Source of the DNA: Gemmatimonadota bacterium
GTDB lineage: Bacteria; Gemmatimonadota; Gemmatimonadetes; Longimicrobiales; RSA9
Length of the DNA stretch: 64,000 nt
Assembly: GCA_007126035.1 (NCBI GenBank)
Contig: SLCC01000015.1
Location: forward strand, 36,254-100,253
Reading direction: 5' to 3'
Made by a program: the position numbers and the translations under genes. Each line of letters opens with the position of its first letter. Position 1 is the stretch's first letter. Under the pieces are notes generated by a model, which ran no database searches, had not been told where the DNA came from, and saw nothing but the letters and a program-made list of their open reading frames with translations. This document shows, piece by piece, positions 1-64,000 of the stretch.

Positions 1-804
1 CTGACCTGGCACGCTCTACCCATCAACTCCATACGCTACCGCTGGCGGCCGGTCCTGGGCACGACCGGGGCCGGGTCCGGTGGCAGACTGGGCCTGAAAG
101 ACGTGGCCACGGCTCCTACGGCTCCCGGCGTCTACGAGCTGGAGCTGGAGTCCGACGGGCGCCAGATCGAGTTCGGGGAGAAGTTCCGCGTCGTGGTCAA
201 CGTCCCCTTCGAGCGGAAGCGGAGCGGCCGGATCGGGCCCTACCGCCTCGGTCGCTGGCCCACCGAAGGCGAGGGCCGGACCGACGAGTATGCTCCGCCA
301 GCGGGTTTCATCGAGGTGACGGAGGCGAACCAGTCACTGCCACTCAGCGAGAATTTCACCCTCGGCCAGTTCCTGACCAAGGACCAGGAGTCGGTGTGGC
401 CCAAGTACGTGGTGGTGGACCCGAAGCCCGTGGACAAGCTCGAGCTCGTGTTGCTCGAGCTGCGCGCCATGGGTATTCGCGCCGATCGCATGGTGGTCAT
501 GAGCGGGTTCCGTACGCCGCATTACAACCAGCGACACCTGGGCAACAGCCCCAGCTCCCTCAGCCGGCACCTGTTCGGCGACGCCGCCGATGTCTGGGTC
601 GAGAACGGTGCGGACCGCTCAATGTCGGATCTCAACGGCGACGGGCGACGGAACGTGAACGATGCCCGGGTGATCCTCCGGGCTGTGGACCGGGTGGAGC
701 GGCGCCATCCCGACCTGGTGGGCGGAGCAGGTGTCTACCGCGCCAACAACGTACGAGGTCCCTTCATCCACATAGACGTGAGAGGCCGTCGCGCCCGCTG
801 GTGA
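1..804 (+). CDS. Peptidase M15-like (DUF882/VanY-type) protein, 5' truncated by window edge
   Basis: Frame open from base 1; motifs SRHLFGDAADV (HxxGxAxD) and FIHIDVRG (HxH) as in M15 zinc peptidases. Confidence 0.75.
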   Translation: MTWHALPINSIRYRWRPVLGTTGAGSGGRLGLKDVATAPTAPGVYELELESDGRQIEFGEKFRVVVNVPFERKRSGRIGPYRLGRWPTEGEGRTDEYAPPAGFIEVTEANQSLPLSENFTLGQFLTKDQESVWPKYVVVDPKPVDKLELVLLELRAMGIRADRMVVMSGFRTPHYNQRHLGNSPSSLSRHLFGDAADVWVENGADRSMSDLNGDGRRNVNDARVILRAVDRVERRHPDLVGGAGVYRANNVRGPFIHIDVRGRRARW

Positions 805-976
805 GGCTCGCCTCCGGTAGGTGTCTTCAGCCTCTGCCCAGCCTCGCATCCGGTCGAGGACCTGTCCGCTTGCGGCGGCGGCGGGGCGGCGGCTACCTTC
901 GCCCGCGACACCGAGTGCCCTGCGGGGGGGGCGGCCCGACCGGGACCGCCGGTGAACGGAAGCGCGGAGGAAACGC

Positions 977-1750
977 ATGGCAGGTCTGATGGACGGCAAG
1001 AAGGTCATGGTGTTCGGCGTCGCCAACGAACGCAGCATCGCCTGGGGCATAAGCAAGGTGATGCACGAGCAGGGCGCTCGACTGGGGTTCAACTTCGCCG
1101 GTGAGACGCTGGAGAAGCGGGTCCGGCCGTTGGCGGAGAGCGTGGACGCCGAGCTGGTCGTCCCGTGCGATGTGACTGATGACGACCAGGTCACGGAAGC
1201 CTTCGGCCGTATCCGTGAGACCTGGGGCGGTCTGGACGTGTTGGTCCATTCCCTGGCCTTCGCCCGGCGCGAGGAGCTGATGGGTCGCTTCTCCGACACC
1301 AGCCGCGAGGGCTTTCTGAAGGCCATGGAAGTCAGCACCTATTCGCTGGTCCACCTGAGCCGGGAAGCCGCTCAGCTCATGCCGGACGGTGGTAGTATCG
1401 TCACCATGACCTACTACGGCTCGGAGAAGGTGGTGGAGAACTACAATGTGATGGGAGTGGCCAAGGCGGGCCTGGAGGCGGCCGTCCGGTACCTTGCCGC
1501 CGATCTGGGGCCCCAGGGTATCCGCGTGAACGCGGTGAGCGCCGGACCCATCAAGACACTGGCAGCCGCCGGTGGTGTGAAGAACTTCCGCGGCCTCCTG
1601 ACCCTCTTTGAGGAGAAGGCGCCACTGCGACGCAATGTGACCCAGGAAGACGCGGGCCATGTGGCGCTGTTCCTCTGCTCCCACATGGGCGCGGGAGTGA
1701 CGGGGGAGGTCCTGCACGTGGACTCCGGGTTCAACATCCTGGGCCACTGA
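977..1750 (+). CDS. fabI: Enoyl-[acyl-carrier-protein] reductase (NADH)
   Basis: SDR fold, GVANERSIAWGI N-terminus, YNVMGVAKAGLEAAVRYLA and GPIKTLAAAG typical of FabI. Confidence 0.95.
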   Translation: MAGLMDGKKVMVFGVANERSIAWGISKVMHEQGARLGFNFAGETLEKRVRPLAESVDAELVVPCDVTDDDQVTEAFGRIRETWGGLDVLVHSLAFARREELMGRFSDTSREGFLKAMEVSTYSLVHLSREAAQLMPDGGSIVTMTYYGSEKVVENYNVMGVAKAGLEAAVRYLAADLGPQGIRVNAVSAGPIKTLAAAGGVKNFRGLLTLFEEKAPLRRNVTQEDAGHVALFLCSHMGAGVTGEVLHVDSGFNILGH

Positions 1751-1758
1751 TAAGCGTT

Positions 1759-1983
1759 ATGAGGCGCTACTCCGATCGCCGGGGCAGGAGCTGGGATGTG
1801 CTGGTGGGGCGCGAATCCTTCGGCGCGTTCTATGCCATCTTCGTCCCCGCGGCCGGTAATCCGGAGGCGGCGCGCCAGGCGCTCCTGGAGGCGGACTCCC
1901 AGTTGCGCGCGGACGCGGAGCTGGGCGAGCTCACCGAGAGTCAGTTGCATGATCTGTTGGAACGTTCCGAGCCCAAGGTGTGA
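1759..1983 (+). CDS. Small conserved hypothetical protein (74 aa)
   Basis: Short ORF directly after fabI, coupled to the next gene. Confidence 0.5.
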   Translation: MRRYSDRRGRSWDVLVGRESFGAFYAIFVPAAGNPEAARQALLEADSQLRADAELGELTESQLHDLLERSEPKV

Positions 1984-1984
1984 C

Positions 1985-2302
1985 ATGAAGACATTCAGGG
2001 GAGAGGATGGACGGGAGTGGGTGGCCACGGCCATGGAGGAGGACGCCCCACGCCACCACGGCCGCTGGTACCTGGTGCTCCACCCGGCCGACGAGCCGGG
2101 CCTGCAGCTGGTGCTGCCCGAGGTGCGATGGCAGACACCCCACACCGCCGACCGCTCGATCCGGGCCATGTCCGAGTTCGAGCTGAAGAGGCGGCTCCGG
2201 ATGGCGGGAAACCGGGTGGAGTCTCCGGGCACGATCAGAGACTCGTTCGGCGCCTGGCAGCAAGGCGGTCCCGGAGCGAAGGGCGGCACCAGGGCGGGGT
2301 GA
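1985..2302 (+). CDS. Hypothetical protein (105 aa)
   Basis: ATG at 1985 inside the longer frame 1796-2302; tightly packed with neighbours. Confidence 0.5.
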   Translation: MKTFRGEDGREWVATAMEEDAPRHHGRWYLVLHPADEPGLQLVLPEVRWQTPHTADRSIRAMSEFELKRRLRMAGNRVESPGTIRDSFGAWQQGGPGAKGGTRAG

Positions 2303-2309
2303 GCCAGGA

Positions 2310-3356
2310 GTGAGTGACCCTGGCGCCATCCGGCGCGCAGCCAGAGAGGTGCGGACGGCCTTTGCTCCCGACCCGCGAATAGATATCTTCGACGTCCGGG
2401 TCCGGAAAGACAGTGCCGGCACGGTCGTCGAGGGAGACACCACGATCCCGGCAGCGGGCGAGATGTTCAGACGCCTCCTGCAGGAAGCAGGCGACCAGAC
2501 TGATGTCCGCCTACGCTTGCTTCCCGACAGATCCCTGGAGCCGCGGAACGAGGCATTGGTGCGGGCGCCCATCGCCCCGGTCTACCGCCGGCCCACCATG
2601 AACTCGACCCAGCTCACCCAGTACGTGCTGGGTGCGCGCCTGACCCTCCTGTCGAGACGCGGTCGGTTCTTCCGGGTGAGAGGCGAGGACGCCCACGTCG
2701 GCTGGGTCCATCGGGGCTACCTGTCCCGGGGTGAAACCGACTGGGCCCTGCGATGGGAGCGGGCCGAGCAGGGTGAGCCCGTCGTCTCTCTTGGAGCGGA
2801 GGTACAGGACCAGACGGAGAGCGTGTTCGCCAGACTGCCATGGGGCTCACGGGTCATCCAGCAGGCGGGCGGCAGGCTGCTACTGCCCGACGGCCGGACC
2901 GGCGAACTGGCGTCAGGCGAAGTGGTGGCCGTCGACCGGATCTCAGACCGATTCCCTCCTCGTGGCGAGAGCGTCGCCCGTACCGCACGCCGCTGGATCG
3001 GATCGCCCTACCTGTGGGGCGGAGTCACGCCCCACGGCGTGGATTGCTCCGGCTTCGTCCAGTCGGTCTGCTGGATCCACGGAATGGCCCTGCCCAGGGA
3101 CTCCGACATGCAGGCCCGGGTCGGCGCTCCGGTGGAGCCGGGGCCCGAGTTCCAGGCACTGCGCGCAGGGGACCTGCTCTTCTTTGCCGAGGGCCGGCGA
3201 GTCGATCATGTAGCGATGTCCCTCGGTGCTAGCAAGATCATACATGCGGCCGCCGGAAACGGGGTCGTGGACATGAACGACCTGTGCGGAGATACAGCGT
3301 TCGACTCATTCCTCCGCCGCATCCTGGTGGGAGCTCGGCGGCTGCTCCACCATTGA
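2310..3356 (+). CDS. SH3-like/NlpC-P60 family cell-wall hydrolase
   Basis: GTG start; VDCSGFVQSVCW and DHVAMSLGASKIIHA NlpC/P60 catalytic motifs; upstream SH3-like segments. Confidence 0.85.
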   Translation: MSDPGAIRRAAREVRTAFAPDPRIDIFDVRVRKDSAGTVVEGDTTIPAAGEMFRRLLQEAGDQTDVRLRLLPDRSLEPRNEALVRAPIAPVYRRPTMNSTQLTQYVLGARLTLLSRRGRFFRVRGEDAHVGWVHRGYLSRGETDWALRWERAEQGEPVVSLGAEVQDQTESVFARLPWGSRVIQQAGGRLLLPDGRTGELASGEVVAVDRISDRFPPRGESVARTARRWIGSPYLWGGVTPHGVDCSGFVQSVCWIHGMALPRDSDMQARVGAPVEPGPEFQALRAGDLLFFAEGRRVDHVAMSLGASKIIHAAAGNGVVDMNDLCGDTAFDSFLRRILVGARRLLHH

Positions 3357-3460
3357 GTCGCCGTCGCCCGGCTGCAGTCGCGCAGGTGGCGACACGGATC
3401 TTGCGGTGCACTCCGCATGACGACAAGTTAGTTCGGTCGGCACGACGGCCGTCGGGTGAT

Positions 3461-3497
3461 GCGCGCCCCCCCAGGTCGGGGTGGCGCGTTTTTTTCA
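3461..3497 (+). terminator. Intrinsic terminator-like hairpin
   Basis: GCGCGCCCCCCCAGGTCGGGGTGGCGCG followed by TTTTTTT. Confidence 0.75.
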
Positions 3498-3545
3498 TAG
3501 CCCAACGTACCCACGTCCGAAACCCATACCTTGGAGCAGCAACTG

Positions 3546-4136
3546 ATGGCGGAGTCATTGCGTTTCCTGATCGCCGACGACGAAGCACTGCACAACCTCG
3601 CCCTGACCAGTCAGCTCGAAGCACTCGGGCATCAGGTCATAGCGACAGCGTCCAACGGACAGGAAGCCGTCGAGATGGCACGCGAGAAGCGGCCCGACAT
3701 GGCAATCCTGGACATTCGAATGCCGGTCATGAAAGGCCCGGACGCCGCCAAGCTGATCCACGCCGAGACAGCCATCCCCATCATCATCCTGTCCGCGTAC
3801 AGCGACACCCGTACGGTCGAGGATGCCACCCGCTCGCCCATCTTCCATTACCTGGTCAAGCCGGTGGACCCCGACGACCTGGCCCCTGCCATCTCCGTGG
3901 CCAGAGCCCGGTTCACCGAATGGAAGCGGGCGCGCGAGGAGCGTGACACCCTCGAGCTGAAGCTCGAGGAACGCAAGATCCTGGAGCGTGCCAAGGGCAT
4001 CCTCATGGAGAGCCGCCAGATGACGGAGCAGGAGGCGTATCGGTTCCTCCAGAAGACCAGCCAGGACAAGAACACGCCCATGATCGACCTGGCCCGGAAG
4101 ATCCTGCTGGCGGCGCCGTTGCTGCAGAAGGGCTGA
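3546..4136 (+). CDS. Response regulator with C-terminal ANTAR RNA-binding domain (AmiR/NasT/PdtaR-like)
   Basis: REC domain plus LEERKILERAKGILMESRQMTEQEAYRFLQKTSQDKN ANTAR signature; in-frame TTG at 3531 is an alternative start. Confidence 0.9.
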   Translation: MAESLRFLIADDEALHNLALTSQLEALGHQVIATASNGQEAVEMAREKRPDMAILDIRMPVMKGPDAAKLIHAETAIPIIILSAYSDTRTVEDATRSPIFHYLVKPVDPDDLAPAISVARARFTEWKRAREERDTLELKLEERKILERAKGILMESRQMTEQEAYRFLQKTSQDKNTPMIDLARKILLAAPLLQKG

Positions 4137-4143
4137 GGTCGGG

Positions 4144-5307
4144 GTGCAGGGCACCGACGTGGAGCTGACCGCGAGAGGCGCCAGCTTGTCGAGTCGTGAG
4201 GCAGGGTCGCGGCGTGAGGATACAGGGGGCGCCCCGGCAACCATCCTGGTGGTCGATGACGAGCCCATGGCCAGGGAGACGCTGAGCGACCTGCTGGAAG
4301 CCCACGGCTACCACGTGGTGACGGCAGAGGACGCTGAACAGGCATTCGATCGCCTCCACCAGGCCGACCTCATCCTGCTCGATGCCATGCTGCCCGGCAC
4401 CGACGGTTGGACCATATGCAGGGAGATCAAGGAGCGGATCGACCCGCTCCTGCCCATCATCATGGTCACCGCCCGCACCGCGCCCGAGGACGTGGTCAGG
4501 ACGTTCGACGCAGGCGCCGACGACTACGTGCCGAAGCCGTTCCAGGTGGCCGAGCTGCGGGCCAGGATCGACTCCCGGCTCAGGGCGCACCGCGCAGAGC
4601 AGGCCCTCCAGGATGCGAACCGTCAGGCCTCCGAACTGGCCGAGCAGAACTATCGCCTCTACGAACAGGCTCGCCGCGACGCGGAGGATCGGGCCGCCCT
4701 GCTCAGAGAGCTCGACCACAGGGTGCGCAACAACCTGTCCATCATAATGGGACTAGTCAGCCTGGAACGGACGAGGGGATCAGGCAGACCCGCCGCCGAG
4801 GCGCTACTGAGCCTCGAGAACCGGTTGCGGGCGTTCCTGCTCGCCTACGAGGCGTTCCGCCGGAGCAACTACCGGGGCGTGCCGCTCAAGGACATCCTCC
4901 AACGTATACTCCAGCGCCTCACCAACACACTCCGGCCTGGGAACCACATAACGACCACGGTCACCGGCGACGACGAGCTGGTACCTGAACGCTACGGCTT
5001 CGCCCTGGCTCTGGCCATCAACGAGATAGCCTCCAGCGCCCTCCGCTCCGGGTTCCGCGAGAACAGCAACGGGCAGATCGCGGCCAGCGTCATGCTCGAG
5101 CCCGATCGCTTGGAGATCGTCGTCGCAGACGACGGACTCGCACGCACCGCCGTCGGACCCACAGAGGCCGAAGCGGGAGGCGAAGAGTCGGTGCTGAGGG
5201 CCATTGTGGAAACGGAACTGGGCGGCCGGATCGTCTTCGAACCGACCGCCCAGGGTACCCGCGTCAGGATAATCTGTCCGATGGAACGGGAGCCCCAGTC
5301 TCAGTAG
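4144..5307 (+). CDS. Receiver domain plus HisKA_2-type sensor histidine kinase
   Basis: N-terminal REC (VDDEPMARETLSDLLEAHGY); LLRELDHRVRNNLSIIMGLVSLE H-box of the HWE/HisKA_2 group. Confidence 0.85.
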   Translation: MQGTDVELTARGASLSSREAGSRREDTGGAPATILVVDDEPMARETLSDLLEAHGYHVVTAEDAEQAFDRLHQADLILLDAMLPGTDGWTICREIKERIDPLLPIIMVTARTAPEDVVRTFDAGADDYVPKPFQVAELRARIDSRLRAHRAEQALQDANRQASELAEQNYRLYEQARRDAEDRAALLRELDHRVRNNLSIIMGLVSLERTRGSGRPAAEALLSLENRLRAFLLAYEAFRRSNYRGVPLKDILQRILQRLTNTLRPGNHITTTVTGDDELVPERYGFALALAINEIASSALRSGFRENSNGQIAASVMLEPDRLEIVVADDGLARTAVGPTEAEAGGEESVLRAIVETELGGRIVFEPTAQGTRVRIICPMEREPQSQ

Positions 5308-6740
5308 ATGGCCAGATAGCGGTCGATCTCCCAGTCGTGCACCTCCGCACGATACTCCTGCCACTCCTGTTCCTTCGCCGCCAGGAAGTGCTGGAACACA
5401 TGCTCGCCCAGCGTCTGCTGGATCAAGTCGCTCTTACGGAATTCGGCAATCGCCTCACCCAGGTCGCTGGGTAGTGTCTGGATCCGGTGGCGTCGCCGCT
5501 CGCGAACCGTCAGCTCGAAGATGTTCTTGTCCACCGGGTCCGGTGGATCGATCTGGTTCCGGATCCCGTCGAGACCGGCCGCCAGTTGGACCGCCAGCGC
5601 CAGGTACGGGTTCGTCGCTGGGTCCGGCATCCGCAGCTCCAGCCGGGTCCCCTTCCCGCGACGCGCCGGCACACGCACCATGGGTGAGCGGTTACGATGG
5701 GACCAGGCCACGTTCACCGGCGCCTCGTAGCCAGGGACCAGGCGCTTGTAGCTGTTGATCAGCGGATTCGTGACGGCACAGAACGCCCGAGCATGCTTCA
5801 ACAGACCACCAGCGTACCAGCGCATGACCTGCGACAGCCCGTCCGGGTCCTCCGCATCGTAGAACGCGTTGTCCTCCCCACTGAACAGAGACTGGTGCGT
5901 ATGCATGCCAGAGCCGTTCTGTCCGAAGATGGGCTTGGGCATGAACGTGGCATGCAGGCCATGGCGAAGGGCCATGTTCCGGACTACGAACTTGAACGTG
6001 GCCAGGTGGTCCGCCGTCAGTAGCGCATCCTCATACTTGAAATCGATCTCGTGCTGGCCCGGAGCCACCTCGTGATGTGCCGCCTCCACCTCGAAGCCCA
6101 TCGCCGTCAGCATGTTCACCATGTCCCGTCGCGCTATCTCCCCGAGATCCACCGGTCCCAGGTCGAAGTAGCCGCCCACGTCATGGGTCATTCGAGTCGG
6201 AGCACCATCCTCCGTCAGATGGAACAAGAAGAACTCCGCTTCCACTCCCGCCATCATGTGGTAGCCGAGCTCCGCCGCCGCCCTGATCTGACGCTTCAGA
6301 ACATGCCGGGGATCCCCCGGAAACGGCTTCTCGTCCGCCGTGTACACATCGCAGATCAACCGGCCCACGCGATTGTCCGGATCGCCCCACGGGTACAGCG
6401 CGAACGTGTCCAGGTCAGGCTTCAGGATCATATCGGACTCCTCGATCCGCACGAAACCCTCGATCGACGAGCCGTCGAACAGGATGTCGCCGTCCAGAGC
6501 CTTCTCGAACTGGCTCTGTGGCACCTCCACGTTCTTCACCACACCCGTGATATCCGTGAACTGGAGGCGCAGGAAACGAACGTTCGTACGCTCCAGCACC
6601 CCCCGGACATCCTCCTTCGTGGCACCAGCCGTCCGCCTCGTCTCAGGCGTCGTCGGCCGTACCTTGTGATCAGGCACGAGCTCCTTCCGTAGGCCGTTCA
6701 GCTCCGAGCCCGCCCTCGTGCTGCCTCTTCCAGTTCGCAA
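5301..6740 (-). CDS. glnA: Glutamine synthetase, type I
   Basis: FTDITGVVKNVEVP, DGSSIEGFVRIEESDM, EAEFFLF, NPLINSYKRLVPGYEAPVN; TTG start with upstream AGGAGG. Confidence 0.95.
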   Translation of the reverse strand: MRTGRGSTRAGSELNGLRKELVPDHKVRPTTPETRRTAGATKEDVRGVLERTNVRFLRLQFTDITGVVKNVEVPQSQFEKALDGDILFDGSSIEGFVRIEESDMILKPDLDTFALYPWGDPDNRVGRLICDVYTADEKPFPGDPRHVLKRQIRAAAELGYHMMAGVEAEFFLFHLTEDGAPTRMTHDVGGYFDLGPVDLGEIARRDMVNMLTAMGFEVEAAHHEVAPGQHEIDFKYEDALLTADHLATFKFVVRNMALRHGLHATFMPKPIFGQNGSGMHTHQSLFSGEDNAFYDAEDPDGLSQVMRWYAGGLLKHARAFCAVTNPLINSYKRLVPGYEAPVNVAWSHRNRSPMVRVPARRGKGTRLELRMPDPATNPYLALAVQLAAGLDGIRNQIDPPDPVDKNIFELTVRERRRHRIQTLPSDLGEAIAEFRKSDLIQQTLGEHVFQHFLAAKEQEWQEYRAEVHDWEIDRYLAIY

Positions 6741-7021
6741 AGCCGACCTCCTCTCAAGGTCATTGGTGTGGTGTCAATGAGTCGCGACGAATTGAACGGC
6801 CGGCTCACCTGCTGTCAAGATGTAGGTCGCACTTTGTTACGAAGTCGCGTTACAAGGTGCAAAAAGTCGGCCCAGAAGCACTGTCGAGGAGACGCGTCGT
6901 TGCAAAATGTCACAAACTGGGCAAGATCAAGACCAGGACGGAGGATCAGGAGCGGCCCCGACTAGAAGAGTGATCGGAAAGGGGTGCGGGCCGCGCTGGC
7001 AGCGCCACGGACACACCAGGT

Positions 7022-7492
7022 TCAGCAGGAATCGCACACGCCCAATACCTCCAGGCGATACCCCTCCACGGAGAACCCGGGCACCTGACCCAGCTCGGCT
7101 ATGGCACCGGTGTCCAGATGACCTGGAAGGTCGCGAATCCTGCCGCACACCAGGCAGCGGGCATGAGGATGAGGTTCCGTACGGCCGTCGTAACGGGCCG
7201 AGCCGTCACCGTACGTGAGCTTCGAGGCAAGTCCGCAGCTCACCAGTGTTTCCAGGGCCTTGTATACCGTCGCCAGAGAGATGTCCGGGATCACCTGGCG
7301 CACGGACGTGAAAACGGCGTCCGCGGACGGATGGTCCCCGGTGTCCAGCAGGTACCGGTAAACCGCCGCACGCTGCTCGGTGTAGCGCTGGCCGCTGGCC
7401 TCCAGCGCATGGCGCAGCCGATTCTCCGGAACCGTCCCGTCGCGGTGACTGTTCCCCGACATGGTCGCAATCCCGTCACGCGGTATCCTCAT
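7022..7492 (-). CDS. Fur/PerR-family transcriptional repressor
   Basis: TEQRAAVYRYL, SLATVYKALETL, HPHARCLVCGRI and C-terminal CDSC zinc motif. Confidence 0.9.
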   Translation of the reverse strand: MRIPRDGIATMSGNSHRDGTVPENRLRHALEASGQRYTEQRAAVYRYLLDTGDHPSADAVFTSVRQVIPDISLATVYKALETLVSCGLASKLTYGDGSARYDGRTEPHPHARCLVCGRIRDLPGHLDTGAIAELGQVPGFSVEGYRLEVLGVCDSC

Positions 7493-7562
7493 GGCCGCCA
7501 AGCTAATATGGCGCGGGAAGTGCTGTCAATAGCGATTCTTCTTTTCCAGAAAGGAGAAGGCA

Positions 7563-7919
7563 TTGAAAGACAAGGGGATAGGGACGAGGAAGGCGGGGGT
7601 CGTCGCACTGACCAGGGATCTCATGTTCGCCGCCAGGATAAGGGGTGCGGCGCCGGAGGCGGTGACGGTTCACGCAGTTGATTGCTTACTGGAAGAAATA
7701 GGGCCTGAGACGCGACTCGTCTTGATCGATCTTGACGTGAGCGACGCTGCGGGCGCGGTGGCGAGCGTTCGTGCCAGTGGGACAGGTGCCCGCATAGTTG
7801 CTTTCGCTCCGCATGTGGAGACGGAGGCAATGGCCAGTGCGGGTGCTGCGGGAGCGGATCGAGTGATGGTCCGAGGGCGGTTCGTGCGGGAGTTGCCGGA
7901 TCTGGTAAAGGAGGTTTGA
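7563..7919 (+). CDS. Receiver-like (pseudo-REC) small protein
   Basis: 118 aa, TTG start with AGGAG upstream; LVLIDLDVSD and AxxxAGADRVMVRGRF pattern like a receiver domain. Confidence 0.5.
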   Translation: MKDKGIGTRKAGVVALTRDLMFAARIRGAAPEAVTVHAVDCLLEEIGPETRLVLIDLDVSDAAGAVASVRASGTGARIVAFAPHVETEAMASAGAAGADRVMVRGRFVRELPDLVKEV

Positions 7920-8014
7920 GGAGGTGTGAGTGGTGGCGGGCGGGAGGTCCCTGGCAGGTGTGGGGGCCGCTTCCGCTTGGAGGCGGGCCCCGGCGTCGGC
8001 GCGGTGCGTGGGTT

Positions 8015-8407
8015 TCAGGCTGCGTCGGCCTCTTCCTTGCGCTTGCACTCGATGCAGTACCTGGCGTGGGGCAGTGCGTCGAGTCGATCGAAGTCTATGA
8101 GTTGGCCGCAGGAGTGACAGAACCCGAAAGTATCGGGCTCCTTGTAGAGCCTGCGGAGCGCTTCCTCGATGCGATAGAGGTAGCGACCCTCTTTGCTGGC
8201 GAACAGGAGCATCTTCTCCCTCTCCATGGCGTCGGTGCCGAGATCCGCCATGTGATCGGAGTAGGAATACAGGTCGGAGTCCGCTTGCTCGGCGGACAGC
8301 TTGGCCAGTTCGTCGTACCGCCCGAGGGAGCGGAGGGCGCGCTCGCGCTCCCGTAGCAGGCGCTTCTGGAGGTGCTCCAACTGCTTCTTCGTCAGCTTCT
8401 TCGCCAT
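8015..8407 (-). CDS. TraR/DksA-type zinc-finger protein
   Basis: CHSCGQLIDFDRLDALPHARYCIEC. Confidence 0.85.
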   Translation of the reverse strand: MAKKLTKKQLEHLQKRLLRERERALRSLGRYDELAKLSAEQADSDLYSYSDHMADLGTDAMEREKMLLFASKEGRYLYRIEEALRRLYKEPDTFGFCHSCGQLIDFDRLDALPHARYCIECKRKEEADAA

Positions 8408-8737
8408 GTCCCAGCCAGTAGCTAATCGGCGGCGGGGAAGAGCCGATCTCCCCCGCGGAGCCGGTTGATCACCGGTATAAACGATAATTTTAGCGACGGT
8501 TTGCCTTCGAGACAACTGTCAAGCCCAAGGAGTCTCCCCATTGCTTCATGCGGCCGGAGCGACCCTGGCGGGCTACTCCGACGGGTTCGGCCGATCCGGC
8601 TATTCTCCTGCCCCGGGGCGACCCAACCTTCCAGCAGCGTGACACGGTGGGCTCGGACGGGTTGGAGGAAGCGGAGTGGGCACGGGTCTATGGAAATTCG
8701 ATACGGACTGCGACAATTTGTCGCGAAAGTCCTGTCC

Positions 8738-8787
8738 AGCCCGTGGCGTGAGCCCGTGGCGTGAGTCCATGGCGTGAGCCCGTGGCG
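8738..8787 (+). repeat. 13-bp tandem repeat (AGCCCGTGGCGTG), about 3.8 copies
   Basis: Direct reading: agcccgtggcgtg agcccgtggcgtg agtccatggcgtg agcccgtggcgg. Confidence 0.85.
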
Positions 8788-8837
8788 GATTCACCATGAG
8801 GGCGGTGGTGGAGCACCTGATCCGGCAGTTATGGCGG

Positions 8838-9836
8838 TCAGTCCATGGGTGTTCCCATGACCAGGGCGAAGCCGTCGGCACCCACCACCCAGCGGTCGAT
8901 GGTGAAGCCGCTCTGGAGGAACAGGTCGGCCACCCGCTGCCGATCGAACTTGCACGAGATTTCCGTCCGGATCGTCTCACCTGAGGCGAAGCGGTACGAG
9001 CCGGCACCGGGGATGGTGACGGTGAGTCCCCTGCGGGCGACCAGGTGCATCTCGATGCGGTGTTCGTCAGCGTTGTAGAACGCCTGGTGCTGGAAGTCCT
9101 GGAGGTCGAAGTCGGCGCCCAGCTCCCGGTTGAGCACGCGCAGCAGATTCAGGTTGAAGCGGGCGGTGGTGCCGCGGGCGTCGTTGTAGGCTCGTTCCAG
9201 GACCTGGGCATCCTTCTCCAGGTCGACCCCCATCAGGAACCGGTCGTGCCGGGTCATGGCCGAGCGGGCCTGGCCCAGGAGCCGGGCTGCCGGCCCCGGC
9301 TCGAAGTTGCCGATCGTGCTGCCGAGAAGGGCGATTATTGCCGGTCGGCCCAGATCGGCCGGAACTTGGAAGCTCGTGGTCATGTCGGTTGCCACCGGGA
9401 TGACCTGGAGCCGGGGATATTGTTTGCGGAGGATGGTGGATTGCTCCGCCAGGAACTCCTCGCTGATATCTATCGGGACGTAGGTCGGTGCGGCGACCCG
9501 CTCCTGCATGGCCTCGAGCAGGATCCGTGTCTTCTCCGCAGACCCTGCCCCCAGCTCGACGAGCGTTACCGGTCCGAACTCATCGATCCACTGCGACGTC
9601 CACGACTCCAGCAGTCTACGCTCCGCCCGGGTGAGGTAGTATTCCGGCAGGTTGGTGATCTCCTCGAAGAGCTTTGAGCCACGCTGGTCGTAGAAGTACT
9701 TGGGAGGGATCTCCTTCTGGTCCCGGCGCAAGCCTTCGTCCACCTCCGCCAGCATGCGTGCGCGAGCGGTTGCCTCTGGTGGCTCGGCCGACTGGTGCTC
9801 GACGTCGATCATCTGGCAGGCGCTTCGCTTTGTCAT
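8838..9836 (-). CDS. egtD: EgtD-like L-histidine N(alpha)-methyltransferase
   Basis: IPPKYFYDQRGSKLFEEITNLPEYYLTRAE, LVELGAGSAEKTRILL, LLGSTIGNFEP typical of the EgtD family. Confidence 0.85.
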   Translation of the reverse strand: MTKRSACQMIDVEHQSAEPPEATARARMLAEVDEGLRRDQKEIPPKYFYDQRGSKLFEEITNLPEYYLTRAERRLLESWTSQWIDEFGPVTLVELGAGSAEKTRILLEAMQERVAAPTYVPIDISEEFLAEQSTILRKQYPRLQVIPVATDMTTSFQVPADLGRPAIIALLGSTIGNFEPGPAARLLGQARSAMTRHDRFLMGVDLEKDAQVLERAYNDARGTTARFNLNLLRVLNRELGADFDLQDFQHQAFYNADEHRIEMHLVARRGLTVTIPGAGSYRFASGETIRTEISCKFDRQRVADLFLQSGFTIDRWVVGADGFALVMGTPMD

Positions 9837-10013
9837 CACTGGCAGTCCCGGGGAAAGGGCGGTTGATCCTCTCACCATCCGCCCCAGCGGGGGCATGCCG
9901 GATTCGTGCCGGACCGGCCGGCTGTGGCACTGGCGCTTCCTCGGTGGAAACCTGGAAGGTAGCTTCCGCGTATTGGCAGGTGCACGACTGAGAGGTCAGG
10001 CCCGGGAGGTGAC

Positions 10014-10385
10014 ATGGAGGAAGTGACGCGGAAGCGTCTGTTGCGTCGGTTGGAGACGTTGCCCGAGGAGCAGTTGTACCAGGTACTGGATTACATCGAG
10101 TTCCTGGAGGCCAAGTACGCCAGGGCGGCGGCCCGGAAGCCGGATCCATTCCAGCAATTCGCCGAGCGGGTGGAGGACCAGATGCGGGTGCGCTCGCTGG
10201 CGCCGAGGGCCATGCGCGGGACGATGCGGGTCATGAGCACGGCGGGTAAGGTGCTGGACGGCGTGCGGGATCTGGGTCGAGGTCTGTCTGCCCCTGCCGG
10301 AGGCGGTGCCAGGTCGGCTGAACGACCGGCCACACGACCTTCGTCAGGCAAGCCACCCGAAGACGAAGACACCGGATCGGCTTGA
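10014..10385 (+). CDS. Hypothetical protein, DUF2281-like N-terminus
   Basis: LPEEQLYQVLDYIEFLEAKYA helical motif. Confidence 0.5.
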   Translation: MEEVTRKRLLRRLETLPEEQLYQVLDYIEFLEAKYARAAARKPDPFQQFAERVEDQMRVRSLAPRAMRGTMRVMSTAGKVLDGVRDLGRGLSAPAGGGARSAERPATRPSSGKPPEDEDTGSA

Positions 10386-10411
10386 CACCTTCCCGAGACC
10401 GCGCCTAGGTT
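10382..10411 (+). promoter_or_regulatory. Sigma70-type promoter upstream of guaB
   Basis: TTGACA (10382-10387), 18-bp spacer, TAGGTT (10406-10411). Confidence 0.55.
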
Positions 10412-10434
10412 CCGCCATGGAACGAGGAACCAGA

Positions 10435-10512
10435 ATGGCCCGACCGAACGAAACACCCGCGGGAACGCCCATTGGCGTCTCGCGGGTGTCGCGCATCACG
10501 GAGGACGGATGA
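10435..10512 (+). CDS. Putative guaB leader peptide (25 aa uORF)
   Basis: AGGA-N6-ATG start; stop TGA overlaps the guaB ATG (ggATGA). Confidence 0.35.
10453..10489 (+). promoter_or_regulatory. Nested hairpin in guaB 5' leader
   Basis: ACACCCGCG...CGCGGGTGT 9-bp outer stem enclosing ACGCC-CATT-GGCGT inner stem. Confidence 0.6.
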
Positions 10513-11975
10513 ACCCATCGGCACGCGCGCGTATCACCGGCGCAGCACTCACCTTCGATGATGTATTGCTGGTGCCACAGTATTCGGAAGTCCATCCCCG
10601 GGACACGTCGGTGGTCACTCGCCTCACTGATCGGATACAGCTGAACATCCCGCTCATCTCGGCCGCCATGGACACGGTGACGGAGTCCCGGATGGCCATG
10701 ACGATTGCCAGGGAAGGGGGCATCGGGGTCATCCACAAGAACATGACCATTGATCGCCAGGTCCTGGAGGTCGACCGGGTGAAGCGCTCGGAGAGCGGGA
10801 TGATCATGAACCCCATAACCCTCAAGAGCGATGCCTCGTTGCGTGACGCCCATCAGCTCATGAGCCAGTTCTCCATCAGCGGCGTACCTATCATCGACGA
10901 GACGGGTCTGCTGGTGGGGATCGTCACCAACCGTGATCTCCAGTTCGAGAGTGACCTGGACCAACCAATCCAGGACGTGATGACCAAGGACTCACTGGTC
11001 ACCGTTCCGGTGGGCACTTCCCTCGAGGAGGCGGAAAGGATCCTGCACCGCCACCGGATCGAGAAGTTGCCGGTGGTGGACGAGGAAGGAAAGCTGCGGG
11101 GGTTGATCACTGTCAAGGACATTTTCAAGCGCCGCGCCTTCCCCAACGCCTGCAAGGATGAGCATGGACGCCTGAGGGTCGGCGCCGCGGTGGGAACGTC
11201 CCGGGCCGACCGTGACCGCGCCGAGCAACTCCTGGCAGCCGGCTGCGATCTGCTGGTCATCGATACCGCCCACGGCCACTCCGCCGGTGTGCTCCAGGCT
11301 CTCGCGGGCCTGCGGGAACGTTTTCCCGACGCCGACATCATGGCGGGAAACGTAGGCACGACCGCGGGCGCTCGGGCCATGGCGGAGCGCGGGGCCAGCG
11401 CGGTGAAGGTGGGGATCGGCCCCGGAAGCATCTGCACAACCCGTGTGGTGACCGGTGTAGGAGTGCCGCAGCTAAGCGCGATCATGGACGCGGTGGACGG
11501 AGTTGACCCGAAGGTCAGCTTGGTAGCGGACGGGGGTGTCCGCTACTCGGGCGACATAGTAAAGGCGATCGCCGCAGGCGCCCATGCAGTGATGATGGGT
11601 TCGCTGCTCGCGGGCACCGAAGAGAGCCCGGGTGAGAGCTTCCTGCTGGAAGGCCGGCGCTACAAGACCGTGCGCGGAATGGGATCGCTGTCCGCCATGG
11701 AGGAAGGCTCCGCGGACCGCTACTTCCAGGACGGGGAAGGCCGGAAATTCGTGCCGGAAGGCATCGAGGGTCGTGTCCCCTACAAGGGGCCGGCATCGGA
11801 CGCGATATACCAGCTCGTGGGTGGGCTGCGTAGTGGCATGGGCTACTGCGGGTGCGCTGACATCGAAGCGCTCCGCACCAGGTCCCGGTTCGTCACCATC
11901 ACCGGTGGCGGACTCCGGGAGTCACACCCACACGATGTGGCCATTACCCGGGAGGCACCCAACTACCACCTGTAA
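10509..11975 (+). CDS. guaB: Inosine-5'-monophosphate dehydrogenase with CBS domains
   Basis: [42 protein letters not shown] pair. Confidence 0.97.
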
Positions 11976-12014
11976 GCCGCCGGTTCGGTGTCAGCACCGA
12001 TGCCTCGATGCCGG

Positions 12015-12045
12015 GGCTCGTCGCACGGCGCGACGAGCCTTTTTT
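12015..12045 (+). terminator. Intrinsic terminator after guaB
   Basis: GGCTCGTCGC ACGG CGCGACGAGCC TTTTTT. Confidence 0.9.
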
Positions 12046-12113
12046 CGTCAGGTGGGGGCGCGCTTCTTGCGCTCCAGCAACACCGAATACCAACCATTAC
12101 GGCAGGAAACGCC

Positions 12114-13238
12114 ATGATCTCACGCGACCAGGTTCAACGTTTGATCGAACGGCCCATCAGCGGACATAGCATCCTCTCTGCCTTTCTCGATATGTCCGTG
12201 AACTCGGACAACAAACGCACCTACCAGGTCTTCCTGAACAAGGAGAAGGCGTCGCACCAGGAGTTGGACAGTGATCGTGAAGGCAAGCATCGAGAGGCCC
12301 TGGGTGCGGCGTTCGCCCGGCTCCAGCGCTGGATCGACTCGAATTTCGATGAATCGAACAAGGGGGTCGCAGTATACGTTGAGGTTGGCGGAGACTGGCT
12401 CGAAGGGTACCAGCTCCCCATCCCCGTGAAGAACCGGTTGCATCTGGACGCGCGGCCGGTGGTCGGCCCCCTGGTCGAGATAGTGAACCAGTACCGCCAC
12501 CACGGCGTCGTGCTGGTGGATCGCCAGCACCTGAGGCTCATGAGCTTCTACCTGGAACGCGCCTTCAACGAACGGGAGGTCACCACCGACCCCATACCCG
12601 CACCTCACGACATCAAGCGCGGCGGTTTCTCCGCCCCCGACTACCAGAAGCGTAAAGCCGAAGAGACACGGCACTTCTTCAAGGAGTTCGCCGTCGAGGT
12701 GGAGAATTTCGTACGCCGGCACCGCCCCGATGACCTGAGCATCCTCGGGACCCGCGAGAACGTGAAACCGTTCCTCGAGTACCTGCCACGGGCCCTCCAG
12801 AAGATGATCCTCCACACCGACAGCATCGAGATCGATGCGTCCGTCGAAGAGATCCGCCGCAAGCTGGCCCCAGCCTTCCAGCGCAGCATGGACGAAGAAG
12901 AATCCCGTTCCCTGGACCTTCTGAGGGACCGGGTCCGGCAGGACCACATGGCCGTCGCTGGCTTCGAGGGTATCCTCGAGCAGATCCAGGCCGGCAAGCT
13001 CCAGACCCTCGTGATGGCTCGGGATACCGAGTATCAAGGCGGCCGCTGCGAGGAATGCGGGTTCCTGTTCGCCGGCAACAACGATACCTGCACCTACTGC
13101 AACGGCAGCGTAAAACACCAGGTCGACCTCGTGGAGGAGCTCCTCCGCCTGGCAGGAAACCAGGACCTGGATGTGGAGTTCGTCCGCCGCTCCGCCCTCG
13201 ACGACCTGGGCAGCGTCGGTGGCCTGCTCAGGTTCTGA
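12114..13238 (+). CDS. Bacterial archaeo-eukaryotic release factor-like (baeRF) protein with zinc ribbon
   Basis: eRF1-like architecture; VVLVDRQHLRLMSFYL, CEECGFLF...CTYC zinc ribbon, terminal LGSVGGLLRF. Confidence 0.65.
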   Translation: MISRDQVQRLIERPISGHSILSAFLDMSVNSDNKRTYQVFLNKEKASHQELDSDREGKHREALGAAFARLQRWIDSNFDESNKGVAVYVEVGGDWLEGYQLPIPVKNRLHLDARPVVGPLVEIVNQYRHHGVVLVDRQHLRLMSFYLERAFNEREVTTDPIPAPHDIKRGGFSAPDYQKRKAEETRHFFKEFAVEVENFVRRHRPDDLSILGTRENVKPFLEYLPRALQKMILHTDSIEIDASVEEIRRKLAPAFQRSMDEEESRSLDLLRDRVRQDHMAVAGFEGILEQIQAGKLQTLVMARDTEYQGGRCEECGFLFAGNNDTCTYCNGSVKHQVDLVEELLRLAGNQDLDVEFVRRSALDDLGSVGGLLRF

Positions 13239-13336
13239 ACGACCCGCCGGCGCGGCTTGACTACCGGTCGCGCCGGCCCCAACTTACTTGTGCCTCCCCG
13301 GTTCACTTCCGTTCAAGCAGCTACGGAGGCAGACCG

Positions 13337-13867
13337 ATGTGGCACTCCATTCAACAAACGGCTTCCCCTGAACGGCCAGATGACATGGCTCCCGAAACCA
13401 TAATCGGCAGTGGGAGCCGCGAGCCGAATCCCGCGCCCCGGGAAGACTCCCTTCTCAACGCCGGCTCAGCACCCCGGCGACGCGTCAGATTCGTCGACAG
13501 CGCCCGCGAAGAACACCGCCATGGCGTCACCATCACCGTTCGCCTCGAATGGCAGGACGTCATCCACTCCGCTTCCGCTACCGGCGAGAAAGGCTCCGCC
13601 CTCGAGCTCAAGACCACTGCCCAGGCTGCGCTGGACGCCGTCGAGAAAGTATGTGGCCAGAGCGTGGGGTTCCGGATCATCGGAGTCAAACAACTGCAGG
13701 CCTTCGACTCCACCCTGATGGTCGCCTCCCTGGTCCGCCTGGATGATCCCGGACAGCGCCTGGTGGGTGCCGTGATCGCCGGCGACGACCGCATCCGGTC
13801 CGCTGCCGTAGCTCTCCTCAGCGCGCTGAACCGCGCCCTCGGCAACTATCTCCACACCTCCGACTGA
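13337..13867 (+). CDS. Conserved hypothetical protein, paralogous domain with 36199-36963
   Basis: VTITVRLEWQDVIHSASATGEKGS...LVGAVIAGDDRIRSAAVALLSALNRAL. Confidence 0.6.
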   Translation: MWHSIQQTASPERPDDMAPETIIGSGSREPNPAPREDSLLNAGSAPRRRVRFVDSAREEHRHGVTITVRLEWQDVIHSASATGEKGSALELKTTAQAALDAVEKVCGQSVGFRIIGVKQLQAFDSTLMVASLVRLDDPGQRLVGAVIAGDDRIRSAAVALLSALNRALGNYLHTSD

Positions 13868-13956
13868 CCCCGGTCGCCCCTGTCGCCGTGGGGAACATCT
13901 GTTTTGGGCGCGCGTATGATTCCTCCAGTTGCTCATACGAAGGTCGGGAGGAGATC

Positions 13957-15273
13957 ATGGCCGGACTGAAGCGCATAGCCTGGATTTTCGGGTTGTTCGC
14001 CCTGTCAGGAGTGGTGGCGTGGGGTGTCAGCGGCTGGGGTCCTCCTGCGGAGCCTGCGCCGGTTGATGTGCTGCTCGAGGAAGGTGTGCTGGACGAAGCG
14101 GAAGCCTACACCTTCCGATCGGAGCCGTTGCAGCCTCGGCCGCGGGACGAATGGGACCTGACGGCGACGCACAATGACCGTGTGCAGTTCTGGATCGACT
14201 TTCTGAAGGGTCGCAACAAGGACCGCACGCATCTGTGGCTCGAGCGGGAAGGGATGTACGGCGAGTTCATCAGGTCACAGCTTCGTGCTCGGGGGATGCC
14301 CGAGGATCTGTTCTACCTGGCGCTGATCGAGAGCGGTCTGTCGAACCGTGCGGTATCGCATGCGGCGGCGGTGGGCATCTGGCAGTTCATAGCTGAGACG
14401 GGACGTCGTTACGGACTTGAGGTGTCGGCGTACGTGGACGAGCGACGTGATCCTGTGGCGGCAACGGAGTCGGCTCTGGACTACCTGGAGTACCTGTACG
14501 ACCGGTTTGGCAGTTGGTACCTGGCCGCTGCGGGCTACAACAGTGGTGAGAACCGTGTGGGCAGGATCATGCGGCAGTTGACCGGGAGCGAGCGTGGCAC
14601 TGATGCGGACTACTGGCGCATTGCTCACCGCCTGCCCCGCGAGACCCGTGACTACGTGCCATTGATGCTGGCGGCGGGCTTCATAGGCAAGGACCCCGCT
14701 GCTTACGGGTTCCATGGCATCGAGCATCAGGTGCCGCTGGCGTTCGACAAGGTGGAGGTGGGTGGCGAGATCAGCCTTGCGGCGGTGGCCGAGGCGGGTG
14801 GCGTGACCGAGGCGGTTGTCCGTGAGCTGAATCCTCATCTGATCCGGGGCGTCACGCCTCCCGGCCGGGACTGGGAGGTCAGGGTACCGGTTGGTCATCG
14901 AAGGGCGGTGCTGGCCAACCTGGACCGCGCGGTGGAGGAGGTTCGTGTAGCGCTGGTGACCCACCGTGTGAGGCGAGGCGAGACGCTGACGCACATTGCG
15001 CGTGGCCACGGGGTCCGGGTGGAGGCGCTGCGGTCAGCCAATCCTGGCGTCAACGCGACCCGTCTGCAGGTCGGGCAGACGATCCAAGTCCCCGTTGGTG
15101 GCCAGGAGGTCAGTGGCGGCGAGCCGGAGCGGTGGACCACGTATCAGGTGCGGCGAGGGGACACGTTGTCGCACATTGCCGTGCGTCATGGCGTGACCGT
15201 GAGGCAGCTGCGCCAGTGGAACGGCATCGGGACCCGGATCTATGCGGGTCAGCGGCTCCGGATCCAGGCGTAG
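13957..15273 (+). CDS. Membrane-bound lytic murein transglycosylase D-like, two LysM domains
   Basis: ALIESGLSNRAVSHAAAVGIWQF SLT motif; two C-terminal LysM repeats (HRVRRGETLTHIA, YQVRRGDTLSHIA). Confidence 0.9.
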   Translation: MAGLKRIAWIFGLFALSGVVAWGVSGWGPPAEPAPVDVLLEEGVLDEAEAYTFRSEPLQPRPRDEWDLTATHNDRVQFWIDFLKGRNKDRTHLWLEREGMYGEFIRSQLRARGMPEDLFYLALIESGLSNRAVSHAAAVGIWQFIAETGRRYGLEVSAYVDERRDPVAATESALDYLEYLYDRFGSWYLAAAGYNSGENRVGRIMRQLTGSERGTDADYWRIAHRLPRETRDYVPLMLAAGFIGKDPAAYGFHGIEHQVPLAFDKVEVGGEISLAAVAEAGGVTEAVVRELNPHLIRGVTPPGRDWEVRVPVGHRRAVLANLDRAVEEVRVALVTHRVRRGETLTHIARGHGVRVEALRSANPGVNATRLQVGQTIQVPVGGQEVSGGEPERWTTYQVRRGDTLSHIAVRHGVTVRQLRQWNGIGTRIYAGQRLRIQA

Positions 15274-15283
15274 GTCATATGAG

Positions 15284-15324
15284 ACACACGGCGCGGCTCT
15301 GTTTTTGTACGTCGCGCCGTGTGT
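15284..15324. terminator. Strong hairpin between convergent genes
   Basis: ACACACGGCGCG / CGCGCCGTGTGT 12-bp perfect stem, 17-nt loop containing TTTTT. Confidence 0.55.
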
Positions 15325-15354
15325 GACTGTTGGTGGTGGTCGAGGATGGCGCTC

Positions 15355-15579
15355 CTACCCGAGGGCGCCGCCTTCGGGACGTGGCGCTTCGGGGCCCTCA
15401 GCCGTTTCTACCTCTTCTTCCGTGACTCCGACCACCTCCCCGTCAGCGAACTCCACCAGGTATCCCTCGGTACTATCGGCGGCGTTGTCCGGCCCCCACC
15501 GGCCCACCACTTCGCCGACCTGACCGCGGTAGCGCTCCGACTGTTGGTACCTCGGATTGGTGACACGAATCCAGTGCAT
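15355..15579 (-). CDS. Hypothetical protein (74 aa)
   Basis: Small ORF with GGAGGC upstream of ATG; acidic C-terminus. Confidence 0.45.
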   Translation of the reverse strand: MHWIRVTNPRYQQSERYRGQVGEVVGRWGPDNAADSTEGYLVEFADGEVVGVTEEEVETAEGPEAPRPEGGALG

Positions 15580-15700
15580 GCGATGCCTCCAGTATCTCAG
15601 CGCCTCTGTCGGGGTGACCAACGCACATGGCGCGCCATCGTCCATCGGCGCTGATGCTGGGGGTCCGATCATTGGTCAGAAGCGTGAGCGTCCGACCGGT

Positions 15701-16513
15701 CTACCTCACACCTCTCAACACCGCGTGAGCGTAGCCGTTGTCGGGGTCTCCGCCGGCAGCCAGCACCGAGTCCACCGTTCCGGGGCCACGGTTGTACGCG
15801 AGGAGCGCCAGCCACAGGTCGCCGTCGTAGCGCTCGATCATCTGGCGGAGGTATCGGAAGCCGAGGCGGAGGTTGGTTTCCCGGTCGAAGAGGTCGGCGT
15901 ACCGTAGGGACGGGTCCAGTTCGAACGCGGTGGGCGGCATCAGCTGAGCGAGGCCCACGGCGCCCACCGGACTGATAGCCCGGCGGTGGAAACCGCTCTC
16001 GACGCGGACGAGTTGGAAGGCGACAGCGGGATCGATCCCTTCCGAAAGGGCTATGTCGGTGATAGAGGCTGCCAGGTCGGCGGGAATCGAGTAGCGGGCG
16101 GAATAGCCGAGGATCTCCTGGACCCGGTTCAACTCCAGCCGTACGAGCTCCAACTCGCCCTGTCGGGCGTGGAGCGTCAGCCTGGCTTGTTCCGTCTCGT
16201 GGTGCAGCCGTGTCAGCCGGGTCCCGTCCGAGCTCGCGGCGAGCTGCAGGCCCAGCAGGAAGGCGATGCCCATGAGGATCGCCTGACGCATCGGAGAGTG
16301 GAATATGGCCCAGAGGCCCCGAAGCTTGCGGCGCGCTCTGTCCCGCCGCTCCGCTTCCCATGCTGCCAGCGTCCCGGAGATAGAGGTACGAGACCGCGCC
16401 GCTCCGGCTCCTGGAGCCGATGCCTTTCGCCCTTCGGCCTGCCTCGCCAGCTCACGGAGAAGCTGGGTGCGGGTGGGCTTGTTCGTGCCGTCCGAGGATA
16501 ATCCCGGTGTCAT
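15701..16513 (-). CDS. Lytic transglycosylase, SLT domain, membrane anchored
   Basis: VRVESGFHRRAISPVGAVGLAQLMPPTA; N-terminal TM segment. Confidence 0.85.
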   Translation of the reverse strand: MTPGLSSDGTNKPTRTQLLRELARQAEGRKASAPGAGAARSRTSISGTLAAWEAERRDRARRKLRGLWAIFHSPMRQAILMGIAFLLGLQLAASSDGTRLTRLHHETEQARLTLHARQGELELVRLELNRVQEILGYSARYSIPADLAASITDIALSEGIDPAVAFQLVRVESGFHRRAISPVGAVGLAQLMPPTAFELDPSLRYADLFDRETNLRLGFRYLRQMIERYDGDLWLALLAYNRGPGTVDSVLAAGGDPDNGYAHAVLRGVR

Positions 16514-16688
16514 GATCAGCCTCCACGTATGGGTTCCTGACCGGAAGCGCTGGGGACCCGCAGTCGGCAGCAGGGGGGCGTGGTCACCCTGTCTGGATTA
16601 ACCATACAGGTGCAAAGATAACCCTGAATCGGTGGGCTGCGGAACCCATCTCCTCAAGAGCTTGCGGTTCTGGGGGTTGCGAGCGTGT

Positions 16689-17840
16689 TCAGGAGCGAAG
16701 GGCTGTGCTGATGCCGGCCAGCAGCCAGCCCAGGGTCAGTTGGGGGTTGGCGTTGATGCGACCCGCGTCTCTGGCCGTATCGACCAGTGCCAGTGCCACA
16801 GGGAGGCGGTCGGGTCGGAGCTGCCCTGCCATGGCCTCGAGTGTGTCCAGCGCGTCCAGCGCCACCACCTGGTCGTGGGCGCCGGCAGCGACGGCGGCCA
16901 GGTCACGGAGCCAAATGGCCATTGCGTCCAGTGTGTCGGCGAAGCTCCCCCTGGCACCGAAAGGTTTCTGTGCGAGGGCAATGGCGAGTCTTCGCTCGGG
17001 GCCGGGGTCGAGGGTGCTCCGTATCCACTCCAGTGCGCTACTGCGGATGGTCTGGGCGTGCGTGGGCTCCCCGTCTCTCGAGACGAACGAGAGAGCGGCC
17101 CGTATCGAGCCGCGGCCGAGTCTGGCCAGGACTGCGGCGTCTGGTCGGGGGACGTCCGCCCGCTCGTGCAGGAAGGTAGCTATCTCGTCGACCGAGAAGC
17201 TCGTGAGTCGTACCGGCAGGAGTCTCGACCGGATGGTGGGCACGAGAGCTTCGGGGTCTCTGGCCGTCAGGATGAACACGGTAGCGGGTGGCGGTTCCTC
17301 CAGGATCTTGAGGAGGGCATTGGCCGCTTCCTCGCTGGCCTCCTGTGAAACCAGGAGCTCGGCGTCTCCGATGATGAACACCTGCCTGCTGGCCATGGCC
17401 GGCCGCGTGACGCCTAGTTGCCGGATGGTGCGGACCTGTGCGATGTACAGCCCCGCCGGCTCGTCCGTGTCGGCCAGGTACAAGGGATCGCCCCGGCGTT
17501 CTGCCAGCGCCGCGAAGCGCGCCTCTTCGAGGGCTGCGGCCAGCTTCTCTGGCCCCGCAGTTCCTTTGGGTCGAGGCAGAGGGAAGAACCAGTGAATGTC
17601 AGGGTGCTGGAGGTCCAGGGCCAGGCGGCACCCCCGACAACGACCGCACGGTCCGCCCGGTTCGGGCCGCTGACAGACCAGGAGGCGGGCTAGCCAGCGC
17701 GCCAGGCTCTGGCGTCCCACACCCGGCATTCCGTGGATGAGGATGGAGCCCGGCAGGTCGTCCCGTTCGACGGCGGCGGCGAGTCCGAGTCGAACGTCAT
17801 CGTGGCCGAAGACCTCGGTGGTCAGCGCGGTTGCAGCCAT
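16689..17840 (-). CDS. holB: DNA polymerase III delta' subunit
   Basis: AAA+ protein: HGMPGVGRQSLARWLARLLVC, zinc CGRCRGCRL, NALLKILEEPP. Confidence 0.85.
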   Translation of the reverse strand: MAATALTTEVFGHDDVRLGLAAAVERDDLPGSILIHGMPGVGRQSLARWLARLLVCQRPEPGGPCGRCRGCRLALDLQHPDIHWFFPLPRPKGTAGPEKLAAALEEARFAALAERRGDPLYLADTDEPAGLYIAQVRTIRQLGVTRPAMASRQVFIIGDAELLVSQEASEEAANALLKILEEPPPATVFILTARDPEALVPTIRSRLLPVRLTSFSVDEIATFLHERADVPRPDAAVLARLGRGSIRAALSFVSRDGEPTHAQTIRSSALEWIRSTLDPGPERRLAIALAQKPFGARGSFADTLDAMAIWLRDLAAVAAGAHDQVVALDALDTLEAMAGQLRPDRLPVALALVDTARDAGRINANPQLTLGWLLAGISTALRS

Positions 17841-19141
17841 GGCAGCGGGTCAACGGGAACGGGTGTCCGGTCACGGACTGGTGCATGGATCTGGAGGTAC
17901 AGGTGCGAGCCCTCCTCCGGGCCTCGCCCTACGGTGCCCAACAGGTGGCCCGCCGGCACGTCCTGACCCTCGCGCACGCGGATCTCGCCCAGGTACAGGT
18001 AGAGGGAGTAATAGCCGCCGCCGTGGCTCAGGACCACGCCTGGTCCGAAGCCTTCCATAGGTCGCGCCACCACTACCGTTCCGCCGCCCACGGCGTGGAC
18101 GGATGTGCCGGGCGCCGCCGAGATGCCGATCCCGTTGCGCCTCAAGGTCACGCCGCCGGGTCGGCGGTCCGGGCCGAAGCGGTACAGGAGTTGGCCGTCG
18201 ACCGGCCACCGGAGCTGGCCCAGGTTCTCGGCGGACAGGGTCGTCACCGCTTCCTCTACGCCAGCGGCGGCCCGTCTTCGCTCCAGCTCCAGGCGGCGCC
18301 TCTCCATCTCTTCGATTAGCGTCGTCAGGCGGCGTTCGTCGCTGGCCAGCTGCTGGATCCGCCGTTCTGCCTGCGTCACCTGCCCACGGACATCCCTCAG
18401 TGCCTCTGCCCTCGATTCTTCGAGTTCCTGGAGCTGGGCGAACTCCGTGAGCTTCTCGGCCCGCAGGTATTCCAATTGGGCGAGGTTGTGCTGGAGCTCG
18501 TGCTCCTGAGATGTCAGCTTTCGTTCGAGCGCGCCTATCTCCTCGAGCAGGAGCCGGTCGTGCACGGAGATGAGGTGCAGGTACTTGTAGCGGTTCAGGA
18601 GGTCGCTGAAGCTCTCGGCGCTGAGCAGGACACGAACCGAGTGGAGCGGGCCCTGCTTGTAGATGGCACGGAGGCGCTGACCCAGCACCACGTTTCGCTC
18701 ACGCAGCCGGTCCCGGCTCTGGACGAGCTGCTGACTGATCTCCGCCACGTTGGCCGTGAGCGTGGTCGTCTGGTAGTCCAGCTCCGCCAGCGCCTCCGCC
18801 GATGCCTCGACCTGTCGCTCTATGTTGCTGAGCTCGACCGAGATATCACGGGCCCGCCCCTCCAGCTCGCCCATGGATCGCTGGAGCCGCGCCCGTTCCG
18901 CCCGGATCTCTTCGAGCCGTGTCTGGCTGGCCCGGATCTGCTGCTGCACCGTATCCTGCTGGGAGGCAAGCCCTCCCGGAGGGATCAGGGACAGCAAGAC
19001 GGCGGCCGCTGCCAACGACCCCCGCCGCCAGCGGCTCGATCCGGGCGGGCATGGTGCCGGTCCGGTCAGGCCGGTGCGGCCGGCCACAGTGCGGCGTGGC
19101 CGGAGCGGATCCAGTGACGAAACGGCTGAGCTACTGCTCAT
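17822..19141 (-). CDS. EnvC-like murein hydrolase activator (coiled coil plus degenerate LytM/M23 domain)
   Basis: Signal/TM, long coiled coil, C-terminal M23 fold; next to ftsX/ftsE. Confidence 0.85.
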   Translation of the reverse strand: MSSSSAVSSLDPLRPRRTVAGRTGLTGPAPCPPGSSRWRRGSLAAAAVLLSLIPPGGLASQQDTVQQQIRASQTRLEEIRAERARLQRSMGELEGRARDISVELSNIERQVEASAEALAELDYQTTTLTANVAEISQQLVQSRDRLRERNVVLGQRLRAIYKQGPLHSVRVLLSAESFSDLLNRYKYLHLISVHDRLLLEEIGALERKLTSQEHELQHNLAQLEYLRAEKLTEFAQLQELEESRAEALRDVRGQVTQAERRIQQLASDERRLTTLIEEMERRRLELERRRAAAGVEEAVTTLSAENLGQLRWPVDGQLLYRFGPDRRPGGVTLRRNGIGISAAPGTSVHAVGGGTVVVARPMEGFGPGVVLSHGGGYYSLYLYLGEIRVREGQDVPAGHLLGTVGRGPEEGSHLYLQIHAPVRDRTPVPVDPLPWLQPR

Positions 19142-19995
19142 ATCTCCTGCAGGTGACGGTGCACGGCCACCGCACTGGCCACCATGCCGAACACCGAGCC
19201 GATCACTATCCCCGTCACTATCCAGAGGTCCGGTATCCAGACCAGATCGACCACCGCGTCGGACAGGAGACGGAACACGATGAAGGTGGCCGGCAGGGCC
19301 AGGAGCGAGCCGGCGGCGCCGGCCATGAGGCCTTCCAGCAGGAATGGTCTCCGGATGAAGCTGTTGGTGGCGCCTACCAACCTCATGATGCGGATCTCCT
19401 CGCGCCTGGCGAACACGGCCAGGCGGATGGCGGCGCCGATGATCAACGCCGCCACCGCGGCGAATGCGATGCCCACCACGACGGAAGCCGCGGCGGCCAC
19501 ACGTCTCAGGAGGTAGACCTTGTCGAGCCAGTCCTGGCCATAGCGCACGTCCTCGACCACGGGATAGTCGCCCAGGGCGGCGGCCACGCGGTGCACGGCC
19601 TCGGCGGACCGCTGGCCGGAGTGGAGGGTCACCTCGATGGAGGCGGGGAAGGGATTGGTCTCCAGGCCCGTGAAGACAGCCTCGAAGTCGCGGAGCTGGA
19701 TGCGGGCCAGCTCCAGGGCCTGACGCCGGGTTATGTGGATCACATCCCGGACGTGGGGCAGACCGGCTACATTGGCCCGCAGCGCCTCGATTTCTGCGTG
19801 CGATGCGTCATCCCTCAGGTACGCCACCACCTCGACCCGCGCTTCCACCTGGTCCAGCACGATCTGGATGTTGTGGGCGGCCACGCCGAACAGACCCAGC
19901 ACGAAGACGGACAGGGCGATCATGGCTACTGACAGGCCGGTGAGGAGTGGCGCGCGTCGGAACCCGGCAAGTGCCTCGCGTATCGCGTGCATCAC
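19138..19995 (-). CDS. ftsX: Cell division protein FtsX
   Basis: 4-TM permease with LVGATNSFIRRPFLLEGLMAGAAGS; adjacent ftsE. Confidence 0.9.
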   Translation of the reverse strand: MMHAIREALAGFRRAPLLTGLSVAMIALSVFVLGLFGVAAHNIQIVLDQVEARVEVVAYLRDDASHAEIEALRANVAGLPHVRDVIHITRRQALELARIQLRDFEAVFTGLETNPFPASIEVTLHSGQRSAEAVHRVAAALGDYPVVEDVRYGQDWLDKVYLLRRVAAAASVVVGIAFAAVAALIIGAAIRLAVFARREEIRIMRLVGATNSFIRRPFLLEGLMAGAAGSLLALPATFIVFRLLSDAVVDLVWIPDLWIVTGIVIGSVFGMVASAVAVHRHLQEI

Positions 19996-20669
19996 GCTTG
20001 CTCCTGTTGCGAGTCGTAGACGACCTTGCCGTGCTCCAGCTCCATGGTCCGCACACCGACACTTCGCCGCAGGATCTGGGCATCGTGAGTGGCGATCAGC
20101 ACAGCGGTACCCGCGGCGTTGATGTCGCGGAAGAGCTCGTGGATCCCTCGGGTCGCCCGCTCGTCCAGATTGCCCGTCGGCTCATCCGCGAGGAGCAGGA
20201 TCGGCTCGTTGGCCAGCGCTCGCGCCACGGCCACCCTCTGTTGTTCGCCGCCTGAAAGCTCCGCCGGGTGCGCCTGCGCTTTGGCCGCGAGCCCTACCCG
20301 GGCCAGCAGACGGCCGACCTTGGCGCGGATCACGGCGGGTCTCGCTCCGGTCACCTCGAGGGCGAAGGCCACGTTCTCTGCGGCTGTCCGGTCCGGGAGC
20401 AGGCGGAAGTCCTGGAACACGTAGCCGATCTTGCGACGGAGCATCGACACGTCCTTCGGTCGCAGTCGCCGTGTGTCGTAGCCGTTGACCCTGACCTCCC
20501 CCTCCGTGGGCATGTCGGCCACGTGCACGAGGCGCAGGATCGTAGTCTTGCCGGCACCGCTGTGCCCGGTGAGGAAGACGAATTCCCCTTTGCGGATGCT
20601 CAATGTGACCCCGTCGAGGGCCCGGCCCACCCGCGGGAATTCCCGGCTGACGTTCTGGAAGTGGATCAT
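19992..20669 (-). CDS. ftsE: Cell division ATP-binding protein FtsE
   Basis: Walker A GHSGAGKTT, LSGGEQQRVAVARAL, LLADEPTGNLD. Confidence 0.93.
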   Translation of the reverse strand: MIHFQNVSREFPRVGRALDGVTLSIRKGEFVFLTGHSGAGKTTILRLVHVADMPTEGEVRVNGYDTRRLRPKDVSMLRRKIGYVFQDFRLLPDRTAAENVAFALEVTGARPAVIRAKVGRLLARVGLAAKAQAHPAELSGGEQQRVAVARALANEPILLLADEPTGNLDERATRGIHELFRDINAAGTAVLIATHDAQILRRSVGVRTMELEHGKVVYDSQQEQA

Positions 20670-21592
20670 TCCATTGGTACCCGTCGAGGTCGGGCCGCGA
20701 GACCGGCGGCGAGCCTCAGAGCCTCCTGCATCGAGGATGGATCAGCGCGACCCTGTCCGGCTATGTCGAGTGCGGTCCCGTGGTCCGGGGATGTACGGAT
20801 GAACGGCAGTCCCAGCGTCACGTTCACTCCGGCACCGAAGCTTACTGTCTTGAACACCGCCATGCCAACATCATGGTAGGGGGAGATGACCGCGTCGAAC
20901 TCGCCGGCGATGGCCCGGCCGAACACGGTGTCGGCGGGAAGCGGCCCGACGACGCGGACGTCCAGCCGCAGCAACTGCTCAATGGCCGGTGTGAAGACGC
21001 TGGCCTCTTCATGCCCGAACAGGCCGCCATCGGAGGCGTGAGGGTTCAGGGCGCAGAGCGCTATCCGTGGCTCCCCGATGTTCCACAGGTCCTTGAGGCC
21101 GGAGGCGGTCAGCAGGGTCTGGGAGACCAGCCGCTCGACGGTCAGCGTCTGCGGCACCGAAGACAGAGGGATGTGAATGGTCGCCAGGTTGACCCTGAGC
21201 GCGCCTCCCACGCGGGTCCGCTCCGCGGCCATCAGCATGGCCACTTCCGGGGCCGACGTCAGCGCCTGCAGCATTTCCGTGTGGCCCGGGTAGGGGTAGC
21301 CGGCGGCGGCCAGCGCCGTCTTGTCGATGGGCGCGGTAACGATGCCGTCGACCTCGCCGTCCAGTGCCAGCGTTACCGCCCGTTCGATGGCAGCGCCAGC
21401 GAGTCGGCCTGCCTCCGCCTCGTCACCCCCGTCCCAGTGCCCCACGTTCAGGTCGGGCTCCACCCCGGTCCCGGACGGCCCGACGATCACCAGGTTGGCG
21501 GGGGGCGCCTCCAGCGCCGCCGCTGTCACCTCGGGGCCTATGCCCCTGGGATCCCCCAGGGTGACGCCAAGTCTAGGTGGGGCCCGGGTCAT
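20666..21592 (-). CDS. pdxA: 4-hydroxythreonine-4-phosphate dehydrogenase
   Basis: TLGDPRGIGPEV, PIDKTALAAAGYPYPGHTEML, TSPDHGTALDIAG. Confidence 0.95.
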   Translation of the reverse strand: MTRAPPRLGVTLGDPRGIGPEVTAAALEAPPANLVIVGPSGTGVEPDLNVGHWDGGDEAEAGRLAGAAIERAVTLALDGEVDGIVTAPIDKTALAAAGYPYPGHTEMLQALTSAPEVAMLMAAERTRVGGALRVNLATIHIPLSSVPQTLTVERLVSQTLLTASGLKDLWNIGEPRIALCALNPHASDGGLFGHEEASVFTPAIEQLLRLDVRVVGPLPADTVFGRAIAGEFDAVISPYHDVGMAVFKTVSFGAGVNVTLGLPFIRTSPDHGTALDIAGQGRADPSSMQEALRLAAGLAARPRRVPME

Positions 21593-21615
21593 CAGGCGCG
21601 ACGAGGCTCAGACCG

Positions 21616-22917
21616 TCACAGACGGATGTCGATGTAGGTGCGGCGTCGGAGCTCGCCGATGATCTCGTTCACGAGCTTGTCCTGCTGGAGGTACTGCCGG
21701 ACCTGTTCGCGAAGGTCCCTGTCCTCGGCGGTGTAGCGCCCTTCGGCCACCACCCGATTCACCCGCACCACGGCGTACGTCTCCCTGGCACCAGGCATCC
21801 TGAACGGTCCGACCACCTGCCCGGTGGCTGCGCCGCGTAGCTCGGTCCGGTAGGGCGCGGGCAGGGAATCCTGCGGGATCGGTCCGACACGTACCTCTTC
21901 GGAAGGCGGATGATTGGCCAGCTTCCGCACACTGTCCGCAGGCACACCCTCTTGCAGCGCCCTTGCCGCCTCGGTAGCCCGCTCGTGCGTACGCGCCTCC
22001 TCCGCCGGGGTGATCTCGGGACTGATCAGTATGTGACGGGCCTGGCGCTCGGCCCCCCTGATCCGGTCCACTCGGATGATGTGGAAGCCGAAGGAAGTCT
22101 CCACCACAGGGCTTATCTCACCGGTCCGGAGCGCGAACGCTACCCGCTCGAACTCCGGTACCATCCGCCCGCGCCGGAACCAGCCCAGCTCTCCGCCCCG
22201 TTCCCTGCTCCCCGGGTCGGCGGAATGTCGCCGGGCCAGAAGGGCGAAGTCCTCGCCCGCCACCAGCCTCTGGCGGATGCTCTCCGCCTCTTCCCACGCC
22301 GCCTGTCGCGCCTCCTCCGACGCCCTGGGCGGGACCACCACCTGGTCGAACTCTATGGTGGCCGGACGCGTCCCCAGCTCGTCGGCCCGCTCGTCGAGGA
22401 ATGCCCTGATCTCGGCGTCCGTGACCGGTGGCGGACGTCGGTCGCGCTGGACGGTGGCCATGTACTGCCGCTGGATGGCCGCCCTGCGGAGTCCGCGCTC
22501 TGCGATCCGCCGATAGGCGTCCAGCGACATACCCTCCCGCGTGAGAGCCTGCTCGAAGGCGGCGCGGCCGCCGAACCGGCGCTCCTGCTCAGCTATGGCC
22601 GCGTCCACCTGGGACCTGATCTCCTCGGGAGCCACGATGACGGAATCCCGGTGGGCGGCCTGGAGGATCAGCATCTCGGTGATCAGGCCATCCAGCTCCT
22701 GCCGCTGGAGTGCCTCGAGCGCCTGCGGGTCAGTGGGCACGACCTCGCCGAACGCCCGACGTCGCTCGATCTGCTCCTTCAGCTCCGATTCCAGGATCAC
22801 GCTGTCGCCCACCACGGCCACCACCCGATCGATCAGGTCGGCCTGTGGGACGGCCTGAGCATGGAGGACGGAGGGTGCCAGAAGCACCAGGGCGACAACG
22901 GCTGCGAATGACTTCAT
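21616..22917 (-). CDS. SurA-type peptidyl-prolyl cis-trans isomerase
   Basis: Signal peptide, SurA_N-like VVAVVGDSVILESELKEQI, rotamase GGELGWFRRGRMVPEFERVAF. Confidence 0.85.
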   Translation of the reverse strand: MKSFAAVVALVLLAPSVLHAQAVPQADLIDRVVAVVGDSVILESELKEQIERRRAFGEVVPTDPQALEALQRQELDGLITEMLILQAAHRDSVIVAPEEIRSQVDAAIAEQERRFGGRAAFEQALTREGMSLDAYRRIAERGLRRAAIQRQYMATVQRDRRPPPVTDAEIRAFLDERADELGTRPATIEFDQVVVPPRASEEARQAAWEEAESIRQRLVAGEDFALLARRHSADPGSRERGGELGWFRRGRMVPEFERVAFALRTGEISPVVETSFGFHIIRVDRIRGAERQARHILISPEITPAEEARTHERATEAARALQEGVPADSVRKLANHPPSEEVRVGPIPQDSLPAPYRTELRGAATGQVVGPFRMPGARETYAVVRVNRVVAEGRYTAEDRDLREQVRQYLQQDKLVNEIIGELRRRTYIDIRL

Positions 22918-23117
22918 GCTGTCCATCTTCTGCTGGGAACGTGACAGGCAGGCTGGATCGCCGACCAGCCTCGTCCCTAATATCCCCGCCGGGCTCGGGA
23001 GTTCCTCCCGTGTCCCGCTGCCGACCCCGATCCCCATGGGGCCGGTAGCGGGTGAGGCATCACCGCCGCGTTCCGGTTCCGCCGGCGGCTGAGGGACCGG
23101 GCAAGGCCTACTCTAGG

Positions 23118-24536
23118 TCAGGGATCTATGTCAGGGAGCGGGAGGTCCGTGCCCGGCGGTATAGGCCTCAGCTCCTGGTCTGCCTTCTGCTCGCGCTTCG
23201 TCTCCGCCCGCTGGACGACAGTGGGGAACGTTCGCTCGTGGATCCGCCAGTCCGCCTGCTGACGCAGCACGTAGGGCAGGCCGCCCAGGGGGAGCAGGCC
23301 CTGCTCACCGGCAAGGATGCCTGCCATGAATGTCGTCACCCGCCGCTCCACTGCCTGGGAGCGGGTCTCCCCCTCCTGCAGCTCGCCGACGAGCCCGGCG
23401 AACTCGGCAACCTCGATGATCTCCTCCCGGATGAGCGCGGCAACGGAGTCCCGCTCCTCCTGGGGCACGTTGATGCCGCGACTACGGGCATCATCGAGGA
23501 CCAGCTGGTTCGTCGCCACGTCCATCAGCAGGGCCTCGATCTGCTCATCGCCAGCCGTCTCGAACTGGGCCCGCTGCTGGGGCTGCATGCGCTGGGTGAA
23601 CTTCACGAAGTCGCCAGCCGTCAGGGCGCCGCCCTGCCACGTGACCAGTTGTCTGGCCGCGGCCCGAGAGGCCAGCCTCGGCGTCGGTCGCACCGCCAGG
23701 TTCCGGGCCGCCTCCGCGGCGCCCTTCTCCGTGCGCATACCTGCTGGTCCGGTGAGCCCATCCACATACTCCGACAGCGACTGCTGGCGCCGATCCTCCG
23801 CCACTCGACGCCGGAACTCCTCACGCTGCTCGTCGAACGCGGGCGTCTCCCTTTCGTCCACCTTGATGATGTGGAGACCGAACAGAGTCTCCGTCACCTC
23901 GCTGACCTGGCCGGGCTGGAGCCGGAAAGCCGCCTGCTCGAACTGGGGGACCATCATGCCCGGCTCGAACCAGCCCAGGTCACCGCCCTGTGGGGCGCTG
24001 CCGGGATCTTCGCTGTAGCGACGGGCAAGCTCGCTGAAGTCTTCGCCCTCGATGGCCCGCTGGCGCAGGTCGTCCGCCTCTTGCTGCACCCGCTCCCTCT
24101 GGGCGGGCGACGCGTCGTCAGGGTAGCGGAGGAGGATGTGGCGTGCCCGGACCCGGCCCGTCGCCTGCTCCTCGAACAGGCGCCGGAGCTCGGCCTCGTC
24201 CATCACCGTGTCCTGGGTCACTACCTGCTCGCGCAACTCCATGAAGATGCGCTGCTCCGTGTAGGGCTCGACCAAGGGGTCCAGGTCCAGACCTGCCAGG
24301 GCCAGGTCACGAGACAGCACATCGGCCAGGAGCGTATAGTCCACCCACAGATCCGCGATGGACGCCGTCACCTCGGTGCTCGCCGGGATCCCTGGGTTCT
24401 CCGCCAGCATGTCGACCGTACCATCGACGGTCAGTTCGTACTGCCCTGCGCGGGCTACGGTGCCGGTGTGCGCGCCAATGGCATCGCAGGCCGTCACGGT
24501 CACCAGCAACAGGACCAGTGGAAGGAATCGCTTCAT
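23118..24536 (-). CDS. PpiC/parvulin-type peptidyl-prolyl isomerase, predicted lipoprotein
   Basis: Lipobox-like VTVTAC; RARHILLRYP...GGDLGWFEPGMMVPQFEQAAF. Confidence 0.85.
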   Translation of the reverse strand: MKRFLPLVLLLVTVTACDAIGAHTGTVARAGQYELTVDGTVDMLAENPGIPASTEVTASIADLWVDYTLLADVLSRDLALAGLDLDPLVEPYTEQRIFMELREQVVTQDTVMDEAELRRLFEEQATGRVRARHILLRYPDDASPAQRERVQQEADDLRQRAIEGEDFSELARRYSEDPGSAPQGGDLGWFEPGMMVPQFEQAAFRLQPGQVSEVTETLFGLHIIKVDERETPAFDEQREEFRRRVAEDRRQQSLSEYVDGLTGPAGMRTEKGAAEAARNLAVRPTPRLASRAAARQLVTWQGGALTAGDFVKFTQRMQPQQRAQFETAGDEQIEALLMDVATNQLVLDDARSRGINVPQEERDSVAALIREEIIEVAEFAGLVGELQEGETRSQAVERRVTTFMAGILAGEQGLLPLGGLPYVLRQQADWRIHERTFPTVVQRAETKREQKADQELRPIPPGTDLPLPDIDP

Positions 24537-24654
24537 CGTCTCTCCTGGAATATCACGGGACGCGCTCAAGATACCGGAGCCGTCACGCCGGTACAACCCG
24601 AGTGCGTCCTGCAAGTTCCTGGTCGTGGGGGCGTCGGCGGCCCCCGTCGGCAGG

Positions 24655-27600
24655 TCATGAAGCGGTGGCTTGCCCGGCGTGGACGGCCAGTCTCTGGAAG
24701 GCGGCCGCCACGGCGTCGGCAAGATCGCCGGTGCCGAGCCGGTGGAGCACCAGCGACAGGGGCTCCAGTCGTCGGACCTCAACCTCCACCAGGCTGCCGT
24801 GGAGGCTCGTTTGTAGCGCCGTCAGTCGCGGGACCACGTCCCGGCGGAAGGTTATCCGCGCGCTGTCGCCCGACACGTGGATGCGCTCCACGCCCAGGGC
24901 CTGGCCCAGAAGCCTCAGTCGCGCGCTGGCCAGCAGGCGGCGCACCTCCGGCGGCGGGGCGCCGAAGCGGTCCGCCACCTCCTCACTCAGGGCCGCCACC
25001 TCGTCCACGGTGCCTGCGCGAGACAGCCGACGGTACAGGTGGAGCTTCTGGGCCGAGTCGGCGGTGTAGGCGTCCGGCAGGTAGGCGGGGCCGTCCATGG
25101 ACACGTCGGGTGCGGGATGCGGCTCTCGCTCTTCCGCGCCCTGGAGTCTGGTCACGGTCTTCTCCAGCAGGCGAGTGTAGGTGTCCAGGCCAACGGCGTG
25201 GACGTTGCCCGACTGGTCGGCGCCCAGGATGTTGCCCGCCCCCCTCAGCTCCAGGTCCTTCATGGCGATGGCGTAGCCGCTGCCGAGCTCCGTGTGGTGC
25301 TCCAGGATCCTGAGCCGCTTCTCCGCTTCCAGGGGGATGCCCTCCGGGGCCACCAGGTAGCAGAACGCCCGGTGATGGCTCCTGCCAACCCGACCCCGGA
25401 TCTGGTAGAGTTGGGCGAGGCCGAACATGTCCGCCCGATCCACGATGAGCGTGTTCGCCGTCGGCACGTCGAGCCCGTTCTCGATGATGGCGGTGGTGAC
25501 CAAGACGTGGAATCCCCCGTCCAGGAACCTGGCCATCACCCTGTCCAGGTCACGGGGCGGCATCTGGCCGTGAGCCATGTCCACGTCCGAGCCGTCCGGC
25601 ACCAGGCTCCTCACCCGCTCGGCCACAGTGCGGAGTGACTCGATGCGGTTGTGGACCACGAACACCTGGCCGCCCCGGTCCAGCTCCCGCAAGATCGCGT
25701 CACCTATCACCTCGTCGATCCATGGGACGACGTGGGTGATGATGGGCATCCGGTCACGGGGCGGCGTCTGGATCAGGGATACATCCCGTAGGCCAGCCAA
25801 CGACAGGTGCAGGGTCCGTGGGATGGGTGTGGCGGTGAGAGCCAGCACGTCCACGTTCCGCTTCAACTCCTTCAACCGCTCCTTCTGCTTCACACCGAAC
25901 CGCTGCTCCTCGTCCACCACCAGGAGGCCCAGGTCGCGGAACTGGACATCCCGCTGGAGCAGCCGGTGGGTCCCTACCACCATGTCCACCTGGCCGCTGG
26001 CCAGCTCGCCCAGTATGGCGCTCTGCTCGCGCACCGTACGGAAGCGGGACAGCGCCTCGATCCGGACCGGGTAGTCGGCCAGCCGCTCCTGGAAGGTGTG
26101 CAGGTGCTGCTCCACCAGGATGGTGGTGGGCGCCAGCAGCGCCACCTGGCGACCGGCCTGTACGGCCTTGAACGCCGCCCGGATCGCTACCTCCGTCTTG
26201 CCGTAGCCCACGTCCCCTATGATCAGGCGGTCCATCGGTCTCGGCTCCAGCATGTCCTGCTTGACCGCCTGGGTCGCCTCCCGCTGGTCCGGGGTGTCCT
26301 CGTACAGGAAGGCGCTCTCCATCTCTCGCTGCCAGCGGGTGTCCTCGGGGTAGGGCGGACGCCGCGACAGCTTGCGGGCGGCATACAGCTCGAGCAGCTC
26401 CGTGGCCAGTAGATCTATGGCTTCCTGCGTCCGCTGCTTGATCCTCTTCCAGGTACGGCCGCCGATCTTGTGCAGCGAGGGCGGCTCCGCTTCCTCCCGG
26501 TCCGGGACCCAGCGCTCGATCAGGTCCAGCCGGTACACGGGCAGTCGCAGGACCTCACCGCCGGCGTACTCGATTGCGAGCGACTCCACAGTCATACCGC
26601 CCACGCTCACCCGTTGCAGGCCCTGGAACCGGCCGATCCCGTGGTCCAGGTGGACCACGTAGTCGCCAGGCTGGAGCTGGCTCAGCGTCTCGATGGCGCC
26701 GCCGCCCCGGAACCGGCGGCCTCGCCGGATACGGCGGGCACGCCGGAAGATCTCGTGGTCGGTCAGCACACGGAGCGGCTTCTCGCCCTCCAGCACGAAA
26801 CCACCGCTCAGCGTGCCGATGGCCAGGCTGGTGCCCGCAGGCACCCGACCGGCACCGCCCAGGAGTTCGTCCAGGCGCTCGAGCTGGCCAGTGTTGTCGC
26901 ACAGGATCAGGGAGCGCTCCCCCCGGGCAGCGGCAGCGGCGAGGAGTGTGTTCAGCCGGGAGGTGTCCCGGTCGATGGCCTCAGGGGTGCGGGCATCGAA
27001 GCGGAGCTCCGCTTCCGCCGCGCAGATTATCCTGCCGAAGCCCGCGAGCCGCGACCGGACCATGTCCGGCGGGAGGAGCAACTCCTCCGGCGGCTCGGGC
27101 GCTCCCCCTCTCCGCTCCTCGACGGTATGTAGCTCCAGCAGCTTCTGCCATGCCTTGAGGAAGGGCCGCTGGTCGTCCTCCTGGAGGTGGATCAGGATGG
27201 TGTCCTGGGGCAGGGTGTCCAGCAGGGATCGACGGGTCACCGTGCCGTCTCCAGCCAGCCGCAGCTCGACGGGCAGGATGTCGGTCCGGTCCAGGCCACC
27301 GGTGGAGCGCTGGTCCAGTACGTCGAACTCGCGGATCGAGCTGACCTCATCGCCCCAGAACTCGATACGGACGGGGTCCTGGGCGCCGAAGCTGAAGAGA
27401 TCCACGATTCCGCCACGGGCGGCGAAGTCGCCCACCTGTTCCACCAGGCTGGTCCGCTCGAAGCCCATGGCCTCCAGCCGGTGCGCGAGTTCGGCGGGGC
27501 GGACCTGCTGGCCCACGGCGATCGTCATGCGCAGGTCGGCAAGGGAGCTGGGTATCCGCTCCCGTTCCTGGATGGCCCGTACGGTGGTGACCAGCAGCCT

Positions 27601-27951
27601 GGCCCGGCCGGCGAGCAGCGCCTCCAGCGCCTCGACGCGCTGGCCGCTCACCTCGATGTGATGGTCCTCGGCCTCGAACGGCAGCGCCTCTCGTTGAGGG
27701 TAGAGGGCAGTGGCGCCCGGCTCCATCAGCGCCGACAGGTCTGCTTCGATGCCTTCCGCCTCCTGCGGGTCACTGGTGACGACGATCCAGAGCCGACGCT
27801 CCATGTCAGCCGCCAGCGTTGCCACCAGCGCCGCCGGCAGGGCGCCCGGCAGGTTCGCCGCCCTGACCGTTGCGCCGGGGCGGGGTAGCGTCTGGCGCAG
27901 TGATCGGTACGCTGCCTGGGCGCGGACGCCTTCGAGGATCGACGGGTGCAT
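24655..27951 (-). CDS. mfd: Transcription-repair coupling factor Mfd
   Basis: RID domain YVVHLDHGIGRFQGL, GDVGYGKTEVAIRAAF helicase, TRCF C-terminal domain. Confidence 0.96.
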   Translation of the reverse strand: MHPSILEGVRAQAAYRSLRQTLPRPGATVRAANLPGALPAALVATLAADMERRLWIVVTSDPQEAEGIEADLSALMEPGATALYPQREALPFEAEDHHIEVSGQRVEALEALLAGRARLLVTTVRAIQERERIPSSLADLRMTIAVGQQVRPAELAHRLEAMGFERTSLVEQVGDFAARGGIVDLFSFGAQDPVRIEFWGDEVSSIREFDVLDQRSTGGLDRTDILPVELRLAGDGTVTRRSLLDTLPQDTILIHLQEDDQRPFLKAWQKLLELHTVEERRGGAPEPPEELLLPPDMVRSRLAGFGRIICAAEAELRFDARTPEAIDRDTSRLNTLLAAAAARGERSLILCDNTGQLERLDELLGGAGRVPAGTSLAIGTLSGGFVLEGEKPLRVLTDHEIFRRARRIRRGRRFRGGGAIETLSQLQPGDYVVHLDHGIGRFQGLQRVSVGGMTVESLAIEYAGGEVLRLPVYRLDLIERWVPDREEAEPPSLHKIGGRTWKRIKQRTQEAIDLLATELLELYAARKLSRRPPYPEDTRWQREMESAFLYEDTPDQREATQAVKQDMLEPRPMDRLIIGDVGYGKTEVAIRAAFKAVQAGRQVALLAPTTILVEQHLHTFQERLADYPVRIEALSRFRTVREQSAILGELASGQVDMVVGTHRLLQRDVQFRDLGLLVVDEEQRFGVKQKERLKELKRNVDVLALTATPIPRTLHLSLAGLRDVSLIQTPPRDRMPIITHVVPWIDEVIGDAILRELDRGGQVFVVHNRIESLRTVAERVRSLVPDGSDVDMAHGQMPPRDLDRVMARFLDGGFHVLVTTAIIENGLDVPTANTLIVDRADMFGLAQLYQIRGRVGRSHHRAFCYLVAPEGIPLEAEKRLRILEHHTELGSGYAIAMKDLELRGAGNILGADQSGNVHAVGLDTYTRLLEKTVTRLQGAEEREPHPAPDVSMDGPAYLPDAYTADSAQKLHLYRRLSRAGTVDEVAALSEEVADRFGAPPPEVRRLLASARLRLLGQALGVERIHVSGDSARITFRRDVVPRLTALQTSLHGSLVEVEVRRLEPLSLVLHRLGTGDLADAVAAAFQRLAVHAGQATAS

Positions 27952-28080
27952 CAGCCTGGCTCTGGTCGCATGGTCATCGGCGCTGGAAGGTACACCGGAT
28001 GGCGGATCGTTCAACCCGCCGGTCCCGCCACCGAAGGGCTCCCGCCGGCTCCGACCGTGGCAAAGCACGTACCCGTCATC

Positions 28081-28114
28081 TGCCGGTCAGCCGCGCATGC
28101 CGGTCAGCCGCGCA
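28081..28114 (+). repeat. 17-bp perfect tandem duplication
   Basis: tgccggtcagccgcgca repeated exactly twice. Confidence 0.9.
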
Positions 28115-28238
28115 CGAACCGCGTGCCCTGGTGTACGTGAGGTTGGCCCGCCGCTGATCATGGCCTATCTTGTGACCCGCGAACACGGTGGCCCCCGGAT
28201 CGTCGGGACCCCCAGAACCACAGCAGCAGAAAGCTCCG

Positions 28239-29816
28239 ATGAGTCTCAGAAACCTGGCAGTCGCACTCCTGTCCGCCGCGCTCGTTGCGTGCTCCACGGC
28301 CACGATCGATGTCGGCCTACCCGTTGATGTGCGGGCTGCGAAGTCGACGATCACCGCCGAAGACATGTACAGCCGTGTCGCCTTCCTGGCCAGCGACGAG
28401 CTGGAGGGCCGCGACACGCCCAGCCGCGGTCTGGAGACGGCCGCCGCCTGGATCGCCGACGAGTTCGAACGATTCGGCCTTGAGCCGGGCGCTCACGACG
28501 AGTGGTTCCAGCGCTACCCCTACCCACTCGAGGGCCTCGACACCGTCGAGACCAGAGTCGAGATCAGCGGCGGCGCCACCCATGCGCTGGAGTACGGCGT
28601 CGAGTTCTTCGCCCAGCCAGGTTCCACCCCGCGCAGCCCCGCCGGAGTGGTCTACGTGGCCGACCCCGCTGAGCTGGAACGGGGGCCTGGCGCGGGACTC
28701 CGTGACCGGGTGGTGCTGGTCCCCCTGGGCGCCACTCCCGAAGCCGCCCGCGGCGGGCTCCGCTTCGGTTTCCAGACGCGGGCAGAAGTGAGCGAGGCGG
28801 TCGCCCGGGCCCGGGATGCCGGCGCCGTCAGCGTCGTCTTCGTCATGGATGAGAGCGTCAGCCCGCAGCAGGTGGCGGCGCTGGCACGTACCGCTGGCGC
28901 GCCCAGCAGAGTCATGGGAGGACGAGCTTCGGCCGAACAGGCCGCCACTTTCTTCGTGAGCCACAACGCCGCGCTCAGGGTCTTTCGGATGGCCGGCCTC
29001 GACGGGTCGGAGCTCCTGCGACGGCAGCGGGTGGATCTCCCCGTGCCGCTCCCGGGGATCACCATGGCACTGGCGGCCCCTCTCCTGGCACTGGACCAGG
29101 CCGAGCCACCCAACGTGGTGGGGATCCTGATGGGAAGTGACCCGGTCCTGCGCGATACCTACGTGGTGCTAAGCGCCCACGTGGACCACATCGGCATCGG
29201 CCGGCCTGACGCCACAGGGGACTCCATCTACAACGGCGCCGACGACAACGCCTCCGGGACCGCCGCGGTCATGGCCATAGCCCGCGCCTTCGCCAGCCTG
29301 CCGGAGCCGCCCGCCCGATCAATCCTGTTCCTGGCGGTGAGCGGTGAGGAGCGGGGGCTCCTCGGGTCCCGCTGGTTCGCCGACAATCCCACCGTACCCA
29401 TCGAGAGCCTGGTGGCGAACATCAACCTGGACATGATCTCCCGGAACGCGCCCGACAGCATAGTGGTCATAGGACAGGAGTACTCCTCCCTCGGGCCCCT
29501 GGTCCAGGAGGTGGCGGAGGACTACCCGGAGCTGGGCCTGACCGTTTCCGAGGACCTCTGGCCGGAACAGCGGTTCTTCTTCCGCAGTGACCACTTCAGC
29601 TTCGCCGCCAAGGAGATCCCGGCACTCTTCTTCTTTTCCGGCGTGCACGAGGACTATCACCGGCCCAGCGACCGGGTCGAGCGCATCGACGCCGACAAGG
29701 CCGCTCGCGTAGCCCGTCTGGGCTTTCTCCTTGCCCTGGAAATAGCCGAGCGCCACGAGCCGCCGGTATGGGTGCCGGAGGGGCTGGAAGAGGTGCGGCG
29801 TATGACCCGGCGATGA
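28239..29816 (+). CDS. M28-family zinc aminopeptidase, predicted lipoprotein
   Basis: LSAHVDHIG...GADDNASGTAAVMAIA, SGEERGLLGSRWF; LVACS lipobox. Confidence 0.9.
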   Translation: MSLRNLAVALLSAALVACSTATIDVGLPVDVRAAKSTITAEDMYSRVAFLASDELEGRDTPSRGLETAAAWIADEFERFGLEPGAHDEWFQRYPYPLEGLDTVETRVEISGGATHALEYGVEFFAQPGSTPRSPAGVVYVADPAELERGPGAGLRDRVVLVPLGATPEAARGGLRFGFQTRAEVSEAVARARDAGAVSVVFVMDESVSPQQVAALARTAGAPSRVMGGRASAEQAATFFVSHNAALRVFRMAGLDGSELLRRQRVDLPVPLPGITMALAAPLLALDQAEPPNVVGILMGSDPVLRDTYVVLSAHVDHIGIGRPDATGDSIYNGADDNASGTAAVMAIARAFASLPEPPARSILFLAVSGEERGLLGSRWFADNPTVPIESLVANINLDMISRNAPDSIVVIGQEYSSLGPLVQEVAEDYPELGLTVSEDLWPEQRFFFRSDHFSFAAKEIPALFFFSGVHEDYHRPSDRVERIDADKAARVARLGFLLALEIAERHEPPVWVPEGLEEVRRMTRR

Positions 29817-29853
29817 CGGCCGCCCTGGTACCGACGACAAACGAGAGACAGGT

Positions 29854-30069
29854 ATGGGTATCCGCTTCGTAGATTCGATCCTCGCACTCGTCACCGCCGC
29901 GTGCATCCCGTTCTCCTTCTACCTGGTGGGACACGGTCTCGAGAACATGACCGCCTGGCCGTGGCTCAGCGCGGGACTGGTGCTGCTGGCTGGAGTAGGG
30001 CTGGGCGCAATAACCGTACGCCGCTTTCGTAGCTACGCCGCCCACCGACGAGACGCCGCTGGCCACTGA
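29854..30069 (+). CDS. Small two-TM membrane protein (71 aa)
   Basis: Hydrophobic segments; short ORF between M28 gene and lepA. Confidence 0.4.
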   Translation: MGIRFVDSILALVTAACIPFSFYLVGHGLENMTAWPWLSAGLVLLAGVGLGAITVRRFRSYAAHRRDAAGH

Positions 30070-30163
30070 AACTGTGCCGGTGGGTCCCGGACAGCCACTC
30101 CCGTAGTTATCTTTCAAGGCTGTTACTGAGTCGGGGTTCTTACTGGAGGAGTGGGGCCGTCGA

Positions 30164-31963
30164 GTGCGAATCGAGCATATCCGGAACTTCTGCATCGTGG
30201 CCCACATCGATCACGGGAAGTCGACCCTGGCGGATCGCCTGCTCGAGACCACCCACACCCTGGACGAGCGGGCGATGCGGGAGCAGGTCCTCGACTCCAA
30301 CGAGCTGGAGCGGGAGCGGGGGATCACTATCAAGCTGCACGCCATCAGGATGGACTATCTGGCCCGTGATGGTCGTCAGTACGAGCTGAACCTGATCGAC
30401 ACGCCAGGCCATGTGGACTTCACGTACGAGGTCAGCCGGAGCCTGGCCGCGTGCGAGGGTGCGGTGCTGGTAGTGGACGCGAGCCAGGGCATCCAGGCCC
30501 AGACGCTGTCGAACCTGTTCCTGGCCATGGAGGCGGGTCTGGAGATCATCCCCGTCCTGAACAAGATCGACCTGCCGGGCGCGGAGCCGGAGAGGCGTCG
30601 GGCCGAGCTGGTCGATCTCCTGGGCGTTGACCCGAAAGAGGTGCTGGTCGTCTCGGCCAAGGAGGGTCTGGGTGTGGAGGACCTGCTGGAGCGCATAGTG
30701 GAGAAGGTCCCGCCCCCTGTGGGCGACCCCGATGCTCCACTCCGGGCGTTGATCTTCGACTCCTTCTACGACAAGTACCAGGGTGCCATCCCCAGCATCC
30801 GCATGGTGGACGGTCGGATCCGGAAGGGCAGTGTGGTCACCTTCGGCGCCACGCCTTCGGAGTACGAGGTGGACGAGGTGGGCTTCATGCGCCTGGGCCG
30901 GGTTGCACAGGAGGAGCTCACTCCTGGCGACGTGGGATACGTGATCGCGGGGATCAAGCGCGTGTCGGACACGCGGGTCGGTGACACGGTGCTGGATGCG
31001 GAGGCCCCGGCCGCCGAGCTGCTGCCGGGCTACCAGGACGTGAAGCCAATGGTCTTCAGCGGCCTCTACCCCACGAACCCCGACTATTACGAGGAGCTCA
31101 GGGACGCTCTGGAGCGACTGCGCCTGAACGATGCGTCGCTGCACTACGAGCCTGAGACGTCCACGGCCCTCGGTTTCGGCTTCCGCTGCGGGTTCCTCGG
31201 CCTGCTCCACATGGAGATCGTGCAGGAGCGGCTGGAGCGGGAGTTCGACCTGGACCTGATCACAACCGTACCCAACGTGGAGTACCACGTGGTCCTGTCC
31301 GACGGCGGAACGGAGGTGGTCGAGAACCCGTCGTCTCTTCCCTCCCGGGGCCGTATCGAAAGGATCGAGGAGCCGTACGTACGGGCCCGGATCATGTGTC
31401 CCGCCGAGTACATCGGGAACGTGCAGAAGCTGGTCCACGACCGGCGGGGCGAGTACGTTCACATGCACTATCTGGATCCGTCGCGGGTGGAGTTCCTCTA
31501 CGAGGTCCCGTTGGCCGAGATCGTGCTGGACTTCTACGACAAGCTGAAGGGCAGCACCCGGGGCTATGCGTCCCTGGACTGGGAGCTCGCCGAGTACCGG
31601 CCCAACGACCTGGTCAAGCTGGACATGCTCATCAATGGGGACCCGGTGGATGCCTTCAGCGTGATCATCCATCGGGACAAGGCCTACGAATATGGTCGGG
31701 AGATGGCGGCTAAGCTGAAGGACCTCATCCCGCGCCAGATGTTCGAGGTGGCGATTCAGGCGGCCATCGGCACGAAGGTCATAGCCCGGACATCGGTCAA
31801 GGCGCTGAAGAAGGACGTGACGGCCAAGTGCTACGGCGGTGACATCACCCGGAAGCGCAAGCTCCTGGAGAGGCAGAAGGAAGGCAAGCGCCGGATGAAG
31901 CAGGTGGGCAGCGTGGAGATCCCACAGGAAGCGTTTCTGGCGGTATTGAAGGTAGGGGACTGA
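30164..31963 (+). CDS. lepA: Elongation factor 4 (LepA)
   Basis: GTG start; [44 protein letters not shown]. Confidence 0.97.
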
Positions 31964-31964
31964 A

Positions 31965-32675
31965 GTGAGAGTCCCCGTCCTGGCGGGCCCGCTCCGAGGG
32001 CGGTGGTGGCTGGCCGGGAGTCGAGGTAAGATTCTGCGTGTCCTGGGCGGTACCTATGAACCGGAGCAGACACGCCTCTTCATGGAGCACGTGAGCCCAC
32101 GGGACACGGTGTTCGATGTGGGTAGCCATACCGGGTACTACACGCTGCTAGCGGCCGGGGCAGTGGGCCGTCATGGTCGGGTGTGGGCGTTCGAGCCCGA
32201 TCCGACCAATGCCGGTTTCCTCCGTCGTCATGTCCGCATCAACGATCTGGACAACGTGCGGGTGGAGGAGGCGGCGGTGACGGACCGAGAGGGTGTGGCC
32301 TGTTTCGGCGGCGGTTCCGGGAGTGGGACCGGGCGACTGCTCGACAGTGGCGAGATCAGCGTGCGGACCTCGACATTGGATGGCACCTGCCAGCGTCATG
32401 ACCTCCGGCCGTCGCTCATCAAGATGGACATCGAAGGTGGGGAGTACGCAGCGCTGTGTGGAAGCAACATGCTCATGCGCTGGGTCAGGCCTGTGATCCT
32501 GCTTTCGACTCACGGGTCGGCAGGACGTGAAGCCTGCCTCACCCTGCTGGATGAACTGGAATACTATGTGGATCCCGTAGGTGCGTCGAGCGTGACGAGC
32601 GCCAACGAGTTCCTCTGCCGCCCCACGCCGCGTAGGACTGGGCCCATGGGAGTTGAGGGAGATCGAGATGAGTGA
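31965..32675 (+). CDS. FkbM-family SAM methyltransferase
   Basis: FDVGSHTGYYTLLAAGAVGRHGRVWAFEPDPTN, IKMDIEGGEYAAL. Confidence 0.85.
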   Translation: MRVPVLAGPLRGRWWLAGSRGKILRVLGGTYEPEQTRLFMEHVSPRDTVFDVGSHTGYYTLLAAGAVGRHGRVWAFEPDPTNAGFLRRHVRINDLDNVRVEEAAVTDREGVACFGGGSGSGTGRLLDSGEISVRTSTLDGTCQRHDLRPSLIKMDIEGGEYAALCGSNMLMRWVRPVILLSTHGSAGREACLTLLDELEYYVDPVGASSVTSANEFLCRPTPRRTGPMGVEGDRDE

Positions 32676-33672
32676 GAACGACAAGCGGTGGATAGTGGGC
32701 GTGGACCTGGGTGGCACCAACATCGTGGTGGGTGTCTTGCCACTGAATGGCGGTGACGGTGAGGTCCTGGGCCTGCAGCAGGCGACGACGGAAGCTTCCA
32801 AGGGAGCGAAGTTCGTCGTCGACCGGATCGTCCACATGGTGGAAGATACGATTGCCCAGGTGTGCAGGGACCATGATGGCAGCAAGTCCGACTTCGCGGG
32901 CATCGGCATCGGCTCACCCGGTCCGCTGAACCGCAGCACGGGCACCATAATCAACACGCCCAACCTGGGCTGGCGTAACTTCCCGCTGCGCGACCTGATC
33001 TCCAACGCGGTGGGATTGCCGGCGGCTCTGGACAACGACGCCAATTGCGCCACCTATGGCGAGTGGTGGCTGGGCGCCGGAAGGTCGGTGGACAACCTTG
33101 TCGGGTTCACGCTGGGTACCGGGATCGGCGGCGGCATCGTCCTGAACGGCGAGATCTTCCATGGTGCCAGCGACGTGGCTGGCGAGATGGGACACATGAC
33201 GCTGGACTCCACCGGTCGGAGGTGCAAGTGCGGGAACTACGGCTGTCTGGAGGCCTACGCCTCCGGTCCCGCCATAGCCCTGCGGGCGGTCGAGGGCATC
33301 GAGGCGGGGGCGGAGACGATCCTTCCCGACCTGGTGAACGGCCGTCTGGAGGACCTGACTGCCGCCACGGTCTACGAAGGCGTGGTCCTGGGCGATGCCT
33401 ACGCCAACGAAGTCATGACCGAGACGGCCAAGTTCCTGGGCACGGGGATCGCCAACATAGTGAACATCCTCAACCCCCAGATGGTGGTGATCGCCGGTGG
33501 CGTGACGCGTGCGGGAGACCACCTGTTCGTCCCCCTCAGGGCGGAGGTCCGGCGGCGGGCATTCAAGAGCGCCCAGGAGGCGTGCAGCATAGTGCCCGCA
33601 CAGCTGATCGGTACCGCGGGTGTTATCGGCGCCATCGCCATGTTCAAGAAGGAAGTACTCGGCGCCGTGTGA
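32668..33672 (+). CDS. ROK-family sugar kinase (glucokinase-like)
   Basis: VGVDLGGTNIVVGVL, CKCGNYGCLEAYAS ROK zinc motif. Confidence 0.92.
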   Translation: MSENDKRWIVGVDLGGTNIVVGVLPLNGGDGEVLGLQQATTEASKGAKFVVDRIVHMVEDTIAQVCRDHDGSKSDFAGIGIGSPGPLNRSTGTIINTPNLGWRNFPLRDLISNAVGLPAALDNDANCATYGEWWLGAGRSVDNLVGFTLGTGIGGGIVLNGEIFHGASDVAGEMGHMTLDSTGRRCKCGNYGCLEAYASGPAIALRAVEGIEAGAETILPDLVNGRLEDLTAATVYEGVVLGDAYANEVMTETAKFLGTGIANIVNILNPQMVVIAGGVTRAGDHLFVPLRAEVRRRAFKSAQEACSIVPAQLIGTAGVIGAIAMFKKEVLGAV

Positions 33673-33760
33673 TGTCCAGTCCTTTCTCAGCGCCGATGCT
33701 CGGCCACCCGGCGACCCCGATGCCCCGCTGGTCACGGGCTCCGGGAGTGATTCTGTAGCC

Positions 33761-34690
33761 ATGCGTCTGGGCGTCCTCGGCTCCATGGTATGGGATCGTA
33801 TCGAACATCCCGCTGGCGGGCCCGTGGAGCGCTGGGGCGGCATCTGCTACTCCCTTGCGGCCGCCGCTGCCGCGCTGCCCGGCGGCTGGTCGGTCCGGCC
33901 CATAATCAAGGTAGGTAGCGACCTGGCTACGGAGGCCAGCTCGTTCCTGGAATCATTGCCGGGCCTGGAGCTGCCCGGTGGGGTGCTGGAGACGCCGGCG
34001 CCGAACAACCGGGTCAGGCTCCTGTACCGCGACGCGCACCATCGGGACGAGGAGCTGACGGGCGGCGTGCCGCCTTGGGCCTGGCACGAGCTGGAGCCCC
34101 TGGTGCGAGGCCTGGACGCACTGTACGTGAACCTGATCTCGGGGTTCGAGCTGGGTCTGGAGACGGCGGTGCTACTCCGCACCAGCTTCCACGGGCCGAT
34201 CTATGCCGACCTGCACTCCCTGCTCCTAGGCACCGGTACGTGCGGCCGGCGAGTGCCTCGCGTCCTTGAGCGCGCCGACGAATGGTTGGCCGCCTTCGAC
34301 GTTGTCCAGGTGAACGAAGACGAGCTGACTCTCCTGGCGGCACGCACCGACCCATGGGAGTTCGCCGGCGGTGCAGTCTCCCGCATGGTGGCGGCGCTGC
34401 TGGTCACCCTCGGCCCTGAGGGCGCTGCGATCGTGGCTCGCACCCTGGAGCAGCGGCCCTGGGACATGCCGCCAGGTGCTGTCCACCGGCTCCGTGTCCC
34501 CTCCACCCCCATGGCCACGGCCGGCGATCCTACCGGTTGCGGGGACGTCTGGGGCGCCACCTGCTTCGTCGAGCTGATGGCCGGACAGACCCTGGCCGCG
34601 GCGGTGCGAGCGGCCAACGAGGCGGCGGCCAAGAACACCAGACATCGAGGTGCTGACAGTCTGCACACCTTCCTGAGGGAGGCCACGTGA
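33761..34690 (+). CDS. PfkB-family carbohydrate kinase
   Basis: ATAGDPTGCGDVWGATCFVELMAG PfkB signature-like. Confidence 0.85.
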   Translation: MRLGVLGSMVWDRIEHPAGGPVERWGGICYSLAAAAAALPGGWSVRPIIKVGSDLATEASSFLESLPGLELPGGVLETPAPNNRVRLLYRDAHHRDEELTGGVPPWAWHELEPLVRGLDALYVNLISGFELGLETAVLLRTSFHGPIYADLHSLLLGTGTCGRRVPRVLERADEWLAAFDVVQVNEDELTLLAARTDPWEFAGGAVSRMVAALLVTLGPEGAAIVARTLEQRPWDMPPGAVHRLRVPSTPMATAGDPTGCGDVWGATCFVELMAGQTLAAAVRAANEAAAKNTRHRGADSLHTFLREAT

Positions 34691-35613
34691 AGGTCATTAC
34701 CGTGCCCGGGACCCTGGATGACCGGTCCTTCGAACAGCTGGCGAGCTCTCTGCCGCCAGCCCAGGGGGAGCGGGTCCTGGTGGATGCCCGGCGAGTCCGG
34801 TGGGTGGATCCCTACGGGATGCTGGGCCTGCTGGCGCTGGGTCAGGTGCTCGGCGACAGGGCCGGTCCGCGGGAGCGGCCCCGACTCCAGTTGCCCGATT
34901 CGACCGAGGTGGTGAGCTACATGGGGCGGATGGGCTTCTACAACCGCGCCGCGGCGCTATACGAAATGCATGGCGCCCCGCGCAAGCAAGCGGAAGGAAC
35001 CTCCGACGTCCTCCTCGAGATCACGCCCGTGACCTCGCACGTTGACGTACACCAGATAGTGGACAGGGTGAATGAACGGGCCCTCACCATCCTGACCCGG
35101 CAACTCCTCTACCCGCTCAACGAGGCGTTCCAGTTCAGCGTGATGCTGTCCGAGCTGTGCCAGAACATCATCGAACACGCGGGCGCCAGCGGCTGGGTGG
35201 CCACGCAGACGTACAACTGGGCGCGCCGGCTGGGTCGCAAGGTGGTGTCCATTGCGGTCATGGACCTGGGCGTGGGGTTCCACGGCTCCCTCGGTGGCGA
35301 GCACGCTGCCCGGTACGGTGAGCGCTGGAGCGATGCATCGGCGCTCCAGGCCGCCTTCATCCACGGGGTGACCCGGTTCCAGGATCCGGGGCGGGGACAG
35401 GGACTTCAACAGATCCGCCGCCAGACCAGACGGTGGGACGGTTGGATCGCCATCCGCAGCGGTACGGCCAGGATCGCCGATGTGCCAACCTGGAGCGATG
35501 GAACACCGCTCGAGGAGGGCCTGGCACCGTTCCCCGGTACCCAGATCAGCATCATCTTGCCGTCCCGCGTAGTTGACCAGGGTGACCCGGGGCGACCGGA
35601 GGAGGGAGCATGA
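34687..35613 (+). CDS. STAS domain fused to GHKL/HATPase_c ATPase
   Basis: STAS-like N-terminus; ELCQNIIEHA N-box, DLGVGF G1, GRGQGLQQI G2. Confidence 0.75.
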   Translation: MKVITVPGTLDDRSFEQLASSLPPAQGERVLVDARRVRWVDPYGMLGLLALGQVLGDRAGPRERPRLQLPDSTEVVSYMGRMGFYNRAAALYEMHGAPRKQAEGTSDVLLEITPVTSHVDVHQIVDRVNERALTILTRQLLYPLNEAFQFSVMLSELCQNIIEHAGASGWVATQTYNWARRLGRKVVSIAVMDLGVGFHGSLGGEHAARYGERWSDASALQAAFIHGVTRFQDPGRGQGLQQIRRQTRRWDGWIAIRSGTARIADVPTWSDGTPLEEGLAPFPGTQISIILPSRVVDQGDPGRPEEGA

Positions 35614-36212
35614 CCGAGCTGGGACGAGTGATTCCGTTGCGGTTCGACATGTCGGAAATGGTCCGTCGCTCCGTGGCCACGCTCTATTCTCACCTGGTGA
35701 CGAGGCCCACCGGTCAGGCGCTGCGCATGGGTATAGAGGCGCAGATCGCCGAGCTGGGAACGATGTGCCTGACGGTATTGGACTTCAGCGAGGTTGCTGT
35801 CCTGGACTACAGCTGCGCCGACGAGGTTGTTGCAAAGCTGATCAAGCGGTTCCAGCGTGAGGACCGGCCGGTAGAGGCGTACTTCATGGCTCGGGGCATA
35901 GAGAACCGCCACCAGGAAGCCATCGATGTGGTGCTCGGCCGGCAGGGCCTGGCCATCACTGCCGAGCTGGCGGACGGTCGAGTCACCTTGCTCGGCGAGG
36001 CATCCGCTTCCGAGTTGGCGGCCTGGAACGGCCTCGACGCTCTCGGTCGTGCAGCCCCGGAACAGGTGGCCGAGGCGACCCGGTCGCCACAGGCAGAAAT
36101 TAACAGGGCCCTGGAGTCGCTGGCGCGCCGACGGGTGGTGGCGCGGGTAGACATCCCGCGCACCTATTTCGCCCTCCGGCCCCTCGCCGCCGGGTCGCTC
36201 AGCCGCTCTTGA
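35610..36212 (+). CDS. STAS-like (DUF4325-type) domain with C-terminal winged helix
   Basis: LTVLDFSEVAVLDYSCADEVVAKLI; C-terminal EQVAEATRSPQAEINRALESLARRRVVAR wHTH-like. Confidence 0.6.
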   Translation: MTELGRVIPLRFDMSEMVRRSVATLYSHLVTRPTGQALRMGIEAQIAELGTMCLTVLDFSEVAVLDYSCADEVVAKLIKRFQREDRPVEAYFMARGIENRHQEAIDVVLGRQGLAITAELADGRVTLLGEASASELAAWNGLDALGRAAPEQVAEATRSPQAEINRALESLARRRVVARVDIPRTYFALRPLAAGSLSRS

Positions 36213-36963
36213 GGGCTGGGGACAGGATCCGGTTGATGGCCTTCAGCGTTGCGATCGCCGAGGCAGTCTCGATATCCGTCTCGACGGGGTGGGCGCCCAC
36301 CAGCGGGAGAGGCCGGCGGCCCGTGCGAGGCGAAATGGCCAGGACACTGATCAGGGTGTAGTCGCCGTCCAGGGCCTGTACCACGGAAGCAAAATCCAGC
36401 TCTATTTCCAGGCCGTTCCCCGCGACAGCCTCTCTGGCGGCACTCAGCGTGGCCACGGCCGCCGCCCGAGCCCGGCCGTTCTTGGTGTTGACCGCGTCCG
36501 ACGACCCTCTCACCTGGGAATCCCGCCAGTCGAGTTGGATGCCGACTTCCACCCGACCTCCGGTGACCGTCGCCTCGATGCTGCTGAAGACGACCCTCCC
36601 GTGGAAGCTGGTATCTCCGGTCATGGCAGGCTCATCGGGTGTTCCGGGCTGGAACGAGGCATGGACTCCCCCGGATTCCACAGGCGGTATGGTCGCCTGA
36701 GCCACCGCCCCTTCAGCCTGTTCGTCGGCCGTTGGGGCCAGCTGGGCGATGCTGATTATCCGCTGGTCGACGGGCACACCGAGACGATCCTGGAGGAGGT
36801 CCCTGAGGTCCCGGGCCAGGGACGCCGGGTCGGGTCCCGGCCGCACCAGCACGTGGATCTCCGTGGGTCGACCTTCCAGGTCCTCGCTTACACATGCCCC
36901 TACCACCGAGGGCAGCTCACGCAGAACCGCTTCTGCCGTAGTCTTGATGCTGCTTTGCCTCAT
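36199..36963 (-). CDS. Conserved hypothetical protein, paralogous domain with 13337-13867
   Basis: EIHVLVRPG...DQRIISIAQL N-domain; C-domain matches 13.3 kb protein. Confidence 0.6.
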   Translation of the reverse strand: MRQSSIKTTAEAVLRELPSVVGACVSEDLEGRPTEIHVLVRPGPDPASLARDLRDLLQDRLGVPVDQRIISIAQLAPTADEQAEGAVAQATIPPVESGGVHASFQPGTPDEPAMTGDTSFHGRVVFSSIEATVTGGRVEVGIQLDWRDSQVRGSSDAVNTKNGRARAAAVATLSAAREAVAGNGLEIELDFASVVQALDGDYTLISVLAISPRTGRRPLPLVGAHPVETDIETASAIATLKAINRILSPALKSG

Positions 36964-37180
36964 TCAGAGGTACGCCACCGGGGAGAGGTTGCCACAGAAT
37001 GCCTGGCCGGAGCCGCACAGTCAAGATTGCCGCCTCAGCGTTGCCGCCACTGAATCGGATATCTACTCTAATGACGTGTAAGTAGGCCTTGGCGTCACTA
37101 CACTGGAATATTGGTGCCCAAGGACCGGCAGCGCCTGGAGCGCGGGGTCACATGAGGTTAACCGGGGCGAAGACCGAGAC

Positions 37181-38278
37181 ATGAGCTGCGATACAATGGT
37201 GGACCTGGCGGTGGTGGGAGCCGGCCCCTGCGGCCTGAGCGCCGGTGTCGCAGCCCGCCAGGCGGGAATGGACTGCGTCATCCTCGAGGCCGGATGCGTG
37301 GTCCAGTCCATCACCATGTACCCCACATACGGCACCTTCTTCAGCACCGCCGATCGGCTGGAGTTGGGCGGCATACCCTTCACATCCGCGGGCCACAGGC
37401 CGACCAGGCGGGAGGCTCTCAACTATTATCGGCGCGTGGCCCGTGAATTCCGGTTGTGCGTGCGGCAGTACGAGGAGGTGCTTGATATACGGGGTCGGGC
37501 CGGAAGCTTCCTGCTCGAAACCCGCACGATGGCGGGAGAGAACCGCTGTTATCGGGCTCGCAACGTGGTCCTGGCAACCGGCTACGCCGGTTCGCCCAAC
37601 TTCCTGGGCGTTCCCGGCGAGGATCTGCCGAAGGTCAGCCATTATTTCACCGAGGGTCACCGCTACTACGACCAGGATTGCGTGGTGGTCGGCGCCGGGA
37701 ACTCGGCGGTGGAAGCGTCGCTGGAGCTGTTCCGGTCAGGGGCGCGGGTAACATTGGTCCATTTCCTGGACCGTTTGGATCCGGGCGTGAAGCCGTGGAT
37801 CCTTCCCGACATCGAGAACCGTTTGAAGAGGGGCGAGGTGCAGGTCCGCTGGGACACCCGGGTCACCGAGATCCTGCCGGACCGGATCAGGCTGCGCCAC
37901 GAGCAGACGGGCAAGGCCAGCGAGCTGAGCAATGATTTTGTCCTGGCCATGACCGGGTACCATCCCGACCCTCGCCTCCTCGGTGGCCTGGGTGTGACCA
38001 TCGACGACGGAACCGGAATACCCGAGCACGACCCGGGTACCATGGAGACGGACGTGCCTGGCGTGTTCCTGGCAGGTGTGCTGGCGGGTGGCAATCGACC
38101 GGACCGGATCTTCATAGAGGATGGGCGACACCACGGGCCACTGGCAGTCCGCTGCATCCTGGCGCGGCGAGGGCTGGACCCTTCAACAGACATCGCACTG
38201 GGCGTCCCGCCTGGCCAGAGGCCAGTGGACCTGGAAGCGGACGGGCCGCCCAGCCAGGAGGAGTTGGAGCGTGCTTGA
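37181..38278 (+). CDS. ypdA: YpdA-family FAD/NAD(P) oxidoreductase (putative bacillithiol disulfide reductase)
   Basis: VVGAGPCGLSAGVAARQAGMDCVILE, second GxGxxxVE motif VVVGAGNSAVEASLEL, YPTYGTFFSTADRLELGGIPF. Confidence 0.85.
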   Translation: MSCDTMVDLAVVGAGPCGLSAGVAARQAGMDCVILEAGCVVQSITMYPTYGTFFSTADRLELGGIPFTSAGHRPTRREALNYYRRVAREFRLCVRQYEEVLDIRGRAGSFLLETRTMAGENRCYRARNVVLATGYAGSPNFLGVPGEDLPKVSHYFTEGHRYYDQDCVVVGAGNSAVEASLELFRSGARVTLVHFLDRLDPGVKPWILPDIENRLKRGEVQVRWDTRVTEILPDRIRLRHEQTGKASELSNDFVLAMTGYHPDPRLLGGLGVTIDDGTGIPEHDPGTMETDVPGVFLAGVLAGGNRPDRIFIEDGRHHGPLAVRCILARRGLDPSTDIALGVPPGQRPVDLEADGPPSQEELERA

Positions 38279-38367
38279 ACGGGGCAGGGAACTTATCCCG
38301 AGCCCCGGGTACGAAGCTCCGGCGGGTTCCGCGACAGGGCCGGCCGGGGCATCTTGAGGAGCAGGTC

Positions 38368-38598
38368 ATGAAGACGCTGGAACAGATCAACGAGGTGTTG
38401 GAGTCGATCCGACCCGCACTCCGCTCGGACGGGGGTGACATCGAGTTCGTCGATTTCGACGAGACAGCCGGTGTCCTCCAACTTCGGTTCCTCGGCGCCT
38501 GTGGTGATTGTCCGATCTCGGAGGTGACTCTCCGACAGGGCATCGAGCGCCGGATACTGACGGCGGTCCCGCAGGTGCGGGAGGTCCGTGCGCACTGA
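38368..38598 (+). CDS. NifU-like Fe-S scaffold domain protein
   Basis: IRPALRSDGGDIEFVDFDE...LGACGDCPISEVTLRQGIE. Confidence 0.9.
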   Translation: MKTLEQINEVLESIRPALRSDGGDIEFVDFDETAGVLQLRFLGACGDCPISEVTLRQGIERRILTAVPQVREVRAH

Positions 38599-38701
38599 CG
38601 TGGTGTGGGGCCGCGTCTCATTCGGATGACAGTGCGGCGGTCGGCGCCCTGGTGGGGTGCCGACCGCCGTCTCGATAGGTAAGGGGAGGTTGAGGCGAGC
38701 G

Positions 38702-39814
38702 ATGGCAGATCTGGCAGGAGTAGTGAGGAAGGCGCTCGAGGGGGTGGTGAACCCGAGCACCGGGGCAAGCGTCTTGGAGTCCCAGGTCGAAGACTTGAGG
38801 ATCCAGGACGGGGTAGTCTCCTTCGGCTTCACGCTGCAGCCGGACGATCCAGGGTCGCTGGTCCGGGAGGCCCGGGCCGCGGTGGAGTCTGTTGCGGGCG
38901 TCGATAAGGTGAAGATCGATGTGCGCCTGCCCCAGAGTCTCCAGGAGGGCGGAGCCCAGCAGCCTCCGCCGCGCCAGCCAGCGCCGGGCTCGGTCCCTGC
39001 GCCCGAGCCGCAGGAGGGTCTGCTCCCTGGCGTGGACCATTTCATCGCGGTGAGCTCGGGCAAGGGCGGCGTCGGCAAGTCCACGGTGGCGGCGAACCTG
39101 GCCGTGTCCCTTGCGCGGCAGGGTCATCGAGTGGGCCTCCTGGACGCTGACATATACGGCCCGAACATCCCCATAATGTTCGGCGAGAAGCGGCGCCCCC
39201 AGGTAACGGGCAGCAGGGGCGCGGAGCGCATCATGCCCCTGGAGACCCATGGCGTCAGGCTCATGAGCCTGGGTTTCCTGTTGGAGGAGGAGCAACCGGC
39301 CATCATGCGTGGGCCGCTGGTGACCGGCGTGCTCCGCCAGTTCCTGGAACAGGTCGAATGGGGCGACCTGGACTACATGGTCATCGACCTGCCGCCTGGT
39401 ACCGGAGACGCCCAGCTCTCCCTGGTCCAGACAATCGACCTGGACGGCGCCGTGATGGTCACCACACCGCAGGAGGTGTCCACCGGTGATGTCCGGCGCG
39501 CCATCCGTATGTTCGAGCGGGTGAACACCGACATCCTGGGCATCGTGGAGAACATGAGCGGCTTCGTGTGCCCGAACTGCGAGGAGCGCCACGAGATCTT
39601 CGGTGCCGGCGGCGGTGAAGCGCTGGCGGAGGCCATGGAGGTCCCCTTCCTGGGCGCCGTGCCGCTGGACACGGCCGTCCGGAGCGCCGGCGACGTGGGC
39701 GTGCCCACGGCCTTGTCAGCCCCGGACTCTCCTGCTGGACGTGCCTTCCTCGCTGTCGCGAAGCGCATAGTGGATCAGATCGCTGCGACCCGGGAGGGCG
39801 CGGCGCGGTCCTGA
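38702..39814 (+). CDS. apbC: Mrp/ApbC/NBP35-type P-loop Fe-S carrier
   Basis: SSGKGGVGKSTVAANLAVSLA, N-terminal MIP18-like domain, CPNC motif. Confidence 0.93.
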   Translation: MADLAGVVRKALEGVVNPSTGASVLESQVEDLRIQDGVVSFGFTLQPDDPGSLVREARAAVESVAGVDKVKIDVRLPQSLQEGGAQQPPPRQPAPGSVPAPEPQEGLLPGVDHFIAVSSGKGGVGKSTVAANLAVSLARQGHRVGLLDADIYGPNIPIMFGEKRRPQVTGSRGAERIMPLETHGVRLMSLGFLLEEEQPAIMRGPLVTGVLRQFLEQVEWGDLDYMVIDLPPGTGDAQLSLVQTIDLDGAVMVTTPQEVSTGDVRRAIRMFERVNTDILGIVENMSGFVCPNCEERHEIFGAGGGEALAEAMEVPFLGAVPLDTAVRSAGDVGVPTALSAPDSPAGRAFLAVAKRIVDQIAATREGAARS

Positions 39815-39820
39815 GGCCAT

Positions 39821-40603
39821 GTGACGCGCGTCGTACTACTGAGCGACTTCGGGACGGTCGATGGCTACGCCGCGACCATGGCCGCCGTGGTGGCCAGCGC
39901 AGCGCCGAGCGCCCTGATCGAGCATGCCGCTCACGATATACCCGCGGGCGACATACTGACCGGGGCCCTCACCTTGTCCCGCTATGCGACTCTGTATCCG
40001 CACGGCACTGTGCACCTGGCGGTGGTGGACCCGGGCGTGGGTACGTGGCGCCGGCCCATTGCCGCCACCGTAGACGGCCGTCACTATGTGGGGCCGGACA
40101 ACGGCTTGTTCACTCGTATCCTTGTGGGCAGGCAGGCTCGGATCGTGGACGTGCGGGAGACGGGGCAGGGTAGGGGCGCGTCCCCCACCTTCCACGGCCG
40201 CGATATCTTCGCCCCCGCCGCTGGCCACCTTGCCGCTGGCGGCGCCCTGGAGGACCTGGGTCCCGCCGTCGCCGACCCTGTTGTCCTGGACCTGGCCGAG
40301 CCACGACGGCACGGCCACCTCATCGGTGGCGAGGTGATCCAGGTAGATCGGTTCGGCAACCTGATCAGCAACGTCCCAGCCGGCTGGATAGCCGGCCTGT
40401 CGGAGGGAGAAGGTGGGGCCAGGGTCGTGATCGACGGGAAGGATGCGGGCCCGGTCCGTCGCACCTATGGCGACGTTGCCAGCGGCGACGTCGTCGCCCT
40501 GATAGGCTCGCTTGATCTGCTGGAGATCTCGGTCCGGGACGGCTCCGCCGCCGAGTTCCTCGATGCCGGGCGGGGGGCACTGTTAGAGGTGCGCGCCGGG
40601 TAG
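39821..40603 (+). CDS. DUF62-family SAM hydrolase (adenosine-forming)
   Basis: LLSDFGTVDGYAATM, VVDPGVGTWRRPIA, VGPDNGLF. Confidence 0.9.
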   Translation: MTRVVLLSDFGTVDGYAATMAAVVASAAPSALIEHAAHDIPAGDILTGALTLSRYATLYPHGTVHLAVVDPGVGTWRRPIAATVDGRHYVGPDNGLFTRILVGRQARIVDVRETGQGRGASPTFHGRDIFAPAAGHLAAGGALEDLGPAVADPVVLDLAEPRRHGHLIGGEVIQVDRFGNLISNVPAGWIAGLSEGEGGARVVIDGKDAGPVRRTYGDVASGDVVALIGSLDLLEISVRDGSAAEFLDAGRGALLEVRAG

Positions 40604-40619
40604 TGACGGCCGACCAGCG

Positions 40620-40847
40620 TCAGCTCTCGAGCCACTCCCGGTCCGCCGCGGACAGCCGCTTCTGCCTCGGGGCCAGGAAGCGCACGAGCAGATAGCCGAC
40701 GAGGATCACCGGCACCACCTTGAACAGCAGGAAGCCCGCCAGGCTCAGGGCGAGACCGAATGCCGCACCGACCAGTGCCAGCACCACCACCATCGACACC
40801 AGGGCAAACAGGCCCAGCACGAAGAAAGTCAGCAGCGCAGAGAACAT
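40620..40847 (-). CDS. Small hydrophobic membrane protein (75 aa)
   Basis: Two hydrophobic segments; last gene of minus-strand ECF operon. Confidence 0.55.
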   Translation of the reverse strand: MFSALLTFFVLGLFALVSMVVVLALVGAAFGLALSLAGFLLFKVVPVILVGYLLVRFLAPRQKRLSAADREWLES

Positions 40848-40863
40848 CTTCTCCTCCTCCGTC

Positions 40864-41724
40864 TCAGTTCGTGGCCCGACCGTCCGCCGCAGGTATCCGG
40901 CGGACGGTCACGGAGCCGAACGCGCCCTGTAGCTCGACAGTAAGCCTCCGCTCGGCGTCTTCCCAGTTGCTCGAGTAGTGGTCCCGGTTCCGGCGAGAGA
41001 AGCCGGGGCCTTTGAAGCTGGTGAGGAACGTGCTACGCCGGACCACCACCCCCACATCCTGGGGCACGGCCAGTGTGACGGAGCCCAGGGCCATGGTGAT
41101 GTCCGCGGTCAGGTCGCGGCGCCAGTGACCCGAGAAGTCCAGGTTCATGTCGCCCACGCCACCTTCGGCCTTGACCACGGCGCAGTTGGCATTGGCGATG
41201 CCCACCACCCGGAAGGCCGCGGCGCCCAGACTCAGGTCCATCCGGTCGCAGGCTATGGCGTTGGGGCGGGAGAATCGCAGCCGGCTGTCGCTGGCGCCGG
41301 TCTCCACCTTCACACTCCTGACCTGGAGCCCACCCAGCTCGATATCCGCTTCCGCCGCGCCGAAGCTGAGGCCCACCTCCAATGGCACATCGGGCGAGAG
41401 TGCCAGCTTCATGTCCCCCGCCTCCTGGTTCCGCAACCGGATCGATCTGGTTCCGCCCTCCAGCCCTACGGTCAGGCGCCCGCTCCGGTACTCGGTGACC
41501 GGTTCGAAGTTCTCGGAGTCGTAGCGGATCCCGACACGGTACAGCTCGCCACTGACGCCGGGCTCGCCCACCAGCCTGCCCACCCCGTACTTCACCTGCA
41601 CGTCCAGCCTGGTCTCCGACCCGAGCTGCCGGAACGAGGACACGTTCCGCCAGTCCTGGGCCTGGGCGCTCCAGGGCGCCACTGCGACCAGGAGCGCCGC
41701 GATGGCCATGCTTCGCTCAAACAT
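40864..41724 (-). CDS. Exported toastrack-like (DUF4097/LiaF-C-like) protein
   Basis: Signal peptide; beta-rich repeats ending WRRDLTADITMALGSVTLAVPQDVGVVVRR. Confidence 0.6.
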   Translation of the reverse strand: MFERSMAIAALLVAVAPWSAQAQDWRNVSSFRQLGSETRLDVQVKYGVGRLVGEPGVSGELYRVGIRYDSENFEPVTEYRSGRLTVGLEGGTRSIRLRNQEAGDMKLALSPDVPLEVGLSFGAAEADIELGGLQVRSVKVETGASDSRLRFSRPNAIACDRMDLSLGAAAFRVVGIANANCAVVKAEGGVGDMNLDFSGHWRRDLTADITMALGSVTLAVPQDVGVVVRRSTFLTSFKGPGFSRRNRDHYSSNWEDAERRLTVELQGAFGSVTVRRIPAADGRATN

Positions 41725-43018
41725 TGACTTCCTCCTCGATCGGCGACGACGGCAGCGGCTCCACGGTCGGCCTCGTGCCGCCACGGGTCAGCAGGAAGGC
41801 GCCGAACCCGATCATGAACGCGAGCCACGTCAACATGATCGCCAGGAACGTCAGCAGCCCCCTCAGGAAGCCGAGCCAGGGGCCGGCCATGGTCACGATA
41901 TGAGCGGCTACGAACAGGACCAGCAGCAGGCCCACGCCGGTTATCACGTAGTAGTAAGAGTTGGCCCGGGTGAACCATTCCGTGCCACGGAACCGCCGCT
42001 CGGCCAGGGCCTCACCGGCGCCATGGGCTACCGCCAGGTAGCCTGCCACCGCCGCCAGTACCACGGCCAGCGGGAAGAGGGGCATGTAGACAAGTAGGAA
42101 CGGGATCCCCACGATGGAGATTGCCAGGGCCAGCGCCCCCAGGATGAAGGCGGGCAGCGCCAGGAACGAGCCGGCCAGGCCGACCAGGCCGGAGCGCAGC
42201 GTCGAGTGACGGGCCGTGTCGGCGATGGTCTCCAGGTGGCCACGGCCGAAGAAGACGGCCAGGAAGCCGAGCCCCACCAGTACGGCGTAGGCCATCAGCG
42301 TCGAGAACAAGCCCGTGATGCCGCGGGTGATGTGGCGGAAGGGCGACGGCCGCACCGGTGCCCGCGTCTCGCGCCGCATCTCGGCTCGCAACTCCTGGCG
42401 GAGCTCACGCCGGAGGTCCCGCTCCAGGGACTCCCTCAGCTCCCGGAGCGCCGGCACGTCCACTGCCTCGAGTCGGTCCGGGTCGTCCAGGGCCGCCGGG
42501 TCCTGGAGGATCTGCTCCAGCTCACGGATCCGCTGCTGCAACTGCTGGATCGTGTCAGCCACGTCCGCAGGCAGGTCCGTCACCTGGGCTGGCGGGGCGG
42601 CAATGGCCAGCGCCGTCAGCTCCCGGCTCAGCCGCTCGCCCACCTCTCCGGCCGCGGCCGGCGGCTCCCAGGCCGAAAGCAGGGCCGGCAGCTCGCTGGT
42701 GGGCGCGTCCATCGCCTGCTGGAGCAGGTCCCGCCACGACTGGTCCAGGTCACCCCGTCGCTCATAGGTCCCGATCCGTTCGCCGTTGAGCAGTACCGAT
42801 CGGTCCTCGGCCAGCCGGAGCCTCAGCTCACGACCATCCTCGAACTCGAACCGGATCTCCGCGGCGTCGCGGGACATCGCGATCTCACTCGACACGACGC
42901 GGCCGGACGGATCGTCCTGGGCATGCGCCAGTGTGGGCAGCGCCAGCGCGGGCAGCGCCAGCATGGCAGCCGCCAGCGCGAAGACTCGCCATGGATGCTC
43001 AGAAAGAATACGACGCAT
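41717..43018 (-). CDS. Exported/membrane protein with coiled coil and several TM segments
   Basis: Signal peptide; IQQLQQRIRELEQIL coil; multiple TM helices. Confidence 0.6.
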   Translation of the reverse strand: MRRILSEHPWRVFALAAAMLALPALALPTLAHAQDDPSGRVVSSEIAMSRDAAEIRFEFEDGRELRLRLAEDRSVLLNGERIGTYERRGDLDQSWRDLLQQAMDAPTSELPALLSAWEPPAAAGEVGERLSRELTALAIAAPPAQVTDLPADVADTIQQLQQRIRELEQILQDPAALDDPDRLEAVDVPALRELRESLERDLRRELRQELRAEMRRETRAPVRPSPFRHITRGITGLFSTLMAYAVLVGLGFLAVFFGRGHLETIADTARHSTLRSGLVGLAGSFLALPAFILGALALAISIVGIPFLLVYMPLFPLAVVLAAVAGYLAVAHGAGEALAERRFRGTEWFTRANSYYYVITGVGLLLVLFVAAHIVTMAGPWLGFLRGLLTFLAIMLTWLAFMIGFGAFLLTRGGTRPTVEPLPSSPIEEEVNV

Positions 43019-43655
43019 GTTCAATTCTCCGCGCGTTGGAGCGGAATAGATTATCATAGAGTACGTAGACCGAAACGACCATCATGGTAGCGAATACGGC
43101 CGCGGCGAGGCCCAACTCCGCGCGACCCAGCGAACCGGCCAGCTGGGCGATGCCAGTCAGCCATGCCGCCAGTCCGGACCCGGCGAAGCTGGTCAGGGTC
43201 CACTCCCATCCCATCGCCAGCGTCATCGCCGTACGACCGGAGGCGAAGACCCAGATCTCCTGGGCGCTCACCGCCGGCTGGGACAGGACCCACCAGACGG
43301 TGGCGGCCACTACCAGCACCGGCATGGCCGCCACCGTGGTGGCGATGGCCCATCCGCGGTTAGTGCTCGGCGCCACCCGGCCGAGCCACTCGTCCAGCCA
43401 TTCGTTGACCCGTTCCAGCAGCGGTCGCCGCACCCGCACGCCCTGCATGACCCGGTCGGTGAAGCCTGCCGACGGCGCGAGCTCCGGGAGGGACTCGAGG
43501 GCTTCGAACAGGGCCCTCAGGTCTGAAAGCTCCCCCTCGCAGTGGGCACAGGTGGCCAGATGCGACTCCACGACCGCCCGCTCTCCGCCATCGAGCGTCT
43601 GCTCGATGTAGGCTTCGAGCCGGTCTGGCGTCAGGTGATTCGGCATCTCGCTCAA
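42999..43655 (-). CDS. Anti-sigma factor with zf-HC2 domain
   Basis: HLATCAHCEGEL HxxxCxxC; adjacent ECF sigma gene. Confidence 0.8.
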   Translation of the reverse strand: MSEMPNHLTPDRLEAYIEQTLDGGERAVVESHLATCAHCEGELSDLRALFEALESLPELAPSAGFTDRVMQGVRVRRPLLERVNEWLDEWLGRVAPSTNRGWAIATTVAAMPVLVVAATVWWVLSQPAVSAQEIWVFASGRTAMTLAMGWEWTLTSFAGSGLAAWLTGIAQLAGSLGRAELGLAAAVFATMMVVSVYVLYDNLFRSNARRIEHASYSF

Positions 43656-43716
43656 GGTCGTGTCTCCGTTTGTTCGTTGACTCGCAGTACCCTACGGTAC
43701 CCGATCGTCATTGGTT

Positions 43717-44307
43717 TCAATGACGCAGATGTTGGAGCATCCCACGCAACTCGTTGCGGCCCCGATGTATGTATGTCTTGACCGTGCCCAGGGGCAGGTC
43801 CATGATCTCGGCGATCTCGTCGTACGGTCGCCCTTCGATATGCCACAGCACGATCACCGCCCGGTATTCGGGCCGCAGTCGCTGGATCGCCGCCTCGATC
43901 TCCGAGCCCAGCTCCTTGCTGTGGGTGTAGTCCTCCGGACTCTCCGCGTTGTCCACGGCCGCGAAGGATGTGGCGTCCACCTGGTCCTGTGTCTCGGCGT
44001 GGGGAGAGCCCTCCAGGGACAGTGTCTCGGGCTGCTTCTTGCGCAGATGGTCCAGCGTGGCGTTGTGGGCGATCTTGAAGATCCAGGAGCTGAACTTGTA
44101 CTTGGGATTGTACCGGTCAAGGGCGTTCAGCACCTTGATGAACGTCTCCTGGGCCAGGTCCTCCGCCAGCTCACGGTTCCGGACCATGCGGTAGATCACG
44201 CTGAAGACCGGCCGCTCGTAGCGACGGATCAACTCCCGGAACGCCGAGTCCCGCCCCTTGCGGGCGTACAGGATGACATCCTGGTCCGATAGCTTGCCGT
44301 AATCCAC
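43717..44307 (-). CDS. ECF-type RNA polymerase sigma factor
   Basis: RNRELAEDLAQETFIKVLNALDRY, KFSSWIFKIAHNATLDHLRK, DEIAEIMDLPLGTVKTYIHRGR. Confidence 0.93.
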   Translation of the reverse strand: MDYGKLSDQDVILYARKGRDSAFRELIRRYERPVFSVIYRMVRNRELAEDLAQETFIKVLNALDRYNPKYKFSSWIFKIAHNATLDHLRKKQPETLSLEGSPHAETQDQVDATSFAAVDNAESPEDYTHSKELGSEIEAAIQRLRPEYRAVIVLWHIEGRPYDEIAEIMDLPLGTVKTYIHRGRNELRGMLQHLRH

Positions 44308-44438
44308 GATCTCCCGCGGTATTCATTAGGCCCGTGGATCCGTACGGCAGCGTTGCCGGTCCTGTTTCATGTGGGCTCGGCAGGGGACCCGGGCACAATC
44401 TAATGTAGCAGGTCCCGGGGGGACCTCGCATCACAGCA

Positions 44439-44906
44439 CTACACTAGCGGATTGCCCGGATCCGACCATTCGGTGGTGGAGCGCTTCTCGAACGCGTCTC
44501 GCACCGCCGGGCGTGCTTCCTGCCACTCCAGTCCCATCCGTACCGGGTCCCAACCCTGGCGCAGCTCCTGCTCCACGTCCTGGAACGCCCGGTCACCGTG
44601 ATGGTCACGGGCCTCCCAGCCGTAGCGATAGGCGGGCCGGTAGTATTCGTAATCCCGCTCCGGATCCACGTACTCTCTGTCGATGAACCGCTTGCGCCAG
44701 TACGCGTCCTGCGCCGCCGCCCACAACGTGCCCGGCCCGGTGGTGCCCTGCCGGTCATGGCCGCTGATGTTCATCCGCTCCGTGTCGCCGGCCTCACTGC
44801 CCAGTTTGCGCATGGCCGCGGCGTCAGCGGCGGGGTGCGTGCCGGTGCGGCGGGCTGGATCGGTGGTGGAGTTGTCCGCGTCGCCAGCATTCGGTCGGTC
44901 GGCCAC
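44439..44906 (-). CDS. Conserved hypothetical protein with YRYGWEARDxxGDRAF motif
   Basis: Single ORF; aromatic/charged motif FIDREYVDPERDYEYYRPAYRYGWEARDHHGDRAF. Confidence 0.5.
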   Translation of the reverse strand: MADRPNAGDADNSTTDPARRTGTHPAADAAAMRKLGSEAGDTERMNISGHDRQGTTGPGTLWAAAQDAYWRKRFIDREYVDPERDYEYYRPAYRYGWEARDHHGDRAFQDVEQELRQGWDPVRMGLEWQEARPAVRDAFEKRSTTEWSDPGNPLV

Positions 44907-45004
44907 GATTGCCTCCGTGCGACTGTCGAGCTATTGATCTCCAACCTGTTCGAAAGTGCAACATGCGGGCCGTGATGGGCGGCGGAAAGCAAGAGGTAGG
45001 GGGA

Positions 45005-45475
45005 ATGCGTATCGGTCTCATCAGCGACACTCACGGCCGGTTGCGGCCCCAGGTGTTCCACGTCTTCGCGGGCGTCGATCGCATCCTGCACGCCGGTGAC
45101 ATCGGCCCCCCGGGGCTGCTGGTGGAGTTGGAAGCCATCGCCCCCGTCGTCGCCGTGTGGGGCAACACCGACGGCTTCGAGGTCCGGGAGCAGATCCAGG
45201 GAATGGCACGCCTCGAGCTGGCCGGCTACGGCGTGGTGCTGCTACACGGGCACCAGCTCGGCACGCCCACACCGGATGCGCTGCGGCGTGCCTGCCCGGA
45301 GGCTGATGTGATCGTCTACGGACACACGCACCGGCCCCTGATGGAACGGGAGGAAGGGGTTCTGGTCGTTAACCCCGGAGCGGCAGGCGCGGCCAGGTTC
45401 GGCATACCGCCGTCGGTGGCCATCCTGACGCTGGCGGATGAGCCCACCGTGGAGCTCATTGAACTGGATCAGTAA
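45005..45475 (+). CDS. YfcE/MJ0936-type metallophosphoesterase
   Basis: MRIGLISDTHG, HAGDIG, VWGNTD, YGHTHRP. Confidence 0.92.
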   Translation: MRIGLISDTHGRLRPQVFHVFAGVDRILHAGDIGPPGLLVELEAIAPVVAVWGNTDGFEVREQIQGMARLELAGYGVVLLHGHQLGTPTPDALRRACPEADVIVYGHTHRPLMEREEGVLVVNPGAAGAARFGIPPSVAILTLADEPTVELIELDQ

Positions 45476-45945
45476 TCGAACGTCTCCAGGTCCGGCTCCC
45501 GGGCCAGGGCGCTGAAGGCCTCGCCTGGCGTGGGCGCATCCGCCAGGTGGGATCGCACCCGGCGGAGCGTCTGGCGCAGGCGACGCTCCGCATCGGCGTC
45601 GTCAGGTGGCGGCGGCTTGTCCACCCAGTCCGGCTCACCGCTCGAGGTCGCGCCAACGTCCGGCTCCGGGCTCTCGAGCGGCTGGACGCTGATCCCCGCA
45701 GCCGCCACCGCGATCCCGTAGGCGGGAGGGACCAGCTCCTCCACGGCCAGGTCATACGCGCGTTCCGCCATCGGTCGGCTCAGCCCGTGGGCCGCCCCAC
45801 GCTCGACCAGCGGCTCGCGTCGTTGCTCGTCGTCACCGCACACGGCGTCGGCCATGCCCAGCAGACGGGACAGCCGCTCGCCCAGACCGCCTGGCCCCAC
45901 CTCGGGGCCCGGGTCGCTACCGGCTCCTCCATGATGCGTGGTCAT
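45469..45945 (-). CDS. Hypothetical protein
   Basis: 158 aa ORF convergent with phosphoesterase. Confidence 0.4.
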   Translation of the reverse strand: MTTHHGGAGSDPGPEVGPGGLGERLSRLLGMADAVCGDDEQRREPLVERGAAHGLSRPMAERAYDLAVEELVPPAYGIAVAAAGISVQPLESPEPDVGATSSGEPDWVDKPPPPDDADAERRLRQTLRRVRSHLADAPTPGEAFSALAREPDLETFDY

Positions 45946-46039
45946 GCCCGCCGCGGGTGCAAGCCATGTACCGGACCAGACGCGCGCTGTCGCCCCCCAA
46001 GGTAGATGGTCATGCGTAGCCGGGGGTGAACCACGAAGC

Positions 46040-47209
46040 TCAAGGCATGGTCAATCGCTCGCACTCGGCGGGATGGCGCCGGAACCAGCGCTCCACCAGC
46101 AGCATCTCCGCCAGGCTGTCGGACCCGAGACGGCCGGCCGCCGGGGGCGGCGCCGCCAGCAAGCGGTCCGTCTGCCGGCGAAGCTCCCGTCGCTCCCGGC
46201 CGTCCCTGGGCGCGGGCAGCTCCGCCCGGACCAGGCCCCGCTGGAGCACGTAGAGCCTGTCCTCACCACAATGACCAGGGACTCGATAGACCGCAGTCAG
46301 GCCGTCCAGGGCCTCCTGCATCCGGAGCAACGACCTCCTGGTCGACTCCAGGAGCTGGATCCGCTCCAGCACCACGGCGGCGTACTCGAAGAACCAGCGC
46401 TCGACCGCGCTGCGAAGGTGGGCACGAAGTCGGTCCAACGGCTCGTCGCTCTCGCCGCACAGAAAGCGACGCGCCAGCTCGGCCCGCTCCGCGTACTCAC
46501 GCTCCGTGCAGCCCGCCGCGCAGGGGGCCAGGCAGCGCTGGAACTCGGCCCGGGCACAGAGCGGCGTGTAGTCGGCGCCGAACAGGTCCGCCTGGTCCGC
46601 CAGACGGAGCGGCGTGGTGGCCGGGCAGTCCCGCAGCTCCAGGGCGTCCACCAGCACCCGTACCGCCGCCCACGCCCGGTCAGCTCCCAGCAGCGGCCCG
46701 TAATATTCGGAGCCATCCTCCTGCGGACGGGTGGTGACCAGCACCCGGGGCGCCGCCTCACGGGGGATCCGGATGAAGCAGACCGCCCGCTCCCGCTTGT
46801 GCTGGACGTTGTACGGAGGACGCAGGCGGCGAATCTGACGGAACTCACGCAGGAGCGCGGCGAACTCGCTGGGATAATGGTCCCACTCCACCCGGCGTGA
46901 CAGGGCGAGGATCTCTGCCGCCTTCTCGCCACGATCAGCCCGGAAGTACGAGAGCAAACGGCTTCGGACACGGACCGACTTCCCCACGTACAGAACCTGC
47001 TCATCAGGACCGATCAGCCGGTAGACACCCGGCCGGTTCTCCGCGTGCGCACGGACGTAATCCCGGAGCCCCTGGCCCGGAGACGCCGTGAGCTCAGGAG
47101 GCGCCGTGGGCTCAGGAGGCGCCGTGGGCTCAGCCAGGGATCCCGGGGTCGTGCCGGTTAGGATCAGGTCAGCCTCTGCGGGGCCCGAATGCGCGGCTAT
47201 GACGGCCAT
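46040..47209 (-). CDS. UvrC-like GIY-YIG nuclease lacking C-terminal RNase H-like domain
   Basis: NRPGVYRLIGPDEQVLYVGKSVRVRSRLLSYF GIY-YIG; RCLAPCAAGCTEREY UvrC-type Cys cluster; about 389 aa only. Confidence 0.75.
   Translation of the reverse strand: MAVIAAHSGPAEADLILTGTTPGSLAEPTAPPEPTAPPELTASPGQGLRDYVRAHAENRPGVYRLIGPDEQVLYVGKSVRVRSRLLSYFRADRGEKAAEILALSRRVEWDHYPSEFAALLREFRQIRRLRPPYNVQHKRERAVCFIRIPREAAPRVLVTTRPQEDGSEYYGPLLGADRAWAAVRVLVDALELRDCPATTPLRLADQADLFGADYTPLCARAEFQRCLAPCAAGCTEREYAERAELARRFLCGESDEPLDRLRAHLRSAVERWFFEYAAVVLERIQLLESTRRSLLRMQEALDGLTAVYRVPGHCGEDRLYVLQRGLVRAELPAPRDGRERRELRRQTDRLLAAPPPAAGRLGSDSLAEMLLVERWFRRHPAECERLTMP
47081..47134 (-). repeat. 18-bp in-frame tandem repeat encoding TAPPEP-type linker
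   Basis: Three 18-bp units agRcgccgtgRgctcagS; protein EPTAPPEPTAPPELTASPG. Confidence 0.8.
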
Positions 47210-47263
47210 CGGGTGAAGGTGGCGATTCGGCTTTTGTTCGGCAAGAGGTGGGTATCAGATTTC

Positions 47264-47920
47264 TCAGGCTGGCGGTTCCGCGATCATGTCCACCTGCTCG
47301 GTGGCTGCCCCTGCGCGTTCGAGCAGCTCCCGGTACCAGGCTACCGCCCGCCGGCCACGCTCTTCGTGGGGCAGGCACACCCAGAGGACGGACAGGGTGC
47401 GGCGGGTCTGGTGGTCGGTCTTGGTGCGTTGCGCGTCCTTGACGGCGTTGCCGCAGGGACCTATCGCGTCGAAGAGGCAGGGCAGTCCCGCCAGGCGTAT
47501 CTCCTGCCCGCTGGGATTGAAGACGTAGCTGTCATCCTCGCCGGCGACCTGGATGCGGAACGGTGGACTGGCCCGATCCAGGTCCACCACGCTGATGGGG
47601 AACCGGCTGTGCAGCGAGACGGCGTTACAGGCGTCCACGGGCAGGTTGATTGGATCCAGCCCGTTTTCCGCCGCGGCCCGGAGCAGGTATTCGGATGCGG
47701 GCTTGCCGCGCCCGGTGGGTTTGTATCCCGCAGTCCGGAGCGCGTCTCTCACGTCCAGTCGGACCTGCTCGTCGGGCTCGAAGGGGGAGGCAGCGTCGCT
47801 CCTGAGCAGGTCGAGCAGCCAGGCTGGCGACGGCATGCTTCCCACGGGTTCGGGTAACCGGGTCGTGAACGCGGCGGGCCTCAGCAGAGGGTGTGGGGCG
47901 GCGGTGATAGGATCTGTCAT
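47264..47920 (-). CDS. Stand-alone B3/B4 (PheT-like) tRNA-binding domain protein
   Basis: GYKPTGRGKPASEYLLRAAAENGLDPINLPVDACNAVSLHSRFPISVVDLD and C-terminal LSVLW pattern. Confidence 0.7.
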   Translation of the reverse strand: MTDPITAAPHPLLRPAAFTTRLPEPVGSMPSPAWLLDLLRSDAASPFEPDEQVRLDVRDALRTAGYKPTGRGKPASEYLLRAAAENGLDPINLPVDACNAVSLHSRFPISVVDLDRASPPFRIQVAGEDDSYVFNPSGQEIRLAGLPCLFDAIGPCGNAVKDAQRTKTDHQTRRTLSVLWVCLPHEERGRRAVAWYRELLERAGAATEQVDMIAEPPA

Positions 47921-47990
47921 GTGCGTCCTGGTCTGTGAAGGCCGGCTACCCCGCCGGCGCCTGGTGTAGATGTATGGTGATGGGGCCCGG

Positions 47991-48056
47991 GTCAAGTCGT
48001 GACGGTCAAGTCGTCATTACCAGGTCGTCCCGGCCAGGTCGTCCTGGCCAGGTCAC
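47991..48056 (+). repeat. Imperfect ~14-bp tandem repeats (GGTC-AGTCGT / CCAGGTCGTC)
   Basis: gtcaagtcgtgacg gtcaagtcgtcattacc aggtcgtcccggcc aggtcgtcctggcc aggtca. Confidence 0.65.
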
Positions 48057-48140
48057 GATGGTGTGACGCGACAGAAGAGCGGCGGCTGGTCCGTCACTAC
48101 TACTACGGCGGGACGTTACCAGCCAGAGAGGACGGAGATC

Positions 48141-48617
48141 ATGAATAGAGCCAAGAATAGCGCTCTGGTGTTGGCGCTTGTGCTGGGGCTGGCGGGGTGC
48201 GAGAGCTTTCAGTTGATGGCTCCCGGTGATCGGCAGTCGAGTGATGTCCTCGTGTCGGGCCAGGTACGGGTCATGTTGAAGCTGGATCGAACGGAGTTGA
48301 CGCCACCGGGGGTGATCCTGGCGATGCTCCGCTACGAGAACCTGGGCGCCAGCTCCGTGGAGATAACGAGCGGTTACGGTTGCCTGTCCTTTGCGGGCGT
48401 GTACCGGGGCGAGGAGCGGATCCCGTTCCCCTCCACGGACTATTACTGCACCACGGCGGTCACCAAGCGCGAATTGGCACCCGGCCAGCAGATCGGTATG
48501 GACTGGCCACTCCACATCGGTGAACACGGGGTGGACCTTGGCCCGGGGCAGTACCGGTTCGTGGCGCAGCTGAACACCCACGCCGAGGACCTGGATGTGA
48601 AGTTCGTAGTGCGTTGA
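48141..48617 (+). CDS. Predicted lipoprotein (BsuPI-like beta domain possible)
   Basis: LVLGLAGCES lipobox; beta-rich C-terminus. Confidence 0.55.
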   Translation: MNRAKNSALVLALVLGLAGCESFQLMAPGDRQSSDVLVSGQVRVMLKLDRTELTPPGVILAMLRYENLGASSVEITSGYGCLSFAGVYRGEERIPFPSTDYYCTTAVTKRELAPGQQIGMDWPLHIGEHGVDLGPGQYRFVAQLNTHAEDLDVKFVVR

Positions 48618-48632
48618 CCCCGTGGGGTCGTC

Positions 48633-49451
48633 CTACCTCTGGCAGCTTGGGCAGTAGAACGCCGACCGGTTGGTGAGCACCTTCCGTTTGATGGCCGTCC
48701 CGCACCGGGTGCAGGGGCGGCCTTCCCGTCCGTAGACCTGGAGCAGCGGCTCGAAGCCGCCTCGTTCGCCGGCCGCGTCCCGGTAGTCGGAGAAGGTGGT
48801 GCCGCGATTGGCGATGGCTTCCTCCAACACGTCCCGGATCCCGTTACGGAGGCTGGTCGCTTCGGCGCGGGTGACCCGGTTGGCCCGGCGGGTGGGCCGG
48901 ATCCCGGCGCGAAAGAGGGCTTCCAGGGCGTAGATGTTGCCCACGCCGGCCACTTTCGACTGGTCCAGGAGGAAGTTCCGGATCGGGGTCCGCGACCGCC
49001 TGGTCATGTCCCGGAGGGCGTCGGCGGTGAAGTCGTCGGCCAGGGGCTCGAGGCCCAGCTCCGCGTCGCGGGCGGGCCACTCCTCCGGCTCGAACAGCTC
49101 CAGGAGTCCGAACCTGCGGACGTCGTCGTAGAGGAGGGAGCGCCCGTCCTGGAGCAGGAGCCTGACGGCGACGTGGCGACAGTCGGCGGCCCCTGGCGCG
49201 TCGCTGAGCACCAGTCGGCCGGTCATCCCCAGGTTCACCAGCAGGCGGCCTTCGTCCTGGAACGCGATGACCACGTTCTTGCCGCGGCGTCCGACACCGG
49301 CGACTACGCGGCCCGGGAGCGCATCGCCGAACCCTGTGCCGGGGCGGCCGAGGACGTCCTCGTGGTGGACGTCCACGGCCGTGACCTTCGCTTCCTGGAG
49401 CCGGGGGTGCAGGTCCCGGGCGATGGTCTCGGCTTCAGGGAGCTCGGGCAC
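48633..49451 (-). CDS. mutM: Formamidopyrimidine-DNA glycosylase
   Basis: MPELPEAETIARDL; C-terminal CTRCGTAIKRKVLTNRSAFYCPSCQR zinc finger. Confidence 0.95.
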   Translation of the reverse strand: MPELPEAETIARDLHPRLQEAKVTAVDVHHEDVLGRPGTGFGDALPGRVVAGVGRRGKNVVIAFQDEGRLLVNLGMTGRLVLSDAPGAADCRHVAVRLLLQDGRSLLYDDVRRFGLLELFEPEEWPARDAELGLEPLADDFTADALRDMTRRSRTPIRNFLLDQSKVAGVGNIYALEALFRAGIRPTRRANRVTRAEATSLRNGIRDVLEEAIANRGTTFSDYRDAAGERGGFEPLLQVYGREGRPCTRCGTAIKRKVLTNRSAFYCPSCQR

Positions 49452-49457
49452 GGCGGC

Positions 49458-50738
49458 TCAGCCCACGCGCTCCAGCTCGCGCCAGCCGATGTCATTGCGG
49501 AAGTAGCGGCCTTCGAACTGGACCTGCTCCGCCCCCTGGCGACTGTGCCGGGCCGCCTCGTCAATGGTTCCGCCCACGCCGGTGACGGCCAGCACGCGGC
49601 CGCCGGCTGTGACGAGGCGACCTGAGTCGCGCGCCGTGCCGGCGTGGAAGACCAGGGTCCGCGGGTCGCCCTCGATGCCCGGTGGGATGGCGATGGGCTT
49701 CCCCTTCTCGTAGTCGCCTGGATAGCCTTCGGCCGCCAGGACGGTGGTGACGGCGGCCCCCTGATCCCAGTCCAGGCGACCGCCGCGGATGGAGCCGCCG
49801 CGCGCTATCTCGATCACGGGGTCCAGGAGCGACGAATCCAGGAGGGGCAGCACCGCCTGGGTCTCCGGGTCGCCGAACCGGCAGTTGAACTCCACCACCC
49901 TGGGCCCCGCGTCGGTGAGCATGACGCCGGCGTAGAGCAGGCCGCGGAAGGGCCGCTTGCGCCGGCGCATCTCGTCGAGGGTGGGCAGCAGGATCGTCTC
50001 CTGGATCGTCTCCATGAGTTCGGGAGTGGCGATGGAGACGGGCAGGTAGGCGCCCATGCCTCCGGTGTTCGGACCCGTATCGCCCTCGCCGATGCGCTTG
50101 TGGTCCTGGGATGCGGGCATGACCAGCACGTCACGGCCGTCGGTCAGTGCGAAGACCGACAGCTCTTCGCCGCGCATCCGCTCCTCGATGACCACCTGCA
50201 GGCCGGCCGTCCCGAAGTCGTGGGCCTGGAGCATGCGGCGAGCGGCGCGGATGGCCTCCTCCTCCGTTTCGCAGACGATGGCGCCCTTGCCCGCGGCCAG
50301 CCCGGAGGCCTTCACCACGATGGGCGCGCCCTGCTCCCTGATATAGGCCTCGGCCTGGGCTATGTCCTGGAAAACCCGATAGCCGGCGGTGGGCACGCGA
50401 GCAGCCTGCATCAGGTCCTTGGAGAAGGCCTTGGAGGCCTCCAGCTCGGCGGCCGCCTGGGTGGGGCCGAAGGTGGGCACGCGGCGTTGGGCCAGGGCAT
50501 CGACCAGTCCCTCGGCCAGCGGCACCTCCGGACCCACCACCACCAGGCCCATCCCCTCCGTGTCCGCCCACTGCGCCACGCCGCGCACGTCCGCCGGGTC
50601 CAGTGACACCGGCGTGGCGAAGGCGTCAGTGCCGCCGTTGCCCCTGGTGATGAAGAACCGGGCTGACGGCCGGTCCCTGTGGAGCTTCCAGAGCAGGGCG
50701 TGCTCACGCCCGCCGTTCCCAACCAGAAGTATCTTCAT
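49458..50738 (-). CDS. purD: Phosphoribosylamine-glycine ligase
   Basis: MKILLVGNGGREHALLWKL; SQDHKRIGEGDTGPNTGGMGAY. Confidence 0.97.
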   Translation of the reverse strand: MKILLVGNGGREHALLWKLHRDRPSARFFITRGNGGTDAFATPVSLDPADVRGVAQWADTEGMGLVVVGPEVPLAEGLVDALAQRRVPTFGPTQAAAELEASKAFSKDLMQAARVPTAGYRVFQDIAQAEAYIREQGAPIVVKASGLAAGKGAIVCETEEEAIRAARRMLQAHDFGTAGLQVVIEERMRGEELSVFALTDGRDVLVMPASQDHKRIGEGDTGPNTGGMGAYLPVSIATPELMETIQETILLPTLDEMRRRKRPFRGLLYAGVMLTDAGPRVVEFNCRFGDPETQAVLPLLDSSLLDPVIEIARGGSIRGGRLDWDQGAAVTTVLAAEGYPGDYEKGKPIAIPPGIEGDPRTLVFHAGTARDSGRLVTAGGRVLAVTGVGGTIDEAARHSRQGAEQVQFEGRYFRNDIGWRELERVG

Positions 50739-50748
50739 CTCTCGGGTC

Positions 50749-51741
50749 TCAACGGTTTCGGAGTGTCTCCGCGAATGCCTGCCGCATCTTCTCGGCCGCG
50801 TCCAGCGCCCCTGTGGCCAGTTGGTTGAAGAAGTCCTTCGCCTCCTCGGTGTAGGACCTGCTGGCGGCCTCGAGGTCGTCCAGGTAGGGCCTGCGCGGGT
50901 CGCCGCGGCGCTGGTACTCGCCGCGCAGGATGCGGTCGTAGTCGCCGGCCTCGACCCAGTCCCTCAATTCCGCCGCCCGCAGCGTATGGAACGGGTGAGT
51001 CGCGCCCAGCAGGTTCAACACCTTGAAGACCGTGTCCGCCACGTCGCCGCTTTCCCGGTACTCGTCGGCCTGGGCCAGGAACTCGTTCAGGTCCGTCTCA
51101 TCGGGCCGACCGCCGCCGGCCATCTTCATGGATGTGGCCAGGGCCACCTGGGGGTCCTGGCAGGCCAGGAGCCCTGCCCGATCGGAGCTCAGCTCGCTCT
51201 TGCGGTACCATTCCAGGAGGCCCACCAGCACCGCCCTGGCGGCCAGCCCCACGATGGGATGGCCCATGTTGGCCAGTTGGATCAGGATGACCATCATGGT
51301 CCGGTAGAGCACGTGCCCGCTCATGACGTGGCCCAGCTCGTGGCCCATGAGGAAGACCAGCTCCCGGTCGTCCAGCAGTCTGAGGGCTCCGCTGTTGAGG
51401 ACGATGAACGGCCGTTCCATGCCGTAGGCGCCGGCATTGACCATGGGCGTCTGGGACACGAACAGCGGGTAGTGCTCAGGCGCGTCCATGGTCTCCAGTA
51501 CTTCCAGGTACCGGGCGTGCACGGACGGGAACTGCTTCTCGGACACGCGGACGGCGTTGGCCTGGAAGGCCAGCCTGATGGGCTTCTCGCCGAAGATGCC
51601 GAAGACCGTTCTGAGGACCTCATCGAAGACTGGAAGCCGCCGGAGCGCCGCCAGTGCGGCCCGGTCCGCCGGGTGCTCCCAGCTCTCCGCGTCGATGCCC
51701 GTCAGGATCGCGCGGTCTCGCTGGATCTCGTTGCTGGTCAT
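50749..51741 (-). CDS. M48-family metallopeptidase
   Basis: FLMGHELGHVMSGHV HExxH-type motif (HELGH). Confidence 0.85.
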   Translation of the reverse strand: MTSNEIQRDRAILTGIDAESWEHPADRAALAALRRLPVFDEVLRTVFGIFGEKPIRLAFQANAVRVSEKQFPSVHARYLEVLETMDAPEHYPLFVSQTPMVNAGAYGMERPFIVLNSGALRLLDDRELVFLMGHELGHVMSGHVLYRTMMVILIQLANMGHPIVGLAARAVLVGLLEWYRKSELSSDRAGLLACQDPQVALATSMKMAGGGRPDETDLNEFLAQADEYRESGDVADTVFKVLNLLGATHPFHTLRAAELRDWVEAGDYDRILRGEYQRRGDPRRPYLDDLEAASRSYTEEAKDFFNQLATGALDAAEKMRQAFAETLRNR

Positions 51742-51800
51742 TGGTCAGAGCCTCCTGTGATGGATGAGGGCCCCTACGAGTCGCGGTCGCCGACGGTTTC

Positions 51801-52961
51801 TCAGGGAGCGGCGTCCAGGGCGCCGGCGACGTCGGCGATCAGATCCTCCACATCCTCGATGCCCGCGGACAGGCGGACCAGCCCGTCGGTGATGCCCATG
51901 GCGGCCCTGTGCTCCGGGTCCACGGCGGCGTGGGTCTGGGTGGCGGGATGGCCGATGAGGCTCTCGACCCCGCCCAGGCTCTCGGCCAGCGCGAAGATGC
52001 GGGTGCCTTCCACCACCGCCCGCGCCCGCTCCAGCGAGCCGACCTCGATGCTGATCATGCCGCTGAACCCGGTCATCTGCCGTGTCGCCAGCTCGTGTTG
52101 GGGGTGCGACGGGAGGCCCGGGTAGTTGATCGCCACCACCTTGGGGTGCCCGCTCAGGAACTCGGCCAGGGCCTGGCCGTTCCGGTTGTGGGCTTCCATC
52201 CGTACCGCCAACGTCTTGGTGCCCCGCAGCGTGAGCCAGGCGTCCATGGGGCCTGGAATGCCGCCTGTGGCCTTCTGCATGTAGTACAGGTGCTCGGCCC
52301 AGTCGTCGTCGTCGGTCACGACCATACCGCCCACCACGTCGCTGTGCCCGTTCATGTATTTGGTGGTGGAATGCACCACCAGGTCGATCCCGAGCTCCAG
52401 GGGGCGCTGGTTGTACGGCGTGGCGAACGTGTTGTCCACGCAGGTGGGGATGCCCGCCTGACGCCCGATCTCCGCCGCTGCCGCCAGGTCGGTGATCCGC
52501 ATCATCGGGTTGGTCGGAGTCTCCAGGTAGATGAGCCGGGTGTCGGTGCGGATCGCCTTGCGGATCAGTTCCGGGTCCCGACCGTCCACGTAGGTGAACT
52601 CGATGCCGAGTCGCCCCAGCACGGTGTTGAACATACGCGGTGTGCCGCCGTACGTGTTCTCCTCGCTCACCACGTGGTCGCCGGCGGACAGTCTCTTGAC
52701 CACTGCCTCGATGGCGGCCAGGCCACTGCCGAAGGCGGCACCGTAGCGCCCGCCCTCCAGGGCTGCCACATTCGCCTGCAACGCGTCCCGGGTGGGGTTG
52801 GTCACCCGGGCGTACTCGTAGCCGGCCACCGGCTCGCCCAGCGCCGGCTGGACGTAGGTCGAGGTCTGGTAGACCGGCGGCATGATGGCACCGGTGCTGG
52901 GGTCCGGCCGCTGGCCGGCATGGATGGCGCGGGTGGCGAAGCGGTAGTCTCGATCGTTCAT
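51801..52961 (-). CDS. Cystathionine gamma-synthase/lyase family PLP enzyme
   Basis: ATRAIHAGQRPDPSTGAIMPPVYQTSTY; VVHSTTKYMNGHSDVVGG PLP lysine. Confidence 0.92.
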   Translation of the reverse strand: MNDRDYRFATRAIHAGQRPDPSTGAIMPPVYQTSTYVQPALGEPVAGYEYARVTNPTRDALQANVAALEGGRYGAAFGSGLAAIEAVVKRLSAGDHVVSEENTYGGTPRMFNTVLGRLGIEFTYVDGRDPELIRKAIRTDTRLIYLETPTNPMMRITDLAAAAEIGRQAGIPTCVDNTFATPYNQRPLELGIDLVVHSTTKYMNGHSDVVGGMVVTDDDDWAEHLYYMQKATGGIPGPMDAWLTLRGTKTLAVRMEAHNRNGQALAEFLSGHPKVVAINYPGLPSHPQHELATRQMTGFSGMISIEVGSLERARAVVEGTRIFALAESLGGVESLIGHPATQTHAAVDPEHRAAMGITDGLVRLSAGIEDVEDLIADVAGALDAAP

Positions 52962-53087
52962 TGACGGCAGTGGGTAGCGAGTCTTGTCGTGCATGCAGTG
53001 GAACAGGCCACGGAACATAGGAGGCGGCGGTTCACGCGGCCAGCGTTGCGCCGGATCCGGATGTTCCGCTGTCGGGAGAGGGGGAAG

Positions 53088-53888
53088 ATGTCGCCCAGCT
53101 TGAACAACAGGGAAGTGACAGCCGACGACGCGTCGCCGGACCGGTGGATGGCGGTGCTGCACGGGATCTTCGGTGCGGGCCGCAACTGGGCCATGGTAGC
53201 CAGGTCCATCGTCCGGTCCCGGCCGGAGTGGGGTCTCCTCCTTGTGGACCTGCGCCAGCACGCAGGGTCTCGCGGCTTCGATCCGCCGCACACCCTGTTC
53301 CGGACCGCGTCGGACCTGGACACACTACCGCCGGACCGGCCATTGACAGCGGTCATGGGCCATTCCTTCGGCGGCAAGGTAGCCCTGCTCCGGGGTCACG
53401 ACGACCCCGGATTGGAGCAGGTATGGGTCATCGACTCCACGCCCGACGTGGGCAAGCCCTGGGGCGGCCCCTGGTCGCTGCTGAGCCTGCTCCGGGAGCT
53501 GCCCGACCGCTTCGACCGCCGGTCTGAGGCGGTAACGGCGCTCCAGGCCCGGGGAGTGGGGGAGGGCATTGCCCGATGGATGGCGACGAACCTGGAGTGG
53601 CGCGACGATGCCTTCCGCTGGCGACTGGACCTGGACGACATGGAGGCCATGCTCCTGGAGTTCTACCGCACTGACCTGTGGCCGCTGGTGGAGGTGCCCA
53701 GGCCCGGGTTGACCATCCACTTCGTCCGGGCCACCGGCTCGGCCGTGCTCGGCGCCGACGCGCTGGGCAGGATCCGGGCGGCAGGAGAGGAGACGGGACG
53801 GGTCTTCCTCCACGAGGTCCAGGGCAACCACTGGCTCAACGCGGACAACCCGGACGCGCTGGTGGAGCTGCTGGTCGCCAATCTCTGA
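53088..53888 (+). CDS. Alpha/beta hydrolase
   Basis: LHGIFGAGRNWAMVAR, VMGHSFGGKVAL nucleophile elbow. Confidence 0.88.
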   Translation: MSPSLNNREVTADDASPDRWMAVLHGIFGAGRNWAMVARSIVRSRPEWGLLLVDLRQHAGSRGFDPPHTLFRTASDLDTLPPDRPLTAVMGHSFGGKVALLRGHDDPGLEQVWVIDSTPDVGKPWGGPWSLLSLLRELPDRFDRRSEAVTALQARGVGEGIARWMATNLEWRDDAFRWRLDLDDMEAMLLEFYRTDLWPLVEVPRPGLTIHFVRATGSAVLGADALGRIRAAGEETGRVFLHEVQGNHWLNADNPDALVELLVANL

Positions 53889-54042
53889 TTGACGAGGGCC
53901 GGCAGGACCCGGTACCTTCTGTTCTGGGAAAGGGGGCCGATCGCTCCGTGGCGACGGCCTCTTTCTTCTGATCGCCCGGCCGCTGCTCCCGCGGGTGTTG
54001 GCCACTGTGCCTCCGGCACCACTAACCCTGAATCAGGACCAG

Positions 54043-55434
54043 ATGTCGTTTCAGATCCCCGAAGGCCTCATGGTCAGCGTGTCGGGCGTGCGCGGTCGGG
54101 TGGGTGAATCCCTCACCCCCGACGTGGTGACACGGTTCACCGCCGCCCTCGGCGCATACCTGCGTGATGCCAGCGCCCGGTCACCCCGCGTCGTCCTGGG
54201 CCGCGACTCCCGGACGTCCGGCCCGCTCCTGGCCCGTGCCGCGAGCGCCGCCCTGGAAGGCGTGGGCTGCCACGTCATAGACCTGGGCATGGTGCCCACG
54301 CCAACGGCGCTCCTCGCCATCAGCCACCACGACGCGGTCGGTGGAGTGATCGTCACCGCCAGTCACAACCCCGTGGAGTGGAACGCCCTCAAGCTGGCAT
54401 CCGGTCAGGCCATGTTCCTGGACGCGGAGGAGGCGCTGGCCATGCGGGCATACCTCGATCGTCCCATTCCTTGGCAGCCCTGGGACAGGATCGGGGGGCG
54501 GGAGGTGGACGAAGATGCGGCTCGTCGGCACATCGACCGGATCCTGAGCCTCCCCTACCTGGACGTTCCGGCGCTCCGGCAACGGCGGTTCGTGGTGGCG
54601 CTGGACTGTATCCGTGGCGCCGGTGCGGTTACCCTGCCGACGCTGCTGGAGGAGCTGGGTTGCCAGGTCCACGGGATCAACCTTGATCCGGACGGCCGGT
54701 TCCCCCGGCCGCCGGAACCGGTGGCCGCCAACCTGGGAGAGCTGGAGGCGGTGGTGCGCGAAGCTGGCGCCGATGTGGGCCTGGCCACTGACCCCGACGC
54801 CGACCGGCTCTCGCTCGTCGACGAGCGGGGCCGCGCTCCGGGCGAGGACTATACGCTGGCCCTGGCGGCGCGACTCGTGCTCCGGCACAGAAGTGGCCCC
54901 GTGGTGACCAACCTGTCCACCAGCCGCGTGGTCGAGGACGTGGCGGCGAATGCCGGCGTCCCGTCCCACCGTGCGGCGGTGGGCGAGATCAACGTGGCCC
55001 GGCGAATGCAGTCAGAAGGTGCTGTGGTCGGTGGCGAGGGCAATGGCGGCGTCATCCTGCCGGATGTACAGCTGACGCGTGACGCTCACGTGGCCGCGGC
55101 CCTCACACTCCAGCTCATGCTGGAAACGGGTCAGACCATGAGCGAGCTCGTGGGCGCGGCGCCACGCTACAGCATAGTGAAGGCGACGGCTCCCCGGGGC
55201 CGTGGTGACCTCGACCTGGCCTATCGACGCATCGAGGAGGCAATGGACGTCCAGGTCTCCGACCGGCAGGACGGGCTGTGGCTCGGCTGGCCTGAGGCAC
55301 GGCGTTGGTTGCATTTCCGGCCCTCGGGCACGGAGCCGATAGTGCGGCTGATAGCCGAGGCACCTGAAGAAGAAGAGGCGCGCCGCCTGGTAGAGGCGGC
55401 GCAAGCAGAACTGGATCGGCTGGAACGGGAGTAG
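54043..55434 (+). CDS. glmM: Phosphoglucosamine mutase-type phosphohexomutase
   Basis: VTASHNPVEWNALKL, DPDADRLSLVDERG, FRPSGTEPIVRLIAE; upstream of glmS. Confidence 0.9.
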   Translation: MSFQIPEGLMVSVSGVRGRVGESLTPDVVTRFTAALGAYLRDASARSPRVVLGRDSRTSGPLLARAASAALEGVGCHVIDLGMVPTPTALLAISHHDAVGGVIVTASHNPVEWNALKLASGQAMFLDAEEALAMRAYLDRPIPWQPWDRIGGREVDEDAARRHIDRILSLPYLDVPALRQRRFVVALDCIRGAGAVTLPTLLEELGCQVHGINLDPDGRFPRPPEPVAANLGELEAVVREAGADVGLATDPDADRLSLVDERGRAPGEDYTLALAARLVLRHRSGPVVTNLSTSRVVEDVAANAGVPSHRAAVGEINVARRMQSEGAVVGGEGNGGVILPDVQLTRDAHVAAALTLQLMLETGQTMSELVGAAPRYSIVKATAPRGRGDLDLAYRRIEEAMDVQVSDRQDGLWLGWPEARRWLHFRPSGTEPIVRLIAEAPEEEEARRLVEAAQAELDRLERE

Positions 55435-55436
55435 AC

Positions 55437-57269
55437 ATGTGCGGCATCGTAGGATACGTGGGGGGGCGTGAGGCCACGCCTCTGCTCATCGAGGGACTTC
55501 GTCGCCTGGAGTACAGGGGCTACGACTCGGCGGGGGGGACCATAACCGACAACGGCGGTCTGGTCACCCGTAAGGCCGTGGGCAAGATCAGGGACCTGGA
55601 GAATGCCCTCCAGCGGAACGGGTTGCCCGATTCAGCGATCGGTATAGCCCACACCCGCTGGGCCACCCACGGCGCGCCGAACGAGATCAACGCCCACCCG
55701 CACAGCGATTGCACCGGTGAGATATCCCTGGTGCACAACGGCATCATCGAGAACGCCGGCACCCTGAAGAAGAAGCTGGTGAGCCTGGGCCACGAGTTCC
55801 GGACGGAGACTGATACCGAAGTCATCGCCCACCTCATCGAGGAGACCTACGACGCCTCCCTGGAGGAGGCGGTCCGTACCGCCCTGTCCCAGATCGAGGG
55901 GGCGTACGGGCTGGCCATCATGAGCTCCCGGGAGCCGGGAACGATCATCGGGGCCCGGAACGGGAGCCCGCTCCTGGTCGGCATCGGGGATAACGACGAG
56001 TACTTCCTTGCCAGCGACATCGCCGCCGTTTTGGCCCATACCAGGGACTTCGTCTACCTGGAGGATGGCGAGATGGCGGTCCTCACCCGTGACGGCTACC
56101 AGATCTACTCCCTGAAGGGGAGCCAGATCGACAAGGACGTCACCCACGTGGACTGGGACCTGGACGCCATCGAGAAGAGCGGGTACGACCACTTCATGAT
56201 GAAGGAGATCTCCGAGCAGCCGGAGACCCTGGAGAACACCATGAGGGGCCGGCTCCTGGAGGAGGAGGGCACGGCCAAGCTGGGCGGTCTCCAGCACCTC
56301 ATGGATGAGCTGCAGGAGACCGACGACATCATCATCACCGCCTGCGGCACCTCCTGGCACGCCGCCATCATCGGCGAGTACATGCTCGAGGAGCTGGCCG
56401 GCATACCCGTGGAAGTCGAGTACGCGTCCGAGTTCCGGTACCGGAACCCGGTGATCCGGCCCGGGACCGTGGTCATGGCCATCAGCCAGTCCGGTGAGAC
56501 TGCCGACACGCTGGCCGCGGTCCGCGAGGCCAAGCGCCACGGCGCCACCGCCATGGGTATAGTGAACGTGGTAGGCTCCACCATCGCCAGGGAGACGGAT
56601 GGCGGTGTCTACATCCACGCTGGCCCCGAGATCGGCGTGGCATCCACCAAGGCCTTCACCAGCCAGGTGATCACGCTGGCCCTGGTCACCCTCCTCATGG
56701 CCCGGCAGCGGAAGATGTCGGTGATCCAGGGGCGGGAGATAGTGCAGGCCCTGAAGGCGCTGCCCGAGCAGGTTGAGCGGGTCCTCGAGCTGGACGCGCC
56801 CATCCGGGAGCTGGCGCGCACCTACAAGGACGCGGCCAACTTCCTCTACCTGGGCCGGGGCTACAACTTCCCCACAGCCCTCGAGGGCGCGCTCAAGCTG
56901 AAAGAGATCAGCTACATCCACGCCGAGGGGCTGCCCGCCGCCGAGATGAAGCACGGCCCCATCGCCCTGATCACCGAAGACATGCCCGTGGTGATCGTCG
57001 CCCCCAACGACGGGGTCTACAACAAGGTGGTCTCCAACATCGAAGAAGTGAAGGCCCGGGGCGGCCGGGTAATCGCCGTCGTCAGCGACGGGAACGTGGA
57101 GCTGGCGGAGAAGGTGGATCACCTCATCACCATTCCCGAGACCATCGACATGCTCACGCCGGTGCTGGCCACCGTCCCGCTCCAACTGCTGGCCTACCAC
57201 ATCGCGGTGTTGCGCGGCTGCAACGTGGACCAGCCGCGGAACCTGGCCAAGTCAGTGACCGTCGAATAG
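55437..57269 (+). CDS. glmS: Glutamine-fructose-6-phosphate aminotransferase (isomerizing)
   Basis: MCGIVGYVGGREATPLLIEGLRRLEYRGYDSAG; two SIS domains. Confidence 0.97.
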   Translation: MCGIVGYVGGREATPLLIEGLRRLEYRGYDSAGGTITDNGGLVTRKAVGKIRDLENALQRNGLPDSAIGIAHTRWATHGAPNEINAHPHSDCTGEISLVHNGIIENAGTLKKKLVSLGHEFRTETDTEVIAHLIEETYDASLEEAVRTALSQIEGAYGLAIMSSREPGTIIGARNGSPLLVGIGDNDEYFLASDIAAVLAHTRDFVYLEDGEMAVLTRDGYQIYSLKGSQIDKDVTHVDWDLDAIEKSGYDHFMMKEISEQPETLENTMRGRLLEEEGTAKLGGLQHLMDELQETDDIIITACGTSWHAAIIGEYMLEELAGIPVEVEYASEFRYRNPVIRPGTVVMAISQSGETADTLAAVREAKRHGATAMGIVNVVGSTIARETDGGVYIHAGPEIGVASTKAFTSQVITLALVTLLMARQRKMSVIQGREIVQALKALPEQVERVLELDAPIRELARTYKDAANFLYLGRGYNFPTALEGALKLKEISYIHAEGLPAAEMKHGPIALITEDMPVVIVAPNDGVYNKVVSNIEEVKARGGRVIAVVSDGNVELAEKVDHLITIPETIDMLTPVLATVPLQLLAYHIAVLRGCNVDQPRNLAKSVTVE

Positions 57270-57272
57270 ATC

Positions 57273-57713
57273 GTGCGGGTCGTACTCCAGCGGGTGAGTC
57301 GCGGCCAGGTCCGGGTCGACGGCCACACCGTCGGTCAGATCGGCCATGGCTATGTCCTGCTTGTGGGATTCACCCACGACGACGGCGAAGCCAGTATGGT
57401 CTGGATGGCGGACAAGATCGTGGGGCTGCGCCTGTTCCGGGATCCCGACGACAAGATGAACCTGTCTCTGGACGACGTGGATGGCTCGCTCCTGGTCGTC
57501 AGCCAGTTCACCCTCTATGGCGATACCCGCAAGGGCCGCCGGCCCAGCTTCGTAGACGCTGCCGGGCCTGACCTGGCCGTCCCCCTCTACGAACGCTTCC
57601 TCGCGCTGCTCCGGGAAAGGGTCCCGGGACGAGTGGAGAGCGGCGAGTTCGGCGCCATGATGGACGTGGAGCTGGTCAACGACGGCCCGGTAACCCTGGT
57701 CCTGGAGCGATGA
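57273..57713 (+). CDS. dtd: D-aminoacyl-tRNA deacylase
   Basis: MRVVLQRVSRGQVRVDG, VVSQFTLYGDTRKGRRPSF. Confidence 0.95.
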   Translation: MRVVLQRVSRGQVRVDGHTVGQIGHGYVLLVGFTHDDGEASMVWMADKIVGLRLFRDPDDKMNLSLDDVDGSLLVVSQFTLYGDTRKGRRPSFVDAAGPDLAVPLYERFLALLRERVPGRVESGEFGAMMDVELVNDGPVTLVLER

Positions 57714-58360
57714 CCGCACGCGACGCCGCGCCCGCCGGCCACACGGCGGCAGCACCCACCGGCCCCCCCATCGTCCTGGCCTCCCAGTCCCCCCGCCGCC
57801 GTGAGCTCCTCCAGCAGCTGGGCCTCGCCTTCCAGGTGGAGCCGGCCCGCGTGGACGAGTCGCTCCTGCCCGGGGAGGACGCCGCGGAGCACGTGCGGCG
57901 TTTGGCTCTGGAGAAGGCACGTGCCGTCGCCGCTCGCCGGCCCGAGGCCCTGGTCATAGCCGGCGATACCGCCGTGGTGCTCGACGACCAGGTCATGGCC
58001 AAGCCCCGGGACACCGAAGACGCCGTGGCCATGCTCCTTCGCCTCCAGGGCAAAACGCACCGGGTCGAGACCGGCGTGGCAGTGGCGGTGCCCGGTGGAC
58101 GCGCCCTGGCCGACGTGGTGGGGGCGGACGTCACCTTCCGCGCCTTCGACGAGGACTTCGCCCGCGCCTACGTTGCTACCGGCGAGCCCATGGACAAGGC
58201 AGGGGCGTACGGGATCCAGGGGCACGGCGCGGCGCTGGTGGAGGCGGTTGCCGGGGACTACTTCGCGGTGGTGGGGTTGCCCATCGCCCGGGTGGTGGTG
58301 ATGCTGGAGGAGGGAGGGTGGAGGTACGCGTTCGGGGGTGGGGTGAGGGAGATTGGGTGA
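57710..58360 (+). CDS. maf: Maf-type nucleoside triphosphate pyrophosphatase
   Basis: LASQSPRRRELLQQLGLAFQV, DKAGAYGIQGHGAALVE. Confidence 0.95.
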   Translation: MTARDAAPAGHTAAAPTGPPIVLASQSPRRRELLQQLGLAFQVEPARVDESLLPGEDAAEHVRRLALEKARAVAARRPEALVIAGDTAVVLDDQVMAKPRDTEDAVAMLLRLQGKTHRVETGVAVAVPGGRALADVVGADVTFRAFDEDFARAYVATGEPMDKAGAYGIQGHGAALVEAVAGDYFAVVGLPIARVVVMLEEGGWRYAFGGGVREIG

Positions 58361-58363
58361 GGG
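58334..58363 (+). other. G-quadruplex-type motif overlapping maf stop, next to repeat array A
   Basis: GGGGGTGGGGTGAGGGAGATTGGGTGAGGG. Confidence 0.6.
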
Positions 58364-58365
58364 TT

Positions 58366-58643
58366 GAACAGCGAGAGGCCGGAAAGCGGAAGGCGGAAAG
58401 CGGAACAGCGAGAGGCCGGAAAGCGGAAGGCGGAAAGCGGAACAGCGAGAGGCCGGAAAGCGGAAGGCGGAAGACGGAAAGCGGAACAGCGAGAGGCCGG
58501 AAAGCGGAAAGCGGAAGGCGGAAAGCGGAACAGCGAGAGGCCGGAAAGCGGAAGGCGGAAGACGGAAAGCGGAACAGCGAGAGGCCGGAAAGCGGAAGGC
58601 GGAAGGCGGAAAGCGGAACAGCGAGAGGCCGGAAAGCGGAAGG
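58366..58643 (+). repeat. Repeat array A: 37/44-bp units built from 7-bp GGAARRC modules plus a 16-bp GGAACAGCGAGAGGCC module
   Basis: Six complete units (37,37,44,44,44,44 bp; GAACAGCG at 58366, 58403, 58440, 58484, 58528, 58572, 58616) plus one partial. Confidence 0.95.
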
Positions 58644-58667
58644 GGAAGTTGAAGGTGGGCCGGGGGG

Positions 58668-59036
58668 TCACGCGTTCTTCCAGTGTTGGATCAGGCGGGT
58701 GAGCATCATGCCGAGGCGGTGGAGGTAGTTGTCGGCCTGGTTGATCAGGGGGCGGTCGGCGAGGCGGAGCATGCGGACTTCCCTCATTCCCGAGGCGCAC
58801 TCATTGGCTGAGCCGCGTGCGCTGCTGTACCGAGCGGCCTTGCTGCCGGGCTCCTCGCTTCCCGAGCCTTCCGCGATGTTGAGGTGGATCGAGCGCGCTG
58901 AGGATTGCAGGTGCGCGCCGAGGTCGCCGAAACCCCGCGGGAGCCCGGCCACGATCGTAACCACCACTTCCATCAGCTGCATGGCCACCTTGTGGGCGTC
59001 CGGCTCTTCGAACGGATATCTCTTGGGATCTGTCAT
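58668..59036 (-). CDS. Four-helix-bundle protein, S23/IVP (23S rRNA intervening-sequence protein) family
   Basis: LPRGFGDLGAHLQSSARSIHLNIAEGSGSEE...RYSSARGSANECASGMREVRML matches the SIxxNIAEG / ARGSxxE family pattern. Confidence 0.85.
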   Translation of the reverse strand: MTDPKRYPFEEPDAHKVAMQLMEVVVTIVAGLPRGFGDLGAHLQSSARSIHLNIAEGSGSEEPGSKAARYSSARGSANECASGMREVRMLRLADRPLINQADNYLHRLGMMLTRLIQHWKNA

Positions 59037-59109
59037 ATTACCCGTAGCCTCTTCTGCTGGCGCCACGATACGTGTTGCAGCGGGGCACTCCCATAGCCCA
59101 AAGGGACGC

Positions 59110-59456
59110 CCCCCCTTCCGTTTTCCGGCTTCTCTCTTCCGTCTTTCCGTTTTCCGGCTTTTCGCCTTTCCCCCTTCCGTTTTCCGGCTTCTCCCTTCCG
59201 CCTTTCCGTTTTCCGGCTTTTCGCCTTTCCCCCTTCCGTTTTCCGGCTTCTCCCTTCCGCCTTTCCGTTTTCCGGCTTTTCGCCTTTCCCCTTTCCGTTT
59301 TCCGGCTTCTCCCTTCCGCCTTTTCCGTTTCCGGCTTTTCGCCTTTCCCCTTTCCGTTTTCCGGCTTTTCGCCTTTCCCCCTTCCGTTTTCCGGCTTCTC
59401 CCTTCCGCCTTTCCGTTTCCGGCTTTTCGCCTTTCCCGCCTCTCCGTTTTCCGTGT
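59110..59456 (-). repeat. Repeat array B: ~59-bp units, each two ~29-30-bp halves; purine-rich on minus strand
   Basis: TTCCGTTTTCCGGCTT recurs at 59116, 59175, 59234, 59293, 59352, 59382; reverse complement is GGAAAAC/GGAAAGGC/GAAAAGCC modules. Confidence 0.95.
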
Positions 59457-59530
59457 TCTCCGCCCCCCCCTGGCCCCCGAAAGCCAATTCCCCCAGGTTA
59501 CGCCGTCGCGATCCCCTAACCGGACTCCGC

Positions 59531-61021
59531 ATGACCGCGATACTCTCGATCGACCAGGGCACCAGCGGGACCGGCGCCATGGTGGTGGGCGCGACGGGCG
59601 AGATCCTGGGTCGCTCGTACAGTGAGTTCACCCAGCACTTCCCCCGGCCCGGCTGGGTGGAGCACGACCCGGCGGAGATCTGGGACGTGACCGTGCGGGT
59701 GGCCTTCGAGGCGCTTGGCATGGCCGGCGGGGTGGAGGTGGCTGGCATCGGGATCACGAACCAGCGGGAGACGGTGGTGCTCTGGGACCGGGCCACGGGC
59801 GAGCCGGTGCACCGGGCCATCGTGTGGCAGGACCGGCGCACGGCGGCTCGCTGCCGTGAGCTCCGGGAAGCAGGCGCCGAGGCCCTGATCCGGGAGCGGA
59901 CGGGGCTCGTGATCGACCCGTACTTCTCGGGCACCAAGCTGGAATGGCTGCTGGAGAACGTGCCCGACGCCCGGCGCCGGGCGGAAGCGGGCGAGCTGGC
60001 GGCGGGAACGGTGGACAGCTGGCTCATCTGGAAGCTCACCGACGGTCGGGTCCACGCCACCGATCCCACCAACGCGTCCCGGACCCTCCTGTTCGACATC
60101 GAACGCCGGGAGTGGGACGACGAGCTGCTGGACCTGTTCCGCGTTCCCCGCGCCATTTTGCCGGAGGTCCGGCCTTCGAGCGGGGACTTCGGCCACGCGG
60201 ACCCGTCCCTCTTCGGCCGGCCCATCCCGGTGGCTGGCGTGGCAGGCGACCAGCAGGCGGCCCTCTTCGGCCAGGGCTGCTGGCGGCCGGGGCTGGCGAA
60301 GAACACGTACGGCACCGGCGCCTTCCTGCTGCTCCACACCGGCACGGAGCGCGTCCAGTCTGAGAGCGGGCTCCTGACCACCATCGCCTGCGACGATCGG
60401 GGCCAGCCGGCCTTCGCCCTGGAGGGCGCCATCTTCGTGGCCGGCGCCGCCATCCAGTGGCTCCGTGACGGCCTGGGCCTGCTCCGGGAGGCGGCGGAGA
60501 GCTCCGACATGGCCCTGGGCCTCGCCTCGAACGATGGCGTCTATTTCGTCCCCGCCTTCGTCGGCCTGGGCGCGCCCCACTGGGAGCCGGAGGCACGTGG
60601 CACGATCGTCGGGCTGACCCGGGGAGCCGACGCTCGCCACCTGGCCAGGGCCGCCCTGGAGGCCATGGCCTTCGCCACCCGGGACGTCCTGGTGGCCATG
60701 GAGGCCGACTCGGGTGTGGCGGCGGCGGAGCTGGCGGTGGACGGCGGCGCTGCGGAGAACGACTGGATGATGCAGTTCCAGGCCGACCTCCTGGACCTTC
60801 CCGTCAAACGACCCCGGAACCTGGAGACCACCGGCCTGGGCGCCGCCGGGCTCGCCGGTCTGGCCACCGGGGTATGGCCGGATGCCGGGACTTTCCTGGG
60901 CTCGCGACCAGAGCCGGACCGTTTCCGACCGACCATGGACCCCGACGGCCGCCAGCTCCTGGTCCGCGGCTGGGACCGGGCCGTCGCAACCGCCCTGCAC
61001 TGGGCCCGGGACCATGAGTGA
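59531..61021 (+). CDS. glpK: Glycerol kinase
   Basis: MTAILSIDQGTSGTGAMVV, GITNQRETVVLWDR, VGLGAPHWEPEARGTIVGLTRG; start trimmed from ORF 59072-61021. Confidence 0.95.
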   Translation: MTAILSIDQGTSGTGAMVVGATGEILGRSYSEFTQHFPRPGWVEHDPAEIWDVTVRVAFEALGMAGGVEVAGIGITNQRETVVLWDRATGEPVHRAIVWQDRRTAARCRELREAGAEALIRERTGLVIDPYFSGTKLEWLLENVPDARRRAEAGELAAGTVDSWLIWKLTDGRVHATDPTNASRTLLFDIERREWDDELLDLFRVPRAILPEVRPSSGDFGHADPSLFGRPIPVAGVAGDQQAALFGQGCWRPGLAKNTYGTGAFLLLHTGTERVQSESGLLTTIACDDRGQPAFALEGAIFVAGAAIQWLRDGLGLLREAAESSDMALGLASNDGVYFVPAFVGLGAPHWEPEARGTIVGLTRGADARHLARAALEAMAFATRDVLVAMEADSGVAAAELAVDGGAAENDWMMQFQADLLDLPVKRPRNLETTGLGAAGLAGLATGVWPDAGTFLGSRPEPDRFRPTMDPDGRQLLVRGWDRAVATALHWARDHE

Positions 61022-61493
61022 GCGCTGGCCGCCGCTCCGCATCGCCGTCGCCGGCGCCGGCATCTGCGACGATGAGCTGATGGCACTGGCCCGGGACGTG
61101 GGCCACGCCGTGGCCGAGGCCGGGGCGATCCTCCTGTGCGGCGGGCTGGGTGGCGTCATGGAGGGCGCGGCTCGGGGCGCCGCCGACGCGGGCGGCGTCA
61201 CCATCGGGTTCCTGCCAGGCTCGGACCCCCGCCACGCCAACCAGTTCATTCAGATCCCGCTGCCCACGGGGCTGGGCGAGGGCCGGAACGTGTTGGTGGC
61301 CCGCACCGCCGACGCACTCATCGCCATCGGCGGCGAGTGGGGCACCCTGTCCGAGGTGGCGTTCGCCCGGAAGGTGGGCGTGCCAGTCGTCCTCTTGAGG
61401 CCGCACCGAACCGCCGATCTGGGCCTCCCGGTGGCGAGGACGGGCGACGAGGCGGTCCGTCGAGCCATCGAGTTGGCGGCAGGAGGAGCGTGA
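61014..61493 (+). CDS. TIGR00725/LOG-like family protein
   Basis: IAVAGAGICDDE, LLCGGLGGVMEGAARGA, GGEWGTLSEVAFA. Confidence 0.85.
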   Translation: MSERWPPLRIAVAGAGICDDELMALARDVGHAVAEAGAILLCGGLGGVMEGAARGAADAGGVTIGFLPGSDPRHANQFIQIPLPTGLGEGRNVLVARTADALIAIGGEWGTLSEVAFARKVGVPVVLLRPHRTADLGLPVARTGDEAVRRAIELAAGGA

Positions 61494-61921
61494 TCGGGAG
61501 CGCCGTCGCCCTCGTCCTGGCCCTGGCCTGCGCCGGACCGCACGTAGATCCGCCCGCCGACACCGTGTTCGCCGACACCGTGCCCGCCGACGCACCGGCT
61601 CCGGCCAGCAGCCTGGCCAGCAGCCCGGCCAGCAGCCCGATCCTGCCGTCCTCACCCGGACAGCGGGACCCGTGGCTGGCGGAGGACAAGCTCCAGCATT
61701 TCGCCATGTCGTTCGCCGCCACCGCCTTCTCGTACGGCGGGGCACGCTTTGTCCTGGACCCGGACCCGGCCAGCATTGCCGCCGCCGCCGCCGCCATCGG
61801 CGCGGGAGTGGGCAAGGAGATCCGCGATGCCCGTGCCGGCCGCTGGTTCAGCCTCCGGGACATGGCCTGGAACCTGGCCGGTGTGGGGCTGGGCCTGGTC
61901 TTCGTACATCACATTCGATGA
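61490..61921 (+). CDS. YfiM/DUF2279-like predicted lipoprotein
   Basis: GTG start; LALACAGP lipobox; AEDKLQHFAMSFAATAFSY, GKEIRDAR. Confidence 0.65.
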   Translation: MIGSAVALVLALACAGPHVDPPADTVFADTVPADAPAPASSLASSPASSPILPSSPGQRDPWLAEDKLQHFAMSFAATAFSYGGARFVLDPDPASIAAAAAAIGAGVGKEIRDARAGRWFSLRDMAWNLAGVGLGLVFVHHIR

Positions 61922-61942
61922 GATGCATGGTGTGAGCAGGAT

Positions 61943-62191
61943 ATGACCGAACTCCTCGTCGTCGCCCTCCTGGGCCTGCTGGTGCTGACCGCCGTGGCCT
62001 TCCCGCTCATCGCCGGCGTCTCCCGCTACCGGGACTGGACCGCCTTCGAAGCCGACCTCCAGCGCTACCGCGACGCCGTCGCCGCCGGCACCGTCTGCCC
62101 TCGCTGTCGCGCCGCCAACAAGTCGGGCAGCCATTTCTGCACCGAGTGCGGCCACGAGCTGACGGGGTCTCAAGCGGGCAATGCCGAATAG
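61943..62191 (+). CDS. Small TM protein with C-terminal zinc ribbon
   Basis: N-terminal TM helix; CPRCRAANKSGSHFCTECGHEL. Confidence 0.6.
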   Translation: MTELLVVALLGLLVLTAVAFPLIAGVSRYRDWTAFEADLQRYRDAVAAGTVCPRCRAANKSGSHFCTECGHELTGSQAGNAE

Positions 62192-62278
62192 GAACGCGCC
62201 TTGCGGACCCGCTCCGGCTGCCTAACCTACGTCAGAGGCTGACAACCAATTCGTGACAGAAGCACTTCAGGAGGAGCC

Positions 62279-62896
62279 ATGGCACACCCGTTCCAGCTGC
62301 CGGACCTGCCCTACGCGGCCGACGCACTCGAGCCACACATCGACGCCCGCACAATGGAGATCCACCACGATCGCCACCACCAGGCGTACACCGACAAGTT
62401 GAACGAGGCGGTCGGCAAGCACTCGGAGTGGCGGGACAAGGAGATCGAGGACATCCTCCGGGACATCGACCGCCTGCCCGAGGACATCCGCACCGCCGTC
62501 CGGAACAACGGTGGCGGCTACGCCAACCACAACCTGTTCTGGGAGATCATGGGCCCGGCCGGTGGTGGTGAGCCTGGCGGCGAGCTGGGCGACGCCATCC
62601 GCAGCGCGTTCGGCTCGTTCAATGACTTCAAGGAGAAGGTCAACAACGCGGGCGCAACGCAGTTCGGGAGCGGCTGGGCCTGGCTGGTGGTGGGCGCCGG
62701 CGGCGGGCTCAAGGTCTACTCGACGCCGAACCAGGACAGCCCCTACATGAATGGCGACACGCCGATCCTGGGCGTGGACGTGTGGGAGCACGCGTACTAC
62801 CTCAAGTACCAGAACAAGCGCCCCGAGTACCTGAGCGCCTGGTGGGGCACCGTCAACTGGGACGCCGTGGCCGAGCGCTACGCCCGGGCCAGGTAG
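62279..62896 (+). CDS. Superoxide dismutase (Fe/Mn)
   Basis: [48 protein letters not shown]. Confidence 0.96.
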
Positions 62897-62897
62897 G

Positions 62898-63938
62898 ATG
62901 AGCGACGACGGCCGGGTGATCGACCTGCGCAGCGACACGGTCACCCGGCCGACGCCGGCCATGCGGGAGGCCATCGCCAGCGCGGAGGTGGGCGATGACC
63001 AGTTGGGCGACGACCCCACCGTCCAGCGTCTGGAGGATCGGGTGGCCGAGCTGCTGGGCAAGGAGGCCGCCCTCCTCTTCCCCACCGGGATCATGGCGAA
63101 CCAGACCGCCATCGCCCTGCACGGCCGGTCCGGGACCGAGGTGGTCTGCGAGGCCCTGGCCCACGTCCTCCAGTGGGAGGAGGCGGGCGCCGCCGCATGG
63201 TCCGGCGTCCAGCTCCGGGGTGTGCCCACCCCCGACGGCGTCCTCACCGCCGAGCACGTCCGCTCGGCCATCCGGCCCGTGGGCAACCGCTACCAGCCCC
63301 AGACGTCGCTGGTCTGCGTCGAGAACACCCACAACACCGCCGGCGGCAAGGTCACCCCCCTGGACACGCTCCGGGAGATCCGGGCCGTGGCCGACGAGCA
63401 CGGATTGCCCGTCCATATGGACGGCGCCCGGCTCTGGAACGCCTGCGCCGCCGCCGCCGTGGCGCCCGCCGACTTCGCCGCCCCCGCCCACACCGTCATG
63501 GTAGCCCTCTCCAAGGGCCTGGGCTGCCCCGTGGGGTCCCTGCTGGCAGGGACCGCCGAGGACATGGACCGTGCATGGCGCATACGACGGCGCATGGGCG
63601 GAGCCATGCGTCAGTCCGGCATCCTGGCCTCCGCGGGACTCCACGCCCTGGATCACCACATGGACCGCCTGGCAGACGACCACCGGCGCGCCCGACGCCT
63701 CGCCCAGGCCGCCGCTGTACTCCCACGCCTCTCCGCCACCACGCCAGACACCAACATCGTCATGATGGACCTGGCGCCCGACGCGCCCGACGCTCAGACC
63801 GTCGCCGAGCGCCTCGCCAAACAGGGCGTCCTCGTCATCCCCTTCGCCGCCCGGCGGATCCGAGCCGTCACCCACATGGACATCGACGACGACGGCATCG
63901 AGGCGGCTATCGAGGCGCTGGCAGTCGCCGGCCGATAG
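62898..63938 (+). CDS. Low-specificity L-threonine aldolase
   Basis: IDLRSDTVTRPTPAMREAIASAEVGDDQ; HMDGARLWNA; ALSKGLGCPVGSLLAG. Confidence 0.93.
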   Translation: MSDDGRVIDLRSDTVTRPTPAMREAIASAEVGDDQLGDDPTVQRLEDRVAELLGKEAALLFPTGIMANQTAIALHGRSGTEVVCEALAHVLQWEEAGAAAWSGVQLRGVPTPDGVLTAEHVRSAIRPVGNRYQPQTSLVCVENTHNTAGGKVTPLDTLREIRAVADEHGLPVHMDGARLWNACAAAAVAPADFAAPAHTVMVALSKGLGCPVGSLLAGTAEDMDRAWRIRRRMGGAMRQSGILASAGLHALDHHMDRLADDHRRARRLAQAAAVLPRLSATTPDTNIVMMDLAPDAPDAQTVAERLAKQGVLVIPFAARRIRAVTHMDIDDDGIEAAIEALAVAGR

Positions 63939-63949
63939 ATCAAACCCCC

Positions 63950-64000
63950 GGAAAGGCCGGAAAGCGGGAAGGCCGGAAAGCGGAAAGGCCGGAAAGCGGA
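63950..64000 (+). repeat. Repeat array C (start): 16-bp GGAAAGGCCGGAAAGC units, continues past window end
   Basis: ggaaaggcc ggaaagc gggaaggcc ggaaagc ggaaaggcc ggaaagc gga. Confidence 0.9.

Follow-up and report, generated by a model that had tools for sequence, protein, structure and literature searches.

An S23-family gene between inverted heptamer arrays as a candidate compact transposing element outside rRNA

Between maf and glpK in a Gemmatimonadota genome, a single S23-type gene lies between two long purine-rich repeat arrays of opposite orientation. The locus raises the question of whether gene and arrays form one element, whether such an element can move, and how it relates to the heptanucleotide repeats of cyanobacteria and Xanthomonas, which have been described but for which no cause is known. 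No function has been assigned to S23 itself since the 1990s, and if S23 and the heptamer repeats belong to one system, both the function of the protein and the origin of the repeats become testable. Here, we follow this question from the locus itself to other genomes, using "the window" for the whole 64,000-nucleotide stretch of DNA that was analysed.

The gene and its arms between maf and glpK

The S23/IVP gene occupies positions 58668 to 59036 on the minus strand, with its ATG at 59036 and its stop codon at 58668, and encodes 122 amino acids that match both PF05635 (44.1 bits, 2.6e-11; cut-off 33.8) and TIGR02436 (47 bits, 2.4e-12; cut-off 24). Its downstream arm, array A (58366 to 58647), is purine-rich on the plus strand and CU-rich in the S23 transcript, and Tandem Repeats Finder (TRF) describes it as 7-nt GGAARRC units within a 44-nt higher-order unit (94% matches, score 415). 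The upstream arm, array B (59111 to 59453, minus strand), is GA-rich in the transcript and consists of TTTCCGN-type heptamers within a 59-nt higher-order unit (92% matches, score 522), with a period of 7 also called by TRF. Both arms are tandem 7-nt units in intergenic DNA, as are the heptanucleotide repeats known as STRRs or SSRs. The flanking genes maf (57710 to 58360, plus strand) and glpK (59531 to 61021, plus strand) lie outside the element, within which we recognised no gene other than S23, no transposase and no catalytic motif. TRF also reports a third array of the CGGAAAG type, like A and B, on the plus strand at 63948 to 64000, where the contig, and with it the window, stops and truncates the array; no S23 gene is visible beside it up to that point.

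A transcript of the gene runs from GA-rich B through the open reading frame to CU-rich A. The two arms are inverted, and their best arm-to-arm local score is 204, compared with at most 30 when the window arm is paired with arms taken from 39 other S23 loci and at most 35 for windows of the same geometry elsewhere in the 64 kb (n = 596). Together with the family profiles and TRF, this score bears out the preliminary description of an S23-type gene between inverted purine-rich arrays. The complementarity is imperfect, as the higher-order unit of A differs from that of B. As had also been proposed, the transcript ends are predicted to pair imperfectly into a long stem enclosing the open reading frame, with a minimum free energy of −560 kcal/mol, lower than in 25 dinucleotide shuffles, which give −475 ± 11 kcal/mol (z = −7.8).

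The protein is an ordinary member of its family. AlphaFold2 predicts a four-helix bundle (pLDDT 93.6), and the top Foldseek matches are XCC0516 (2GSC; probability 1.00, TM 0.79–0.89), whose gene type has short GGGAATC arms in several Xanthomonas species, and BT_0352 (2RLD). To our knowledge, no catalytic residues have been described in the S23 family. The next matches are to Avd of diversity-generating retroelements (DGRs), both alone (4DWL) and in complex with reverse transcriptase (8UB7), and this likeness raises the possibility of a retroelement, in which S23 would play the role of Avd while a reverse transcriptase (RT) encoded elsewhere would copy its hairpin RNA and carry out the insertion. 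The structural match to Avd as it occurs in DGR ribonucleoproteins, the strong prediction of a hairpin RNA and the presence of an RT fragment in the same genome are consistent with this explanation, which we nevertheless consider improbable, as that fragment is the sole RVT_1 match in the assembly, is partial, lies at a contig end and resembles a group II intron maturase. We found no DGR-type RT in the assembly and, in agreement with the preliminary description, no RT near S23 in the window, nor in the annotated plasmid loci that we read. The further suggestion of an RT acting from elsewhere is not supported, the only one found in the assembly being a match to group II intron maturases.

Comparison of the maf-glpK junction, which the preliminary description had proposed, yielded relatives without the element. 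In six of them, from the family and order of the window genome, maf adjoins glpK across a gap of 36–144 bp, and in four relatives an open reading frame that we take to be mtnA, by recognition of its protein, lies between the two genes. The 1.1-kb gaps of these four were considered as decayed elements and ruled out, as they hold the mtnA-like frames and no S23 match. Among the relatives compared, the window genome alone has S23 at this junction, and the element between 58360 and 59531 may have replaced an mtnA-like gene or come after its loss.

Matching arms at other S23 loci

The genome has two S23 genes, the second of which has weak arms, and S23 was found in 24 of the 150 genomes searched, comprising the window's own and its relatives. 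At these loci the repeat unit varies, for example GGAATGG/CCCCATT, AGTGCGTG/CGCACTCA, CGCACG/CGCGTG and GGGCGTTA/AACGCCTA, and the two arms of each locus correspond to one another. In arm swapping over 40 loci from the window and its relatives, the mean score was 58.9 for a locus's own arms vs 22.8 for swapped arms, and none of 20,000 permutations reached the former. A score of at least 40 was found at 29 of the 40 S23 loci vs none of 1204 background windows of the same geometry, taken from the same loci and the window.

Many of the S23 genes in these 24 genomes lie no more than a few hundred bases from contig ends. Assemblies seem to break at such arrays, so that the element may be under-counted in draft genomes; in one relative, several of the nine S23 matches are at contig ends. 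For the window locus itself, contamination or an assembly artefact is hardly credible: the assembly is a draft of 218 contigs in which arrays are often found at contig ends, but the element is internal to a contig of 100 kb and has normal flanks, and its anatomy is repeated in complete circular plasmids.

A scan of named genomes gave 80 loci spread over many phyla, with CPR bacteria and one Methanophagales archaeon among the hosts. For the 78 that could be tested, the median score was 35 for own vs 18 for swapped arms, again with none of 20,000 permutations reaching the observed value. When loci were pooled, a score of at least 34 was reached by 87 of 128 S23 loci vs 28 of 2420 background windows (1.2%). 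About one third of the 128 have arms below this threshold, for instance several Xanthomonas orthologues and the second S23 of the window genome, and since loci were picked by S23 sequence and score, weakly armed copies are under-sampled in places. The polarity of the arms is kept: on the sense strand, 73 loci have a G-rich upstream arm, compared with 11 in which it is C-rich (p 2e-12). A period of 7 fits the arms best in 56 of 87 loci, followed by 8 and 6, and the median arm measures 33 nt. Similarity between S23 proteins is weakly related to similarity between their units (Mantel test, rho 0.12, p 0.03).

The genomic settings of these loci are diverse. The same anatomy is seen in cyanobacterial plasmids, where the units are classic heptamers (AGGGTGT and AGTAGGG, for example), and elements are found within operons, as in the arrangements cas6-S23-cas4 and cas10-S23-cmr3 and among nrd genes. 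The presence of S23 genes in CRISPR-Cas operons had in fact been noted earlier, without explanation (PMC3936711). No rRNA was found near any of the 18 free-standing S23 loci scanned for it, and a search of phage records found no S23 relatives.

Filled sites, empty sites and hairpins without a gene

The preliminary description had named a lack of empty-site alleles as an outcome that would speak against a mobile element, and such alleles are present in cyanobacterial plasmids. At one site, the element lies between an integrase gene and an open reading frame in two Calothrix brevissima plasmids and in Nostoc punctiforme, and a three-base spacer is found there in Tolypothrix, Aulosira and Nostoc carneum. 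At another, next to a TrbI/VirB10 gene, Trichormus variabilis carries the element and plasmids of Nostoc linckia and PCC 7120, which are 97.5–98% identical, are empty; the insert spans array to array, and GTAAT (5 bp) is present on both sides of it and once in the empty site, a repeat that may be microhomology. The third is filled directly after a stop codon in N. punctiforme pNPUN02 and Nostoc C052 and empty in Nostoc ATCC 53789 and N. flagelliforme. Comparison of filled and empty alleles revealed no flanking duplication at the integrase and pNPUN02 sites. The ends of the inserts in these plasmids are the inverted arrays, an arrangement equivalent to the terminal inverted repeats of IS elements and MITEs.

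Copies related to one another are also found in different places. The elements of the trbI site, the pNPUN02 site and an Aulosira plasmid, which are three unrelated contexts, are 82–84% identical from array to array and not beyond, and the Geminocystis-type S23 element is found again in Nostoc edaphicum in another context and with another unit (GGGAACA vs AGGGAAA). To judge from sequence comparison, such related copies in unrelated contexts are the best evidence for movement.

Several other sites were looked at. The Trichormus insertion site of Nostoc sp. C052 pC052_E (L388, 936–1069) holds a truncated S23 element, reduced to its upstream arm and the 5′ portion of its open reading frame. Anabaena 90, with a long TGACAGG array and S23 in its cas6-cas4 spacer (L085, 3617–3917), was considered with Dolichospermum as a filled/empty pair and proved not to be a clean one, as the spacer of the Dolichospermum operon, which is 99% identical, has a different inverted-repeat insert (L387, 820–1066); the spacer attracts insertions. 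The Xanthomonas region between two genes that are presumably carA and carB, named by recognition, offers no clean empty site either, its spacer being occupied by other genes.

Heptamer arrays also exist without an S23 frame. Around 185 GGGAATC heptamer arrays per genome, 70–75 of them in convergent pairs, have been reported in Xanthomonas (Rehm et al. 2015, PMC4692102). When we counted (GGGANNN)4 and S23 in the same 35 Xanthomonas genomes, the five without S23, or with a partial or broken one, had 12, 37, 46, 48 and 131 matches, and in the other thirty the count was never below 104 and had a median of 199.5 (p 4e-4, in a test that ignores kinship). A second S23, with GGGGACC arms, is found in four Xanthomonas genomes, in which the search region has 26–37 matches, mostly to its arms, vs 3–21 in the 31 others (p 6e-4, again ignoring kinship). 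For the order of the window genome, S23 is associated with array abundance at p 1e-10 in a test that likewise ignores kinship; for instance, (AGTNCNN)4 is found 25 to 1107 times in the S23-bearing genomes of one genus, and 8 times in the one member of that genus that lacks S23, and across 126 genomes lacking the gene no count exceeds 9. ORF-less pairs have the G-rich arm first, as in S23 elements, and spacers of 34–250 nt. As a correlation, then, ORF-less hairpins with the same units and polarity are numerous in S23-carrying genomes. This is as far as the earlier proposal that the element makes or spreads the repeats is borne out: genomes with S23 have many such arrays and genomes lacking it have few, and the relation is correlative only.

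About 756 kb of the window genome was surveyed, a sample weighted towards contig starts and short contigs; most of the arrays in it have no S23 beside them, and the link between S23 and arrays is thin within this genome. Arrays with no S23 nearby had been named beforehand as an observation against the proposal, and they do occur; they look like ORF-less derivatives. The genome also has a second array family, of GAGCTCG/GAACTCG-type heptamers in direct orientation (L349, 3069–3257; L381, 5385–5576), which is clustered in short contigs with no S23 nearby. One could argue from arrays without S23, and from array lengths that vary between species, that heptamer arrays merely grow by slippage and by gene conversion between arms at hot spots, with S23 as a passenger. 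We find this very unlikely, because the arms bracket S23 far more often than background would allow, their polarity is fixed, and the abundance of arrays tracks both the presence of S23 and its unit.

A more serious alternative arises from two ORF-less hairpins that occupy orthologous sites in 30 Xanthomonas species. Their units differ by species, the arms change together through compensatory substitutions, and the array lengths vary, a pattern as compatible with a maintained function as with decayed mobility, and they are possibly functional RNAs. S23-family proteins of solved structure include a pentamer (PMC4990558), and the arrays could be RNA binding sites of a ring-shaped S23 pentamer, as repeated triplets are for TRAP, with S23 controlling its own mRNA and the operons that have solo hairpins, and with no mobility of the arrays. 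In addition to the compensatory changes, the conserved polarity relative to the S23 gene is in keeping with such regulation, and the median arm of 33 nt would correspond to about five 7-nt units, given the pentameric state of the solved relative 2GSC. However, insertion is required to account for precise empty sites and for related copies in unrelated contexts, and a unit that varies from locus to locus would be odd for the site of a single regulator, for which reasons we think it unlikely that regulation accounts for the arrangement.

Proposed reading and comparison with known systems

With a probability of roughly 0.7, we read the feature in the window as one copy of a widespread, compact transposing element of the form array-S23-array, which is IVS-like, lies outside rRNA and has ORF-less derivatives. 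At the level of sequence, the anatomy, the matching of arms locus by locus, their concerted change, the precise filled and empty sites and the related copies in unrelated contexts are established. The idea of a free-standing IVS-like element has held up in these comparisons, given the recurrence of its anatomy across phyla, its filled and empty sites and its copies in different contexts. Seven-letter repeats of a class hitherto without a known origin are probably also explained by the element.

As to mechanism, sequence comparison suggests that the element moves. The S23 pentamer may recognise the heptamer hairpin as RNA or as single-stranded DNA, and, by analogy with what RAYT does for REP, S23 might act in trans to maintain or spread the ORF-less hairpins. 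Copying is assumed to be carried out by the host, through replication or RT activity, and the templating of one arm by the other within the hairpin would lead to the concerted change of both.

More tentatively, and at somewhat less than even odds, S23 with its heptamer arms could represent a large, overlooked class of mobile elements in bacteria and at least one archaeon. Such elements would need no transposase: a four-helix-bundle protein and a hairpin of its own unit would suffice, with copying left to host enzymes, and the class would be the source of heptanucleotide repeats (STRR, GGGAATC, AGTGCNN), with the 23S rRNA IVS as a specialised descendant. If S23 and the heptamer repeats are indeed one system, a mobile-element class living inside operons, including CRISPR-Cas operons, would be added to those already described. 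Our literature search, limited to papers outside subscription, found no paper joining S23 outside rRNA with heptamer arrays.

Several known systems resemble parts of this element. The REP/REPIN-RAYT layout consists of a small gene between inverted repeats together with many ORF-less inverted pairs in the genome, and the S23 element is similar in having both a gene between inverted repeats and ORF-less pairs. RAYT, however, is a Y1 HUH transposase (TnpA_REP), whereas the sole recognisable gene of the window element is S23, which forms a four-helix bundle and is not known to be catalytic, and the repeats of S23 elements, unlike those of REP/REPIN, are heptamer arrays with locus-specific units. 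The Avd protein of DGRs has the same fold as S23, but no RT gene was found in the S23 neighbourhood of the window locus. The cyanobacterial STRRs and Xanthomonas GGGAATC SSRs have the same 7-nt units, are intergenic and often form convergent pairs (PMC4692102); they have been treated as simple repeats or G-quadruplexes, with S23 unmentioned (Rehm et al. 2015, PMC4692102).

The closest likeness is to the 23S rRNA IVS of Coxiella and Leptospira, in which a single S23 frame lies within self-complementary ends, as it does in the window, where the arm score of 204 and the folding z of −7.8 both point to such ends. In contrast to the IVS, the element described here is located not inside an rRNA gene but in the spacer between the protein genes maf and glpK, its arms are inverted, locus-specific heptamer arrays, and it is found at many sites and accompanied by dispersed ORF-less hairpins. 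The Coxiella IVS has GACAGAT heptamer repeats upstream of its S23 frame (PMC4990558), and these heptamers support a shared origin of the IVS and the element.
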